From assembly GCA_021780215.1 (NCBI GenBank), contig JAJXZD010000041.1:1-47833 (forward strand): DNA of 47,833 nucleotides. Reading direction: 5' to 3'. Shown here piece after piece: positions 1-47,833 of the stretch (the first letter of the stretch is position 1; each line of letters opens with the position of its first letter). The position numbers were made by a program, and so were the translations under genes. The stretch is from Acidobacteriota bacterium (GTDB taxonomy: Bacteria > Acidobacteriota > Terriglobia > Acidiferrales > UBA7541). The notes below the pieces were generated by a model. The model made no database searches, was not told the origin of the DNA, and worked only from the letters and a program-made list of their open reading frames with translations.

Positions 1-2
1 CC

Positions 3-875
3 ACTGGGCGCGGCCGCGAGACGTCCGCGCCCGCGGTCAAGGCCGCCGCGCTGGAAGCCGGCCTGAAAGTGTACCAGCCGGAGAGAATCGGCTCGCGTGA
101 GGCGGCTGAGTATTTCCTGCACCTTGCGCCGGACGCTGTAGTGATCATCGCATACGGCCAGATTATTCCCCGCGCGCTGCTCGAAATGCCCGGCCCTGGA
201 GCGCGAGCCGGCTCGCCGGTCCCGTGGATTAATCTGCACGCCTCGTTGCTGCCGAAATACCGCGGCGCGGCGCCCATCGCCTGGGCCATCGTTCAGGGCG
301 AAACGCGCACGGGCCTGACCACCATGCGCATTGATGCCGGCCTCGACACGGGCCCCATCCTGCTGCGATACGAGACCGAGATCGGCGCGGACGAAACCGC
401 CTCGGCGCTTTCCTCCCGCCTCGCGGAAGCCGGAGCGCCGCTCGTCGCCGAAACGCTTCGCAGGATCGGACGAGGCGAGATCATGCCCATCCCACAAGAC
501 GATGCCGAGGCCAGCTATGCTCCCGCCTTGAAGAAGGAGGATGGCCGCATCCACTGGTCCCACCCCGCGCGGGCGATTTACAACCGCATTCGCGGGCTCG
601 ATCCCTGGCCCGGCGCGCATAGTTCCTTTCGCGGAAAGGGTTGCCAGCTTTGGGGCCGGCCCGCGGCGCCCGAGCATCCGGAACCCAATGCGGTGTCCAC
701 GGCATCGGCTTTGTCTCCCGGGATGATTAGGGCTCGCGGTGAAAATATTTTCGTAATTTGTGGAGATGCGACGATGCTGCGCCTCGAGTTTGTGCAAATG
801 GAGGGCCGCAAACGGATCTCCGCGCGCGATTTCGCCAATGGCGCCCGCCTTGACTCTGGCGCCCACTTTGTATAG
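3..875 (+). CDS. fmt: Methionyl-tRNA formyltransferase, 5'-truncated by window edge
   Basis: This enzyme formylates initiator Met-tRNA using 10-formyltetrahydrofolate. The reading frame is open from base 3, before the first possible start codon at 69, and that upstream peptide (GRGRETSAPAVKAAALEAGL) matches the conserved stretch that follows the nucleotide-binding region in Fmt, so the gene begins left of the window. The formyltransferase core is visible: INLHASLLPKYRGAAP carries the catalytic Asn and His, and MRIDAGLDTGPIL carries the catalytic Asp. The C-terminal tRNA-binding domain follows from about base 525 (DGRIHWSHPARAIYNRIRGL) and ends at a TAG at 873-875. rsmB follows 70 bases downstream on the same strand. 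Only the N-terminal third or so is missing. The identification is firm. Confidence 0.95.
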   Translation, partial: TGRGRETSAPAVKAAALEAGLKVYQPERIGSREAAEYFLHLAPDAVVIIAYGQIIPRALLEMPGPGARAGSPVPWINLHASLLPKYRGAAPIAWAIVQGETRTGLTTMRIDAGLDTGPILLRYETEIGADETASALSSRLAEAGAPLVAETLRRIGRGEIMPIPQDDAEASYAPALKKEDGRIHWSHPARAIYNRIRGLDPWPGAHSSFRGKGCQLWGRPAAPEHPEPNAVSTASALSPGMIRARGENIFVICGDATMLRLEFVQMEGRKRISARDFANGARLDSGAHFV

Positions 876-945
876 CCGGGAGAGCCAAGGCGGCGCGTCC
901 GGCTCGTTTCTGGTTTTGAGACAAGGTGTGCTTTGATGTCTTGAG

Positions 946-2328
946 ATGCAGATCAGCCCGGCCAGAAAGATCGCCTACGATGTGCTCCGCCGCGTGGAGG
1001 AGGACGCCGCGTATGCCAGCGAGGCGCTGCACGCCGAATTAGGCGCGGAAGTCTCCTCCGCAGACGCGGCATTGGCTACCGAGATCGCCATGGGCGTCCT
1101 GCGCTGGCGACGATTGCTCGATTTCCTCCTCGAACGCCATCTGCGGAAGCCCGTTTCCCGGCTTGATCTTCCCGTAGCAATCGCTCTGCGCGCGGGCTTG
1201 TACCAACTGCGCTTCTTGAAGAAGATTCCGGCGCACGCCGCTGTTTACGAATCGGCGGAGATGGTCAAGCGCGGCCGCAAATCCTCCGCCGTCTCGCTGG
1301 TGAACGCCGTGCTTCGCCGCGCGGCCGGGGAAGCTGGCGTCGGCGCCGAGACGTTTCTTGCGTCGTCTCTCCCGCCGGCCGAACGCCTGGGAATCCTGCA
1401 CTCGCACCCCAGCTGGATGGTCGAGCGATGGCTTGCCCGGTTCGGCGAGACTTCTGTTGTTGCCTTGCTCAAGGCGAACAACCGTGCGCCGCGCGTGACA
1501 TGTGTCATGCAGGATATGAATCGCTACGAGGAAACCATCCGCGAGCTGGAGAAGGCTGGCCTGCGCATTGAACCGGGGCGGCTTCTGAAGGCCGCCTTTT
1601 CCGCGGGCGGAGGGAGCGCCACCGGCACGGATGCCTTTCGCCGCGGAGCAATTTCCATACAGGACGAGGCTTCACAAGCAGTGCCTTTGCTTCTCGGCGC
1701 CAGATCAGGAGACTTTGTTCTGGACCTTTGCGCCGCGCCCGGCGGCAAGACGTCCGCACTGATCCGGGCCGCGGGCGATAGCGGGCTGGTTGTTGCAGCG
1801 GATCTTCACGAGCATCGCCTTCGCGTGACGCAAACTCATTTCGAGCGGCTTCGGCTGCGGCGCGCGCATCTCGTGGTTCTGGATGCAGCGCGAGGTCTTC
1901 CTTTCCGGGCTGGCTTCGGCAGAATTCTTGTGGATGCCCCGTGTTCCGGCACGGGCACGCTGGCGCGTCATCCGGAGATTCGCTGGCGCCTGCAGCCGGA
2001 GAAGTTGAGGGAGTTCCACGGCCTGCAAACGCGGCTTTTGCGCAATGCCCTCGCCTGTCTTGCTCCCGGCGGGCGGCTCGTCTATTCCACCTGTTCGATC
2101 GAGCCGGAGGAGAATGAAGAAGTCGTCGAGGAAGTGCTGCGCGAGGCATGCGGGGATTTCGCGTCCATTCGGATAGTTCCTGCAAGTGAAACAGAAGCTC
2201 TGCTGATCCCGCACCTCGCGCAGGGAATGGAAGCCGGCACGCTCTTCACAGACGACGGGTTTTTCCGCACTTCTCCCGCGGTGCACCAGACGGATGGTTT
2301 TTTCGCCGCCGTCCTCGAAAGACCGTAG
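946..2328 (+). CDS. rsmB: 16S rRNA (cytosine-967-C5)-methyltransferase RsmB
   Basis: RsmB methylates C967 of 16S rRNA with S-adenosylmethionine. The 460-residue product has the expected two parts: an N-terminal NusB-like helical RNA-binding domain (about 1-140) and a Rossmann methyltransferase domain. The SAM motif LDLCAAPGGKTS lies at residues 259-270. The two cysteines typical of m5C RNA methyltransferases are present: PCSGTGT (Cys333) and YSTCSIEPEENE (Cys383, the expected nucleophile). Length matches the family. The ATG at 946 is used because the NusB-like domain starts immediately (ARKIAYDVLRRVEEDAAY); no clear Shine-Dalgarno precedes it. It sits between fmt and a PASTA protein, an arrangement partly shared with the Firmicutes fmt-rsmB-prkC-rpe cluster. 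Confidence 0.95.
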   Translation: MQISPARKIAYDVLRRVEEDAAYASEALHAELGAEVSSADAALATEIAMGVLRWRRLLDFLLERHLRKPVSRLDLPVAIALRAGLYQLRFLKKIPAHAAVYESAEMVKRGRKSSAVSLVNAVLRRAAGEAGVGAETFLASSLPPAERLGILHSHPSWMVERWLARFGETSVVALLKANNRAPRVTCVMQDMNRYEETIRELEKAGLRIEPGRLLKAAFSAGGGSATGTDAFRRGAISIQDEASQAVPLLLGARSGDFVLDLCAAPGGKTSALIRAAGDSGLVVAADLHEHRLRVTQTHFERLRLRRAHLVVLDAARGLPFRAGFGRILVDAPCSGTGTLARHPEIRWRLQPEKLREFHGLQTRLLRNALACLAPGGRLVYSTCSIEPEENEEVVEEVLREACGDFASIRIVPASETEALLIPHLAQGMEAGTLFTDDGFFRTSPAVHQTDGFFAAVLERP

Positions 2329-2408
2329 CGTGCATGGCGAAAACGGCTGGGCGTGGTGCGGCTTGAAAGCAGTGTCCTGATCGGGCAAGCTATGCGGGGA
2401 GGCGGACG

Positions 2409-3134
2409 GTGAACTTCCGCGAGCGGATTCATTGGATCTTCCGGATGCTGGTGCTCGCGTTCATTCTCGCCTCGGTGGCCTTCCTGAGCGCATTGACGGC
2501 CATGCGCCTGGCCATTCGAGGGCGCGAAGTGACGATGCCGGATCTGGCGGGAATGCCTGCGACCCAGGCGAAACAGATCTTGCAAGGGCGCGGGGTCGGC
2601 ATGACGGTCGAGGACCGCATCTATAGTCACTACCCCGTGGATTCCGTGGTGCGGCAAAGCCCGCTGCCCGACATGCACTTGAAGGTCGGCCAGAATGCCC
2701 ATGTGGTGCTCAGCCTCGGGCAGCAGCAGGTTTCGATTCCGCAGCTTGAGCAGATCAACGTACGCGCCGCTCAGGTGGAGTTGTTGCGCGACGGTCTCCA
2801 GCTTGGCGAAGTTTCGAGCACATATCTTCCGCAGACTGAGGCGGATACCGTACTCCAGCAGGACCCAGCCCCGGGCATGACCAACGCTTCGAGCGCTCAC
2901 GTGGATCTGCTCGTTTCCCTAGGTCCGAGGCCCACCGCTTATGTGATGCCCATGCTCGTGGGAAAGGCGGCGGGCGAGGCGGAGGCAAAGTTAGCCCGAG
3001 CGGGGCTGAAGATCGCGAAGCTCACCCCGGTAGAGGTGCCGGGGGCCGAGCATGGCAATGTGCTGGAGCAAAGTCCTGCCGCGGGGCAGCGGGTGGACGC
3101 TGGGACGACCATCGAGTTGGAGGTCGCCCAATAG
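2409..3134 (+). CDS. Membrane-anchored protein with three PASTA domains, no kinase
   Basis: The 241-residue product starts at GTG 2409 behind a GGGGAGG ribosome site. It has a short basic cytoplasmic head, one membrane segment (about residues 10-32) and three PASTA repeats (about 41-104, 108-172 and 178-240). Each repeat has the family pattern: an opening MPDLAGM-like strand, a helix rich in A/L/G, a VVRQSP / VLQQDPAPG / VLEQSPAAG turn, and a closing VDL or IEL strand. PASTA domains bind muropeptides or beta-lactams in PrkC-type kinases and PBPs. Here nothing precedes the membrane segment except about ten residues, so there is no kinase or transpeptidase domain. The likely role is sensing or binding cell-wall fragments in the periplasm (inference). 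It lies between rsmB and rpe, where Firmicutes encode the PASTA kinase PrkC. Confidence 0.9.
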   Translation: MNFRERIHWIFRMLVLAFILASVAFLSALTAMRLAIRGREVTMPDLAGMPATQAKQILQGRGVGMTVEDRIYSHYPVDSVVRQSPLPDMHLKVGQNAHVVLSLGQQQVSIPQLEQINVRAAQVELLRDGLQLGEVSSTYLPQTEADTVLQQDPAPGMTNASSAHVDLLVSLGPRPTAYVMPMLVGKAAGEAEAKLARAGLKIAKLTPVEVPGAEHGNVLEQSPAAGQRVDAGTTIELEVAQ

Positions 3135-3180
3135 CCGAGCCGACCCTGGCATGTGGGCATGGCCGGCTGGTTTTGGCCTG

Positions 3181-3189
3181 TGCTAGAAT
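3181..3189 (+). promoter_or_regulatory. Extended -10 promoter element before rpe
   Basis: The sequence TGCTAGAAT is an extended -10 box (TG, one base, TAGAAT) lying 13 bases before the rpe ATG at 3203, with no recognisable -35. Transcription would start near 3196, leaving a leader of only about seven bases. The identical nine bases occur on the minus strand at 41799-41807 before the rfaE2-like gene, which supports a real promoter type. Confidence 0.5.
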
Positions 3190-3202
3190 TCCCTTGGCTC
3201 CC

Positions 3203-3889
3203 ATGGCTTACGCGAGGATCGAGATTGCCCCGTCCATTCTGGCTGCGGACTTTGCCCGTCTAGGCGAAGGGGTCCGGGCGGTGGAGCAGGGCGGCGCGGA
3301 CGTCATTCACGTGGACGTCATGGATGGCCAGTTCGTCCCCAACATCTCGATTGGCATTCCGGTGGTGGCATCGCTGCGCAAGGCGACACGGCTGCCCCTG
3401 GACGTTCACTTAATGATTGGTCGGCCGGAGCGGTATATCGAGGATTTTGTCCATGCCGGGGCCGATCGCGTCTTGGTCCATCAGGAAGCCACGGCGCACC
3501 TGGATCGCGCGCTTTCGATGATCCGCGAGTTGGGAGCGCAGGCGGGAGCGGCCATCAATCCGGCCACCCCGGTGGCAGCGCTCTCTGAGGTTCTGGATAA
3601 AGTGGATACGGTGCTGATAATGTCGGTCAATCCGGGTTTCGGGGGCCAGAAATTCATTTCCGGCGCCTATCAGAAAATCCGTCAGCTGCACGAGTGGCGC
3701 GCGCGGTATAATGCCAGCTTTCGGATCGAGGTGGACGGCGGCGTGGACTTGGGAAATACCGCCGAGCTGATGCAAGCTGAAGCGAACACGCTGGTGGCGG
3801 GGACTTCGGTCTTCCACACGGCGGATCCGGCCGATGCGGTTCGCCGGATGCGGCGGGTCGCGACGGAAGCAATCAGCCAGCGGGTGTGA
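3203..3889 (+). CDS. rpe: Ribulose-phosphate 3-epimerase
   Basis: Rpe interconverts ribulose 5-phosphate and xylulose 5-phosphate in the pentose phosphate pathway. The 228-residue TIM barrel shows all family motifs: IAPSILAADFARL at the start, VIHVDVMDGQFVPNIS with the metal-binding His and Asp, PLDVHLMI with the second metal His, MSVNPGFGGQKF with the phosphate loop, and FRIEVDGGV with the catalytic Asp. The ATG at 3203 is chosen because conserved sequence begins right after it; an in-frame TTG at 3173 would add ten unrelated residues and lies upstream of the likely promoter. The gene has no clear ribosome site, in keeping with a very short leader. It ends 22 bases before the BamD-like gene. 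Confidence 0.95.
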   Translation: MAYARIEIAPSILAADFARLGEGVRAVEQGGADVIHVDVMDGQFVPNISIGIPVVASLRKATRLPLDVHLMIGRPERYIEDFVHAGADRVLVHQEATAHLDRALSMIRELGAQAGAAINPATPVAALSEVLDKVDTVLIMSVNPGFGGQKFISGAYQKIRQLHEWRARYNASFRIEVDGGVDLGNTAELMQAEANTLVAGTSVFHTADPADAVRRMRRVATEAISQRV

Positions 3890-3911
3890 GAGCTTGAAGA
3901 AGGGAGATGCG

Positions 3912-5528
3912 ATGAGCCGGACTTCCAGAATCGTGAGCCGTTGGCTGATCGCCCTCCTTGCTGTGTCCCTGGTCGGCTCGCTGGGCCCGGGAGCCTTCGC
4001 AAAGCACAAGATCAAAGTCACGAAGGTCAAGACAAAAGCAAAGAAGAAGAAGGGCGCCCAAACTGATGCGGACTCTTCGGCCGAGCCGGACAAGGTGCTT
4101 TACGACCGCGCTGTCGCGGCGGTGAAGCATTCGAAGTACACCGAGGGGCGGCTCGAATACCAAACCCTGATCAACACCTATCCGGACAGCGAATATCTGG
4201 CCAAGGCCAAGCTGGGCATTGCCGACTCCTATTACAAAGAAGGCGGCATCTCGAATCTCACCCAGGCCATTGATGCCTACAAGAGCTTCATCGTTTTCTT
4301 CCCCTTCCTGGACGAGGCTGCGTACGCCCAGATGCAGGTGGGCATGGCGCACTACAAAATGATGGAGAAATCGGACCGCGATCCGTCGCAGGCCGAGTCC
4401 GCTGAGGACGAGTTTCAGGCGTTTCTCCTGAAGTATCCGCAAAGCCCCCTGCAATCCAAGGCCGAGCAGGATTTGCGCGACGTACAGGAAGTGCTGGCCG
4501 ACGGCGAGTTTCAAATCGGCAAATACTATTACGCCAAGCCCGATTATCCCGCCGCCGCCGCACGCCTGATGGAAGTGACCGAGCGGTATCCGCTCTATAG
4601 CAGGAGTGACGACGCCCTGTGGATGCTCGGCGATATCTACATGCGGGCCCGGCAGGTTTCCAAGAACGAGGATGACAAGAATCACTGGGCCGACCTAGCC
4701 TCTCGCTGCTATGACCGCCTCTTGCGCGATTACCCGCTTTCCGCGCATGCTGGCGCGGCGAAGAGCCGCCTGACGGCCATGAGCATGCCGGTGCCTTCGC
4801 CGGACCCCAACGCCCAGAAGCGCATGGCTCAGGACCAGCGCTATGAGAAGCAGCACCATGAATTCGTCCTGACGCGCTTCCCGAAGGATCTGATTTTCTC
4901 CAAGCCGAACGTGGTGAGCGCGGCTCGTGCGGGAAGCCCTAATCTCAATCCTCCGGACGACGTCCTCTCCGCCACGGACGTCCTGAAGCAAGGAGCGTCA
5001 GGCCCGCAGTTTGAGGTGGCCGCTGCTCCACCACCGCCAGCGGCCAATTCCGGGGACACTGCGGATGAAGATACGACTCCTGTGGAGGCCGAGCCGGTGC
5101 ACAACACCTCGGGTGATGCGGCCGACACCACAGCGGCGGCGGAGATCATTGCCGCACCTGCCTCTGATTCTGCAGCTGCCGATTCAGCCAGCGCGCCTGC
5201 GGCGGGCGCGGACGCAAGCACCAGTACTGCGGCAGCGACTCCTGCGCCGCCAGCTGCCGCGCCTGTAGCGCCGCTAAGTCCCATCCCCTCGATGCTGTCG
5301 GATGCAGGACCTCAGAATTCCAACGGGTCGAATGCGGTCGTCGCCCCGACGGCCGGTCCCGGTCCTGCCGCCGCTATCCCGGCGGGCCAGGGGGCTGCTG
5401 CACAAGCCGCATCCGCCCCTGCGGCTGGAGGCGCCAAGCCAGCCTCCAAGAAGACCAGCAAGAGCGACCCCAAGACCGAATCGAGCAGTAAGAAGAAAAA
5501 GGGCATTCACAAGGCCATCCCCTGGTAG
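3912..5528 (+). CDS. BamD/YfiO-like TPR outer-membrane assembly protein with low-complexity tail
   Basis: The ATG at 3912 sits five bases after AAGGGAG, giving 538 residues. Residues 1-30 are a Sec signal peptide (basic start, hydrophobic core, then GAFA before KHKIKV). Residues from about 55 to 290 are TPR-like repeats of the BamD/YfiO type: LYDRAVAAVKHSKYTEGRLE, LINTYPDSEYLAKAKLGIAD, AIDAYKSFIVFFPFLDEAAY and AAARLMEVTERYPLYSRSDD. BamD helps insert beta-barrel proteins through the BAM complex. Two things differ from a standard BamD: there is no lipobox cysteine after the signal peptide, and the last 200 or so residues are Ala/Pro-rich low complexity ending in a Lys-rich tail (SSKKKKGIHKAIPW). 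It could be a BamD relative or a YbgF-like periplasmic TPR protein. The TPR fold is firm; the exact role is inferred. Confidence 0.8.
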   Translation: MSRTSRIVSRWLIALLAVSLVGSLGPGAFAKHKIKVTKVKTKAKKKKGAQTDADSSAEPDKVLYDRAVAAVKHSKYTEGRLEYQTLINTYPDSEYLAKAKLGIADSYYKEGGISNLTQAIDAYKSFIVFFPFLDEAAYAQMQVGMAHYKMMEKSDRDPSQAESAEDEFQAFLLKYPQSPLQSKAEQDLRDVQEVLADGEFQIGKYYYAKPDYPAAAARLMEVTERYPLYSRSDDALWMLGDIYMRARQVSKNEDDKNHWADLASRCYDRLLRDYPLSAHAGAAKSRLTAMSMPVPSPDPNAQKRMAQDQRYEKQHHEFVLTRFPKDLIFSKPNVVSAARAGSPNLNPPDDVLSATDVLKQGASGPQFEVAAAPPPPAANSGDTADEDTTPVEAEPVHNTSGDAADTTAAAEIIAAPASDSAAADSASAPAAGADASTSTAAATPAPPAAAPVAPLSPIPSMLSDAGPQNSNGSNAVVAPTAGPGPAAAIPAGQGAAAQAASAPAAGGAKPASKKTSKSDPKTESSSKKKKGIHKAIPW

Positions 5529-5581
5529 GACCGGCCCTTACCCCCTGCTAACAACTGTAGCACCCTGATCTCTCAACTTCG

Positions 5582-5611
5582 TTGACGCTCCACTTTGGGA
5601 AGTGCTGGAAT
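5582..5611 (+). promoter_or_regulatory. Candidate sigma-70 promoter for the response regulator
   Basis: TTGACG at 5582-5587 and TGGAAT at 5606-5611 are separated by 18 bases, and the -10 is preceded by TGC, a near copy of the TGCTAGAAT element seen before rpe. Transcription would start near 5618, about 44 bases before the GTG start at 5662. Confidence 0.45.
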
Positions 5612-5661
5612 AGACGTAGTCCGCGGGCGGTGCCCGTGGCGCGTGCCAAGAGGGGATTCCA

Positions 5662-7464
5662 GTGCCCAAAGTTTTGGTTGCGGATGACAACACCAATATT
5701 CAGAAGATGGTCGCCTTGGCGCTGGAGGAGCGCGGCATCAATGTCGTCTCGGTCGGCAATGGGGAAGCGGCCGTGCGGCGGATTTCCGATGTCAATCCCG
5801 ACCTGCTGCTGGCAGACATCTTCATGCCGGTGCGCAATGGCTACGAGGTATGCGAGTTTGTCAAGAAGGACCAGCGCTTCGCGCACATTCCCGTCATTCT
5901 GCTGGTCGGGGCGTTTGATCCCCTCGATGAGAAGGAAGCCCGGCGTGTGGGCGCCGATGGGGTCTTGAAAAAGCCTTTCGTCCCCCCGGACCCGCTGATT
6001 GCCATGGTGACGTCGGCTTTGGAGCGCAACCCGAAGCTAGCAGCGGAACTCGCCAGCGCAAAGGCTAGCAAGGAAGTTGCCCAGTCGCAGCCGCCTCCGG
6101 AACTGGAAATCCCGGCCCGCACCGAGCCCAAGCCTCTGCCGGATTTTCCGGAACCAAGCCAGGAGGAGGCAGCGATCGTTTACGGATATGGATCCGGCAA
6201 GCGCGGTTCCCAGTCCGACGGTCCGGCATCCGTTCCCGCAAACCCCACCGAGTTGCTTGCCGAGCCTGAGAATGAATCCCAGGAAGAATTCGACAGCTCG
6301 GTGACTTCTCACGACTGGCGCCGCTCGGCCATGGACTTCGATGTACCGGAAGACCTGGCGAACAAGGCAGCCTTCCCCTCAACGGAAAATCTGGATGCGG
6401 TGAATTTCCCATCGGAGGGAGAGTATCCGCCGAGGCGCGTTCGGCTTTCGGAGCCAGTCGAGTCCGCCATGGCGGAAGACGACCCGATGGACGCGCAGAT
6501 CGAGTCCTCCGCCGCTCCGGCTCAACCTCAGGCCGCTGATTTCTTTGCTCCAGCCGAATCCTCGGCGCCCGAACCGACGCCTGCATTGCCGGAGACATCG
6601 CCTGAGCGTGCGGAAATACAGCCCGAGACGCACTTCGCCGCCGAGACAACGCATTGGATGGATGCCGTGGCGCCGCCGTCCTCCTTACCTAGCGGCGGAT
6701 GGATGGACACTCTGACTCAGCTGCAACAGGAGCCAGGGACGATGGAAGAGTCGGCTGCCGGACCGATTCCGGCGGAGGCTCCCCCAGCTCCCCCTCCTGC
6801 GGAGGAAAGCTTCTTCGCGGATGATTCTGCTCCCGGCACATCCTCGGCCAGCGTTGCCGAGGTGTCTGAACCAGGGCAGGAAGCCAAGACTTTTTCTCCT
6901 CTGGCGGCCGCAAGACTCGAACCTGAGCTTGAGCCTGACGCTGCCAATGAGGCCCCGCACCTCGCTTTCAAGGATCCGGCTTTGGTCGAGCCACCCGCCG
7001 TTCACGTGACGCCCGAGCCCCTGCTACAGGATGAGGAGCCTGTCGGCGCCTCCGAATACGGCGCACAGACGCAGACAGTCGAGCCGGCGTATGAATTCTT
7101 CGCGCAGGAGACCAAAGACGATTCGGTCCAGGAATCAACCGGCCAGCATTCTTCAGCGTCTGTTGAGGGTGTGCCGCCCATGCCGCCTTCTTTCGCTGAG
7201 CAGGCGGATGAACGCGTCCCGACGAAGCCCCCCGCCAGCCGCGAGGCCCTGGCGGACATCCCGTTCTTGACGCCTTCTCACGCTGGCGAATCCGGCCCCA
7301 ATGGAAGCAGCGAGCATGCACCGGACTCTGCCACAGTAGATGCCGTAGTGCAGAAGGTACTCGAAAAACTTGGGCCGCAGATTCACGACCTGTTTTCCGA
7401 GGCCGTGCTGAAGCCTCTGGTTGAGAATCTTCTGCACGACGAGACCGGAAAGAGAGCACGCTAG
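5662..7464 (+). CDS. Response regulator receiver protein with long acidic disordered region
   Basis: Translation starts at GTG 5662, six bases after AGAGGGG. Residues 1-120 form a CheY-like receiver domain: the acidic pair D8/D9, the phospho-acceptor D52 in LLLADIFMP, and the conserved Lys in GVLKKPF (103-104). The usual Thr/Ser switch residue is replaced by Val (ILLVGAFD). There is no DNA-binding or enzymatic output domain. Residues of about 140-560 are Pro/Glu/Ala-rich and probably disordered. A short amphipathic C-terminal segment (VVQKVLEKLGPQIHDLFSEA) looks like a folded docking helix. Output is probably by protein-protein contact (inference). No histidine kinase is encoded nearby. The receiver domain is certain; the pathway is unknown. 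Confidence 0.88.
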   Translation: MPKVLVADDNTNIQKMVALALEERGINVVSVGNGEAAVRRISDVNPDLLLADIFMPVRNGYEVCEFVKKDQRFAHIPVILLVGAFDPLDEKEARRVGADGVLKKPFVPPDPLIAMVTSALERNPKLAAELASAKASKEVAQSQPPPELEIPARTEPKPLPDFPEPSQEEAAIVYGYGSGKRGSQSDGPASVPANPTELLAEPENESQEEFDSSVTSHDWRRSAMDFDVPEDLANKAAFPSTENLDAVNFPSEGEYPPRRVRLSEPVESAMAEDDPMDAQIESSAAPAQPQAADFFAPAESSAPEPTPALPETSPERAEIQPETHFAAETTHWMDAVAPPSSLPSGGWMDTLTQLQQEPGTMEESAAGPIPAEAPPAPPPAEESFFADDSAPGTSSASVAEVSEPGQEAKTFSPLAAARLEPELEPDAANEAPHLAFKDPALVEPPAVHVTPEPLLQDEEPVGASEYGAQTQTVEPAYEFFAQETKDDSVQESTGQHSSASVEGVPPMPPSFAEQADERVPTKPPASREALADIPFLTPSHAGESGPNGSSEHAPDSATVDAVVQKVLEKLGPQIHDLFSEAVLKPLVENLLHDETGKRAR

Positions 7465-7560
7465 GCGCTCGGCCGCCGCGTTCGCTCTCCTTGTCCAGGA
7501 CCCAGTCTCTCCCATCCGATCCCAGGCCTTACTCCGCGCATCTTGCCGGCCGCCTGACGA

Positions 7561-7590
7561 TTGACGCTCTGCTCGACTGCCCCTTATATT
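7561..7590 (+). promoter_or_regulatory. Candidate sigma-70 promoter for valS
   Basis: TTGACG at 7561-7566 and TATATT at 7585-7590 are separated by 18 bases, a good vegetative promoter. Predicted transcription start near 7597 leaves a leader of about 40 bases before the valS start at 7636. This argues against the in-frame TTG at 7561, which is inside the promoter. Confidence 0.6.
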
Positions 7591-7635
7591 GAATGTTTCA
7601 CTTCGGTGAGAGTTCAGCACCGCATGAAGGAGTCC

Positions 7636-10419
7636 ATGTCGCAGGAAATCCCCAAGGCTTACCAGCCACAGGAGATCGAGGAGCGCTGGGCGCAGGCCTG
7701 GTTCGCGGAGAAGATTTACCGCGCGGAAAATTCACGCTCGGGGTCTGCTTTTTCGATCGCGCTTCCGCCGCCCAACATCACGGGAACAATCCATATCGGG
7801 CACCTGCTGGAACACACGCAGATAGACATGCTGGTGCGGTGGCATCGGATGAAAGGCGACCGCACGCTGTGGCTTCCCGGCATGGACCACGCGGGAATCG
7901 CCACACAATTCGTCGTCGAACGCCACCTTGCCAAGGAAGGCGTCCGCCGCCAGGACCTGGGCCGGGAAGCATTCGAGGAACGGGCCTGGCAATGGAAGAA
8001 GGAGAGCGGCGGGGCGATCAAGGAGCAGATGATTCGTCTCGGTGCGTCCTGCGACTGGACCCGCGAGCATTTCACGCTCGAGCCGGGGCTGTACCGGGCC
8101 GTGCTCGAGGCATTCTTGCGGCTGTACCGCGAGGGGCTGATCTATCGCGGGCGGTACATGGTCAACTGGTGCCCGCGCTGCCAGACGGCGATCAGTGATC
8201 TCGAGGTGGTGCACCACGAGCGGACGGGAGAGATATGGAACCTCCGCTATCCGGTCGTCGGTTCGGCGGACTTTCTCGTCGTGGCCACCACCCGGCCGGA
8301 AACGATGCTCGGTGACACGGCCGTCGCCGTCCACCCCGATGATGATCGTTATCGGGGCTACATCGGCAAAAAGGTTCTTCTGCCGCTCATGAACCGCGAG
8401 ATTCCCATTCTCGCGGACTCGTACGTGGACCGCGAATTCGGCACGGGAGTCGTCAAAATCACTCCGGCGCATGACCCCAACGACTTTGAGGTCGGCAAGC
8501 GCCACAGCCTTCCCGAAATTGACGTGATGACCAGCGATGGGCACATGGCCGCGAACGCGGGGAAGTACGCGGGGCTGGAGCGCTTTGCTGCCCGCGCACG
8601 CATCGTGGCCGATCTGCGCGAGTTGGGTCTGCTCGAAGGAGTGAAGGAGCATGTGCATGCGGTAGGCCTGTGCGACCGCTGCAAGGCCATCGTCGAGCCG
8701 CGCCTTTCGACGCAATGGTTCTGCCGGATGCAGCCGCTGGCGGAGCCGGCCAGAGAGGCGGTGTCCCGCGGCGCGATTGAAGTGGTGCCGGAAAACCAGC
8801 GCACCATTCTGCTGAACTGGCTCGGCAACATCCGGGATTGGTGCATCTCGCGCCAGCTTTGGTGGGGCCATCGCATTCCCATCTGGCATTGTGCCGAATG
8901 CCGGGAGATGATCCCGGCGAGCGATTCGAGCGTCGAGATTGCGGAGAACCGCGCGCGCGCCGCCGGCGTCCCGGCCCGCTGCCCGAAGTGCGGGAGCACC
9001 CGGCTCGCGCAGGATGAGGATGTCCTCGACACCTGGTTCAGCTCCGCGCTGTGGCCGTTTTCCACTCTCGGCTGGCCGGATGAAACCGAGGATCTGAAAC
9101 GCTTCTACCCCACCAGCCTGCTCATCAGCGGGTACGACATCCTGTTCTTCTGGGACGCGCGAATGATCATGATGGGGATGCACCTTTCTGGGCGGCGTGG
9201 CGCGCGGACGGAAGCGCCCGCGCAGATGCAGGAGAGCGAAACGATCCCGTTTCGCAGGCTCTATTTGCATTCCCTGGTGCGCACGGCGGAAGGCGCCAAG
9301 ATGTCCAAGACGAAAGGAACGGGCGTGGATCCGCTCCAGCTCACGCAGCAATATGGGACCGACGCCCTGCGCTACATGCTCGCGAGCATGGCCGCCCCGG
9401 GAACCGACGTCATTCTCAGCGAGGACCGCATCCTCGGCGCGCGCGCCTTCGCCAACAAAATCTGGAACGCGGCGCGGTTTTTGTTTGTGAACCTCGAGAA
9501 GATGGAGGCGAGCGGCCTGGCGCTCGAGGCATTGGCCGCGCCGGAAATCCGCGCGGCGGCGCCGTATCCGGTGCGCGGCGAAGGCGGGCTTGTACATCGC
9601 TGGATTTTCTCGCGCCTGGCGGGCGTCACGGCTCAGGTGAGCGCCGCGCTCGAAAGCTTCCGGTTTCATGAGGCCTGCCAGGCGATCTACCAGTTCTTTT
9701 GGGGTGATTTTTGCGACTGGTATATCGAATGGGTGAAGCCGCAACTGGCCTTTGATGATCGCGAGGCGGCGCTGGCGGCCTGGCGCAATAGCTTTGCGGC
9801 GCTGGAAGCAGCGCTTCGCCTGCTGCATCCGGTCATGCCCTTTCTCACCGAGGAATTGTGGCACCGCCTGCCCCAGCCTGCCGGGGCGCGCTCCATCGCG
9901 CTCGACCACTTTCCAGAGGCGCGTGTCGGCTGGGCCGATGCAGCCGCGGAAAGCGAAATGGCTGCATTGCAGGAAATCATTATCGCCGCACGGAATCTTC
10001 GCGCGGAAATGAAAGTGGATCCGAAGCGCAAGGTCGGTGCGAGTCTCTATTCGGGGAGCCCTTGGATTCTGGCGCTGGTGCAGGAAAATCTCGATCCGCT
10101 GAAGCGGCTGGCTTCGCTCTCCGAGCTTTCCATCCTCGACGCGCCCATGGATCCAGCCGGCACCGCGTTCCGCTCGACGGCGCAGTTCGATCTGCTGGTT
10201 CCCTATGAACGCGGCGACGTGCAGGTGGAGATTGCCCGCCTGGAAAAGGACATTGTGCGGCTGACGAATGACATCCAGGCGAAGGAGCAGCGCCTCGCCG
10301 ATGACAGTTTCCGCAGCAAGGCTCCGCCGCAGGTGGTGCGCAACTTTGAAGCCACTCTTGCCGAACGCCGGGCGGAGCTCAGCAAGTTACACGATCATTT
10401 GGCCCTTCTGAAATCGTAG
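7636..10419 (+). CDS. valS: Valyl-tRNA synthetase
   Basis: ValS charges tRNA-Val and edits mis-activated threonine. The 927-residue product has the class I signature PPPNITGTIHIGHLLEHT (HIGH box) near the N-terminus and KMSKTKGTG as the KMSKS loop. The CP1 editing domain contains VVATTRPETMLGDTAVAV and EFGTGVVKITPAHDPNDFEV. Cys pairs suitable for zinc are visible (WCPRCQ, CDRCK, CAEC, CPKCGS). The anticodon-binding domain follows, then a C-terminal coiled-coil arm (EIARLEKDIVRLTNDIQAKE) typical of bacterial ValS. The ATG at 7636 is preferred because GAAGGAG lies just upstream, though only three bases away; an ATG at 7624 is the alternative. The gene is preceded by its own promoter and is followed 57 bases later by birA. 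Confidence 0.96.
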   Translation: MSQEIPKAYQPQEIEERWAQAWFAEKIYRAENSRSGSAFSIALPPPNITGTIHIGHLLEHTQIDMLVRWHRMKGDRTLWLPGMDHAGIATQFVVERHLAKEGVRRQDLGREAFEERAWQWKKESGGAIKEQMIRLGASCDWTREHFTLEPGLYRAVLEAFLRLYREGLIYRGRYMVNWCPRCQTAISDLEVVHHERTGEIWNLRYPVVGSADFLVVATTRPETMLGDTAVAVHPDDDRYRGYIGKKVLLPLMNREIPILADSYVDREFGTGVVKITPAHDPNDFEVGKRHSLPEIDVMTSDGHMAANAGKYAGLERFAARARIVADLRELGLLEGVKEHVHAVGLCDRCKAIVEPRLSTQWFCRMQPLAEPAREAVSRGAIEVVPENQRTILLNWLGNIRDWCISRQLWWGHRIPIWHCAECREMIPASDSSVEIAENRARAAGVPARCPKCGSTRLAQDEDVLDTWFSSALWPFSTLGWPDETEDLKRFYPTSLLISGYDILFFWDARMIMMGMHLSGRRGARTEAPAQMQESETIPFRRLYLHSLVRTAEGAKMSKTKGTGVDPLQLTQQYGTDALRYMLASMAAPGTDVILSEDRILGARAFANKIWNAARFLFVNLEKMEASGLALEALAAPEIRAAAPYPVRGEGGLVHRWIFSRLAGVTAQVSAALESFRFHEACQAIYQFFWGDFCDWYIEWVKPQLAFDDREAALAAWRNSFAALEAALRLLHPVMPFLTEELWHRLPQPAGARSIALDHFPEARVGWADAAAESEMAALQEIIIAARNLRAEMKVDPKRKVGASLYSGSPWILALVQENLDPLKRLASLSELSILDAPMDPAGTAFRSTAQFDLLVPYERGDVQVEIARLEKDIVRLTNDIQAKEQRLADDSFRSKAPPQVVRNFEATLAERRAELSKLHDHLALLKS

Positions 10420-10476
10420 GGCCGCCGGACGCGCCTTGCCGGCGCCGGGCGCGTCGAGTATTCTTCGGGCCTCCTT

Positions 10477-11493
10477 ATGGCAACGAAACGCATGGCGGAG
10501 CTGGCAGGCACCACCGACCGGCGCATTGACGCGCTGCTGACCCTGCTGGCGGAAAATTCCACCATTGTGGTGAGCGGGGCGAAGATCGCCGAGGAGATCG
10601 GCGTCACGCGTCAGCAGGTATGGCGCTGGATCGAGAAACTGCGCGCTCTCGGCGTGCGCGTGAAGGGCCACCCGCGCACCGGCTACCACATCGAGCGCGT
10701 CCCGGACATTCTTGTCCCGCAACTTCTGAGCCACCGGCTGCGCGGCACCTCTTTTTCGCGGCGCATCCATCATTTCTTCAAGGTGGATTCGACGAACAGC
10801 GTAGCCATGGGCCTGGGAGAAGCGGGGGAGCCGCATGGGGCCGTGGTGGTGGCCGAGGAGCAGACCGCGGGGCGGGGGCGTGCCGGCCGGCGCTGGACCT
10901 CGGAGAAATCGGCGGGAATCTACTGCAGCATCCTGCTGCGGCCTTCGATTCCTCCCTCGCAAGCCCCACTTCTCACCCTGCTGGCGGGCCTGGCGGCGCG
11001 CGACGCCGCGGGGGACGAGCTTGACGCGCGCCCCGACATCCGCTGGCCGAATGACCTGCTGGCAGACGGCCGAAAGTTCGGCGGCATCCTCACGGAGATG
11101 CGCGCGGAGCCCGATCGTGTGCACTACGCCGTGATCGGAATTGGCCTGAACGTCAACCAGGCGCGGATGCCGGCAGACTTGGCGGAGATCGCCACCTCCC
11201 TGCGCATCGAGACGGGAAAAGCGCATTCACGGCTGGAGATACTGGTTCGTTTGCTGCGCGCCCTGGATCACTACTACAATCAGTTCCTCGCCCAAGGCGC
11301 GCCGCCGGTCCTGCGGCGGTTTGCCGAGGTGTCCAGCTATTTTGAGGGGAAGCGCGTGCGGATCACGACCGCGGCCGAAAGTTTCACCGGCGTGACGGCA
11401 GGGCTCGAACCCAGCGGCGTGCTGCGCGTGGCTCGGGACGACGGACGCGGAATCGAGCCGGTCCTTTCCGGCGACGTGGCGGAGGCCTCCTGA
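10477..11493 (+). CDS. birA: Bifunctional biotin--[acetyl-CoA-carboxylase] ligase / biotin repressor
   Basis: BirA activates biotin with ATP and attaches it to the biotin carrier protein of acetyl-CoA carboxylase. At 338 residues it is the long form: an N-terminal helix-turn-helix (about 15-70, [20 protein letters not shown]) that can bind the biotin operator, a catalytic domain with the biotinyl-AMP loop GRGRAGRRW, the motif [18 protein letters not shown], and a small SH3-like C-terminal domain ([19 protein letters not shown]). The HTH suggests that it also acts as a repressor, although no biotin operon lies in the window. Its TGA shares one base with the coaX ATG (TGATG), so the two genes are probably translationally coupled. 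Confidence 0.94.
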
Positions 11494-12317
11494 TGCTTCT
11501 GGCGCTCGATGCGGGCAACACGAACACTGTGCTGGGCGTCTTCCGCGAACGCGAGCTCATCGCCAATTGGCGGTTGACCACGGCCCGCGATCAGACCGTG
11601 GACGAATACGGCATCCTGACCCGCGATCTCTTCACGTTGGCGGGGCTCGAGCCGCGCGAGATAGGCGGGATCATCATCAGCTCCGTTGTGCCGCCGCTGA
11701 ATGCGACGCTCGCGGGAATGGCGCGGAGATATTTTGGTCACGATGCGCTCTTTGTTGAGCCGGGAATCAAGACCGGCATGCCCGTGCAGTACGACAACCC
11801 GCAGGAAGTGGGCGCGGACCGGATCGTGAACAGCGTGGCGGCGTTCGAAAAGTACGGGGGGCCCTGCATCATCGTGGACTTCGGGACGGCCATCAATTTT
11901 GATGCGGTGTCCGCGCGCGGAGAGTATCTGGGCGGCGTACTCGCGCCGGGAATTGGGATTTCGGCCGACGCGCTGTTTGCCCGGGCGGCGCGGCTGTTTC
12001 GCGTCGAGATCAAGGATCCGGGAAAAGTCATCGGCACCAATACGGTTGCGTCCATGCAGGCAGGGCTTTTCTATGGTTACACGGACCTCGTGGATGGAAT
12101 CCTGGGGCGCATGAAGGCGGTCATGGGCCCCAATACGCGGGTGATCGCCACGGGAGGCCAGGCTTCGCTGATTGGCAGCGCCTCGCGCCATATCGACACG
12201 GTGGACGAGTTTCTGACACTCGATGGCCTGCGCATCCTCTGGGAGCGAAATCAGCCGGATTCGCGAGAGCGCGGCGAGTCTCCCCGGAAGAAGCCCGTTT
12301 CCGGTCGGTCCGGCTAA
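11493..12317 (+). CDS. coaX: Type III pantothenate kinase
   Basis: CoaX phosphorylates pantothenate in the first step of coenzyme A synthesis. The 274-residue product belongs to the ASKHA superfamily: the phosphate-1 motif [16 protein letters not shown] opens the protein, the substrate loop [20 protein letters not shown] with catalytic Asp follows, then the phosphate-2 motif [15 protein letters not shown] and the adenosine motif [12 protein letters not shown]. All residues expected of an active type III enzyme are present. The last 20 or so residues ([18 protein letters not shown]) are a charged extension beyond the usual fold. Its start overlaps the birA stop by one base. The birA-coaX pair is common in several phyla and links two cofactor enzymes. 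Confidence 0.95.
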
Positions 12318-12379
12318 GTCGGGGCCGGGCGGCCGCCGGCGCAGCGAGAGCGCAGCCGCACGCTTTCCGCCGGAGCGTT

Positions 12380-13108
12380 ATGGATACCTTCAACTATTTC
12401 AACTATTTCACCGAGATCGAAGAGCATTTTTGGCGAAAACGCGGCGCGCACCTGCTGGTGTCTCCGCTGGACTGGGCGATTGTCGAAACGTGGCAGAAAG
12501 CAAACATCCCTCTGGCCGCGGTGCTCAAGGGAATTGACCGCGCGTTTGAGAGTTGGGAGCGCTCGCGGCGGGCCGCGGGAGGGCGGAAGCTGAAAAGCCT
12601 GGCCTACTGCGTGGATGCAGTGCTCGACGCTGCCGCCGAAATGCAGGAGGCCTCGGCCGGCACCGGCCCGGAAGTCGTGGCGACACGGCCTGCGGCGGAG
12701 CCGTTTTCACGGGACGAGCTCCGTAAGCATCTCACTCGCAGTGCGGAGCGCCTGCGCGCCGCCGCTGAAAAGCAGCGGGCCAGCCACGTTGTGCTGGCCG
12801 AGAGGCTTGAGGAAATGGCCAAGCGAACCGAGGAAATCGCTCCGCTGCTTGATACGCCGGGATCGCTCGATCTCGAGGACATCGAGCGCCGGTTCACCGT
12901 GCTCGAGGAGAAATTGGCCGCCGTCCTCGAGGCGGACGCAAGCGAGGAAGTGTTACTGGGAATTCGCCGCGAAATGGATCGGGCGCTCGCCGTATACCGG
13001 CGTAAGATGTCCGCGGCGCAATTGGCGCAGATTGAGCGGCAGTATATTCAGAAACGGCTGTTCGAGCAGTTTGGCGTGCCGCGCTTGAGCCTCTTTTACC
13101 TCAGCTAA
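12380..13108 (+). CDS. Uncharacterised protein, probably coiled-coil
   Basis: I do not recognise a named family. The ATG at 12380 lies four bases after GGAG. The 242-residue product begins with an aromatic-rich segment (MDTFNYFNYFTEIEEHFWRK) followed by a helical region (SPLDWAIVETWQKANIPLAA) that resembles a small DNA- or protein-binding helical domain. The middle (about 115-160) is a strongly charged helix rich in R, E, A and K and likely coiled coil. The C-terminal third is again helical. There is no signal peptide and no membrane segment. It lies between coaX and rlmD on the same strand with 62 and 23 base gaps, so it is probably co-transcribed. Codon use matches its neighbours, which supports a native gene. 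Confidence 0.75.
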   Translation: MDTFNYFNYFTEIEEHFWRKRGAHLLVSPLDWAIVETWQKANIPLAAVLKGIDRAFESWERSRRAAGGRKLKSLAYCVDAVLDAAAEMQEASAGTGPEVVATRPAAEPFSRDELRKHLTRSAERLRAAAEKQRASHVVLAERLEEMAKRTEEIAPLLDTPGSLDLEDIERRFTVLEEKLAAVLEADASEEVLLGIRREMDRALAVYRRKMSAAQLAQIERQYIQKRLFEQFGVPRLSLFYLS

Positions 13109-13131
13109 GCAGCGCGCCGGCCTTCCGGCCC

Positions 13132-14475
13132 ATGGCGGCAATGGACGTTAAGATCGAGAAGCTGGTTTACGGCGGCGAGGGCTTGGCCCACCACGAGGGC
13201 GCCACCATCTTTGTGCCCTACGTCCTCCCGGGCGAGCGCGTTCGCGCCACCGCGGCGGAGCAAAAGAAGAAATTCGTCCGCGCGCGGCTGGAGCAGACGC
13301 TCGAGGCCTCGCCGGACCGCATCGCTCCCCGCTGCCCGCACTTCGGCGTCTGCGGAGGATGCGATTATCAGCACATCCCGTATGAAGCTCAGGTCGGTTT
13401 CAAGGCCGAAATTCTGCGCGAGACGCTGCGGCGCATTGGCCGGATCGAATGGCCCGGTGAGATCGCAACGCATCCCTCGCCGCCGTGGGGCTACCGCAAC
13501 CGAGCGCAGTGGAAAATTCGTCCGCTTGCCGATCGAGGTTCGCGGAGCGCCTCTGGCCAGGCGCCAGCATCCGCGGAAGGACTTGGGATCGGCTATTTTC
13601 GCGCAGGTTCTACGGCGCTCTGCGCCGTGGAAAGCTGCGCGATTCTCTCGCCCCTGCTTGCAAAGAGTTTTGCCGCGCTGCGCTCCGCTCTCGATCATGG
13701 CGCTCTACCGCGAACGCTGCGGGAAATAGAGGCGTTCGCCGGCGCAGGCGACTCCGCATTGCTCGTCACTGCCACGTTCGCCGGTTTCCCGGCGCGGCCG
13801 GCGGAGCTGGCGGAAACGCTGCGCGGCCTATTGCCGGAAATGGAAAGCCTGCTCTTCCACGACCCGTCCCGCGAACGAATGGAACTGCATGGGCCGGGCT
13901 ATGTGACCTGCGAGGCCGACGGCCGGACCTATCGCGTGGGGCACTTGTCGTTCTTTCAGGTGAACCGGTTCCTCGCGGGAGAACTGGCTCGCGAAGTCAC
14001 GCAGCGCGAAGAGAAGGGCGGTCTGGCCCTCGATCTCTTCGCCGGGGCTGGACTATTTTCGGTGCCGCTCGCAGAGCGTTTCCATCGCGTTGTGGCCGTC
14101 GAGGAAAATCCCGCTTCGGCCCGCGATCTCGAAGTGAATGCCGGCGCATCCGGCGGAGAGACGGGGGGCCTCGCGCGTCCCCCGATAGAGATTCACACCA
14201 TGGACGCCGAACGATATCTGGGAAAATGCCACGAGAAGGCGGAATTGGCTGTGCTCGATCCGCCTCGCGCGGGATTGACGCCGGGAATCATCAAGCACCT
14301 TGCGCGCATCGGCCCGGAGCGCGTCACGTATGTATCCTGTGATCCGCCGACGCTCGCCCGAGATCTCGCGGCGTTCACGGCCGCGGGATACGCCATTTCC
14401 GAGGTCTGTGTGTTCGATATGTTCCCGCAGACTTTTCACATTGAGAGTGTGGTTCGCTTGCAGCGGATTCCATGA
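13132..14475 (+). CDS. rlmD: 23S rRNA (uracil-C5)-methyltransferase, RlmD/TrmA family
   Basis: This 447-residue enzyme methylates a uracil of 23S rRNA (U1939 in the RlmD type). The N-terminal TRAM domain (about 4-58, IEKLVYGGEGLAHHEG) binds RNA. A [4Fe-4S] cysteine cluster follows as CPHFGVCGGCDYQ plus a later Cys. The methyltransferase core has FFQVNRF, LDLFAGAGLFSVPLA for SAM, VLDPPRAG, and the nucleophile motif YVSCDPPTLARDL; the tail QTFHIESVVRL holds the conserved Glu. RlmD, RlmC and RumA-like paralogues are hard to separate by eye, so position specificity is inferred. ATG 13132 is used; ATG 13141 is a possible alternative. The TGA overlaps the comEC ATG by four bases. Confidence 0.92.
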   Translation: MAAMDVKIEKLVYGGEGLAHHEGATIFVPYVLPGERVRATAAEQKKKFVRARLEQTLEASPDRIAPRCPHFGVCGGCDYQHIPYEAQVGFKAEILRETLRRIGRIEWPGEIATHPSPPWGYRNRAQWKIRPLADRGSRSASGQAPASAEGLGIGYFRAGSTALCAVESCAILSPLLAKSFAALRSALDHGALPRTLREIEAFAGAGDSALLVTATFAGFPARPAELAETLRGLLPEMESLLFHDPSRERMELHGPGYVTCEADGRTYRVGHLSFFQVNRFLAGELAREVTQREEKGGLALDLFAGAGLFSVPLAERFHRVVAVEENPASARDLEVNAGASGGETGGLARPPIEIHTMDAERYLGKCHEKAELAVLDPPRAGLTPGIIKHLARIGPERVTYVSCDPPTLARDLAAFTAAGYAISEVCVFDMFPQTFHIESVVRLQRIP

Positions 14476-16190
14476 GACTGCCGGGCCTGTGGATTGTCGC
14501 GGCGTTTGGCGTGGGCATCACATTTGCCCTTGTGCGTCCCGGCGCAACCAATCTGTGGCTGGCGGCGGGCGCGACGTGCCTTGTTGCGGCGGGAATCGCC
14601 ACCTGGCGGGGAAGGCTCGCAGGTGGCTGGGTAGCAGCCTTGGCGGCCTGGTTGGCTATCGGCGGGCTGGCAGCGAACTTCGAGCGGGCGTCTATGCCGT
14701 CGGATCATGTGTCCCGGCTCATCTCCTCAGGACGCCTGGACATGAGCGAGCCGCTTCGCTGGCAGGGCCGTCTGCGTGAGGACCCGATGGCGCTTCCCTG
14801 GGGCTGGCGCTATGAAGTGGACCTCGATCAGGTCGAGGCCCCGGGCGGGGTCGTGCCTCTGCGTGGCGGGCTGCGCATAAATTTGTACCGCGGACCGCAT
14901 GCGGCGGGCGTCCCGGAAGGATTGCGCGCAGGCAACCGTGTGGAAGCCCTGCTGAAAGCGCGACCGCTGCGCAATTTCCTCGATCCTGGCGCGTTTGACG
15001 TGCGCGGCTATCTTGCGCGGCAGGGGGTGGACCTGACAGGTTCCTTGCGCAGCGGAGAGCTGCTACAGCGGATCGGAAACCCTCGTCCAACCGCACGACA
15101 ATGGCTGGCCCGCGCGCGCGGCGATCTGCTTTCGCGGCTCAACGCCCTCTTTCCGGGGCAGCCCAGACGCGCCGCGGTCCTCCGGGCCATGCTGCTGGGC
15201 GATCGCAATTTCATTGACTCCTCCATTGTCACCGTTTTTCAGAAGACCGCCGCGTATCACGTTCTGGTTCTCGCGGGGCTGCATGTGGGCGCGCTGGCGG
15301 CGTTTCTCCTGTGGATATGCCGGAGGTTGCGATTTCCGTCGGCCGTGGCCAGTGTTGCGGCCATCATGGTGCTGGCGGCGTATGCCGGGATTGTGCAGGA
15401 TCGCCCCCCGATTCTGCGGGCCACGCTCATGGCGGCATTCTATCTGTGTGCGAGGATCTTCTTCCGGCGGGTGGACTTGCTGCACACGGTAGCACTGGCG
15501 GCGCTCGCCCTGCTGCTCTGGAGGCCTTCCTCGCTGATAGATTCGAGTTTTCAGCTCTCCTTCCTGGCGGCAGGTGTTATCGCAGGCTTGGCGCTGCCGT
15601 GGATGGAGCGGTGCACAGCTCCCTACCTCGCCGGGCTGCGTCATCTGGGAGACATGACGCGCGACGGCGCGCATCCTCCGAAGGTGGTGCAGTTTCGGAT
15701 AGAGCTGCGCGCCGCCGCGAACTATCTTGCTGCACGGCTTCCGCGGCGGCTCGCGGAGCACGCGGACGAGCTTGCCATTGCTCCGGTGCGCGCGGGACTG
15801 ATTCTGCTGGACGTGGTGCTTCTCTCGGCAGTCATTCAATGGGGAATGATGCCTGTGCTCGCACGCGACTTTCATCGCGTGAGTCTGGCCGGGCCAGCGA
15901 GCAACATCCCGGCCGTCCTCCTGACGGGGCTGATCGTTCCGCTCGGTTTTCTGACGCTGCTGATGACATTTCTTGTGGAGCCCGCTGGCCATGGCGCTGG
16001 CCAGGGTTCTCGGAGCGCTGGCCCGCGCGCTGATTGCGGTCATGCAATGGTTCAGCGCAATCCCAAGGGCGTCCTACCGCATTCCAGGACCGCCGCTCTG
16101 GCTGCTGATCAGCTTCCTCCTGCTGCTGGCTTGCCTGGCCGCTGCCGCGCGAGCCGCAGTCTTGGAGAGAAGGAGCCGCGCGGCGCGTAG
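14472..16190 (+). CDS. comEC: ComEC DNA-uptake channel, N-terminal fragment (frameshifted gene)
   Basis: This is the front half of a ComEC/Rec2 competence protein, which forms the inner-membrane channel for single-stranded DNA uptake. Residues 1-95 hold membrane segments, then an OB-like DUF4131 region (LRWQGRLREDPMALPWGW), then the competence domain (about 210-500) with ALFPGQPRRAAVLRAMLLGD, TAAYHVLVLAGLHVGALAAF and RPPILRATLMAAFYL plus many membrane helices. The natural sequence runs to GFLTLLMTFLVEP at about 15983. After that the frame gives about 70 residues of unrelated, non-membrane sequence before stopping at 16190. Deleting one C from the CCC at 15981-15983 joins this frame to the next one seamlessly. 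Its start overlaps the rlmD stop by four bases. Confidence 0.88.
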   Translation: MRLPGLWIVAAFGVGITFALVRPGATNLWLAAGATCLVAAGIATWRGRLAGGWVAALAAWLAIGGLAANFERASMPSDHVSRLISSGRLDMSEPLRWQGRLREDPMALPWGWRYEVDLDQVEAPGGVVPLRGGLRINLYRGPHAAGVPEGLRAGNRVEALLKARPLRNFLDPGAFDVRGYLARQGVDLTGSLRSGELLQRIGNPRPTARQWLARARGDLLSRLNALFPGQPRRAAVLRAMLLGDRNFIDSSIVTVFQKTAAYHVLVLAGLHVGALAAFLLWICRRLRFPSAVASVAAIMVLAAYAGIVQDRPPILRATLMAAFYLCARIFFRRVDLLHTVALAALALLLWRPSSLIDSSFQLSFLAAGVIAGLALPWMERCTAPYLAGLRHLGDMTRDGAHPPKVVQFRIELRAAANYLAARLPRRLAEHADELAIAPVRAGLILLDVVLLSAVIQWGMMPVLARDFHRVSLAGPASNIPAVLLTGLIVPLGFLTLLMTFLVEPAGHGAGQGSRSAGPRADCGHAMVQRNPKGVLPHSRTAALAADQLPPAAGLPGRCRASRSLGEKEPRGA

Positions 16191-17115
16191 GCAGATGCCT
16201 CCGGCCATCGCACCCCAGGAGTGGGCGGCGGCGGCCGCGCTTGCCGTGCTCACTATTCTGGTAGCCACCTATCCGTTCCCGCCGAAGATTGCTCCCGGAA
16301 GACTTGGGGTCACGGTCCTGGACGTTGGGCAAGGCGACGCCATCTTTGCGGCGTTCCCGGACGGCCGGACCATGTTGATTGATGGCGGGGGCCTTCCCGG
16401 ATCGCAATGGGAGGGCCGATTCAGGGCGGGTACGGATGTTGGAGAGGAAGCCGTCTCGCCATTTCTCTGGTCGCTGGGACTGAAGCGGATCGACGTGGTT
16501 GTTCTCACTCACGCGCATCGGGACCATCTGGGCGGACTCTTCAGCGTGCTGGCGAATTTCCACATCGAACAACTGTGGGTCGGGCGCGACGTCGAATCGT
16601 CGTCGTATCGTGCTTTGCTCGCGGAGGCGCGCTCACGCGGAGCTTCCATCCTTCATTGGACCGAGGGCGGAATGTTTGCGTGGGACGGCGTCGAAGGCGA
16701 GATTCTCTGGCCTCCGGACCGCGGGCCTGTCGAGGCCGCTTCGAACGACGATTCGCTCGTCCTGCGCATTTCCGATGGGCGCGAGCGATTCCTGCTGGCG
16801 GGAGACATTCAGCAACAGGTTGAGGAGACGCTCGTCGCCGACCGCGCGCCGCTGTCCGCCGATTTTCTGAAGGTGCCTCACCACGGAAGCAGAACGTCCT
16901 CAACCGGTGCTTTTCTCGCTGCCGTTGCGCCGCGCATCGCGGTGATTTCCGTGGGAGCCACGAATCCGTTCGGGCACCCGTCGCAGAGCGTTGTCGAGCG
17001 ATACGAGCAGGATGAAATCCAGCTCTTTCGAACCGATCGCGACGGCGCGGTCACCGTGGAAACGGATGGCCGAAAGGTGTCCGCCAGCAGTTATGTCAGA
17101 GGAGAACTGCAATAA
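15991..17115 (+). CDS. comEC: ComEC C-terminal fragment: membrane segments plus metallo-beta-lactamase-fold domain
   Basis: This frame continues comEC after the frameshift. ATG 15991 is only a nominal start; the reading frame makes sense as the continuation of the upstream ORF from about 15984 (PLAMALARVLGALARALIAV). It gives the last membrane helices and then the ComEC metallo-beta-lactamase-fold nuclease-like domain: VTVLDVGQGDAIFAAF, LIDGGG, the metal motif VLTHAHRDHLGGL, LLAGDI and LKVPHHGSRTSS. All expected metal-binding residues are present, so selection seems to have kept this half intact. Either the gene was inactivated very recently or the frameshift is a sequencing or assembly error. 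It ends 16 bases before the convergent DUF2007-like gene. Confidence 0.85.
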   Translation: MALARVLGALARALIAVMQWFSAIPRASYRIPGPPLWLLISFLLLLACLAAAARAAVLERRSRAARRQMPPAIAPQEWAAAAALAVLTILVATYPFPPKIAPGRLGVTVLDVGQGDAIFAAFPDGRTMLIDGGGLPGSQWEGRFRAGTDVGEEAVSPFLWSLGLKRIDVVVLTHAHRDHLGGLFSVLANFHIEQLWVGRDVESSSYRALLAEARSRGASILHWTEGGMFAWDGVEGEILWPPDRGPVEAASNDDSLVLRISDGRERFLLAGDIQQQVEETLVADRAPLSADFLKVPHHGSRTSSTGAFLAAVAPRIAVISVGATNPFGHPSQSVVERYEQDEIQLFRTDRDGAVTVETDGRKVSASSYVRGELQ

Positions 17116-17131
17116 CACGCCCGGACAAGCT

Positions 17132-17410
17132 TTACTCCTCTGATTGCTCGGGGGAATTGCTGTCGGCGCTGTTGTCCTTGAGATATTCCCCGATCAGCCT
17201 GCGCGCTTCGCCAGCCTGCGATTCGCGAACCAGAATCTCGACCCCGTGGGTTCCCCCGGGAGGCTCACGCAGGGGGAACGGGTCTGGGGAAGCGGAACCG
17301 GGGGAGGGGATTCCGGCACTTTCCAGCAGTGCGCGAATGACCATTGCCTCGGCCATCGTGCCGGCGGTATGCGCCACGATAATGCGTTCACCTGGATGCG
17401 GCTTTTTCAT
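17132..17410 (-). CDS. DUF2007-like small protein (putative signal-transducing family)
   Basis: The 92-residue product starts at the ATG complementary to 17408-17410. It resembles the DUF2007 family: an opening strand (ERIIVAHTAGTMAEAMVIRA), the LLESAGIPS motif, a strand with GVEILVRESQAGEARRLIGE and an acidic tail. The DUF2007 fold is a ferredoxin-like alpha/beta sandwich; its biochemical role is not established. There is no signal peptide or membrane segment. Longer in-frame starts upstream (to 17542) add residues without family resemblance. A perfect 14-base palindrome lies 16 bases upstream of its start. The gene converges on comEC and diverges from the hypothetical gene at 17515. Confidence 0.75.
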   Translation of the reverse strand: MKKPHPGERIIVAHTAGTMAEAMVIRALLESAGIPSPGSASPDPFPLREPPGGTHGVEILVRESQAGEARRLIGEYLKDNSADSNSPEQSEE

Positions 17411-17425
17411 CGCCGAAGTCGCGCC

Positions 17426-17439
17426 CCGGAATATTCCGG
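17426..17439. promoter_or_regulatory. 14-bp perfect palindrome, candidate operator
   Basis: CCGGAATATTCCGG is a perfect palindrome in the 104-base divergent region between the DUF2007-like gene (-) and the 17515 gene (+). It lies just upstream of the former's start. A dimeric repressor or activator site is the simplest reading; no cognate regulator can be named. Confidence 0.35.
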
Positions 17440-17463
17440 CAGCGGCGTTCTGCCCAAGTACTA

Positions 17464-17492
17464 TTGCGCCCTTACGCGGCTGAGTCCATAAT
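17464..17492 (+). promoter_or_regulatory. Candidate sigma-70 promoter for the 17515 gene
   Basis: TTGCGC (17464-17469) and CATAAT (17487-17492) are separated by 17 bases. Transcription would begin near 17499, leaving about 16 bases before ATG 17515, with no Shine-Dalgarno visible in that leader. Confidence 0.5.
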
Positions 17493-17514
17493 TTATTTTG
17501 TTGCCGCGGCCACC

Positions 17515-17784
17515 ATGGAAGCTGCCGAATCAGTGAAAGCAATCAACCCCAGCCAGGAAGCCGTCGACGAAGAGAGCCGGCGCATCCGGCGGCTGCGGAT
17601 TCTGGTTCGCCTGACGCTTGACTCCATCGCCTCGGGAGATATGTCAGCTGAGGAAGCCGCGGAGATGATCGCCGCCACGCGCCGCGCCGCTCTTGAAATG
17701 TTTCCCGGCAAGGAACGAACCTTCGATTTGATCTACCGGCCGCAATTCCAGCGGATGATGCATGCGGTGTACGGGCTGCAGTAG
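17515..17784 (+). CDS. Small conserved-looking hypothetical protein
   Basis: The 89-residue product is unnamed. ATG 17515 is preferred over 17464 because the latter lies within the promoter. The protein is almost wholly helical and charged: EESRRIRRLRILVRLTLDSI, then MSAEEAAEMIAATRRAALEM and a C-terminal FDLIYRPQFQRMMHAVYGLQ. There is no signal peptide or membrane segment. The pattern (a helix, an EEA-rich helix, then a short F/Y-rich helix) suggests a small helical bundle that binds a partner protein or nucleic acid, but no function can be assigned. Its stop is 13 bases from the convergent methyltransferase gene. The good promoter and native codon use support a real gene. Confidence 0.7.
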   Translation: MEAAESVKAINPSQEAVDEESRRIRRLRILVRLTLDSIASGDMSAEEAAEMIAATRRAALEMFPGKERTFDLIYRPQFQRMMHAVYGLQ

Positions 17785-17797
17785 CGCCGGGTCTGCC

Positions 17798-18379
17798 TCA
17801 GAATCCCCATCGCGTGCGAATCCACGCGCGCAGCCACAGCGTTCCCAATGCTGCCAAGGTACCAATAAAGGCCCGGTATTCGCGATTGCGGCGATATTGC
17901 GCACAGGAGAACGATTGGGAGGGCTGAGCCGCTTGTTCCGCTTTCTCGCCCGCTGCGGGCAGAAGCAAGGGAAAGAACAGTGGCACGCGCGCGGCGTACT
18001 CGACATAGGGCGCGCCAAAGCGCTCCCGGAGATCCTCCTCCTCGTTGCGCATCACCGCGTAATAAAACACTGAGAAGTAGACGGTGAGCAGGACGGCTGC
18101 GCTCCAGGAATCTCCGGCGATAGCGAATCCCGCGGCGATCAACGAACTCCCCAGATAGAGCGGATTGCGCGTGCGCGCGTAGGGCCCGGCGGTGGCCAGG
18201 CTCCGATCCTTCTGCAGATAGCCAGATGCGACCGTCCGAACCATCAGTCCCAGGAGTGCAACGCCCACGCCGGCGGCAATCGAGCGGGCCACCGGGTGCG
18301 CCAGCAGCCAGTAGACGACCGCCAGGGGATATCCCGCGCGCACGCGCCAACGCATCCAGAATTTCCTTGGACGGTTCAT
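17798..18379 (-). CDS. Isoprenylcysteine carboxyl methyltransferase / phospholipid methyltransferase family membrane protein
   Basis: The 193-residue product has several membrane segments and the ICMT/PEMT signature: TAGPYARTRNPLYLGSSLIA in the middle and RNEEEDLRERFGAPYVEYAA after the last helix, where the conserved E, R, F and Y build the SAM and substrate site. The family methylates carboxyl or amine groups of membrane-embedded substrates; the bacterial substrate cannot be read from sequence. The ATG overlaps the stop of the heptosyltransferase gene by four bases (ATGA), so it is the last gene of the heptose operon and may modify a lipid or the lipid A core region (inference). Its C-terminal 45 residues (basic, then a hydrophobic helix, FIGTLAALGTLWLRAWIRTR) extend beyond the usual motif. 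Confidence 0.82.
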   Translation of the reverse strand: MNRPRKFWMRWRVRAGYPLAVVYWLLAHPVARSIAAGVGVALLGLMVRTVASGYLQKDRSLATAGPYARTRNPLYLGSSLIAAGFAIAGDSWSAAVLLTVYFSVFYYAVMRNEEEDLRERFGAPYVEYAARVPLFFPLLLPAAGEKAEQAAQPSQSFSCAQYRRNREYRAFIGTLAALGTLWLRAWIRTRWGF

Positions 18380-19395
18380 GAGTGTGAGTGTGCCTGTGTG
18401 CAGCGTTCGGCAGCGTCCAGAACCTGCTCGACCGTGATAGAGAGCATGGAAGGAGAATAGTTCGCTCCGCGTCTGTACGTGGTCTCTGCGAATTGCGGAT
18501 TTCTCAAGACTACACCCCCCGACGCGCGCCACCCGTATGGGCCATTGCGAGAAGGGTCCGTAGGGCCGAACAGGGCGATGACCGGGACGCGCAGCGCCGC
18601 GGCGAGATGAAGGGGGCCTGTATCCGCCGAGACAACGAAGCGGGCGCGCCGCAGCAGCGCCAGCAAAGGGCCGAGCCCCAGCTGCAACAACGCCGGGGAC
18701 GGCTGGCCCGCCGCTCGGACCACTTCCCGCCCCAGTTCCTCCTCGCCGGGCCCGCAGCACACGATGCCGCGCCATCCACAGCGTTCTACGAGCCGGCGAT
18801 GCAGATCGCCATATCGTTCCGGCGGCCAGCACTTCGAGCGCCAGCCTCCCCCGGGGTTCAACACGAAGAAATCACGGATTCCGATGGATCGTAGCTCATG
18901 ATCCACACGATTCTCGTCCTCATCGAGAATCGCCAGCGGAAAACGCGGGGGCGAGGGGCGGGCGCCGGCATACTCCGCCAGCGTGAGATTGTGGCTGACC
19001 TTGTGCGCGCCGCGCGGGTGCACGCAGTCGGTATAGAGACGCGCGGCCAATCCTTCTCTAGCATAACTTGCCGGAAATCCGATCCGCCGCCGAGCCCCCG
19101 ATGCCAAGGCCACGAGGGCGGATTTGTACAGCGATTGGAAATCAATCGCGGCTGTATATTTTGCGGCGCGCAGCCTGCGCACCGCCGCAACGATGCCGCC
19201 CGCGCTCTTGCGGTCGATGGGGATTTGTTCGTTGATGCCGGGATTCCCGAGCAGGATTCGTGTCCACTTTGGCTCGATGGCCCAGTCAATGCGCGCGCCG
19301 GGAAACGAGTCCCGCAGCGCCGACGCGGTCGGCAGCGCATGGACCACGTCACCCAACGAGCCCATACGGATGAGCAGAAGCCGCGGGTCAGCCAT
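18376..19395 (-). CDS. Family-9 glycosyltransferase, lipopolysaccharide heptosyltransferase
   Basis: The 339-residue enzyme transfers heptose from ADP-heptose to the LPS inner core. The N-terminal half opens with LLLIRMGSLGDVVHALPTAS, the classic GT9 start. The C-terminal nucleotide-binding half contains FVLNPGGGWRSKCWPPERYG, the region VSADTGPLHLAAALRVPVIA and FGPTDPSRNGPYG, all typical of WaaC/WaaF-type enzymes. The ATG at 19395 is firm because conserved sequence begins at once and because it overlaps the rfaE2 stop by eight bases. WaaC and WaaF cannot be separated by eye; WaaC-like is slightly favoured. It lies directly after the two genes that make ADP-heptose, which fits the substrate. 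Confidence 0.9.
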   Translation of the reverse strand: MADPRLLLIRMGSLGDVVHALPTASALRDSFPGARIDWAIEPKWTRILLGNPGINEQIPIDRKSAGGIVAAVRRLRAAKYTAAIDFQSLYKSALVALASGARRRIGFPASYAREGLAARLYTDCVHPRGAHKVSHNLTLAEYAGARPSPPRFPLAILDEDENRVDHELRSIGIRDFFVLNPGGGWRSKCWPPERYGDLHRRLVERCGWRGIVCCGPGEEELGREVVRAAGQPSPALLQLGLGPLLALLRRARFVVSADTGPLHLAAALRVPVIALFGPTDPSRNGPYGWRASGGVVLRNPQFAETTYRRGANYSPSMLSITVEQVLDAAERCTQAHSHS

Positions 19396-19876
19396 TGTGG
19401 GTCCGGCGCAGGCTGGCCAGCAGGCGGGTGGTCGAGTGCTGCTTGGGATCGCCGACGATGGCAACGCGGATGCCGAGCAGTTCGGCCACATCGCGCTCGG
19501 GAACCGTTTCGGGCGTGTAATCGGTCCCCTTCGCGTGCACATCCGGCTGCAGCTCGCGGAGCAGGGCCCTGACATCCGGCTCGTCGAAGACGACAACGTA
19601 ATCCACGGCCTCGAGTGCCGCCACCAATGCTGCCCGGGCGCGTTCGGTGAGGACCGGGCGGCCCGGCCCTTTTAGCTTTCGCGCGCCGGCGTCCGAATTG
19701 ACGCCGACGGCGAGCAGGTCGCCTTCGGCGCGGGCCGCCTGCAAATAGCGGACATGACCGGCATGAAGAAAGTCGAAAACGCCATTGGCGAACACGACGG
19801 TGCGACCGGCGCGCCGGTGCTCCTCGATCACCTCGCGCAGTCCCTCGCGAGACAGGATTTTTTCGCGTGTGTCCAT
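19388..19876 (-). CDS. rfaE2: D-glycero-beta-D-manno-heptose 1-phosphate adenylyltransferase
   Basis: The 162-residue product is the nucleotidyltransferase half of HldE. It couples ATP to heptose 1-phosphate to give ADP-heptose. The cytidylyltransferase-like fold is shown by VVFANGVFDFLHAGHVRYLQ with the HxGH motif, GVNSDAGARKLKGPGRPV, and the C-terminal VHAKGTDYTPETVPERDVAE with the conserved KGxDY, ending in STTRLLASL. All active-site motifs are canonical. The ATG at 19876 begins right before family-like sequence; a longer frame to 19945 adds unrelated residues. rfaE1 ends 31 bases upstream, so the bifunctional HldE of enterobacteria is encoded here as two proteins. A divergent second copy occurs at 41233-41754. 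Confidence 0.92.
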   Translation of the reverse strand: MDTREKILSREGLREVIEEHRRAGRTVVFANGVFDFLHAGHVRYLQAARAEGDLLAVGVNSDAGARKLKGPGRPVLTERARAALVAALEAVDYVVVFDEPDVRALLRELQPDVHAKGTDYTPETVPERDVAELLGIRVAIVGDPKQHSTTRLLASLRRTHNG

Positions 19877-19907
19877 TCTGCTTGGCTTGGCCAGACGGGC
19901 TTGGCGC

Positions 19908-20999
19908 TCAGCGCTGCGCAGTGGCCTCGCGGCGCAGCGCGGCATCCAGTTCCGCGCGCGTAACTGTGGCCGTCCGCCGCTTCATCACCACGATTCCCCC
20001 GGCATAATTGGCCAGGTGCGCGGCCTCGAGGCACGTCGCTCCCGCAGCCAGCGCCAGGGTAAACACGGCGATGACGGTGTCTCCCGCGCCGGTGACGTCC
20101 ACGGGGGTATCCGACCCATAGATCGGAATGTGCCGGGGCGGTGGAGCCTCGCGGCGGTCCGCCGGAGCGCGCTCGAAAACGGCCATCCCGTCCTTGCCTC
20201 GGGTCACAACCAGACAGGACAAGCCCAGGTCGTCCAGGGCGCGTTCGCCAAGGGCTTCCAGCTTGTGCGTGTCTGTGCCGACCCGCTGATGATAGGCGTC
20301 CTCGATCTCGGATTCGTTGGGGGTGGCAGCGCAGACCCCCGTGCCCGCATAATCGAGCATGCGATAGCGGGAATCCAGCGTGATGCGTTTTGCGCGCAGC
20401 CCGCGAACTATATCAGGGGTTGCTGCGCCGAGGCCGTAATCGGATACCAGCACGGCGTCCGCCCGGCGCGCGGCCTGGCGGGCCTTGCGGGCCAGCGATT
20501 CCCGGGTGGGCGCGGGAATCTCCTCTGAAGATTCGTGGTCCACCCGCAGCACCTGTTGTTCCGTCGTATGGCTCCAGCCGGCGAGGAAGCGCGTTTTGGT
20601 GGGAGTGGTCCGCCCGCGGACCCGCAGGATGCGGGAGACGTCCACCCCCTTTGCGCGAAAACTCTCGATCAGCGTGCGGCCCTCGGCGTCGTCGCCGACG
20701 ATACCCACCGGGAAAACGCGTGCTCCTAAATCCACCAGGTTGTTGACCGCGTTGGCCGCACCCCCGAGATAAGACTCGATCCTCCGGCGGCGGAGAATCA
20801 GCACAGGCGCCTCCCGCGAGACACGGGCAATTTCGCCGGAGACGAACCCGTCGAGCACAAAATCCCCGACGACGGCGATTGTATGGCGCGGGAATGCGGC
20901 AACGAGATCCAGCAGGCGGGTGAGATCAACGCTGGCATCGGCAGCCCCGCCAGGGACACGCGCAGCGGAGCGCTTGCCTTTCGTGCGAACCGGCGTCAA
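19908..20999 (-). CDS. rfaE1: D-glycero-beta-D-manno-heptose-7-phosphate kinase (PfkB family)
   Basis: This kinase makes heptose 1,7-bisphosphate in ADP-heptose synthesis. PfkB/ribokinase features are clear: TIAVVGDFVLDGFVSGEIAR, the sugar-binding region ESYLGGAANAVNNLVDLGAR, CAATPNESEIEDAY and the C-terminal anion-hole motif PVDVTGAGDTVIAVFTLALA with catalytic Asp. The start is uncertain. The frame is open to GTG 21134, with another GTG at 21053 and a TTG at 20999. TTG 20999 is chosen here: it follows GGGGAA and gives 363 residues, near the family length, whereas the longer versions add proline- and arginine-rich sequence unlike the family. It is the first gene of the operon leading to rfaE2, the heptosyltransferase and the methyltransferase. 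Confidence 0.9.
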   Translation of the reverse strand: MTPVRTKGKRSAARVPGGAADASVDLTRLLDLVAAFPRHTIAVVGDFVLDGFVSGEIARVSREAPVLILRRRRIESYLGGAANAVNNLVDLGARVFPVGIVGDDAEGRTLIESFRAKGVDVSRILRVRGRTTPTKTRFLAGWSHTTEQQVLRVDHESSEEIPAPTRESLARKARQAARRADAVLVSDYGLGAATPDIVRGLRAKRITLDSRYRMLDYAGTGVCAATPNESEIEDAYHQRVGTDTHKLEALGERALDDLGLSCLVVTRGKDGMAVFERAPADRREAPPPRHIPIYGSDTPVDVTGAGDTVIAVFTLALAAGATCLEAAHLANYAGGIVVMKRRTATVTRAELDAALRREATAQR

Positions 21000-21329
21000 C
21001 GATTCCCCATGGGCATTTGGAACGGCAGGACCCAGTGAAAAGGTAGCATACACCCCACGGATGCGGCAACGGAGGCTCCCGGGCGAATCGGGAGAGACGG
21101 CCTGCTCCGCCCGCCATCCGCCCGGACCGGCCACGATTCACTCTTATATAACGCGCGCTTCATTCTGCGGTCACATGCCCGCGAAGAATATCTCCCCATG
21201 GGCCTGATTGCCAATTCCTGGGCTGCTTCGCCGGCAAATCCTCGAGACTTCGAGCGCATGCTTTGCCATGCGGCGGCGCTTTGCTGGCTGGAACGCTTTC
21301 GGCGCCAGATGTCGAAGGGAGAGTACGCC
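21000..21329. other. Divergent intergenic region between rfaE1 and the winged-helix gene
   Basis: This 330-base stretch separates two divergent genes and contains alternative upstream starts for both (GTG 21053 and 21134 on the minus strand; ATG 21198 and 21309 on the plus strand). A self-complementary TTATATAA at 21144-21151 could serve as a -10 box on either strand. No other gene is evident. Confidence 0.5.
21145..21173 (-). promoter_or_regulatory. Candidate promoter of the heptose operon
   Basis: Read on the minus strand, TGACCG (21168-21173) is followed after 17 bases by TATATA (21145-21150). It would drive rfaE1 and the genes behind it with a start near 21138. The -35 match is weak. Confidence 0.35.
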
Positions 21330-21530
21330 TTGACCCACAATCAAATTGGAGATACCGCCGGCGCCGTCTGGGAGGTTCTCTCGTGCAGGGGCCCGCTGCC
21401 ATTCGCGGCGCTCCTGGAAGAGAGCAATGTGCCTCAGAGCCTCTTCTTCATGGCCATTGGGTGGCTGTCGCGAGAGGACAAGCTCAGATTCGAGCCCGCC
21501 GATGGGGACTACGTCGTGCGGCTCGCCTGA
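21330..21530 (+). CDS. Small winged-helix protein (DUF2582-like)
   Basis: The 66-residue product has the pattern of the DUF2582 winged-helix family: THNQIGDTAGAVWEVLSCRG, then PFAALLEESNVPQSLFFMAI as helix-turn-helix, and GWLSREDKLRFEPADGDYVV as the wing. These small proteins are thought to bind nucleic acid or act as adaptors; no target is known. The TTG at 21330 is chosen because AAGGGAGAG lies about seven bases upstream and because family-like sequence starts immediately. ATG 21309 or ATG 21198 (110 residues) are possible, but neither has a ribosome site and the added sequence (SWAASPANPRDFERMLCH) is unlike the family. It converges on the bactofilin gene. Confidence 0.65.
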   Translation: MTHNQIGDTAGAVWEVLSCRGPLPFAALLEESNVPQSLFFMAIGWLSREDKLRFEPADGDYVVRLA

Positions 21531-21695
21531 ACGGGGGTGCGCCGGAAAGCCTGCATCCGCGGAAATGCCGATCGGCTCCGGGCGCTATGGAAAGACTCCA
21601 GGAAAAATTCGGACGGCGAGCCGCACCGGACGCTCCCCAGCGCCAGCAGCACTGAGAGAGCAGGCCGGCCCGCCACCCGTTGACTTCTCGAACAG

Positions 21696-22253
21696 CTACA
21701 GAGCAGAGCTGGTTGTCGCAGCGCTCCGGGAAGCCCGGGCGTACGACGGCTTGTCCAGATCGCTGCTCTCGGTCGCGTCGCCGCTCTTGTCAATCTCGAT
21801 CGAGCCTTTGAAGTAGGCTCCGTCCTCGATCATGATCCGAGCCGTGGTGAGATCACCGACGACCGAGCCGTCCTTCTTGATCTCGATGCGGTCACGCGCG
21901 CGCAGATTGCCCTTGACGTTGCCGTAGACAACGACCTCGCGGGCGATGACATCGGCGGTCAGACGGGCGCTGGCGCCCACGGTCAGCTTGCGCTCCTCGA
22001 GGTGCACCAATCCTTCCACGCTTCCATCAATCGCCAGATCCTCGTTGCCGGTGATTTCGCCCTTCACATGCAGGCTTGCTCCGAGCCGGGCCATGCCGCT
22101 GCTGCTGCTGGCCGTAGCCGCGGGATATGCAGACTCCATAGGTGCCATGGTTTTCGCCTCCCCAGAAATTGTTGGTGCAGGTGTAACGTTTTCTCTAGGC
22201 GGCTGCGGAAGCGGCGACCTAGCGGGAGTTCCCTGCTTCTTCTCTCCCCACAT
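21696..22253 (-). CDS. Bactofilin (polymer-forming cytoskeletal protein)
   Basis: Bactofilins assemble without nucleotides into filaments that organise cell shape, cell-wall enzymes or polar structures. The 185-residue product has a disordered N-terminal tail (about 1-55), a central right-handed beta-helix built of short repeats (LHVKGEITGNEDLAIDGSVE, then VIAREVVVYGNVKGNLRARD and SVVGDLTTARIMIEDGAYFK) and a Ser/Ala-rich C-terminal tail. This three-part layout is diagnostic. The ATG at 22253 follows AAGGAGG at a good distance, so the start is firm. It lies downstream of lexA on the same strand, across a 301-base gap. No M23 peptidase is directly adjacent, although bactofilin genes often neighbour one; an M23 gene lies 8 kb away. 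Confidence 0.92.
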   Translation of the reverse strand: MWGEKKQGTPARSPLPQPPRENVTPAPTISGEAKTMAPMESAYPAATASSSSGMARLGASLHVKGEITGNEDLAIDGSVEGLVHLEERKLTVGASARLTADVIAREVVVYGNVKGNLRARDRIEIKKDGSVVGDLTTARIMIEDGAYFKGSIEIDKSGDATESSDLDKPSYARASRSAATTSSAL

Positions 22254-22361
22254 TTATTCTTTCCTCCTTGCTTTGGGCCCCAATGCGCTAAACCAAGTTC
22301 ATTTTGCAGGACCGGGGCTATCAATCTAGTCCGGCGCGTGAAGCATGCCAATTCCAAAGTG

Positions 22362-22373
22362 GCACACGTGTGC
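22362..22373. promoter_or_regulatory. 12-bp perfect palindrome
   Basis: GCACACGTGTGC is self-complementary over 12 bases and lies about 110 bases upstream of the bactofilin start. It may be a transcription-factor site for bactofilin. No factor is identifiable. Confidence 0.3.
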
Positions 22374-22396
22374 TTGGGGAAGCAATGCTGTACTAA

Positions 22397-22423
22397 GTGC
22401 CAGTGCAAACCTGTACCTGGCAC
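22397..22423. repeat. Hairpin, possibly a REP-like element
   Basis: GTGCCAG (22397-22403) and CTGGCAC (22417-22423) form a 7-bp stem around a 13-base loop that contains ACCTGTAC. Short GTGCC/GGCAC palindromes of this type resemble dispersed REP elements, but only one copy is visible, so that class is a guess. It could instead end lexA transcripts, although no T-run follows. Confidence 0.35.
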
Positions 22424-22554
22424 AGGAGGAAGTACAGTGGCGGATTTTTCTGGAATTATCGAAGGAGTTTCAGCGCGAGGGCGAGTCTCCATGCCAAACG
22501 GAGCGACGCGAGCCGCCGGTATGTTCCGGCTCCGAAATAGGCTCCGATGGCGGG

Positions 22555-23181
22555 CTAGAACTTGCGAAGAACCCCAACCACGCGGCCCTGGATTTTTACG
22601 TCCGTCGCCGGCACGACGATCGGGGCCACGGCGGCATTGGCCGGTTGCAGGCGAATCTTTCCGCCAGGCTCGCGGTAGAAACGCTTGACGGTGGCTTCGT
22701 CCTCGCCTACGAGCGCCACCACGATTTCGCCCGGGTTGGCCACCTGAGTCTGTTCGACCACGATGAAATCGCCGTCGAGAATGTGGTCGTCGCGCATGGA
22801 TTCACCCTTGACCTGGAGCACGAAGGTGTTCGGCTTGCGGGCAAAGTCCGAAAGGGAAATGGTTTCCCGTTCCTCGACCGCCTCGAGCGGGCGGCCGGCG
22901 GCAATCCGCCCGGCTAGCGGCAACTCAACGACGGCCTGCCGCCCGAGAATCTCCTCGCGCACGGGCTTGGGAAGCTGGGTGATCTCAATCGAGCGGCTCT
23001 GGTTGTATCCGCGGCGGATGAAGCCCTTGCGCTCGAGCGTCGAGAGGTGCTTGTGCACCGTCGCAAGAGAGGTCAGCTTCAGGGCGTGGGCAATCTCCTC
23101 GAAGCTCGGCGAGTATCCGTTCTTGTTCAGGAAGCTGACGAGATAATTCAGGACTTCTTTTTGTCGCTTGGTCAGTGCCAT
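22555..23181 (-). CDS. lexA: LexA repressor
   Basis: LexA represses SOS genes and cleaves itself when RecA filaments form. The 208-residue product has an N-terminal winged helix-turn-helix (1-70, MALTKRQKEVLNYLVSFLNK and PSFEEIAHALKLTSLATVHK) and a C-terminal S24 latent protease. The cleavage site is Ala95-Gly96 in GRIAAGRPLE, the nucleophile is Ser128 in VKGESMRDD, and the general base is Lys166 in EATVKRFY, matching Ala84-Gly85, Ser119 and Lys156 of E. coli. The ATG at 23181 follows GGGAGAG. The recognition helix differs from the E. coli form, so its operator probably differs too. The IS1-like transposon sits about 80 bases upstream of its start. Confidence 0.96.
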   Translation of the reverse strand: MALTKRQKEVLNYLVSFLNKNGYSPSFEEIAHALKLTSLATVHKHLSTLERKGFIRRGYNQSRSIEITQLPKPVREEILGRQAVVELPLAGRIAAGRPLEAVEERETISLSDFARKPNTFVLQVKGESMRDDHILDGDFIVVEQTQVANPGEIVVALVGEDEATVKRFYREPGGKIRLQPANAAVAPIVVPATDVKIQGRVVGVLRKF

Positions 23182-23190
23182 AGCTCTCCC

Positions 23191-23201
23191 TCGAAATTCG
23201 A
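23191..23201. promoter_or_regulatory. 11-base palindrome in lexA leader, possible LexA operator
   Basis: TCGAAATTCGA is an inverted repeat of five bases around a central A, located 10 bases before the lexA start and between the promoter and ribosome site. LexA usually represses itself, so this is a candidate operator; it does not match the E. coli or Bacillus consensus. Confidence 0.3.
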
Positions 23202-23228
23202 TCGGGCGGGGGCTCCGTCTCGCGTTCC

Positions 23229-23257
23229 AGCGTAGGCGAATCTAAAGCGAAAGTCAA
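23229..23257 (-). promoter_or_regulatory. lexA promoter
   Basis: On the minus strand TTGACT (23252-23257) and TACGCT (23229-23234) are 17 bases apart. The -35 box lies only five bases from the left direct repeat of the transposon (ending at 23263), so the promoter core was spared but everything upstream of it was displaced by about 2.1 kb. Confidence 0.55.
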
Positions 23258-23262
23258 TGGTA

Positions 23263-23275
23263 CCCCGGGACAGGT
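23263..23275 (+). repeat. Left target-site duplication
   Basis: CCCCGGGACAGGT directly abuts the left inverted repeat. The same 13 bases in the same orientation lie at 25374-25386. Whether the duplication is 12 or 13 bases depends on whether T23275 belongs to the element. Confidence 0.8.
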
Positions 23276-23290
23276 AGTGGGCCAGTTTGA
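23276..23290 (+). repeat. Left terminal inverted repeat
   Basis: AGTGGGCCAGTTTGA is the exact reverse complement of 25358-25372. It marks the left end of the IS1-like element. Confidence 0.85.
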
Positions 23291-23342
23291 GCTTTTGGCC
23301 CCCTTGATTTGACGTCTCTATTGTGCAAAGCTGAGTCCCATC

Positions 23343-23570
23343 ATGCCTAAGCGTTCAAGTAAAGATGCCAACGTCACTGCTTTCAATGTCGTAGCTCAAG
23401 CCACAGGCTCACAACCCCGAAATGCCCGCAAGCCGCGCAAGAATCCTCATGCCGTCGCTCTGGGGCGAAAGGGCGGACTCAAAGGCGGTGCGGCTCGTGC
23501 CGCAAAGCTCACGCCCGAAAAGCGTCGCCAAATCGCTCAGGCTGCGGCTAAAGCTCGGTGGCAAAAATAG
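23343..23570 (+). CDS. Small basic KGG-repeat protein (transposon passenger)
   Basis: The 75-residue product is Lys/Arg/Ala-rich. The first half (PKRSSKDANVTAFNVVAQAT) is followed by a basic linker and then the motif ALGRKGGLKGGAARAAKLTP and EKRRQIAQAAAKARWQK. This C-terminal pattern recurs in small bacterial proteins sometimes labelled histone-H1-like; DNA or RNA binding is likely from charge but not shown. It lies inside the transposon between the left inverted repeat and the Ntn hydrolase gene. Its TAG (23568-23570) directly abuts the stop of that convergent gene (23571-23573) with no gap. No clear ribosome site precedes the ATG. The repeat-rich basic sequence and placement support a real gene. 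Confidence 0.7.
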   Translation: MPKRSSKDANVTAFNVVAQATGSQPRNARKPRKNPHAVALGRKGGLKGGAARAAKLTPEKRRQIAQAAAKARWQK

Positions 23571-24392
23571 TCATTCTGGCTCTTTCTCTGGTTCTCGGTT
23601 TGCCTTTGCTATCGCACGCACGTTCCTTAGCTTGCTAACAAGACTGCCAAGTTTGCTTTCAAAATCGGCATCAGTAAGGCGTATATCTCTGGCATCTGAT
23701 ACCACGAATCTCATGTCTTCCTCGAATTCCTCTCTCATCTTCTTGGAATCCCATATGTTTTGACGGCGGAGTTGCCCCGGTTTCTTCGGTAGTCGATAGA
23801 CGTGGGTGTCCCCGCCACAGTAGGGTACCTTGTCTTTCACTTCCTCTAAAATGAGCAGGGCGGCGGGCACCATTAGCCCGATGGGGTAATAATAGTCGTA
23901 TAGAATCTGAGACAGTTGTCGCCCCAGCGCGGCCCCCCAACCTATGCACTCGTAGTTCGCAATCCTCTCCACGCTTAGGCTCGCAAAATTAACGTGGAGA
24001 AGATGCGTTTCATTGTCGTCGCCCTCGGAAGAGTGGATACCGATCAGCAATTCTGGAATTTGGGAATTCGGGCTGGTCTGCAATGCAGGCGTAAAGTAGT
24101 TTTCATGGATTTCTAGGCTCTTCTCACGAATCGCCCTGCGCGCATGCTCCATCCGTCCCTCTAGGGCCATCCCCCTTAAAGCGTTATCTTCATCGCCGAG
24201 AAGGTCGCACAGGATGTCGATCCCCACGGCAATCATTGAGCGGTCTCCCGAACCGGCAAATCGCAAATCTAGGCAGCCCGTTGACCGGCGAAACATCTTG
24301 ATGTCGCTAGACTTATCTTGCTCGTAGGTCCACTGCGTATCAGCGCAAATCAGAACGCCCTCATCTAAGACATAGCCAGCAGCGATAGTCAT
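23571..24392 (-). CDS. Proteasome/HslV-like Ntn hydrolase (transposon passenger)
   Basis: The ATG at 24392 follows GGAGAGG by three bases and gives 273 residues; the frame is open further upstream, but that part overlaps the transposase gene and looks non-coding. The start TIAAGYVLDEGVLICADTQ aligns with HslV and proteasome beta subunits: after removal of Met1, Thr1 is the nucleophile, Asp17 sits in CADTQ, and Lys31 in DIKMFRR is near the catalytic Lys33. The Gly-rich LRFAGSGDR matches the AGFAGG strand of HslV. The C-terminal 150 residues (GDDNETHLLHVNFASLSVER, IGWGAALGRQLSQILYDYYY) extend well past HslV length. No HslU-like ATPase or partner subunit is present. Peptidase or amidase activity is likely; the substrate is unknown. 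Confidence 0.8.
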   Translation of the reverse strand: MTIAAGYVLDEGVLICADTQWTYEQDKSSDIKMFRRSTGCLDLRFAGSGDRSMIAVGIDILCDLLGDEDNALRGMALEGRMEHARRAIREKSLEIHENYFTPALQTSPNSQIPELLIGIHSSEGDDNETHLLHVNFASLSVERIANYECIGWGAALGRQLSQILYDYYYPIGLMVPAALLILEEVKDKVPYCGGDTHVYRLPKKPGQLRRQNIWDSKKMREEFEEDMRFVVSDARDIRLTDADFESKLGSLVSKLRNVRAIAKANREPEKEPE

Positions 24393-24449
24393 CGTCCTCT
24401 CCGGCAGAGCAACTACAGGCGATTTCGACGGAAAGCGACAGTGTACCAC

Positions 24450-24492
24450 ATGCTTGAGCGGATAAGGATTTCTCTTGACAATGCTTGAGCGG
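24450..24492 (+). repeat. Direct repeat in the transposase promoter region
   Basis: ATGCTTGAGCGG occurs at 24450-24461 and again at 24481-24492, 31 bases apart. The second copy lies between the -35 and -10 boxes of the transposase promoter, so a protein bound to these repeats would block transcription. This could be an autoregulatory site for the transposase N-terminal helix-turn-helix. Confidence 0.45.
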
Positions 24493-24503
24493 TTAGGCAT
24501 AAT
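24475..24503 (+). promoter_or_regulatory. Transposase promoter, predicted leaderless transcript
   Basis: A perfect -35 TTGACA (24475-24480) is separated by 17 bases from CATAAT (24498-24503). The expected transcription start, 24510-24511, coincides with the transposase ATG at 24511, so the mRNA should have essentially no leader, and there is indeed no Shine-Dalgarno. Confidence 0.7.
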
Positions 24504-24510
24504 CTTAGAC

Positions 24511-25356
24511 ATGAACAACCTCCCAATTGAACGCCAAATTGCAGTGATTGCGGCTCTTGTTGAAGGAAGCTCGATTCGCGCTACGGTCAGAATGACAGGC
24601 GTGGCAAAAGACACTGTGATTAAGCTGCTGGCACGCATCGGACAGGCATGTGCGGAGTATCAAGACAAAACGCTCCGCAACCTGCCGTGCCAACGAGTCC
24701 AGTGCGACGAAATCTGGTCCTTCTGCTACGCCAAAGAGAAGAACGTTCCCGAAGAACTGCGCGGCAAGTTTGGCTATGGCGATGTGTGGACGTGGACGGC
24801 GCTGTGTGCCGACACGAAGCTCGTTCCGTGCTGGCGTGTTGGTGATCGAGGCGCCTGGAACGCTCAACACTTCATGTACGATCTGGCATCCCGCCTTGCT
24901 AATCGTGTCCAGTTGACTACGGACGGGCACCGCGTTTATCTGACCGCCGTCGAACTCGCGTTTGGAACGGAAGTGGATTACGCGATGCTGGTCAAGCTGT
25001 ACGGTGCCGATCCGAAAGGGCACGAAACACGGTACAGCCCCGCGCAGTGCATCGGCGCGATGCCGACCGTGATTGAGGGGCGCCCGAATCGGAAACACAT
25101 CTCTACTAGCTTCGTCGAACGGCAGAATCTGACCATGCGGATGCAGATGCGCCGCTTTACTCGCCTGACGAATGCGTTCTCGAAGAAACTTGAAAATCAT
25201 CAGCACGCCGTTGCCCTCCATTTCATGCACTACAACTTCTGCCGTATTCACCAGACCTTGCGCGTGACTCCCGCGATGGCCGCTGGTGTTACGGACCATG
25301 TTTGGGAGATTGCCGAAATCATCGGCCTTCTCGCTGGGGCACAAAAAGCAGCGTGA
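24511..25356 (+). CDS. IS1-like DDE transposase
   Basis: The 281-residue protein has an InsA-like N-terminal helix-turn-helix (about 8-45, IAVIAALVEGSSIRATVRMT) and a DDE catalytic domain. The triad is visible as Asp66 in QCDEIWSF, Asp138 in LTTDGHRVY and Glu203 in SFVERQNLTM. The stretch RMQMRRFTRLTNAFSKKLEN parallels the IS1 InsB segment after its Glu. It is one continuous frame, unlike classical IS1 where InsA and InsB are joined by a programmed frameshift. ATG 24511 is the start; the frame-open TTG at 24475 is the -35 box. No inactivating change is seen, so the enzyme is probably functional. The family label rests on memory of the motif pattern. Confidence 0.9.
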   Translation: MNNLPIERQIAVIAALVEGSSIRATVRMTGVAKDTVIKLLARIGQACAEYQDKTLRNLPCQRVQCDEIWSFCYAKEKNVPEELRGKFGYGDVWTWTALCADTKLVPCWRVGDRGAWNAQHFMYDLASRLANRVQLTTDGHRVYLTAVELAFGTEVDYAMLVKLYGADPKGHETRYSPAQCIGAMPTVIEGRPNRKHISTSFVERQNLTMRMQMRRFTRLTNAFSKKLENHQHAVALHFMHYNFCRIHQTLRVTPAMAAGVTDHVWEIAEIIGLLAGAQKAA

Positions 25357-25357
25357 T

Positions 25358-25372
25358 TCAAACTGGCCCACT
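25358..25372 (-). repeat. Right terminal inverted repeat
   Basis: TCAAACTGGCCCACT is the reverse complement of the left repeat at 23276-23290 and begins two bases after the transposase stop. Confidence 0.85.
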
Positions 25373-25373
25373 G

Positions 25374-25386
25374 CCCCGGGACAGGT
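25374..25386 (+). repeat. Right target-site duplication
   Basis: CCCCGGGACAGGT is the second copy of the 13-base direct repeat at 23263-23275. One G (25373) separates it from the 15-bp inverted repeat. Confidence 0.8.
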
Positions 25387-25525
25387 GGCGCCTGATTCTA
25401 AAATCTGCGAAGGTGCTGTCACGAGAGGCGAAAAGATCGCCCGCGCTGTGATCCGCCGCGCAAACAAGAACAGGCGGCCGGGGGGGGGCAATTCAAGCGG
25501 GCGCTAGAAATCCGGGCGGAGAGGA

Positions 25526-25534
25526 TGGTATACT
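25526..25534 (+). promoter_or_regulatory. Extended -10 promoter for the acyl-CoA ligase gene
   Basis: TGGTATACT is an extended -10 box (TG, G, TATACT). Transcription would start near 25541, upstream of GAGGAG at 25549-25554 and the TTG start at 25561. It overlaps the ATG at 25525, which argues against that start. Confidence 0.55.
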
Positions 25535-25560
25535 TTGGTAGGAAGTTTGAGGAGTCTCGT

Positions 25561-27156
25561 TTGGCGTCCGCCGAAACAATCGAGGACCGCCTGAACGCCC
25601 TGCCCGAAGCGTTTAATGTCGCCACGGAATTCGTGGACCGCAACATTCGCGAGGGGAGAGCCGACAAGGTTGCGATTGAATCGGGCGAGGAGCGTGTCAC
25701 GTACCGGCAGCTGCTCGAGAGGACGAACCGCGCCGGAAACATGCTTCGCCAGCTCGGCGTGCGCTCCGAGGAGCGCGTGCTGCTGCTCCTGCTGGATTCT
25801 CCGGAATTCCTCTACGCGTTTTTCGGAGCGATCAAGATCGGGGCCGTGCCCGTGCCCGCGAACACCCTGCTGAAACCCCGGGAATACGAGCACCTGCTGA
25901 ATGATTCGCGCGCGCGCGTCGTGGTAGTCGCCGAGGAACTGCTGCCGGCCCTGCAATCCATTCCGCGCGAGCGGCTGAAGCACCTGCGCGAAATCATCGT
26001 TGCGGGAGGGAGCCGGCAGGACTTTCCCGGCTTGGGCGACGCGATGGAGGCGTCCTCGGCCGAGCTCGAAGCGGAACTCACCAGCAAGGACGCCCCGGCC
26101 TTCTGGCTCTACTCCTCCGGCAGCACCGGAGCGCCCAAGGCCTGCGTGCATCTCCAGCACGACATGGTGGTCTGCTCCGAGATGTATGCCAAGAGAGTTC
26201 TGGGCATGGACAGCAACGACCGCTGCTACAGCGTCGCGCGGCTGTTTTTTGCCTACGGGCTCGGAAATGCGGGGTACTTTCCGCTCTATTGCGGCGCGAC
26301 GACTATCTTATCCCCCGCCCGCCCAACCCCTGCGAATGTCTGCGCCACGGTCGAGCGCTGCCGCCCGACGCTCTTCTTCTCCGTGCCCACGAACTACGCG
26401 GCGCTGCTCGCCCATCGACGCGAGGACGGGAGGGAATGCGATTTTTCGAGCGTGCGCCTGGCCGTCTCCGCCGGCGAATCGCTTCCCGCCTCCCTGTTTG
26501 AGCGTTTCCGGCAGCAATTCGGCGTCGAGATTCTCGACGGGCTTGGCTCGACCGAGACCTTGCAAATGGTGATCTCGAACCGCCCCGGGGAAGCGAAGCC
26601 CGGCTCAAGCGGGAAGCCGGTGCCCGGGTATGAGGCCCGCATCGTGGACGACGAAGGCCGCGTCGTGGCTCCGGGCGAGATCGGCAACCTGCTCATCAAG
26701 GGCGATTCACTCTGCGCCGGATACTGGAATCAGCACGAGCGGACCAAGGATGCTTTTCAGGGCCACTGGTTCCGCATGGGCGACAAGTATTTTCAGGATG
26801 AAGAGGGCTACTTCCACTATGCCGGGCGCGCGGACGATATATTCAAGGTCAATGGCCGCTGGCTCAGCCCGATCGAGGTCGAAAGCGCGCTCATCGCGCA
26901 CCCCGCGGTCCGCGAAGCCGCCGTCGTCGCACACAGCGACGAGAATGGGCTCATCAAACCGGCCGCCTGCGTGGTCGCGCAGCCGGGGATTTCAACGGAT
27001 CAGGAACTCGCGCGCAAATTGCAGGATTGGGTGGCGGAAAGCATCGGCGGATACAAAAGCCCGCGATGGATCATTTTTCTCCCGGAGCTGCCGAAGACGG
27101 CGACGGGAAAATTGCAGCGATTCAAGCTGCGCAATCTTGAGAAGCTGTCGGCGTGA
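25561..27156 (+). CDS. Benzoate-CoA ligase family protein (adenylate-forming)
   Basis: The 531-residue enzyme belongs to the adenylate-forming superfamily and most resembles benzoate/4-hydroxybenzoate-CoA ligases, which activate aromatic acids with ATP and CoA. Visible motifs are the P-loop YSSGSTGAPKA (about 184-194), LFFAYGLGNAGYFPL and DGLGSTETLQM, both characteristic of benzoate-CoA ligases, GDKYFQDEEGYFHYAGRADD with the ribose-binding Asp, and the C-terminal catalytic Lys in PKTATGKLQRFKLR. TTG 25561 is preferred because GAGGAG lies six bases upstream and the promoter sits just before it; ATG 25525 would add 12 residues. It precedes korA by 245 bases. The exact acid used is not determined by sequence reading. 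Confidence 0.85.
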   Translation: MASAETIEDRLNALPEAFNVATEFVDRNIREGRADKVAIESGEERVTYRQLLERTNRAGNMLRQLGVRSEERVLLLLLDSPEFLYAFFGAIKIGAVPVPANTLLKPREYEHLLNDSRARVVVVAEELLPALQSIPRERLKHLREIIVAGGSRQDFPGLGDAMEASSAELEAELTSKDAPAFWLYSSGSTGAPKACVHLQHDMVVCSEMYAKRVLGMDSNDRCYSVARLFFAYGLGNAGYFPLYCGATTILSPARPTPANVCATVERCRPTLFFSVPTNYAALLAHRREDGRECDFSSVRLAVSAGESLPASLFERFRQQFGVEILDGLGSTETLQMVISNRPGEAKPGSSGKPVPGYEARIVDDEGRVVAPGEIGNLLIKGDSLCAGYWNQHERTKDAFQGHWFRMGDKYFQDEEGYFHYAGRADDIFKVNGRWLSPIEVESALIAHPAVREAAVVAHSDENGLIKPAACVVAQPGISTDQELARKLQDWVAESIGGYKSPRWIIFLPELPKTATGKLQRFKLRNLEKLSA

Positions 27157-27401
27157 AAGGTCAGTTGCGCCGGCGGTGTTTCCCCCTTGGCGTTCGCACC
27201 GCGTCGATGCTCTGGGCGTTGCGAGTGGGATAGCACGTCGGGAAAACTCCTGAAAAGAGATTTTCGGGGCCTTTCCCGTGTGCTAGGCTTTTGGATAGCC
27301 CAAATTCGGTTTGCAGGCGCCCGTCTGGCAGGGGGATGGCGGGCGGGGAAACTCGCGGCGAATGGGCATCATCATAAGGAATTGAGGATTTAGAGATCTT
27401 T

Positions 27402-29264
27402 ATGGCCACAACTACGATACAGCCACCTAAGCGCAAGAAAGAAGTCATCGAACGAGCCGTGATTCGCTTCTGCGGCGATTCCGGCGATGGGATGCAGATC
27501 ACCGGCAGCCAGTTCACCAACACCGTCGCTCTCTACGGAAACGATCTGGCCACGCTGCCCGACTATCCGGCCGAAATTCGCGCCCCCGCCGGGACCCTCC
27601 CGGGCGTGAGCGGATTCCAGGTGCATTTTTCATCGAGCGATATCTACACGCCCGGGGACAGCGTAGATGCCCTCGTGGCGATGAACCCGGCGGCGCTGAA
27701 AATGAACCTGCCGGACCTGAAACGCAACGGCATCTTGATCGTTAACCTCGACGATTTCGGCGAGACGGACTTGCGCAAGGCGCAGATGGCTTCGAATCCT
27801 CTCGAGGACCACTCGCTCGACGGCTACCGCCTGTTTCCCGTTGAGCTCACCAAGCTGACCCGCGCCGCGCTGCGTGAACTCGGGCTGGACAACAAGAGCG
27901 TGGACCGCTGCAAGAACTTTTTTGCCTTGGGAATGTGCTATTGGCTCTACAACCGGTCCATGGAAGCCACGCTCCGGTGGATCGAGGACAAGTTCAAGAA
28001 CAAGCCTCAGCTCGTGGCGGCGAACCGGCTGGCCATGCAAGCGGGCTACAGCTACTGCGAAGCCACCGAAGCATTCCAGATCACGTATGAAATTCCACCC
28101 GCCAAGCTGGCGCCCGGCGTATACCGCAACGTTAGCGGGAATTCCGCGCTCGCGATGGGTTTCGTCGCCGCTTCGCAGCAGGCGGGCATCTCGCTCTTCC
28201 TGGGTTCGTATCCCATCACGCCGGCTTCGGATATTCTCCACGAGCTTTCCACCTACAAGAACTTTGGCGTGATCACCTTTCAGGCCGAGGACGAGATTGC
28301 CGCGATTACTTCCGCGATTGGCGCTTCCTACGGCGGCGCCCTGGGGATTACCACCACCTCCGGGCCGGGAATGGCGCTGAAGACGGAGGCGCTTGGCTTG
28401 GCTGTGGCCGTGGAGCTCCCGCTTGTGATTTGCGACGTCCAGCGCGGCGGGCCCTCCACCGGGTTGCCGACCAAGACCGAGCAGGCGGACCTCTTGCAGG
28501 CGCTTTACGGCAGAAATTCGGAGGCTCCGATTCCGGTGCTGGCCCCCTGCACGCCGGGTGACTGCTTCTGGATAGCCCTGGAGGCCAGCCGCATCGCCAT
28601 CAAGTACATGGTTCCCGTCATCATTCTTTCGGACGGCTTCCTCGCCAACGGCGCGGAGCCCTGGCACATTCCCGCCATCGAGGACCTGCCGAAAATCCCG
28701 GTGCGTTACGAAACGAATCCCGCGGATTTCCATCCGTACGGGCGCAATCCGGAAACCCTCGCGCGGCCCTGGGCGGTTCCCGGCACTCCGGGTCTCGAGC
28801 ATCGCGTCGGCGGGATCGAGAAGCAGGACGTTACCGGCAACGTGAACTACGAGCCTCTGAACCACGAGCGGATGGTCCGGCTGCGCGCGGAGAAGGTTGC
28901 CCGCATCGTGCAGGATGTTCCTGACGCGGTGCCTGCGGGCGATTCCTCCGGCGACCTGCTGATTGTGGCCTGGGGATCTACCTATGGTCCGGTCACCGCG
29001 GCACTGCAGTCGCAGCGGGCCAAGGGGCGACGCATCGGCCACGTGCACTTGCGGCATCTGAATCCGCTTCCGGGGAACCTCGGGGAGCTGATTGGCCGCT
29101 ACGACCGCGTTTTGGTTCCGGAGATGAATCTTGGGCAGCTCGCGATGGTGTTGCGGGCGAAATATCTGGTGGACGCGCAAAGCTACAGCAAGGTTCAGGG
29201 GAAGCCTTTCAAACAATCGGAGATTGAAAACAAGATCGAGGAGATGTTGGGCGCCGCCTCTTGA
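27402..29264 (+). CDS. korA: 2-oxoacid:ferredoxin oxidoreductase, alpha subunit (fused gamma-alpha)
   Basis: With KorB this enzyme decarboxylates a 2-oxoacid, probably 2-oxoglutarate, to its acyl-CoA and reduces ferredoxin. The 620-residue product fuses the gamma domain (about 18-205, RAVIRFCGDSGDGMQITGSQ, LPDYPAEIRAPAGTLPGVSG) to the alpha domain (about 240-600, GSYPITPASDILHELSTYK, FQAEDEIAAITSAIGASYGG, TTTSGPGMALKTEALGLA, VQRGGPSTGLPTKTEQADLL). This fused form is typical of KorA. No ferredoxin domain is present, so a separate ferredoxin serves as acceptor. ATG 27402 has only a distant purine-rich stretch upstream; a TGCTAGGCT -10-like element lies at 27281-27289. korB follows 43 bases later. 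Confidence 0.92.
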   Translation: MATTTIQPPKRKKEVIERAVIRFCGDSGDGMQITGSQFTNTVALYGNDLATLPDYPAEIRAPAGTLPGVSGFQVHFSSSDIYTPGDSVDALVAMNPAALKMNLPDLKRNGILIVNLDDFGETDLRKAQMASNPLEDHSLDGYRLFPVELTKLTRAALRELGLDNKSVDRCKNFFALGMCYWLYNRSMEATLRWIEDKFKNKPQLVAANRLAMQAGYSYCEATEAFQITYEIPPAKLAPGVYRNVSGNSALAMGFVAASQQAGISLFLGSYPITPASDILHELSTYKNFGVITFQAEDEIAAITSAIGASYGGALGITTTSGPGMALKTEALGLAVAVELPLVICDVQRGGPSTGLPTKTEQADLLQALYGRNSEAPIPVLAPCTPGDCFWIALEASRIAIKYMVPVIILSDGFLANGAEPWHIPAIEDLPKIPVRYETNPADFHPYGRNPETLARPWAVPGTPGLEHRVGGIEKQDVTGNVNYEPLNHERMVRLRAEKVARIVQDVPDAVPAGDSSGDLLIVAWGSTYGPVTAALQSQRAKGRRIGHVHLRHLNPLPGNLGELIGRYDRVLVPEMNLGQLAMVLRAKYLVDAQSYSKVQGKPFKQSEIENKIEEMLGAAS

Positions 29265-29307
29265 ACGCAGCCCATTGATGGATGGAAATTTTTAAGGAGT
29301 CATAGAA

Positions 29308-30336
29308 ATGTCCACGGCCACTTTACCGGCATTGACGAAGAAGGATTTTCAGACCGATCAGGAGATCCGCTGGTGCCCGGGGTGCGGAGACTACGCCATC
29401 TTGTCGGCGGTCCAGTCCGTCTTCCCGGAGCTTGGAATCCCCCGCGAAAATTTCGTGGTGGTGTCGGGGATAGGTTGCTCCAGCCGCTTTCCGTATTACA
29501 TGAACACATACGGCTTTCACACCATCCACGGCCGCGCCCCCGCCGTCGCCACGGGACTGAAACTGGCGCGCCCGGAGCTGGACGTCTGGGTGGTGACAGG
29601 AGATGGCGATTCGCTCTCAATTGGCGGCAACCACACAATCCATATGCTGCGGCGCAACGTAGGCTTGAAGGTCCTGCTCTTCAACAACCGCATCTACGGC
29701 CTCACCAAGGGCCAGTTTTCGCCCACCTCCGAAATCGGCAAGAAGACAAAATCCACTCCCTTCGGCACCACCGACCGCCCGTTCAATCCGCTCTCCCTTG
29801 CCATCGGCACCGAGGCGACCTTCGTGGCGCGCTCGGTAGCCGTCTTTCAGCAGCACTTGAAGGAAACGCTCACGAAGGCGGCCGCTCATCAGGGCTCCTC
29901 CTACATCGAAATCCTGCAGAACTGCAACATCTTCAATGATGGCGCGTGGGACGGTGTCACCGAAAAGGACGCGCGGAGCGAGCACGTCGTTCAGCTCGAG
30001 CATGGCAAGCCGCTGATCTTCGGCAAGAACCGGGACAAAGGCATCCGTCTCAATGGATTTGAACTCGAAGTTGTCTCCCTCGGCAACGGCATCAGCGAAA
30101 AGGACCTGCTCGTTCACGACCAGCACTCTCAGCACCCGGCTTACGCCTTCCTGCTGGCCCACATGGAAGACCTCCCCGGCTTCCCCGTTCCCATTGGCGT
30201 TCTGCGCTCCTGGGAAAATGTTCCGCGGTATGAGGATTTGGTCCGCGGGCAGATTCGCGAAGTGCAGGCCAAGCGCGGCAAGGGAGACTTGGCCACCATG
30301 CTGCGTGCGGGCGACACCTGGGAAGTCAAACTCTGA
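29308..30336 (+). CDS. korB: 2-oxoacid:ferredoxin oxidoreductase, beta subunit
   Basis: KorB carries thiamine diphosphate and a [4Fe-4S] cluster. In this 342-residue product the first cluster motif is IRWCPGCGDYAIL, the third Cys is in SGIGCSSRFPYYM and the fourth in EILQNCNIFNDGAW. The thiamine diphosphate motif is WVVTGDGDSLSIGGNHTIH through LLFNNRIYGLTKGQFSPTS with the metal-binding GDGD and NN. TKGQ.SPTS is typical of KorB rather than pyruvate enzymes, supporting 2-oxoglutarate as substrate (inference). TAAGGAG sits nine bases before ATG 29308. It forms a two-gene unit with korA and ends before a hairpin at 30381-30404. Confidence 0.93.
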   Translation: MSTATLPALTKKDFQTDQEIRWCPGCGDYAILSAVQSVFPELGIPRENFVVVSGIGCSSRFPYYMNTYGFHTIHGRAPAVATGLKLARPELDVWVVTGDGDSLSIGGNHTIHMLRRNVGLKVLLFNNRIYGLTKGQFSPTSEIGKKTKSTPFGTTDRPFNPLSLAIGTEATFVARSVAVFQQHLKETLTKAAAHQGSSYIEILQNCNIFNDGAWDGVTEKDARSEHVVQLEHGKPLIFGKNRDKGIRLNGFELEVVSLGNGISEKDLLVHDQHSQHPAYAFLLAHMEDLPGFPVPIGVLRSWENVPRYEDLVRGQIREVQAKRGKGDLATMLRAGDTWEVKL

Positions 30337-30380
30337 CGCGTAGGCGCCGGGAGATATTCTTCTGGGAATTTCCTCGAAGG

Positions 30381-30404
30381 TAGGTGCGCGGTCTCGCGCA
30401 CCTA
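30381..30404. terminator. Perfect 10-bp hairpin between convergent genes
   Basis: TAGGTGCGCG and CGCGCACCTA are perfectly complementary around the four-base loop GTCT. It lies between korB (+) and the M23 peptidase gene (-), so it may stop transcription from both sides, although there is no T-run on either strand. Confidence 0.55.
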
Positions 30405-30454
30405 TTCACCTGTCGTGCAAAATGTGGTGATCCGACCTGCCTGATTGCGAAGCG

Positions 30455-31747
30455 CTATCGCAGTGCCGTCTGACGGCCCGGCGAGGCGTTGGCGGCGACA
30501 GCCGTATTTCCAGATAGCAGGGAAGGCATTTCGGCCAGGGCCTGATCCCGGGCCGCGACGAACTTCTTCCAGTCGCTTCGGGCCACGGGATTGGAGGGCG
30601 GCAGCGGCAGGCGCTCGAAATTCAGGAAGCGCCCGTGCAGCTCGATGCGGAAATCAAGGTGCGGGCCGGTAGCCAGGCCGGTCATGCCCACCAGGCCGAT
30701 CCGCTGGCCCTGCTCCACGCGCGCCCCGTTGTGCACCAGGATTCTGGAAAGGTGCATGTAGTACGTCGTATAGCCGTTGCTGTGCTGTACCTTCACCAAG
30801 TTTCCATCCCCGCCCTTTCGTCCTGCGAAGATGACCCGGCCGTCGCCGATTGTTTGCACCGGAGTGCCTGTGGGAGCGCCGTAGTCAATTCCCAGGTGCG
30901 GGCGGTACTGCTTCAGGATGGGATGGAAGCGGTGATAGCTGAAATGCGACGTAATGGGCGCGGCGAACTTCAGCGGAGAATGCAAAAAGGCCTTCTTCAT
31001 GGATTTCCCGTCGGGAGTGTAATAGGCCGGATTTCCCAGTGCGTCGTGGAAGAGAACGGCGCGATAGGCATGGCCGGCATTCACGTACTCCGCGGCGAGG
31101 ATGCGCCCGTATTCAGAGAATTCACCGTTGGCCAGCGTCTTTTTCTCAACCACCACGCGGAAGGTGTCGCCCGGCCGGGGATCGGTGTAGAAGTCCAGAT
31201 CCCACCCGAAAATGGCCGCCAGGCGCAGGGCCAACTCGGGTTTTTCCCCCGCGTCCGTGATGCCCTGGAAAAGCGAGTCGCGAATCTCCCCGCTTACACC
31301 CGAAACTTCAGTCCGCATAGGGACCGTTTCGATCGCCGCGCTGAAATCCTTTCCTTCGGGTTCAATCGCGAGCACGCGGTCCGGCTCAATCCAATAGCGA
31401 ACCTCGCGCAGGCTGCCAAGCACCGAACGCCCCACGGCGAGTTCGTTGCCCGCGCGCATCCGGCGCAAATCAAACACCGACTGCGCCGAAGCCGCCATGC
31501 GCGCTGCGGTGGCTGGCTCGATACCGGCGCCCTGCAGGAGGTCTCTGAAGCGCTGTCCGGATGGTACGGAGCGTTTTGTGAACAGGACCACCTGGGCCTG
31601 AATCCGCTGCGCTTCGCTTTGCGCCTGGGCGGCTTCCGCGCTGAGGGACCTCTCCGCCGCGCGCCGCGTCCACCACGACGCGCCGATGGCCGCCAGCGCC
31701 AGGGCCGCAATCCCCAGCCAGATTCCCCATCTGCTTCCGCTGCTCAT
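30455..31747 (-). CDS. Membrane-anchored M23 (LytM-type) peptidase
   Basis: The 430-residue product has one N-terminal membrane segment (about 7-25), a helical stalk, a LysM/OapA-like middle region (about 60-240) and a C-terminal M23 domain (about 262-400). M23 enzymes cut peptidoglycan crosslinks or activate amidases. The HxxxD zinc motif is present as PHLGIDYG (His284, Asp288), MHLSR supplies His332, and the last motif is TGPHLDFRIEL (His363, Asp365). In the standard HLHF motif the second residue of this pair is His; here it is Asp. The enzyme may use Asp as ligand or be a non-catalytic activator. The ATG at 31747 follows GGAG. It diverges from rsmI. Confidence 0.88.
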   Translation of the reverse strand: MSSGSRWGIWLGIAALALAAIGASWWTRRAAERSLSAEAAQAQSEAQRIQAQVVLFTKRSVPSGQRFRDLLQGAGIEPATAARMAASAQSVFDLRRMRAGNELAVGRSVLGSLREVRYWIEPDRVLAIEPEGKDFSAAIETVPMRTEVSGVSGEIRDSLFQGITDAGEKPELALRLAAIFGWDLDFYTDPRPGDTFRVVVEKKTLANGEFSEYGRILAAEYVNAGHAYRAVLFHDALGNPAYYTPDGKSMKKAFLHSPLKFAAPITSHFSYHRFHPILKQYRPHLGIDYGAPTGTPVQTIGDGRVIFAGRKGGDGNLVKVQHSNGYTTYYMHLSRILVHNGARVEQGQRIGLVGMTGLATGPHLDFRIELHGRFLNFERLPLPPSNPVARSDWKKFVAARDQALAEMPSLLSGNTAVAANASPGRQTALR

Positions 31748-31937
31748 ATTTCTCCGAGAACGCAGTTGCGTGAGTAGGCAGCATAACGCAGGGCGGGAGC
31801 GGCGAAAAAGAGAAAAAGCCTGCCCCATCTACATGGTGGTAAACCCGTGCGGCTGTGTCCGGATTTGCCTCGTGGCTTGCAAAAGACTGCCACGCGCCGT
31901 ACGCTCATTCTGCCGCGCCGTTCGCGCCGGCCAATCT

Positions 31938-32822
31938 ATGTCGCAAAGCGAAGCCAAGGGAAACGAAAAGGGAGCGGGGCGCCTCTACGTGGTTGCCACG
32001 CCGATTGGCAACCTCGAGGACATCACCCTGCGCGCTTTGCGCGTGCTCAAGGAAGCCGACGTGATCGCCTGCGAGGACACCCGCGAGACCCTGAAACTGC
32101 TTTCGTATTTCGGCATCTCGAAGCGTTTGGTGAGCTACCACGAGCACAACGAGATGACTCGAGCTGCGGAAATCGTCATCGAGCTGGAGCAGGGCGCCAG
32201 GGTCGCGCTCGTCAGCGATGCGGGAACGCCCGGCATCTCCGATCCGGGATATCGCCTTGTGCATCTCTGCGCGAGGCATGGCATCCCGGTCGAGCCGATT
32301 CCGGGCCCCTCCGCGTTCGTGGCCGCCCTGGCCGCTTCCGGAATGCCCATTGACGAATTTGTATTCGCCGGATTTCTTCCCGCTCGCGCCACGGCCCGGC
32401 GCAAGGCTCTGCGCGCTCTCGCGGGGGAACCGCGGACCCTGGCCTTCTATGAAGCGCCGCACCGGCTGCTCGACGCGCTGGAGGACGCGCTTGAAATTCT
32501 CGGCAATCGCCCGGCCGTGATTGCGCGGGAGATCACCAAAATCCACGAGGAATTTCTGCGTGGCCACCTTGAGGATCTGGTCGCGGCCGCCCGCAAGAAG
32601 CCGCCAAGGGGAGAAATCACTCTGCTGGTCGGACCGGCCGATGGCGAGATCACGCATAGCACGAGTGGTGGGACAGGTGCTATTCCGTTGGCGCGCCGCG
32701 TTGAGGAGATTGTCAAGGAACGAGGATGCGACCTCAAAGCTGCGTTGAAACAAGCCGCGCGGGAACGCGGTCTCAGCCACCGTGAGGCCTATAAGCAGCT
32801 GTTGATTACCCGAAACGAATAG
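31938..32822 (+). CDS. rsmI: 16S rRNA (cytidine-1402-2'-O)-methyltransferase
   Basis: RsmI 2'-O-methylates C1402 in the decoding centre of 16S rRNA. The 294-residue product has the tetrapyrrole-methylase fold: LYVVATPIGNLEDITLRAL, ACEDTRETLKLLSYFGI, VALVSDAGTPGISDPGYRLV and PVEPIPGPSAFVAALAASG, followed by EAPHRLLDALEDALEILG and KIHEEFLRGHLEDL. The C-terminal region AALKQAARERGLSHREAYKQ is the usual small RsmI tail. ATG 31938 is chosen because conserved sequence starts 13 residues later and the longer upstream frame (Cys/Arg-rich) is not family-like. It is divergent from the M23 gene and followed by a 404-base gap. Confidence 0.94.
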   Translation: MSQSEAKGNEKGAGRLYVVATPIGNLEDITLRALRVLKEADVIACEDTRETLKLLSYFGISKRLVSYHEHNEMTRAAEIVIELEQGARVALVSDAGTPGISDPGYRLVHLCARHGIPVEPIPGPSAFVAALAASGMPIDEFVFAGFLPARATARRKALRALAGEPRTLAFYEAPHRLLDALEDALEILGNRPAVIAREITKIHEEFLRGHLEDLVAAARKKPPRGEITLLVGPADGEITHSTSGGTGAIPLARRVEEIVKERGCDLKAALKQAARERGLSHREAYKQLLITRNE

Positions 32823-33226
32823 TACTGCGGCGGCGGCTTCTGCCGGCGCCGGGCTTGCATGCCATGTGATGCTCCGCACGCTATTTCGTGATAATCGTCA
32901 CAGCGTAAAATCGGCTGCTGGACCCATACTTACGGGGATAAAACGCAGTCCAGGACCCGGATGAGACCGCTGGAGTCCCGCGTGCCTTCGGACGCGGAGG
33001 AGTTTCATTCCCAGGGCTGTGGGGAGCGGAAATACATTATTCCGTGCGCTATATTCCGGTTATAGTAGGTTCAAAGATTCGGGGCGCTAATGCCCCATAG
33101 GGCAATAATCGTTCCGAGAACCATATTCCGTGCGTGAGGTTTGCGTGCGCGCATGGATGCATTGAAGGGATTCATAATAAGGGCCGCAAAGCTGGAACGT
33201 AATAACCAAGATCGGGAGGCATCACA
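32823..33226. other. 404-base gene-free leader with repeats and alternative hairpins
   Basis: No gene is evident. TATTCCGTGCG occurs twice (33038-33048 and 33124-33134). Between them are two mutually exclusive stems: GGGGC/GCCCC (33081-33085 with 33092-33096) and TGCCC/GGGCA (33091-33095 with 33100-33104). A CATAAT -10-like box lies at 33173-33178, and the downstream gene has GGGAGG before its ATG. The layout suggests regulation of the downstream secreted protein, but no known riboswitch is recognised. Confidence 0.4.
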
Positions 33227-33994
33227 ATGGTCATGAAGAGGTCGGGTTTGCTTGTATTTGCAGCGCTTTGCATCGCACTATTATCTGTTGGTGTCTTTGG
33301 ATTGTCCTCGAAGGCCGCAAGAGCAAGTTGGCATGGCAGGGCGCGCGCGGCCAGCCAGAATACCGGAACCATTTCGGGCAAGGTTCTGTTTTCGGGAACG
33401 GCGCTAAAGCGGGCCGCCCTCGACATGCGGTCAGACCCGGTTTGCGCCGGTCAGCATAGCGAGACCGTCCTGGCAGAGGACGGCGAGGTAAATGACAACG
33501 GGACGCTTCCCAACGCTTTCGTCTACATTGCCGAAGTTCCTGGGAAATATAAGGCGCCGTCCACTCCCGTGACCCTGGACCAGACGGGCTGCATGTATGT
33601 CCCGCACGTGCTCGGGATCATGGCGGGGCAGCCGCTGCGCATCGTTTCGCATGATGCGACCACGCACAATGTTCACTTCATGTCCAAGAACAACCGGCAG
33701 TGGAACCAGTCGCAGCAGCCCGGTACCCCTGCCATGACGCACCGCTTCTTTCATCCGGACATCATGGTCCGCGCTCACTGCAACGATCACCCGTGGATGA
33801 GCGCCTACATCGGCGTGACCAGCAACCCCTTCTACGCCGTAACCGGAGACGATGGTACATTCACCATCAAGGGTCTGCCGCCCGGAGAGTACACCGTCAC
33901 CACCTGGACGGCGACCTTCGGAACCCAGGAACAGAAGGTCACCGTTAGCGCTGGAGAGACTGCGGAAGCTAACTTTACCTTCACGCATCAGTAG
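33227..33994 (+). CDS. Secreted cupredoxin-like protein with C-terminal carboxypeptidase-regulatory-like domain
   Basis: ATG 33227 follows GGGAGG by seven bases and yields 255 residues. Residues 5-28 are a signal peptide or membrane anchor. Residues 45-200 form a cupredoxin-like beta domain: NGTLPNAFVYIAEVPGKY, GCMYVPHVLGIMAGQPLRIV, SHDATTHNVHFMSKN and RAHCNDHPWMSAYIGV. Cys185, His188, Met191 and His147 or His150 fit a type-1 copper site (H..C-x2-H-x2-M), so electron transfer in the periplasm is plausible. Residues 201-253 are a carboxypeptidase-regulatory-like beta sandwich (GDDGTFTIKGLPPGEYTVTT). Copper binding is inferred from spacing. The gene stands alone with its own leader and terminator. 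Confidence 0.82.
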   Translation: MVMKRSGLLVFAALCIALLSVGVFGLSSKAARASWHGRARAASQNTGTISGKVLFSGTALKRAALDMRSDPVCAGQHSETVLAEDGEVNDNGTLPNAFVYIAEVPGKYKAPSTPVTLDQTGCMYVPHVLGIMAGQPLRIVSHDATTHNVHFMSKNNRQWNQSQQPGTPAMTHRFFHPDIMVRAHCNDHPWMSAYIGVTSNPFYAVTGDDGTFTIKGLPPGEYTVTTWTATFGTQEQKVTVSAGETAEANFTFTHQ

Positions 33995-34005
33995 ATTCAC
34001 TTAGA

Positions 34006-34100
34006 GCGGACTCTCCGCGACGCCGCTAGACAGAAGTGAATCAGGGCCCTGGCCGCCGGATCTGTTGGAGGATTTGGCCGCCAGGGCCTCTTTTATTTTG
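34006..34100 (+). terminator. Rho-independent terminator of the cupredoxin-like gene
   Basis: GGCCCTGGC (34045-34053) pairs with GCCAGGGCC (34080-34088) in a 9-bp GC-rich stem followed at once by the T-rich TCTTTTATTTT. A small stem GCGGA/TCCGC (34006-34018) precedes it, itself inside the inverted repeat ATTCACTT/AAGTGAAT (33995-34002 and 34034-34041). Confidence 0.75.
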
Positions 34101-34124
34101 TGAGGTTTCCGGCTGCCGCGGGAA

Positions 34125-35126
34125 TCAGTCGGCAGCCACTTCGCCGGAAGGAGCCGCCGCCACGGAAAAGAATTCCTCCACGCGGCTGAGGATTTCACTG
34201 GAGGTTTTCGAGTGGTGAATCGCCTGGCGTAATGCTCCGCCATTGCGGACGCCATGTGAAAAAAAGGTGGCGAACTGCTTCATCTTTCCGATTCCATCGG
34301 GCATGTCGGCCTCGATCAGGCTGCGAAAATAGCCGGTGAGCAGGGTGTAGCGGTCGGTTTCAGATGGCTGGCGGTAACGGCCCGTCCGCCGGTAGTCCTC
34401 AATCTGCTTGAAGATCCAGGGATTCGAAGATGCGGCGCGGCCGATCATCACCGCGTCGCAGCCCGTCTCGGCGGCCATGCGCAGTGCGTCCTCGGGGATG
34501 CGGATGTCCCCATTGCCAATCACAGGGATTCGCACTGCTTCCTTCACGGCGCGAATAATGCCCCAATCCGCATGTCCTGCATAGCCTTGCATGCGCGTGC
34601 GCGGATGGATAGCGATCGCTTCGATGCCGGAACATTCTGCGATGCGGGCCACCTCGGTAGCGACAATGCTGTTTTCGTCCCAGCCCGAACGGATCTTGAT
34701 CGTCAGCGGAATGCGCACAGCGGCGCGCACGGCACAAAACAGCTTTTCGAGGTGCGGCAAATCCCGCAAAAGTCCCGAGCCTCCGCATTTCACCACCTTC
34801 TTCACGGGGCACCCCAGATTGATGTCCACATGGTCGAAACCGAGGTCTTCCGCCAGCGCGGCCGCTGAGGCCATCACGGAGGGGTCGGAGCCGAAAATCT
34901 GCGCGGCCAGCGGCCGCTCGTCCTCCTGGAAATCCAGGTACCGAAGCGTGCGCGCGGCCTTTCGTGCCAGTCCCTCTGCACTGGTGAATTCGGTCATGAT
35001 CAGGCCGCATCCACCCAAGGAGCGAATGACGCGGCGGAAAACAGTGTCGGTAACGCCGGCCATGGGCGCGAGGATCGTCGCCGGGCGGATCGGACGGTCG
35101 CGAACGATCAATTCTTCAAGCGGCAT
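34125..35126 (-). CDS. dusB: tRNA-dihydrouridine synthase
   Basis: Dus enzymes reduce uridines in tRNA D-loops with FMN and NADPH. The 333-residue product opens with TILAPMAGVTDTVFRRVIRS, the FMN-binding start of the TIM barrel. The catalytic Cys106 is in HVDINLGCPVKKVVKCGGSG. EAIAIHPRTRMQGYAGHADW and PVIGNGDIRIPEDALRM carry further FMN and substrate contacts, and CDAVMIGRAASSNPWIFKQI is the phosphate site. A helical C-terminal tRNA-binding domain follows. DusB is the most common bacterial form; assignment among Dus paralogues is inferred. It is the last gene of the long minus-strand operon, 18 bases after the BlaI-like gene. Confidence 0.92.
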   Translation of the reverse strand: MPLEELIVRDRPIRPATILAPMAGVTDTVFRRVIRSLGGCGLIMTEFTSAEGLARKAARTLRYLDFQEDERPLAAQIFGSDPSVMASAAALAEDLGFDHVDINLGCPVKKVVKCGGSGLLRDLPHLEKLFCAVRAAVRIPLTIKIRSGWDENSIVATEVARIAECSGIEAIAIHPRTRMQGYAGHADWGIIRAVKEAVRIPVIGNGDIRIPEDALRMAAETGCDAVMIGRAASSNPWIFKQIEDYRRTGRYRQPSETDRYTLLTGYFRSLIEADMPDGIGKMKQFATFFSHGVRNGGALRQAIHHSKTSSEILSRVEEFFSVAAAPSGEVAAD

Positions 35127-35144
35127 GGTAGATGTCGTAATCCT

Positions 35145-35585
35145 CTATGCGCCCGTGTTTTTCATTTCCCGAGCGGGTTCCGTTTCTGTCGGCGACGCTT
35201 TCTCACATGAAGGGACAATCCGGTCTGCATCGGGAGAGGCATTCAGCTCGGCCAGCAGGGAATCTTTCGAGCCCCCGAAGAAATCGTTCACGATTCGGGC
35301 GATCGCGTTCCGGCGCGCCTCTTGCGCGCTTAATCTTGGACGGTAGACGTACTTTCGCCCATCCTTGCGCCGCTCGACCACTCCCTTGCGCGCCAGCCGG
35401 TCCATGATGGTCATGATGGTGGTATAGGCGCGAGCGCGGCGAGGCGCCAGGCGCTCGCGAATCTCCCGGACCGTCCCTTCGCCCATGGGCCACAGCGTGT
35501 TCATGCAGTCGAGCTCGAGTGGAGCGAGTTCGTCTGGTGATCGCCAGGATGCCCGCCGCTCGCCGGTACGAGGGCCAGATGCCAT
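35145..35585 (-). CDS. BlaI/MecI/CopY-family transcriptional repressor
   Basis: The 146-residue product has the family's winged helix (about 18-95): LAPLELDCMNTLWPMGEGTV, REIRERLAPRRARAYTTIMT, then IMDRLARKGVVERRKDGRKY and VYRPRLSAQEARRNAIARIV with the dimerisation helix. BlaI-type repressors are normally paired with a BlaR1 sensor protease that cuts them; none is encoded nearby, so induction must differ or the partner lies elsewhere. The C-terminal 40 residues are acidic and probably disordered. Its start lies four bases after the HD/OB nuclease stop, so it is transcribed in the surA-like/yhaM-like/dusB operon rather than in a resistance cluster. Confidence 0.88.
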   Translation of the reverse strand: MASGPRTGERRASWRSPDELAPLELDCMNTLWPMGEGTVREIRERLAPRRARAYTTIMTIMDRLARKGVVERRKDGRKYVYRPRLSAQEARRNAIARIVNDFFGGSKDSLLAELNASPDADRIVPSCEKASPTETEPAREMKNTGA

Positions 35586-35589
35586 GGGA

Positions 35590-36624
35590 TCATCCTTTCT
35601 TCAGTGGAGCCGGACGGCCGGCGGTTCGAGCCGAGGGCTGATCCGACGGTCCGCCGGAGGTTCCGGACAGGAATTCCTGGATGCGCAGTATAGAGCGCCG
35701 CAGCGCAGGGTTGCGGTCCGTCCAGGAGCCGCCGGCGGAGCCGCTGGCTGTCAGGCTCGCGCGCATCGCCGCCATCTTGGAATCCATGTCGTCCACGAAA
35801 TGGAGCACGACGGCCTCGGGAAATTGCGGCAGGGAGGGCGAACCAAACTCGTGCGAGCCGTGATGGCTCAGGATCATGTGCTCAACGAGCGTCGCCAGGT
35901 GTTCCGGAAATCCGGGGATGGCCCGGCATTTTTCGCGAGCCAGAGCGGCTCCCATCATGATGTGCCCCAGGAGGCGTCCGTCGTCGGAATAATCAATGGC
36001 CCGCGTGTAGCTCAGCTCGTCAATCTTACCGATGTCGTGGAGCACCACCCCGGCGAGCAGCAAATCAGGATCCAACTCGGGATAGTGTGCCGCCACCGCG
36101 GCTCCCATTTCGATCAGGCTGGAGACGTGTTCGAGCAGGCCGCCCAGGTAGGCGTGGTGCATGGACATGGCCGCCGGAGCGCGCTTCAGGCGAGGCGCGA
36201 TCGCCGGATCCTCGATCACGCTCACGAGCAGCTTCTGCAGCCAGGGATTCTTCATCCCGGCGACGGCCGCGCGAAGGCCCGCAAAGAGCTTTTCGACATC
36301 GGCTTGCGTAGCCGGCAGGAAGTCGTCCAGGTCGTAGTCGTTTTCGGCGACGGGGAGAATCTGATCGAGCGTCAGTTCGGCCCGGCCGTTGTAGAGTTTC
36401 ACACGGCCGCGGACTCGCACAACGTCATCGCGGTCGAATGTCTTCGCGATGGCTTCAAATCCATCCCACATTTTTCCCGGAATCGAACCGGAGCGGTCCC
36501 CAAGGCTCATCTCGAGCCAGGACTTTCCGGTCCGTGCCGAGGTGCGGATTTCCTTCTCGCGGACGAGAAACAGCGTGGAAACGGCCTGGCCGTCCGCGAG
36601 ATCGGCGGCGTACTGGCTTTTCAT
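35590..36624 (-). CDS. YhaM-like 3'-5' exoribonuclease (OB-fold plus HD domain)
   Basis: The 344-residue product has an N-terminal OB-fold (about 15-95, FLVREKEIRTSARTGKSWLE, GKMWDGFEAIAKTF, DVVRVRGRVKLYNGRAEL) and a central HD domain (about 150-300). Metal residues are visible in MSMHHAYLGGLLEHVSSL, LAGVVLHDIGKIDEL, LVEHMILSHHGSHEFGSP and FVDDMDSKM. This two-domain order is that of B. subtilis YhaM, a 3'-5' exonuclease acting on RNA and single-stranded DNA. ATG 36624 shares its A with the surA-like gene's TGA (TGATG), so translation is coupled. The C-terminal 35 residues are a basic, Ser/Pro-rich extension. Confidence 0.87.
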   Translation of the reverse strand: MKSQYAADLADGQAVSTLFLVREKEIRTSARTGKSWLEMSLGDRSGSIPGKMWDGFEAIAKTFDRDDVVRVRGRVKLYNGRAELTLDQILPVAENDYDLDDFLPATQADVEKLFAGLRAAVAGMKNPWLQKLLVSVIEDPAIAPRLKRAPAAMSMHHAYLGGLLEHVSSLIEMGAAVAAHYPELDPDLLLAGVVLHDIGKIDELSYTRAIDYSDDGRLLGHIMMGAALAREKCRAIPGFPEHLATLVEHMILSHHGSHEFGSPSLPQFPEAVVLHFVDDMDSKMAAMRASLTASGSAGGSWTDRNPALRRSILRIQEFLSGTSGGPSDQPSARTAGRPAPLKKG

Positions 36625-37742
36625 CAACCGTTTGCCTTTGGCAACGAATTCTTCTTCTTGCCCTTTTTCTTTGCCGGGGTGTCGGGCGTGGGAGGAACTT
36701 CCTGGATCACCGTTCCTCCGGGAACCGCAGCCGTGTCGGTGTAACCGGGCCGGACCTGGACGTAGCTTTCCTCGCGCAACTGCGCGAGATAAGCACGCAG
36801 GGCCGGCTCCATCTTTTTCTGGTAGATCTTGTCGGTGATTTCGGTCTCCACCTTGTCGAGTGGTTGCAGGCCGGCTTGATAATGCTGGTTGACCTTCAGT
36901 ATCTCGAAGCCGGTCTTGGTTTGCATGACATCGGTGATCTGGTTCCGGTCCAATTTGAACACGGCGTCTTCGATTTGCGGGGCGAGTTGGCCGTGCTCAA
37001 ATTCGCCGAGTTCACCCCCGTTTTTCGCGGTGGGCCCTTCGGAATAGCGCTTGGCGAGCGTTGCGAAGTCCTCCCCCTTCTCGATCCGATTGCGCAGGTC
37101 CTCCGCCCGGGTGCGGACAGCGGCGATTTCCTCCGGGTTTTGCCCCGTAGTTTTCAGGAAAATTTCGGAGAGGTCCACTTCCTCCGGCCTTTGAAACTCG
37201 TCTTTGTGGGCATCGTAGTATTTCTTCACTTCATCGTTGCCGATATCGATGTGGCCGCCCACTTCCCGGCGGATCACTTCCTGCGTCAGCAGGCCGTCGC
37301 GGATCCGCGATTTATAGTCCTCCCAGGAGATGCCCTGCTGCTCAACGGCCTTCTGGAAATCGTCCATGGTTGCGAGATTGTTCTGCTTGCGGATTTCGTC
37401 GAGCCGCTTGACGAGATCGGTTTCGACGTGAACGTCCATATCCTTTGCACGCGCGATCAGCAGTTGCTGGTCAATCAGGTCACGAAGCAGGTTCTTTCTC
37501 CGATTCTCGAGTTCGCTCTGCAGCTTATCGGGAGAGCAGCCCTGGCAGTCCTGCTGCACTTCTTCAGCCAGGTCCTTCGCGGCCTTCTGATAGTCGGAGA
37601 GTGTAATGATCTGGTTGTTTACCCGCGCCACGATGTCTTCGACGATCACGCCCTTTGACTGGGCGGGGCACCGCGCCGGGGCCAGGAGCAGGGCGGCGGC
37701 CGCGGCTACTGGCAAGAGAAAAGAGGTTATTCGTACTTTCAT
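36624..37742 (-). CDS. SurA-like periplasmic peptidyl-prolyl isomerase/chaperone
   Basis: The 372-residue product starts with a signal peptide (KVRITSFLLPVAAAAALLLA, cleavage near CPAQSKG). An N-terminal SurA_N-type chaperone domain (about 30-170) has VEDIVARVNNQIITLSDYQK and NLLRDLIDQQLLIARAKDMD. A single parvulin domain follows (about 205-300): VDLSEIFLKTTGQNPEEIAA, DFATLAKRYSEGPTAKNGGE and LGEFEHGQLAPQIEDAVFKL. Classic SurA has two parvulin repeats; here only one is seen. The C-terminus ends in a Pro-rich and Lys-rich tail. SurA escorts outer-membrane proteins to BAM, which fits the BamD-like gene elsewhere in the window. mfd ends 20 bases upstream; the next gene overlaps its stop. Confidence 0.85.
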   Translation of the reverse strand: MKVRITSFLLPVAAAAALLLAPARCPAQSKGVIVEDIVARVNNQIITLSDYQKAAKDLAEEVQQDCQGCSPDKLQSELENRRKNLLRDLIDQQLLIARAKDMDVHVETDLVKRLDEIRKQNNLATMDDFQKAVEQQGISWEDYKSRIRDGLLTQEVIRREVGGHIDIGNDEVKKYYDAHKDEFQRPEEVDLSEIFLKTTGQNPEEIAAVRTRAEDLRNRIEKGEDFATLAKRYSEGPTAKNGGELGEFEHGQLAPQIEDAVFKLDRNQITDVMQTKTGFEILKVNQHYQAGLQPLDKVETEITDKIYQKKMEPALRAYLAQLREESYVQVRPGYTDTAAVPGGTVIQEVPPTPDTPAKKKGKKKNSLPKANG

Positions 37743-37762
37743 GTTAATTCTCCGCAAAAAGT

Positions 37763-40700
37763 CTATCCCCCCGATTGGAGTTCGAGCAACACGTTTCTGA
37801 CCGCGTCGAAGGGTTTTCCCTTGCCGCTCTTCGACGCCAGCCACAGGGTCCCGCCCGGGTCCAGCCGGACGTCGCGCCGTTTCCCCAGCAGCCGCACGAT
37901 GCGCTCGGGGGCGAGGGGAGTATCGTCGTGAAACTTGATGGCAATCTGGTCGCCGCGGCGGTCAGCCGAAGCCACCAGCAGCTTTTCCGCCAGCGCCTTC
38001 AGTACCGCATAGTTCAGGAGATTTTCCACTGCCGGCGGCGGAGGGCCGAAGCGGTCGGCGAGTTCGCGGCTCACTTCCTCGCGCTCGGGTTCCGAGGCTA
38101 CCGCGGCGATGCGCTTGTAAATGCGGAGGCGCAGGTTCTCGCTCTCGATATATTCGGGCGGGATGCGGATATCCTGGCCCAGGTTGAGAGTGGCGTGACG
38201 TTCGGGCGCCACCGCCTCCCCCTTCCGCTCGGCGACGGCACGCTCCAGCATCTGGACATACATGTCGAATCCGACCGCCTCGATGTGCCCGTGCTGTTCC
38301 CGGCCCAGAAGATTGCCGGCACCGCGCAACTCGAGGTCGAGCGCGGCGATGCGGAAGCCCGCGCCCAAGTCGCTGAACTCCTTGAGCGCGGCCAGGCGCT
38401 GCCGGGCGATCGAGGTAAGCGAAACATCCGGTGGCACGAGCAAATAGGCGTAGGCGCGCTGGTTCGAACGGCCCACGCGCCCGCGAAGTTGATATAGTTC
38501 CGCCAGGCCCATGCGGTCCGCTCGATTGATGAGAATCGTATTGGCGCGGGGGATATCCAGGCCGTTTTCGATGATCGTGGTCGCGACGAGCACGTCCGCT
38601 TCGTCCCGGATGAATTTCAGCATCACCTTTTCCAGCTCGGACTCTCGCATTTGCCCGTGGCCCACGACCACGCGCGCCCGCGGCGCCAGGCGCTGCACCA
38701 TTAGCGCCAGGGAGGCGATGGATTCCACGCGGTTGTGGACGAAGAACACCTGTCCATTCCGCGCAAGCTCCTCTTCGATGGCCCGCTGCACCAGCGCTTC
38801 GCCGAACGGGGCCACCGTGGTCTGGATCGCTAGGCGGTCCTTCGGCGGAGTTTCAATCACGCTCATGTCGCGCAGGCCGACAAGAGACATGTGCAGCGTG
38901 CGGGGAATCGGCGTCGCCGACATTGTCAGCACGTGCACATTCTTGCGCATATCCTTCAATCGCTCCTTGTGTGCCACTCCGAAGCGCTGCTCCTCGTCCA
39001 CGACCAGCAAGCCAAGATCGTGAAATTTCACGTCGCGCGAAAGCAGGCGGTGTGTGCCGATCACCACATCCACCTTCCCGGCTTCCACGTCCTCTAGGAC
39101 CGCCTTCTGCTCCTTCTCCGAGCGAAACCGGCTGAGCATCTCGATGCGGAAGGGAAACGGGGCGAAGCGTCGCCGGAAGGTTTCGTAGTGCTGGAAGGCC
39201 AGCACCGTGGTTGGGGCCAGAAGGGCCGCTTGCTTGCCCTCCGCGACCGCTTTGCACGCGGCGCGCATCGCGACTTCCGTCTTGCCATAGCCGACGTCGC
39301 CGCAGAGCAGGCGATCCATGGGCACGGCCGATTCCATGTCCCGTTTCACCTCCTCGATCGCTCGCAGCTGGTCGGGGGTTTCCTGGAACTCGAAGGCGTC
39401 CTCGAATTCCCGTTGCCAGTGGGAATCGGGAGGGAAGGCGAAGCCCACGGCCATCTTGCGCGCGGCATAGAGGGCCAGCAGCTGTTCGGCCATGTCGCCG
39501 ACGGACTTGCGCACCCGCGTCTTGCGCGCCTCCCAAAGCCCCGCTCCCAGACGATCCAGCGCCGGCTCGCCTCCGCCGAGAGAACGGTATTTCTGAATCA
39601 GGTCGAGCCGGGCCAGCGGCACGTAGAGCTTTGCGTCCCCGGCATATTTCAAGAGCATGAATTCGCCCGCGGCCCCCTCGACGGAAACCTGGCGCAACCC
39701 CTCGAATTGCCCGATGCCGTGCTCGGTGTGGACGACGAAATCGCCGGGCTTCAGATCGGAAAAGTCACTGAAGAAGCTCGCTGTCTTGGGGCGGGCTCGC
39801 GGGCGTTCGGGAGGCGGCAGGGATTCAAACAGGTCCGCATTGCCGCAAACCACGAGGTGCCCTCCGGGGAACGCCACGCCCTCGGAAAGGGGCGCCTTGA
39901 CCAGCACCAGCGCAGCGGCGCTTCTTCCCACGCCTTCCTCCACCAGGCGCGCCACGGTGGCGCTTTCCTCGATCTCGCCAACACGGTAGGGCAGCTCAAA
40001 CTCGCGACAGATATCCGCGAATCGCTCGAGCTCTCCCGTACTCGCCGCCGGCACGATCACCTGCTCTCCCGCCGCGAGCCGATTGCGCATCTCCGAGATA
40101 AAGGTAGTGATGTTTCCGTGATACCGCGTCGTCGGTTGCGTGGCGAGCACCAGAGGAGCCCCCTCCGCCTGCGTAATAGCTAGCCTCTCCACACCCAGCC
40201 GGGGAAAAAGCTGCAATGCCAGCGACCACTCATCTTCGTTCAAGAGGAAGCCGCCAGGCTCCGGAAGTCGAGGGTCCGCCGCCTTCTCGCAGGATGCTTC
40301 GAGCCGGGCGCGGTAGCGCTTGGCCGCGTCTTCGATTTCGGTAGGCTCGTCCAATACGATCAGAGCATCCGTCGCCAAATCGAACAGAATTGCATTGCGC
40401 TCTTCGCCGGCAATCGCGCGGAATTCCCAGCCCGGAGCGAGTCCGTATGGCGGCAAATTGTCCTCGTATCGGGATTCCGCAGTGCCTGCGGGCTGCTCCA
40501 CTCCCTCACTGCCCTGAAACTCGGTCAGCGGCAACAGATCGGCGCGCTCGACGGGGTTCGAGGAGCGCTGCGTATTCGGATCAAAGGCGCGAATGGATTC
40601 GATGGTGTCGCCCAGCAGCTCGATGCGCACCGGCTGCATCGCCTCGGGGGAGAAAACATCCAGGATGCCCCCGCGAACGGCATATTGCCCAGGCATCTCA

Positions 40701-41236
40701 CAGAGAGCGTGCCGCTCGTAACCGGCGGCTGTGAGAAAGCGGGTCAGATCCTCGTGCGCCAGGGACTGGTCGCGCGCAACCCGCTTCGCGATTTCCCGGT
40801 AGTAGGACGGATTGCGCATGCGCCAAAGCGCCGCCTCGACCGGGGCAATCAGCAGGTCCACCTCGCCCGCGGCCATGCGCCAGAGCGTTACGGCACGCGC
40901 TTCCAGGATGTCGGCGTGAGGGGAACGCTCCTCGTAGGGCAAGACTTCCAGGGCCGGAAGCATGGCAACCCGCTGTGATGGCTTTCCCGTGACCGCACGG
41001 TAGAACCAGCGGAGCGGGTCGAGGAGCGCCTCGGCACGCTGGTTCGAGTCCACCACCACAATCGCTGGACGGTCCAGCTCCGCAGATATCACGGGAACCA
41101 GAAGCGCCTTCGCCGAATCGGTCAGCCCCGCGAGCCGCACTTCGCCGAGCTTGCCGCGCAGTCTGGCGCAGGTCTCTTCGACGGCGGGCTGGCTCGCAAT
41201 GCTGCCTAGCAGCTCTGTGACAATCGGGAGAATCAT
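37763..41236 (-). CDS. mfd: Transcription-repair coupling factor
   Basis: Mfd pushes stalled RNA polymerase off DNA damage and recruits UvrA. The 1157-residue length is standard. Domain order: UvrB-like N-terminal region (1-330, including HADILEARAVTLWRMAAGEV), RNA-polymerase-interacting CarD-like domain at about 496-550 (LKPGDFVVHTEHGIGQFEGL), and the RecG-like SF2 translocase: Walker A GDVGYGKT at 646-653, LLAPTTVLAFQHYETF, DEEQ at 747-750, ATPIPRTLHMSLVGLRDMSV and the TRG-like region. The C-terminal TRCF domain (LRIYKRIAAVASEPEREEVS) is complete. The ATG at 41236 overlaps the rfaE2-like stop by four bases, so the two are coupled. Confidence 0.97.
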   Translation of the reverse strand: MILPIVTELLGSIASQPAVEETCARLRGKLGEVRLAGLTDSAKALLVPVISAELDRPAIVVVDSNQRAEALLDPLRWFYRAVTGKPSQRVAMLPALEVLPYEERSPHADILEARAVTLWRMAAGEVDLLIAPVEAALWRMRNPSYYREIAKRVARDQSLAHEDLTRFLTAAGYERHALCEMPGQYAVRGGILDVFSPEAMQPVRIELLGDTIESIRAFDPNTQRSSNPVERADLLPLTEFQGSEGVEQPAGTAESRYEDNLPPYGLAPGWEFRAIAGEERNAILFDLATDALIVLDEPTEIEDAAKRYRARLEASCEKAADPRLPEPGGFLLNEDEWSLALQLFPRLGVERLAITQAEGAPLVLATQPTTRYHGNITTFISEMRNRLAAGEQVIVPAASTGELERFADICREFELPYRVGEIEESATVARLVEEGVGRSAAALVLVKAPLSEGVAFPGGHLVVCGNADLFESLPPPERPRARPKTASFFSDFSDLKPGDFVVHTEHGIGQFEGLRQVSVEGAAGEFMLLKYAGDAKLYVPLARLDLIQKYRSLGGGEPALDRLGAGLWEARKTRVRKSVGDMAEQLLALYAARKMAVGFAFPPDSHWQREFEDAFEFQETPDQLRAIEEVKRDMESAVPMDRLLCGDVGYGKTEVAMRAACKAVAEGKQAALLAPTTVLAFQHYETFRRRFAPFPFRIEMLSRFRSEKEQKAVLEDVEAGKVDVVIGTHRLLSRDVKFHDLGLLVVDEEQRFGVAHKERLKDMRKNVHVLTMSATPIPRTLHMSLVGLRDMSVIETPPKDRLAIQTTVAPFGEALVQRAIEEELARNGQVFFVHNRVESIASLALMVQRLAPRARVVVGHGQMRESELEKVMLKFIRDEADVLVATTIIENGLDIPRANTILINRADRMGLAELYQLRGRVGRSNQRAYAYLLVPPDVSLTSIARQRLAALKEFSDLGAGFRIAALDLELRGAGNLLGREQHGHIEAVGFDMYVQMLERAVAERKGEAVAPERHATLNLGQDIRIPPEYIESENLRLRIYKRIAAVASEPEREEVSRELADRFGPPPPAVENLLNYAVLKALAEKLLVASADRRGDQIAIKFHDDTPLAPERIVRLLGKRRDVRLDPGGTLWLASKSGKGKPFDAVRNVLLELQSGG

Positions 41237-41754
41237 GCGCCCAAGCCCGCGATGCGCTGGATCAGGCGGGAGGTCGAATATCCGGGTTCAAGCGGGATAC
41301 GCACGAGGCGGCAGCCCACGCGGCGCAGCGCCTCGCCCTCGGAATCAGACGCTGCGGGCGCACCAGGTTCGGCGCCTTCGACAAGCGTATCGGGAAGAAG
41401 TCGAGCCAGGAATCCCGCGGGTGATGGCTCGTCGAACTCGACGACATAATCCGCCGCGGCCAGGGCGGCAAGAATTTCCGCGCGCTCCGAAGCCGGAGTG
41501 ACGGGTCGCGGTATGTTATCGGGGGTTTGATCGCCGGAAGAATCGCCCTGGAATGCCGCAGCCGCGCGAACGCCGGCGTCGCTCTGCAATGCCACGACGA
41601 CAATGTCGCCCAGGGACCGGGCCTGTTCGAGCAGCCGAATGTGTCCGGGATGCAGCAGGTCGAAAACACCGCAAACGCACACCACTCCCTTGCCGGTGCG
41701 TTTCCACTCCCCCCGGCTGGCAATGACCTGCCCTTGCGAAACGACTTGTCCCAA
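41233..41754 (-). CDS. RfaE2-like nucleotidyltransferase paralogue with altered active site
   Basis: The 173-residue product starts at TTG 41754, eight bases after AAGGG, where LGQVVSQGQVIASRGEWKRT resembles the usual MGQV start of stand-alone RfaE2. The cytidylyltransferase HxGH motif is present (VCGVFDLLHPGHIRLLEQAR), as is TPASERAEILAALAAADYVV and the final PLEPGYSTSRLIQRI. Between them the conserved VKGGD(Y/W) is replaced by LVEGAEPGAPAASDSEGEAL, losing the active-site Lys. The canonical rfaE2 in this window (19388-19876) keeps KGTDY. The protein may therefore act on another sugar phosphate or be degenerate. A promoter-like TGCTAGAAT lies upstream, and its stop overlaps mfd by four bases, placing it first in the operon. 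Confidence 0.8.
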   Translation of the reverse strand: MGQVVSQGQVIASRGEWKRTGKGVVCVCGVFDLLHPGHIRLLEQARSLGDIVVVALQSDAGVRAAAAFQGDSSGDQTPDNIPRPVTPASERAEILAALAAADYVVEFDEPSPAGFLARLLPDTLVEGAEPGAPAASDSEGEALRRVGCRLVRIPLEPGYSTSRLIQRIAGLGA

Positions 41755-41798
41755 TCGTGTGCCCTTCGGCCCTCCCTGGCAGGGAGACCGAACAACCA

Positions 41799-41807
41799 AT
41801 TCTAGCA
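41799..41807 (-). promoter_or_regulatory. Extended -10 promoter element for the rfaE2-like/mfd operon
   Basis: On the minus strand this reads TGCTAGAAT, identical to the element before rpe (3181-3189). Transcription would start near 41792, about 38 bases before TTG 41754. The element overlaps an in-frame GTG at 41808, making that longer start unlikely. Confidence 0.5.
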
Positions 41808-42004
41808 CGCGCTGCGAGCCTCATGCGGCTCCCCGACGGCCGGACACACACAGTCAGACTGCCACGTAGTTCCTGCAGAGCGGAGGCCAGCAAAGTGAAG
41901 GAGTTAAGGAAAGCGCAGGGGGACGCGATCAGATGGAGCGGCGATCCAGAAGGGAAGGAGTGGCAGGAAAAGCTGGAGACGAGCGAAATGCAGTGCACAA
42001 TCCA

Positions 42005-42024
42005 GGCAGGCAATGGCGCCTGCC
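42005..42024 (-). terminator. Hairpin downstream of rmlC
   Basis: GGCAGGC and GCCTGCC form a perfect 7-bp stem with a six-base loop, 29 bases beyond the rmlC stop. There is no T-run, so it is a weak terminator candidate for the rhamnose operon. Confidence 0.35.
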
Positions 42025-42052
42025 GGACACAGCAAATTCCATGATCGCGAAA

Positions 42053-42613
42053 TCAGGAGCGGGGATAGCGCGGAAGAAATTCGGGGGAAACTTCGGCAAG
42101 CCGGGGATATTTGGAATCCCTTTCCGAAACCAGGGGGTTCGCGGAGGCCCAGGCGATGCCTAAAGCCGGATCGCTCCAAAGAACGCCATGCTCATCCGCG
42201 GGGTCGTAGAAGTCACCGCATTTGTATAGGAACTGGACCTCGTCGCTTAGAGCAAGAAAGCCGTGGGCGAAGCCGGCGGGGATATAAATCTGGTTGTGCT
42301 CTTTTGCGGAGAGCAGCACGCTTGTCCACTTCCCGAAATGCGGCGAGCCGAGCCGGATGTCCGCTGCCACGTCGAAGGCCTCGCCCTGAATGACGCGGCA
42401 CAATTTTGCCTGCGGATGGCGAAGCTGATAGTGTAGGCCGCGCAGCGTGCCCTTTGCGGAACAGGAGTGATTGTCCTGAACAAAGGAATCCGTGATGCCG
42501 AGATCCGCAAGCCTGGCGCGGTGGTATGTCTCCATGAAGGAGCCCCGCGCATCGCGGAAAACTTTCAGCCGCAGTTCGCAGACGCCAGGAAGCGATGTGT
42601 CGAAACGTTGCAA
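42053..42613 (-). CDS. rmlC: dTDP-4-dehydrorhamnose 3,5-epimerase
   Basis: RmlC epimerises dTDP-4-keto-6-deoxyglucose at C3 and C5 in dTDP-rhamnose synthesis. The 186-residue cupin has the family's opening FDTSLPGVCELRLKVFRDAR with RGSFMETY, the substrate-binding QDNHSCSAKGTLRGLHYQL with catalytic His, FDVAADIRLGSPHFGKWTSV and IYIPAGFAHGFLALSD. Starting at TTG 42613 is preferred because conserved sequence begins within two residues. It lies 95 bases after rmlB. No rmlD (the final reductase) is seen in the window, so that step must be encoded elsewhere. Confidence 0.92.
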   Translation of the reverse strand: MQRFDTSLPGVCELRLKVFRDARGSFMETYHRARLADLGITDSFVQDNHSCSAKGTLRGLHYQLRHPQAKLCRVIQGEAFDVAADIRLGSPHFGKWTSVLLSAKEHNQIYIPAGFAHGFLALSDEVQFLYKCGDFYDPADEHGVLWSDPALGIAWASANPLVSERDSKYPRLAEVSPEFLPRYPRS

Positions 42614-42708
42614 GAAGTGTGTATCCCTGCGCTCGCTGAGGCGCTGTGGCGGGCCTTCCTTTCCACCGGGCCTGCCTGCAACGCCCCGGGCAATTTATAT
42701 CTCGAAAA

Positions 42709-43761
42709 TCAGTTGGCCCCGCCGTGGCCTGGTTGCGCAATGGCGTGGAGCGACGAATCGCGGTCTTCGTAATATTTTTTGTAGTAAGAGAGATAATCGC
42801 CGCCACGCACTCCCGCAAGCCAGGCCGAATGGGACTTGTACCAATCAATCGTTTGGCGCAGGCCGTCTTCGAGCGAGATCAGAGGCTTCCACCCGAGCTC
42901 GCGCTCCATCTTTTCGCACCGCAGAGCATAGCGCCGGTCGTGCCCAGGGCGGTCCTGGACGTAGGAGAGCAGCGTTTCCGGCTTTCCCATCAGATGCAGG
43001 AGCCGCCGGGCCATCGTGAGGTTCTCCTCGATGTCGGAGCCTCCGATGTTGTAGATCTCGCCGTCCCGCCCTCGTTCGAGGGCCGCGAGAATGCCGCGGC
43101 AGTTGTCTTCCACGTGCAGCCAATCGCGTTGCTGCTTCCCGTCTCCATAAATGGGCAGCGGCTTGTTGTCCAGCACATTCATGATGAGCAAGGGCAGAAA
43201 TTTCTCCGGGAACTGGTACGGGCCATAGTTATTCGAAGATCGCGTGATCACCGCGGGGGTGCCGTATGTCCGGACATAGGAGCGCACCAGCAAATCCGAT
43301 GCGGCTTTCGATGCGGAATAAGGGCTGCTCGGCTGTATCGGCGAATCCTCGGTGGCGAAGGCCCCCGGAGCCATGTCGCCATACACCTCGTCGGTGGAGA
43401 TGTGCACAAACCGCTGGATCCCCAACTTGCGCGCGACCTGCAGAAGGACAAATGTTCCCGTGACGTTCGTTTCGATCGCCGCCGAAGGTTCGTAGATGCT
43501 GCGGTCCACATGAGATTCCGCCGCGAAGTGGACCACGGCGTCGCAGCCGTGCATGGCTGCCTCGACGGACGCCGGATCGCAGATGTCTCCCCGCACGAAA
43601 CTGTAATTCGGATCGCCAGCGACCGCATCCAAGTTCGCCAGATTGCCGGCGTAGGTCAGCTTATCGAAGTTTACGGCCTCGTAGCCTTTGCCGAGGCTCA
43701 GCACATGCCGGATGAAACTGGAGCCAATGAAGCCGGCGCCTCCGGTAATCAGCAGTTTCAT
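42709..43761 (-). CDS. rmlB: dTDP-glucose 4,6-dehydratase
   Basis: RmlB oxidises and dehydrates dTDP-glucose to dTDP-4-keto-6-deoxyglucose with NAD. The 350-residue short-chain dehydrogenase opens with LLITGGAGFIGSSFIRHVLS (GxxGxxG). FAAESHVDRSIYEP and VHISTDEVYGDMAPG carry the catalytic Thr, Asp and Glu, and YSASKAASDLLVRSY the YxxxK pair. RSSNNYGPYQFPEKFLPLLI and QRDWLHVEDNCRGI are also diagnostic. The ATG overlaps the rmlA stop by four bases (ATGA), so the pair is translationally coupled. Confidence 0.96.
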   Translation of the reverse strand: MKLLITGGAGFIGSSFIRHVLSLGKGYEAVNFDKLTYAGNLANLDAVAGDPNYSFVRGDICDPASVEAAMHGCDAVVHFAAESHVDRSIYEPSAAIETNVTGTFVLLQVARKLGIQRFVHISTDEVYGDMAPGAFATEDSPIQPSSPYSASKAASDLLVRSYVRTYGTPAVITRSSNNYGPYQFPEKFLPLLIMNVLDNKPLPIYGDGKQQRDWLHVEDNCRGILAALERGRDGEIYNIGGSDIEENLTMARRLLHLMGKPETLLSYVQDRPGHDRRYALRCEKMERELGWKPLISLEDGLRQTIDWYKSHSAWLAGVRGGDYLSYYKKYYEDRDSSLHAIAQPGHGGAN

Positions 43762-44525
43762 CGGGCCGCTTCCTTTCGGACAGGCGGCGTAACGGGGCTG
43801 AGCTTGTTAGCCCCCGTCTCAGCGACGAGGTTATTGGCGCGGAGGAGAGATTCGAACGTGCCGGCATCCGTCCACCAGCCGTCGAGGACTTCGTACGTCA
43901 GCTTGCCCTCCTCGATGTAGAAATTATTCACGTCGGTGATCTCCAGTTCGCCGCGGCCGGAGGGCTTCAAACGCCGGATTTTCTGAAACACGGTTGCGTC
44001 ATAGAAATAGATTCCGATGACGGCATAATTCGATTTCGGAGCCTTGGGCTTTTCTTCGATGCCGAGGACGTGCTGGCCGCGAATCTCGGCCACGCCGAAC
44101 CGCTGCGCGTCCGTGACTTCCTTGAGGAGAATCTTCGCTCCGCCCTTCTGCGATTGAAAAGCTTTCGCGGCGGCGCGAATGTTGTTCTCGATGATGTTGT
44201 CGCCGAGAATGACGCAGACGGGCTCGCCGCCGGCGAAATATTCGGCCAGGCCCAGTGCTTCCGCGATGCCTCCCTCGCCTTCCTGATAGGTGTAATTGAG
44301 GTGCTTCAGACCGAAGTCGCGGCCGTTGCCGAGCAAGCGCAAAAAGTCTCCGGCATTCTTCCCGCCGGTGACCAGCAAAATCTCCTCGATCCCTGCGTTG
44401 ACCAGCGTCTGGATCGGGTAATACACCATCGGCTTGTCATAGATCGGCAGCAGATGCTTGTTGGTTACCCGCGTGAGCGGATTCAGCCGGCTGCCCGTTC
44501 CGCCTGCCAGCACGACGCCTTTCAT
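43758..44525 (-). CDS. rmlA: Glucose-1-phosphate thymidylyltransferase-type nucleotidyltransferase
   Basis: RmlA makes dTDP-glucose from glucose 1-phosphate and dTTP. The 255-residue product has the nucleotide loop GVVLAGGTGSRLNPLTRVTN, KHLLPIYDKPMVYYPIQTLV, LGDNIIENNIRAAA with the metal Asp, and GIEEKPKAPKSNYAVIGIYF. It is about 35 residues shorter than classical RmlA and lacks the C-terminal dimer helices; short thymidylyltransferases of this type are common in several phyla. The ATG follows AAGGAGG, so the start is firm. It is the first gene of the rmlA-rmlB-rmlC operon, 132 bases downstream of the deacetylase-like gene. Confidence 0.9.
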   Translation of the reverse strand: MKGVVLAGGTGSRLNPLTRVTNKHLLPIYDKPMVYYPIQTLVNAGIEEILLVTGGKNAGDFLRLLGNGRDFGLKHLNYTYQEGEGGIAEALGLAEYFAGGEPVCVILGDNIIENNIRAAAKAFQSQKGGAKILLKEVTDAQRFGVAEIRGQHVLGIEEKPKAPKSNYAVIGIYFYDATVFQKIRRLKPSGRGELEITDVNNFYIEEGKLTYEVLDGWWTDAGTFESLLRANNLVAETGANKLSPVTPPVRKEAAR

Positions 44526-44657
44526 ACACGCCTCCTTGAGTGAGGCCTATCTCTCCGCGGCTCTCGAAATGTTCCTTAACGACTCGTTCCGAGTCGCTGT
44601 CGCCATCGAGCCTGCAGTGGAACGATGGAATCTTCCACCTCATCCCTTCCGCGAATG

Positions 44658-46046
44658 CTAACGATCCTGTTCAAAGGCGTAGGTTAAGCGATCGTTTTCG
44701 AGAATTGCATAAGCAATCCTCGCTTGCCCGCTTTGCTCGCCTCTGATTTGCCACTTGTCATTTTCAGTGACAAGTTCCATCTGATTCCGCGCACGCCACC
44801 AGTCATTTATTTCGGCCGGGAGTGCGATCCAGAGGTTTTCTTCGGCGCGGAGCCTGTGCAGATGACCCAGCAAGGACTTGTACAGCGTCAGTTCCCGATT
44901 GCCCTTCAGATAATCCGGGTGCACGACAAAGCTAACCAGCCCGTTCTTTCTCCTGACCAATTCAATTTGCTCGTTCCAGATCCTAATGGACGATTCACCC
45001 AGGATGCGAAGCAGAGAATAGTCCTGTATGGCAGTCAGGGGAAGCTCAACGATTCCTCCAATAAAATAGGGCATGACGGTGCAGCAACCGCCTCGCTGAG
45101 GCTCGAGGTGTGCCACATTTGGAAAAGACATGTCATAGCTTGCCTCTAGTGCGTCCAGCCATTCAGCATTTCTATACATGATCGCAGAGCGGAACCCCTT
45201 GGCCCTATACTGGCGAAGGTATTCGTTGATGCGCTTGGCGCGCCGAAGAAATTCCTTCCGATTCCGGAATAGATTTCCGTCATGGTTCAAATCCTGAACA
45301 TTGACTTCGAACCCACGACGCCGAACCTCGTCAAGGAGTTCGTCAGAAACCTTGTATCTGACTTCTGGCACAAATTGGAATGAAGATTTAATGTCAAATG
45401 AATCGTTGATTTGCATGAGCTCCCGGCAGAAGGCTAAACCAGTGCTCGTTTCCACGTCGTGCGTCATCATGGCACAGCTTTGTGCGGCGGCCGGCCAGAA
45501 CCAAATGAAGGGAAGGCGAGTAATTCGCTTCGCTCGCATGCAAAGAATCAGCAACTGTTCCAGAAGATTTTCAACGGTGCAATCCACTGGCCATTGGGGA
45601 AATTGCAACCGATTCCATCCGCGGAGGTATGCCCTCTGAAGATGCTGCCTGACCGTGGCCGGCATCCATGGGCGCAACGAGTAGTAAATCCTGTGTTCCA
45701 GTCCCGCGAGCAGGCCCATAGAGCTTGAGGACTCGCCCACCGCATATCGCTCCCTGCGCAAGTTGTCCACGATTTCGGTCAGGTCAAAAGGAAGGCGGAT
45801 GGTGCCCCCGCCGATTTCTGCTGCGCCAGAAGCATCAAAGAGCGGCTCAATGGGGCACGCCGCGAGTCTCTGCGCCTGGCAACGCCCGTAGCATATCGTG
45901 CCGCTTCCAAATCGGAAGAAGCCCTGCTCCATGGAAGGCTTGTTGGGGGCCTCGATGTCGGCGAAGTCCTCCGGACACTTGAAATAGTCCACCAGGACTC
46001 GATTTTGTCGATTGTGGGTGGCGATGGCTGCCGGCTGTAATTTCAT
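44658..46046 (-). CDS. Polysaccharide-deacetylase-like (NodB-related) protein
   Basis: The 462-residue product is not a close match to any named enzyme I know. Its middle holds a NodB-like barrel: CAMMTHDVETSTGLAFCREL (the TFDDG-like metal motif as THDVE), SSFQFVPEVRYKVSDELLDE, VNVQDLNHDGNLFRNRKEFL (a possible metal His) and SFVVHPDYLKGNRELTLY near the end. The N-terminal 150 residues are unassigned. There is no signal peptide, so it may act in the cytoplasm on a lipid-linked or nucleotide-linked glycan. Base composition is visibly AT-richer than the neighbouring rml genes, suggesting acquisition with a surface-polysaccharide locus. The ATG at 46046 is the only sensible start. Confidence 0.65.
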   Translation of the reverse strand: MKLQPAAIATHNRQNRVLVDYFKCPEDFADIEAPNKPSMEQGFFRFGSGTICYGRCQAQRLAACPIEPLFDASGAAEIGGGTIRLPFDLTEIVDNLRRERYAVGESSSSMGLLAGLEHRIYYSLRPWMPATVRQHLQRAYLRGWNRLQFPQWPVDCTVENLLEQLLILCMRAKRITRLPFIWFWPAAAQSCAMMTHDVETSTGLAFCRELMQINDSFDIKSSFQFVPEVRYKVSDELLDEVRRRGFEVNVQDLNHDGNLFRNRKEFLRRAKRINEYLRQYRAKGFRSAIMYRNAEWLDALEASYDMSFPNVAHLEPQRGGCCTVMPYFIGGIVELPLTAIQDYSLLRILGESSIRIWNEQIELVRRKNGLVSFVVHPDYLKGNRELTLYKSLLGHLHRLRAEENLWIALPAEINDWWRARNQMELVTENDKWQIRGEQSGQARIAYAILENDRLTYAFEQDR

Positions 46047-46524
46047 ATGATGACGAGATTACGAAGCGAGTACGAATTGTGCGGTGCATCGGCCGGACAG
46101 AGAGATGTGAGACCTATTCGCCCTCATAGATGACGATTCCGATCCCGTCGGGCAATGTGCACCTATAAGCAAGTGTCCGGAATATTTCTCCGAATATCTG
46201 CTGTTCTGTTGTACATCGTCATCTAATTGGTTAGCCTCACTGGCCACACACGCCATTTAGCCAGCATCGCGCTGGTCATCCATGTGGTCAAGGCAATCGA
46301 TGCTGACAAGTGCGCGGAAGGAAAGAGAGCCGGCGGTTTTCAAGATACCTCGTCTGCCCCCTTCGATTAGCGCGGATAGACGGCCCAGACGAATCAGTCG
46401 CTTCTCGCAGTCCCACATAGGGATGGGACACGGGAAGCTGTCGTCGAAATACAGGCTCTCGTCTTGAGGAGAAACCGTGACCTCATGTTTCCTCCGGCCG
46501 AGCTTAGTAACGGTGACTCGCAGC
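46047..46524. other. 478-base region without a clear gene
   Basis: No convincing gene is present. On the minus strand one frame is free of stops from about 46520 to a TAA at 46257-46259 and reads like protein (ESLYFDDSFPCPIPMWDCEK), but it has no good start; it may be a remnant of a lost gene. An imperfect inverted repeat built on GAATATT lies near 46173-46195. Base composition resembles the AT-richer deacetylase-like gene beside it. Confidence 0.35.
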
Positions 46525-47833
46525 TTAGGGTGCAGCTTTGAACGCCACCAGTTGCATGATCCAGGTGCCGGAAGCGGGGGCGGTGGCGCTGTAGCTGCCT
46601 ATGGCGGTCACGAATTCGTCTTCCGCAATATCGCCATCCGGAGAAGTCAGCAGCCGGCTGGTGTAGCCAGTGCCCGGGCCGCTGGTCATGCCGGTGGTGA
46701 TATTCGCGCCAAAGAGCAGGTCTGTCGCATTCTTCGTCGTCACCGGACCACTGTTGCTCGGGCTGCTGCTGCCCACATTCGCCGCAGTCACGTCCAGCGG
46801 ACTGGTCGTATCGGCGCTGCTGTACTCCAAGATGCGAATGTCCGGATAGGCCGCCGCCTGGGTGAAGGTGACGGTCACGGTGTTGGTTCCGGCCGCGGCC
46901 GCGGCGATGTTCTTCGCGTAATAGATCGACTGAGACAGCTTCCCGCTGACCTGGGTTGGTCCCACCGCCAGGGTATAGGTGTTGCCCGAGGAGTCGACCA
47001 CCGAACCCACACTCGCCGTCGTGTCGTTCCACCCCACCACCACCACATTGAGGTCGCCAACCGCCTGCGCGGCATTGAAGTTGACAGCCACCGTGGTTTG
47101 AGGCGTATGCGGCGTCGCGTATGCTCCCTGCACATAGGTGACAACCGATGAGGTTGCCGGGGTCGTTGCGCTGGCGATGTTCGAAAAACTGCTCAGATTG
47201 CCCGCCGCATCGGTGGCCTGCACCTGATAGCTATAGCTGGTCGAGGCCGTGAGCCCCGTGTTGCTATAGGTCGTGATCGTTCCTGCGGTTGTCCCAATCT
47301 GCACAAAGTTCGTGCAGCCGCTTCCCTGGCAGCGCTGCACCAGATATCCGGTCACGCCGACGTTGTCGGTCGAAGCCGTCCAGGACAGGTTGATCGAGGT
47401 CGCGGAGGCCGCCGTGGCCGTCAGGTTGGAGGGCGCCGAGGGTGGTGTCGTGTCGGCAGTAACGGTTGCGCTGGCCTGATTGGAGGGGCTGCTCACATTC
47501 CCCGCCGTATCGTAGGCGGTCACCAGGTAATAGTAGGTTCCCGCAGCCAGCCCGGAATCCACATAGCTGGTTGCCGTGGTGGTGCCGATCAGGGTCGAAG
47601 ACGAAGGAGTAAAGCCGGAGGTGGTGCTGCGGTAGACGGAATAGCCGGCCACACCCACGTTGTCGGTCGAGGCCGTCCAAGACAGGCTGGCCGAGGCCAC
47701 CGACCCCGTTGCCGTCAGATTGCCGGGAGCCGTGGGCGGCGTCGTGTCGGTTGAGCTGCCCGCCGCGCGAAACGCCGCCAGTTGCATGATCCAGGTGCCG
47801 GAAGCGGGGGCGGTGGCGCTGTAGCTGCCTATG
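46525..47833 (-). CDS. Large repetitive fibronectin type III protein, 5'-truncated by window edge
   Basis: The frame is open to the end of the window, and its start lies outside; an internal ATG at 47787 is part of the repeat, not the start. Visible order: the tail of a ~205-residue domain ending in SATAPASGTWIMQLAAF, two fibronectin type III domains each opening with DTTPP(T/S)AP(G/S)NLTAT and containing WTASTDNVGV, then a complete copy of the ~205-residue domain (VVTYVQGAYATPHTPQTTVA to SGTWIMQLVAFKAAP) and the stop. Ala, Ser, Thr and Gly dominate and Lys and Arg are almost absent, typical of secreted surface proteins. Substrate or ligand binding at the cell surface is likely (inference). 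Confidence 0.82.
   Translation of the reverse strand, partial: IGSYSATAPASGTWIMQLAAFRAAGSSTDTTPPTAPGNLTATGSVASASLSWTASTDNVGVAGYSVYRSTTSGFTPSSSTLIGTTTATSYVDSGLAAGTYYYLVTAYDTAGNVSSPSNQASATVTADTTPPSAPSNLTATAASATSINLSWTASTDNVGVTGYLVQRCQGSGCTNFVQIGTTAGTITTYSNTGLTASTSYSYQVQATDAAGNLSSFSNIASATTPATSSVVTYVQGAYATPHTPQTTVAVNFNAAQAVGDLNVVVVGWNDTTASVGSVVDSSGNTYTLAVGPTQVSGKLSQSIYYAKNIAAAAAGTNTVTVTFTQAAAYPDIRILEYSSADTTSPLDVTAANVGSSSPSNSGPVTTKNATDLLFGANITTGMTSGPGTGYTSRLLTSPDGDIAEDEFVTAIGSYSATAPASGTWIMQLVAFKAAP
46548..46603. repeat. Repeat copy 1 of the FN3-protein module end
   Basis: These 56 bases are identical to 47778-47833, exactly 1230 bp away (410 codons). They encode the end of the ~205-residue domain. 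One base further out (46547 versus 47777) differs. Confidence 0.85.
47778..47833. repeat. Repeat copy 2, at the window edge
   Basis: Identical to 46548-46603 and running off the end of the window. It shows that the FN3 protein is built from a tandem unit of 410 residues. Confidence 0.85.

Follow-up and report, generated by a model that had tools for sequence, protein, structure and literature searches.

The window, the whole stretch of DNA analysed here (47,833 nucleotides from an Acidobacteriota genome), contains a minus-strand gene (24392..23571) for a proteasome-like Ntn hydrolase of 273 aa, identified by its ORF, fold, profile, and residues. The ORF begins with MTIAAGYV (the start is also given as MTIAAGYVLDEGVLICADTQ) and a Shine-Dalgarno-like GGAGAGG is found 5' of its ATG. 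The gene lies inside a complete IS1-type transposon that spans 23273..25375 (2,103 bp). The left terminal inverted repeat (GGTAGTGGGCCAGTTTGA, 23273..23290), an end type common to 142 related elements, is 94% complementary to the right one (TCAAACTGGCCCACTGCC, 25358..25375). The two repeats pair at 17 of 18 bases and bracket the Ntn gene, a transposase, and a small KGG-type ORF. Immediately outside them an 8 bp target-site duplication, CCGGGACA, was found at 23265..23272 and again at 25376..25383 (a perfect 8/8 bp), and related genomes are uninterrupted at this site. The original prediction described the gene outside any transposon setting and thereby missed its status as cargo, which is the main fact of the locus. 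That the Ntn gene is transposon cargo and encodes a proteasome-like fold can be regarded as virtually certain.

The transposase is intact, with 281 aa from a conserved MNNLP start (24511..25356, plus strand), and is 54-69% identical to its aligned relatives. It matches PF03400 with E = 2.8e-4, although its score of 21.7 bits falls just below the 24.1-bit cut-off. The element belongs to the IS1 family by its IS1-type DDE transposase, its terminal inverted repeats, and its 8 bp target-site duplication. A fragment resembling the transposase N-terminus is found elsewhere in the same genome (G000:C169:15324-15482, 51% over 53 aa). The KGG-type ORF (75 aa, MPKRSSKDANVTAFNVV..., 23343..23570, plus strand) is convergent with the Ntn gene. 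Between the Ntn gene and the transposase is a divergent promoter interval (24450..24500), where a repeat search revealed two 20-nt direct repeats (24450-24469 and 24481-24500) which form a possible operator. A promoter-like TTGACA-17-CATAAT precedes the transposase (24475..24503, plus strand), with 11 of 12 consensus matches against 0.3 expected in shuffles.

The near end of the element is about 90 bp upstream of lexA, whose start is at 23181. The sequence upstream of lexA (GCGAAAGTCAATGGTAC..GGACAG) is continuous in five related genomes (L279, L281, L282, L283, and L284). A block in this region, GCGAAAGTCAATGGTACC (window 23220-23275), shows conservation among related genomes and is a candidate lexA promoter/operator, with the element inserted at its far side.

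Further searches of genome contigs revealed at least 577 relatives of the transposase across many phyla, and viral contigs yielded another 177. The transposase is also found on alphaproteobacterial plasmids, where its relatives are annotated as IS1 family. From these, 142 distinct elements with GGTAGTG-type ends, not all of them independent, were delimited by script. Their median length is 2.9 kb, the target-site duplication is 8/8 in 118 of them, and nearly all contain cargo. The KGG-type ORF, a near-constant lysine/glycine-rich protein, has relatives in 114 of the 142 elements; on a Mesorhizobium plasmid it is annotated as 'histone H1'.

The main cargo of 130 elements was classified by Pfam matches, the most frequent of which were HTH_3 (33), Peptidase_M78 (25), SDH/ClpP-like protease (7), and Proteasome (6), followed by N6/N4 methylase (4), MqsA (2), and Bro-N (2). 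These counts were used rather than the size of a cluster into which clustering had chained the Ntn and HTH-M78 proteins together, and a quick regular expression for M78, which undercounts, was left out of them. PADLOC matches among the cargo include PD-Lambda-2_B (20), RmrA (15), and capP (14). The commonest cargo consists of HTH-M78 proteins of the ImmA/IrrE type (25/130, for example L046, L078, and L080), often accompanied by a conserved partner of about 173 aa; these proteins match the PADLOC models PD-Lambda-2_B or RmrA. ClpP/SDH-like serine proteases also recur (L081, L100, L133, L141, L145, L166, L184, and L185). Other elements contain DinD/Bro-N-type proteins, DNA methyltransferases, and MqsA-type antitoxins (L042, L147; L102, L103, L104, L181; L048, L087, L132).

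The original prediction had aligned the first 50 residues of the Ntn protein with HslV residue by residue. The HslV-type catalytic positions do match (Thr1 = T2, Asp17 = D18, Lys33 = K32, and Gly47 = G49), but the alignment itself was overstated, as a single sequence gives no significance. BLASTP of the window protein against the same genome's own HslV gave no match (E = 33), the PHROG HslV match was weak (E = 0.21, residues 7-54), and searches of Pfam, NCBIfam, and PADLOC gave no match. It was only at the level of profiles (hhalign of the Ntn family profile against HslV, E = 1.5e-4) and by fold that the similarity became significant. Moreover, no gene of the HslU, Mpa, or Anbu type is adjacent to the Ntn gene, as had been predicted, and an ordinary hslV with hslU beside it is found elsewhere in the same genome (contig C69). 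With no significant match to HslV by BLASTP or PHROG and no hslU neighbour, the protein is not assigned to HslV. The two have in common the catalytic motif and core fold, whereas the window protein is transposon-borne, has no adjacent HslU, and is longer (273 aa against 183 aa for HslV; the original prediction put the difference at about 100 residues). The reading of the protein as an Ntn hydrolase with no dedicated ATPase partner finds support.

Structure prediction, which had been proposed as a check, modelled a proteasome-like Ntn fold. In the AlphaFold2 model (seven sequences, pLDDT 70.5, pTM 0.71) the full Ntn order of strands and helices, in an alpha-beta-beta-alpha arrangement, is predicted up to residue 202. 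It is followed by helices at 216-233 and 241-264 of low confidence; the alignments are shallow and this tail is poorly modelled. Among solved structures Foldseek ranked Anbu first (E = 6.5e-11), with 20S beta subunits next. Anbu is the nearest fold, although it is only 14% identical to the window protein, which has no Anbu-operon neighbours.

The original prediction placed the motif YECIGWGAALGRQLSQILYD in an extension, as part of an unusually long C-terminal half. The motif was found to be part of the core, as it aligns with the IGSGG loop and following helix of HslV and is located at core strand 147-151 and helix 154-165 of the model. Because the profile-profile comparison pairs the family sequence GYDCIGTGLIMAKSLSERFF with HslV GICAIGSGGNYALSAARALA, this stretch corresponds to the GxG turn and helix H3 of an ordinary member of the fold. 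The HslV profile alignment and the structure model therefore rule it out as an extension, and nothing supports the suggestion that it prevents rings from assembling or confers selectivity for a small molecule. About 200 residues form the normal fold. Two segments are truly additional: a longer helix/loop at about 77-113, after H1 and before the strand that follows it, and a helical tail at 205-273 (the last 65 or so residues). The claim of an unusually long C-terminal half is right only in part. Similar helical tails are found in relatives, some of them with a D..FE..L pattern.

When the window protein was compared directly with Pfam, NCBIfam, PDB, plasmids, phages, genome contigs, and viral contigs, nothing usable was returned. 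Distant relatives were found only by searching 396 genomes of the phylum, where they have a patchy distribution (14 of 396). Their alignment (A2) contains invariant equivalents of Thr2, Gly12, Asp18, and Lys33 and one later Gly, but is too divergent for pattern scans; a narrower alignment (A3) recovered no relative. A Thr at position 2 permits removal of the initial Met, which would expose a Thr1 nucleophile assisted, as in proteasomes, by Lys and Asp. Across the Ntn proteins compared, the Thr1 and Lys33 equivalents are found in 15 of 15 and Asp17 in 14 of 15, at about 25% identity. In the cargo protein of L112 (1771-2892, minus strand) Asp17 is replaced by Asn, and this protein is perhaps inactive or altered. 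The cargo relatives in L231, L010, L112, and L259 score above the curated Pfam Proteasome cut-off (PF00227), and the window protein scores below it. Five relatives in the phylum have no sign of this transposon, and the family is therefore not confined to the element. Two relatives with no recognisable element (L072 and L073, in genomes G321 and G225) have, by eye, apparent DNA-repair neighbours (uracil-DNA glycosylase; ImuA-like and SRAP-like proteins). A search for further Ntn genes in 50 genomes that host the element gave one weak match.

HMM searches placed the Ntn family in ten elements: the window, which was the seed, L005 and L074, which came from Ntn searches, and L010, L083, L112, L231, L238, L250, and L255, which came from transposase searches alone. 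Four weaker members were also found; L259 passes the Pfam cut-off, and L236, L239, and L260 resemble the family in the N-terminal motif only. PF00227 matches 6 of 130 main cargo proteins, against a background of roughly one such gene in each genome, an enrichment with a binomial p of about 1e-11. When the Ntn label was mapped on the transposase tree (14 rows, weak members included), at least eight changes were required, six of them forced by starred branches. The cargo was also found to be exchanged. The transposases of L010 and L083 are 92% identical, their left and right ends match, and the cargo slot is identical, yet their Ntn genes have no nucleotide match and the proteins are 27% identical. 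Since such closely related transposases carry such divergent Ntn proteins in the same slot, the Ntn cargo must have been swapped. Other close pairs behave likewise, with transposases that are 75-92% identical and Ntn identity down to 22-28%. A further Ntn relative is carried in genome G257 (L071:4090-6490) by an element whose inverted repeat differs, whose 8 bp target-site duplication is CTCTGTGG, and whose transposase appears by sequence to be of the IS1595/ISXO2 type.

Several of the Ntn-bearing elements appear to lie in phage genomes. Matches to phage recombination/replication families flank L083, L231, L238, and L255, and a weaker terminase-like match is near L250. Ntn cargo was more frequent in viral contigs than in genome contigs (6/60 and 0/60, p = 0.027), and more so with the weak members (10/60 and 0/60, p = 0.0013); Pfam matches alone gave 5/54 and 1/76 (p = 0.08). 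This excess is only suggestive, as contig classification and assembly may bias the counts, and IMG/VR contigs may include host DNA. PADLOC gave no match for the Ntn cargo that was tested except for a marginal PDC-S02 for L239.

The cargo status, the fold, the conserved catalytic residues, and the swapping were each demonstrated computationally, and a mechanism can be proposed around them. Met1 would be removed to expose the Thr1 nucleophile, assisted by the Lys33 and Asp17 equivalents. The gene travels as exchangeable cargo together with the transposase, the KGG-type protein, the terminal inverted repeats, and the 8 bp duplication. The protein would be a threonine protease, or else a peptide transferase, that needs no ATPase of its own and acts on a protein outside the element, most likely in conflict between mobile element, phage, and host. 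Taken as a whole, an exchangeable, ATPase-independent Ntn cargo of an IS1-type transposon with a target outside the element is the explanation that we consider probable. An external and changing target is favoured because near-identical transposases carry Ntn proteins of about 27% identity, and because the other common cargo is toxin-antitoxin (TA)-like, defence-like, or proteolytic. The narrower proposal of an external, conflict-related protease is put forward tentatively, at somewhat less than even chances. Counted against the explanation as a whole were the near-silence of PADLOC, the Asn of L112, and the five element-free relatives, and a protease cargo could equally target the element's own proteins.

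This last possibility is the strongest alternative, though an unlikely one: the Ntn protein would serve the element itself and control transposition through cleavage of a repressor, of the KGG protein, or of the transposase. Precedents for such proteolytic control are ImmA for ICEBs1 and IrrE for DdrO. It is consistent with the proteolytic nature of other recurrent cargo (M78 and SDH/ClpP-like proteins) and with the divergent promoter interval that the window Ntn gene and the transposase share. However, Ntn proteins that differ so widely under closely similar transposases do not suit a partner that has to recognise an unchanging protein, and many elements have no Ntn gene. Much less probable is the original view of a self-standing HslV- or Anbu-like housekeeping protease with extra sequence that alters ring assembly. 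The fold and active site would fit, but it is opposed by the carriage on a transposon, the patchy occurrence in the phylum, the normal hslUV of the same genome, and the core position of the quoted motif. The wider Ntn clan is versatile, and an amidase or acylase that acts on small molecules was also considered, but it is scarcely better placed than chance capture; the Thr1/Asp17/Lys33/Gly47 set and the fold match the proteasome branch. Finally, the capture of a neutral passenger, which the highly varied cargo might suggest, is the least credible and was rejected on the PF00227 enrichment, with the repeated gain on the transposase tree, the second IS family that carries Ntn, and the catalytic residues retained at low identity also against it.

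The finding has consequences beyond this locus. Many families of bacterial proteasome-like proteins have no known function, and transposon cargo gives divergent members a first genomic setting. Their repeated gain and swapping predicts an external, changing target and supplies natural variants for testing. The transposon group itself is found in many phyla, with cargo that is often proteases and TA- or defence-like genes. A more speculative and rather doubtful generalization is that proteasome-like threonine proteases serve a widespread group of IS1-type transposons as interchangeable modules of conflict (for defence, counter-defence, or addiction) and are carried by them into phage genomes, in which case many orphan proteasome homologs would evolve as weapons of mobile elements rather than housekeeping proteases.

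Among known systems, the IS1 family (single-ORF type) and the IS1595 family resemble the window element in their DDE transposase, terminal inverted repeats, and 8 bp target-site duplication. IS1595 elements are known to carry passenger genes. The window group differs from both families in its routine cargo, its KGG-type ORF, and its median length. A full-text literature search that combined transposons with Ntn or proteasome-like proteins gave no relevant paper, with subscription literature mostly outside its scope. For the enzyme, the closest comparison is the survey of proteasome-like homologs that covers Anbu, BPH, WPH, PMI, and others, with 22 novel clusters (Fuchs, Alva and Lupas 2021; PMC8665760). 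These homologs and the window protein have in common the proteasome-like fold, the Thr1/Asp17/Lys33/Gly47 set, and variable C-terminal helices, and both are without a propeptide or an ATPase partner. The survey reports phage-borne PPH and AAH, but no informative genomic context, and transposons are unmentioned (PMC8665760). TA modules are found as passengers exchanged between related transposons of the Tn3 family (PMC7157771); these resemble the window group in their TA-type passengers but belong to a different family. Tn7-like transposons likewise carry diverse defence-type genes as cargo (PMC8649781), but are far larger and use different transposition machinery. Both the enzyme family and the kind of transposon are therefore known, and what appears to be new is their combination.
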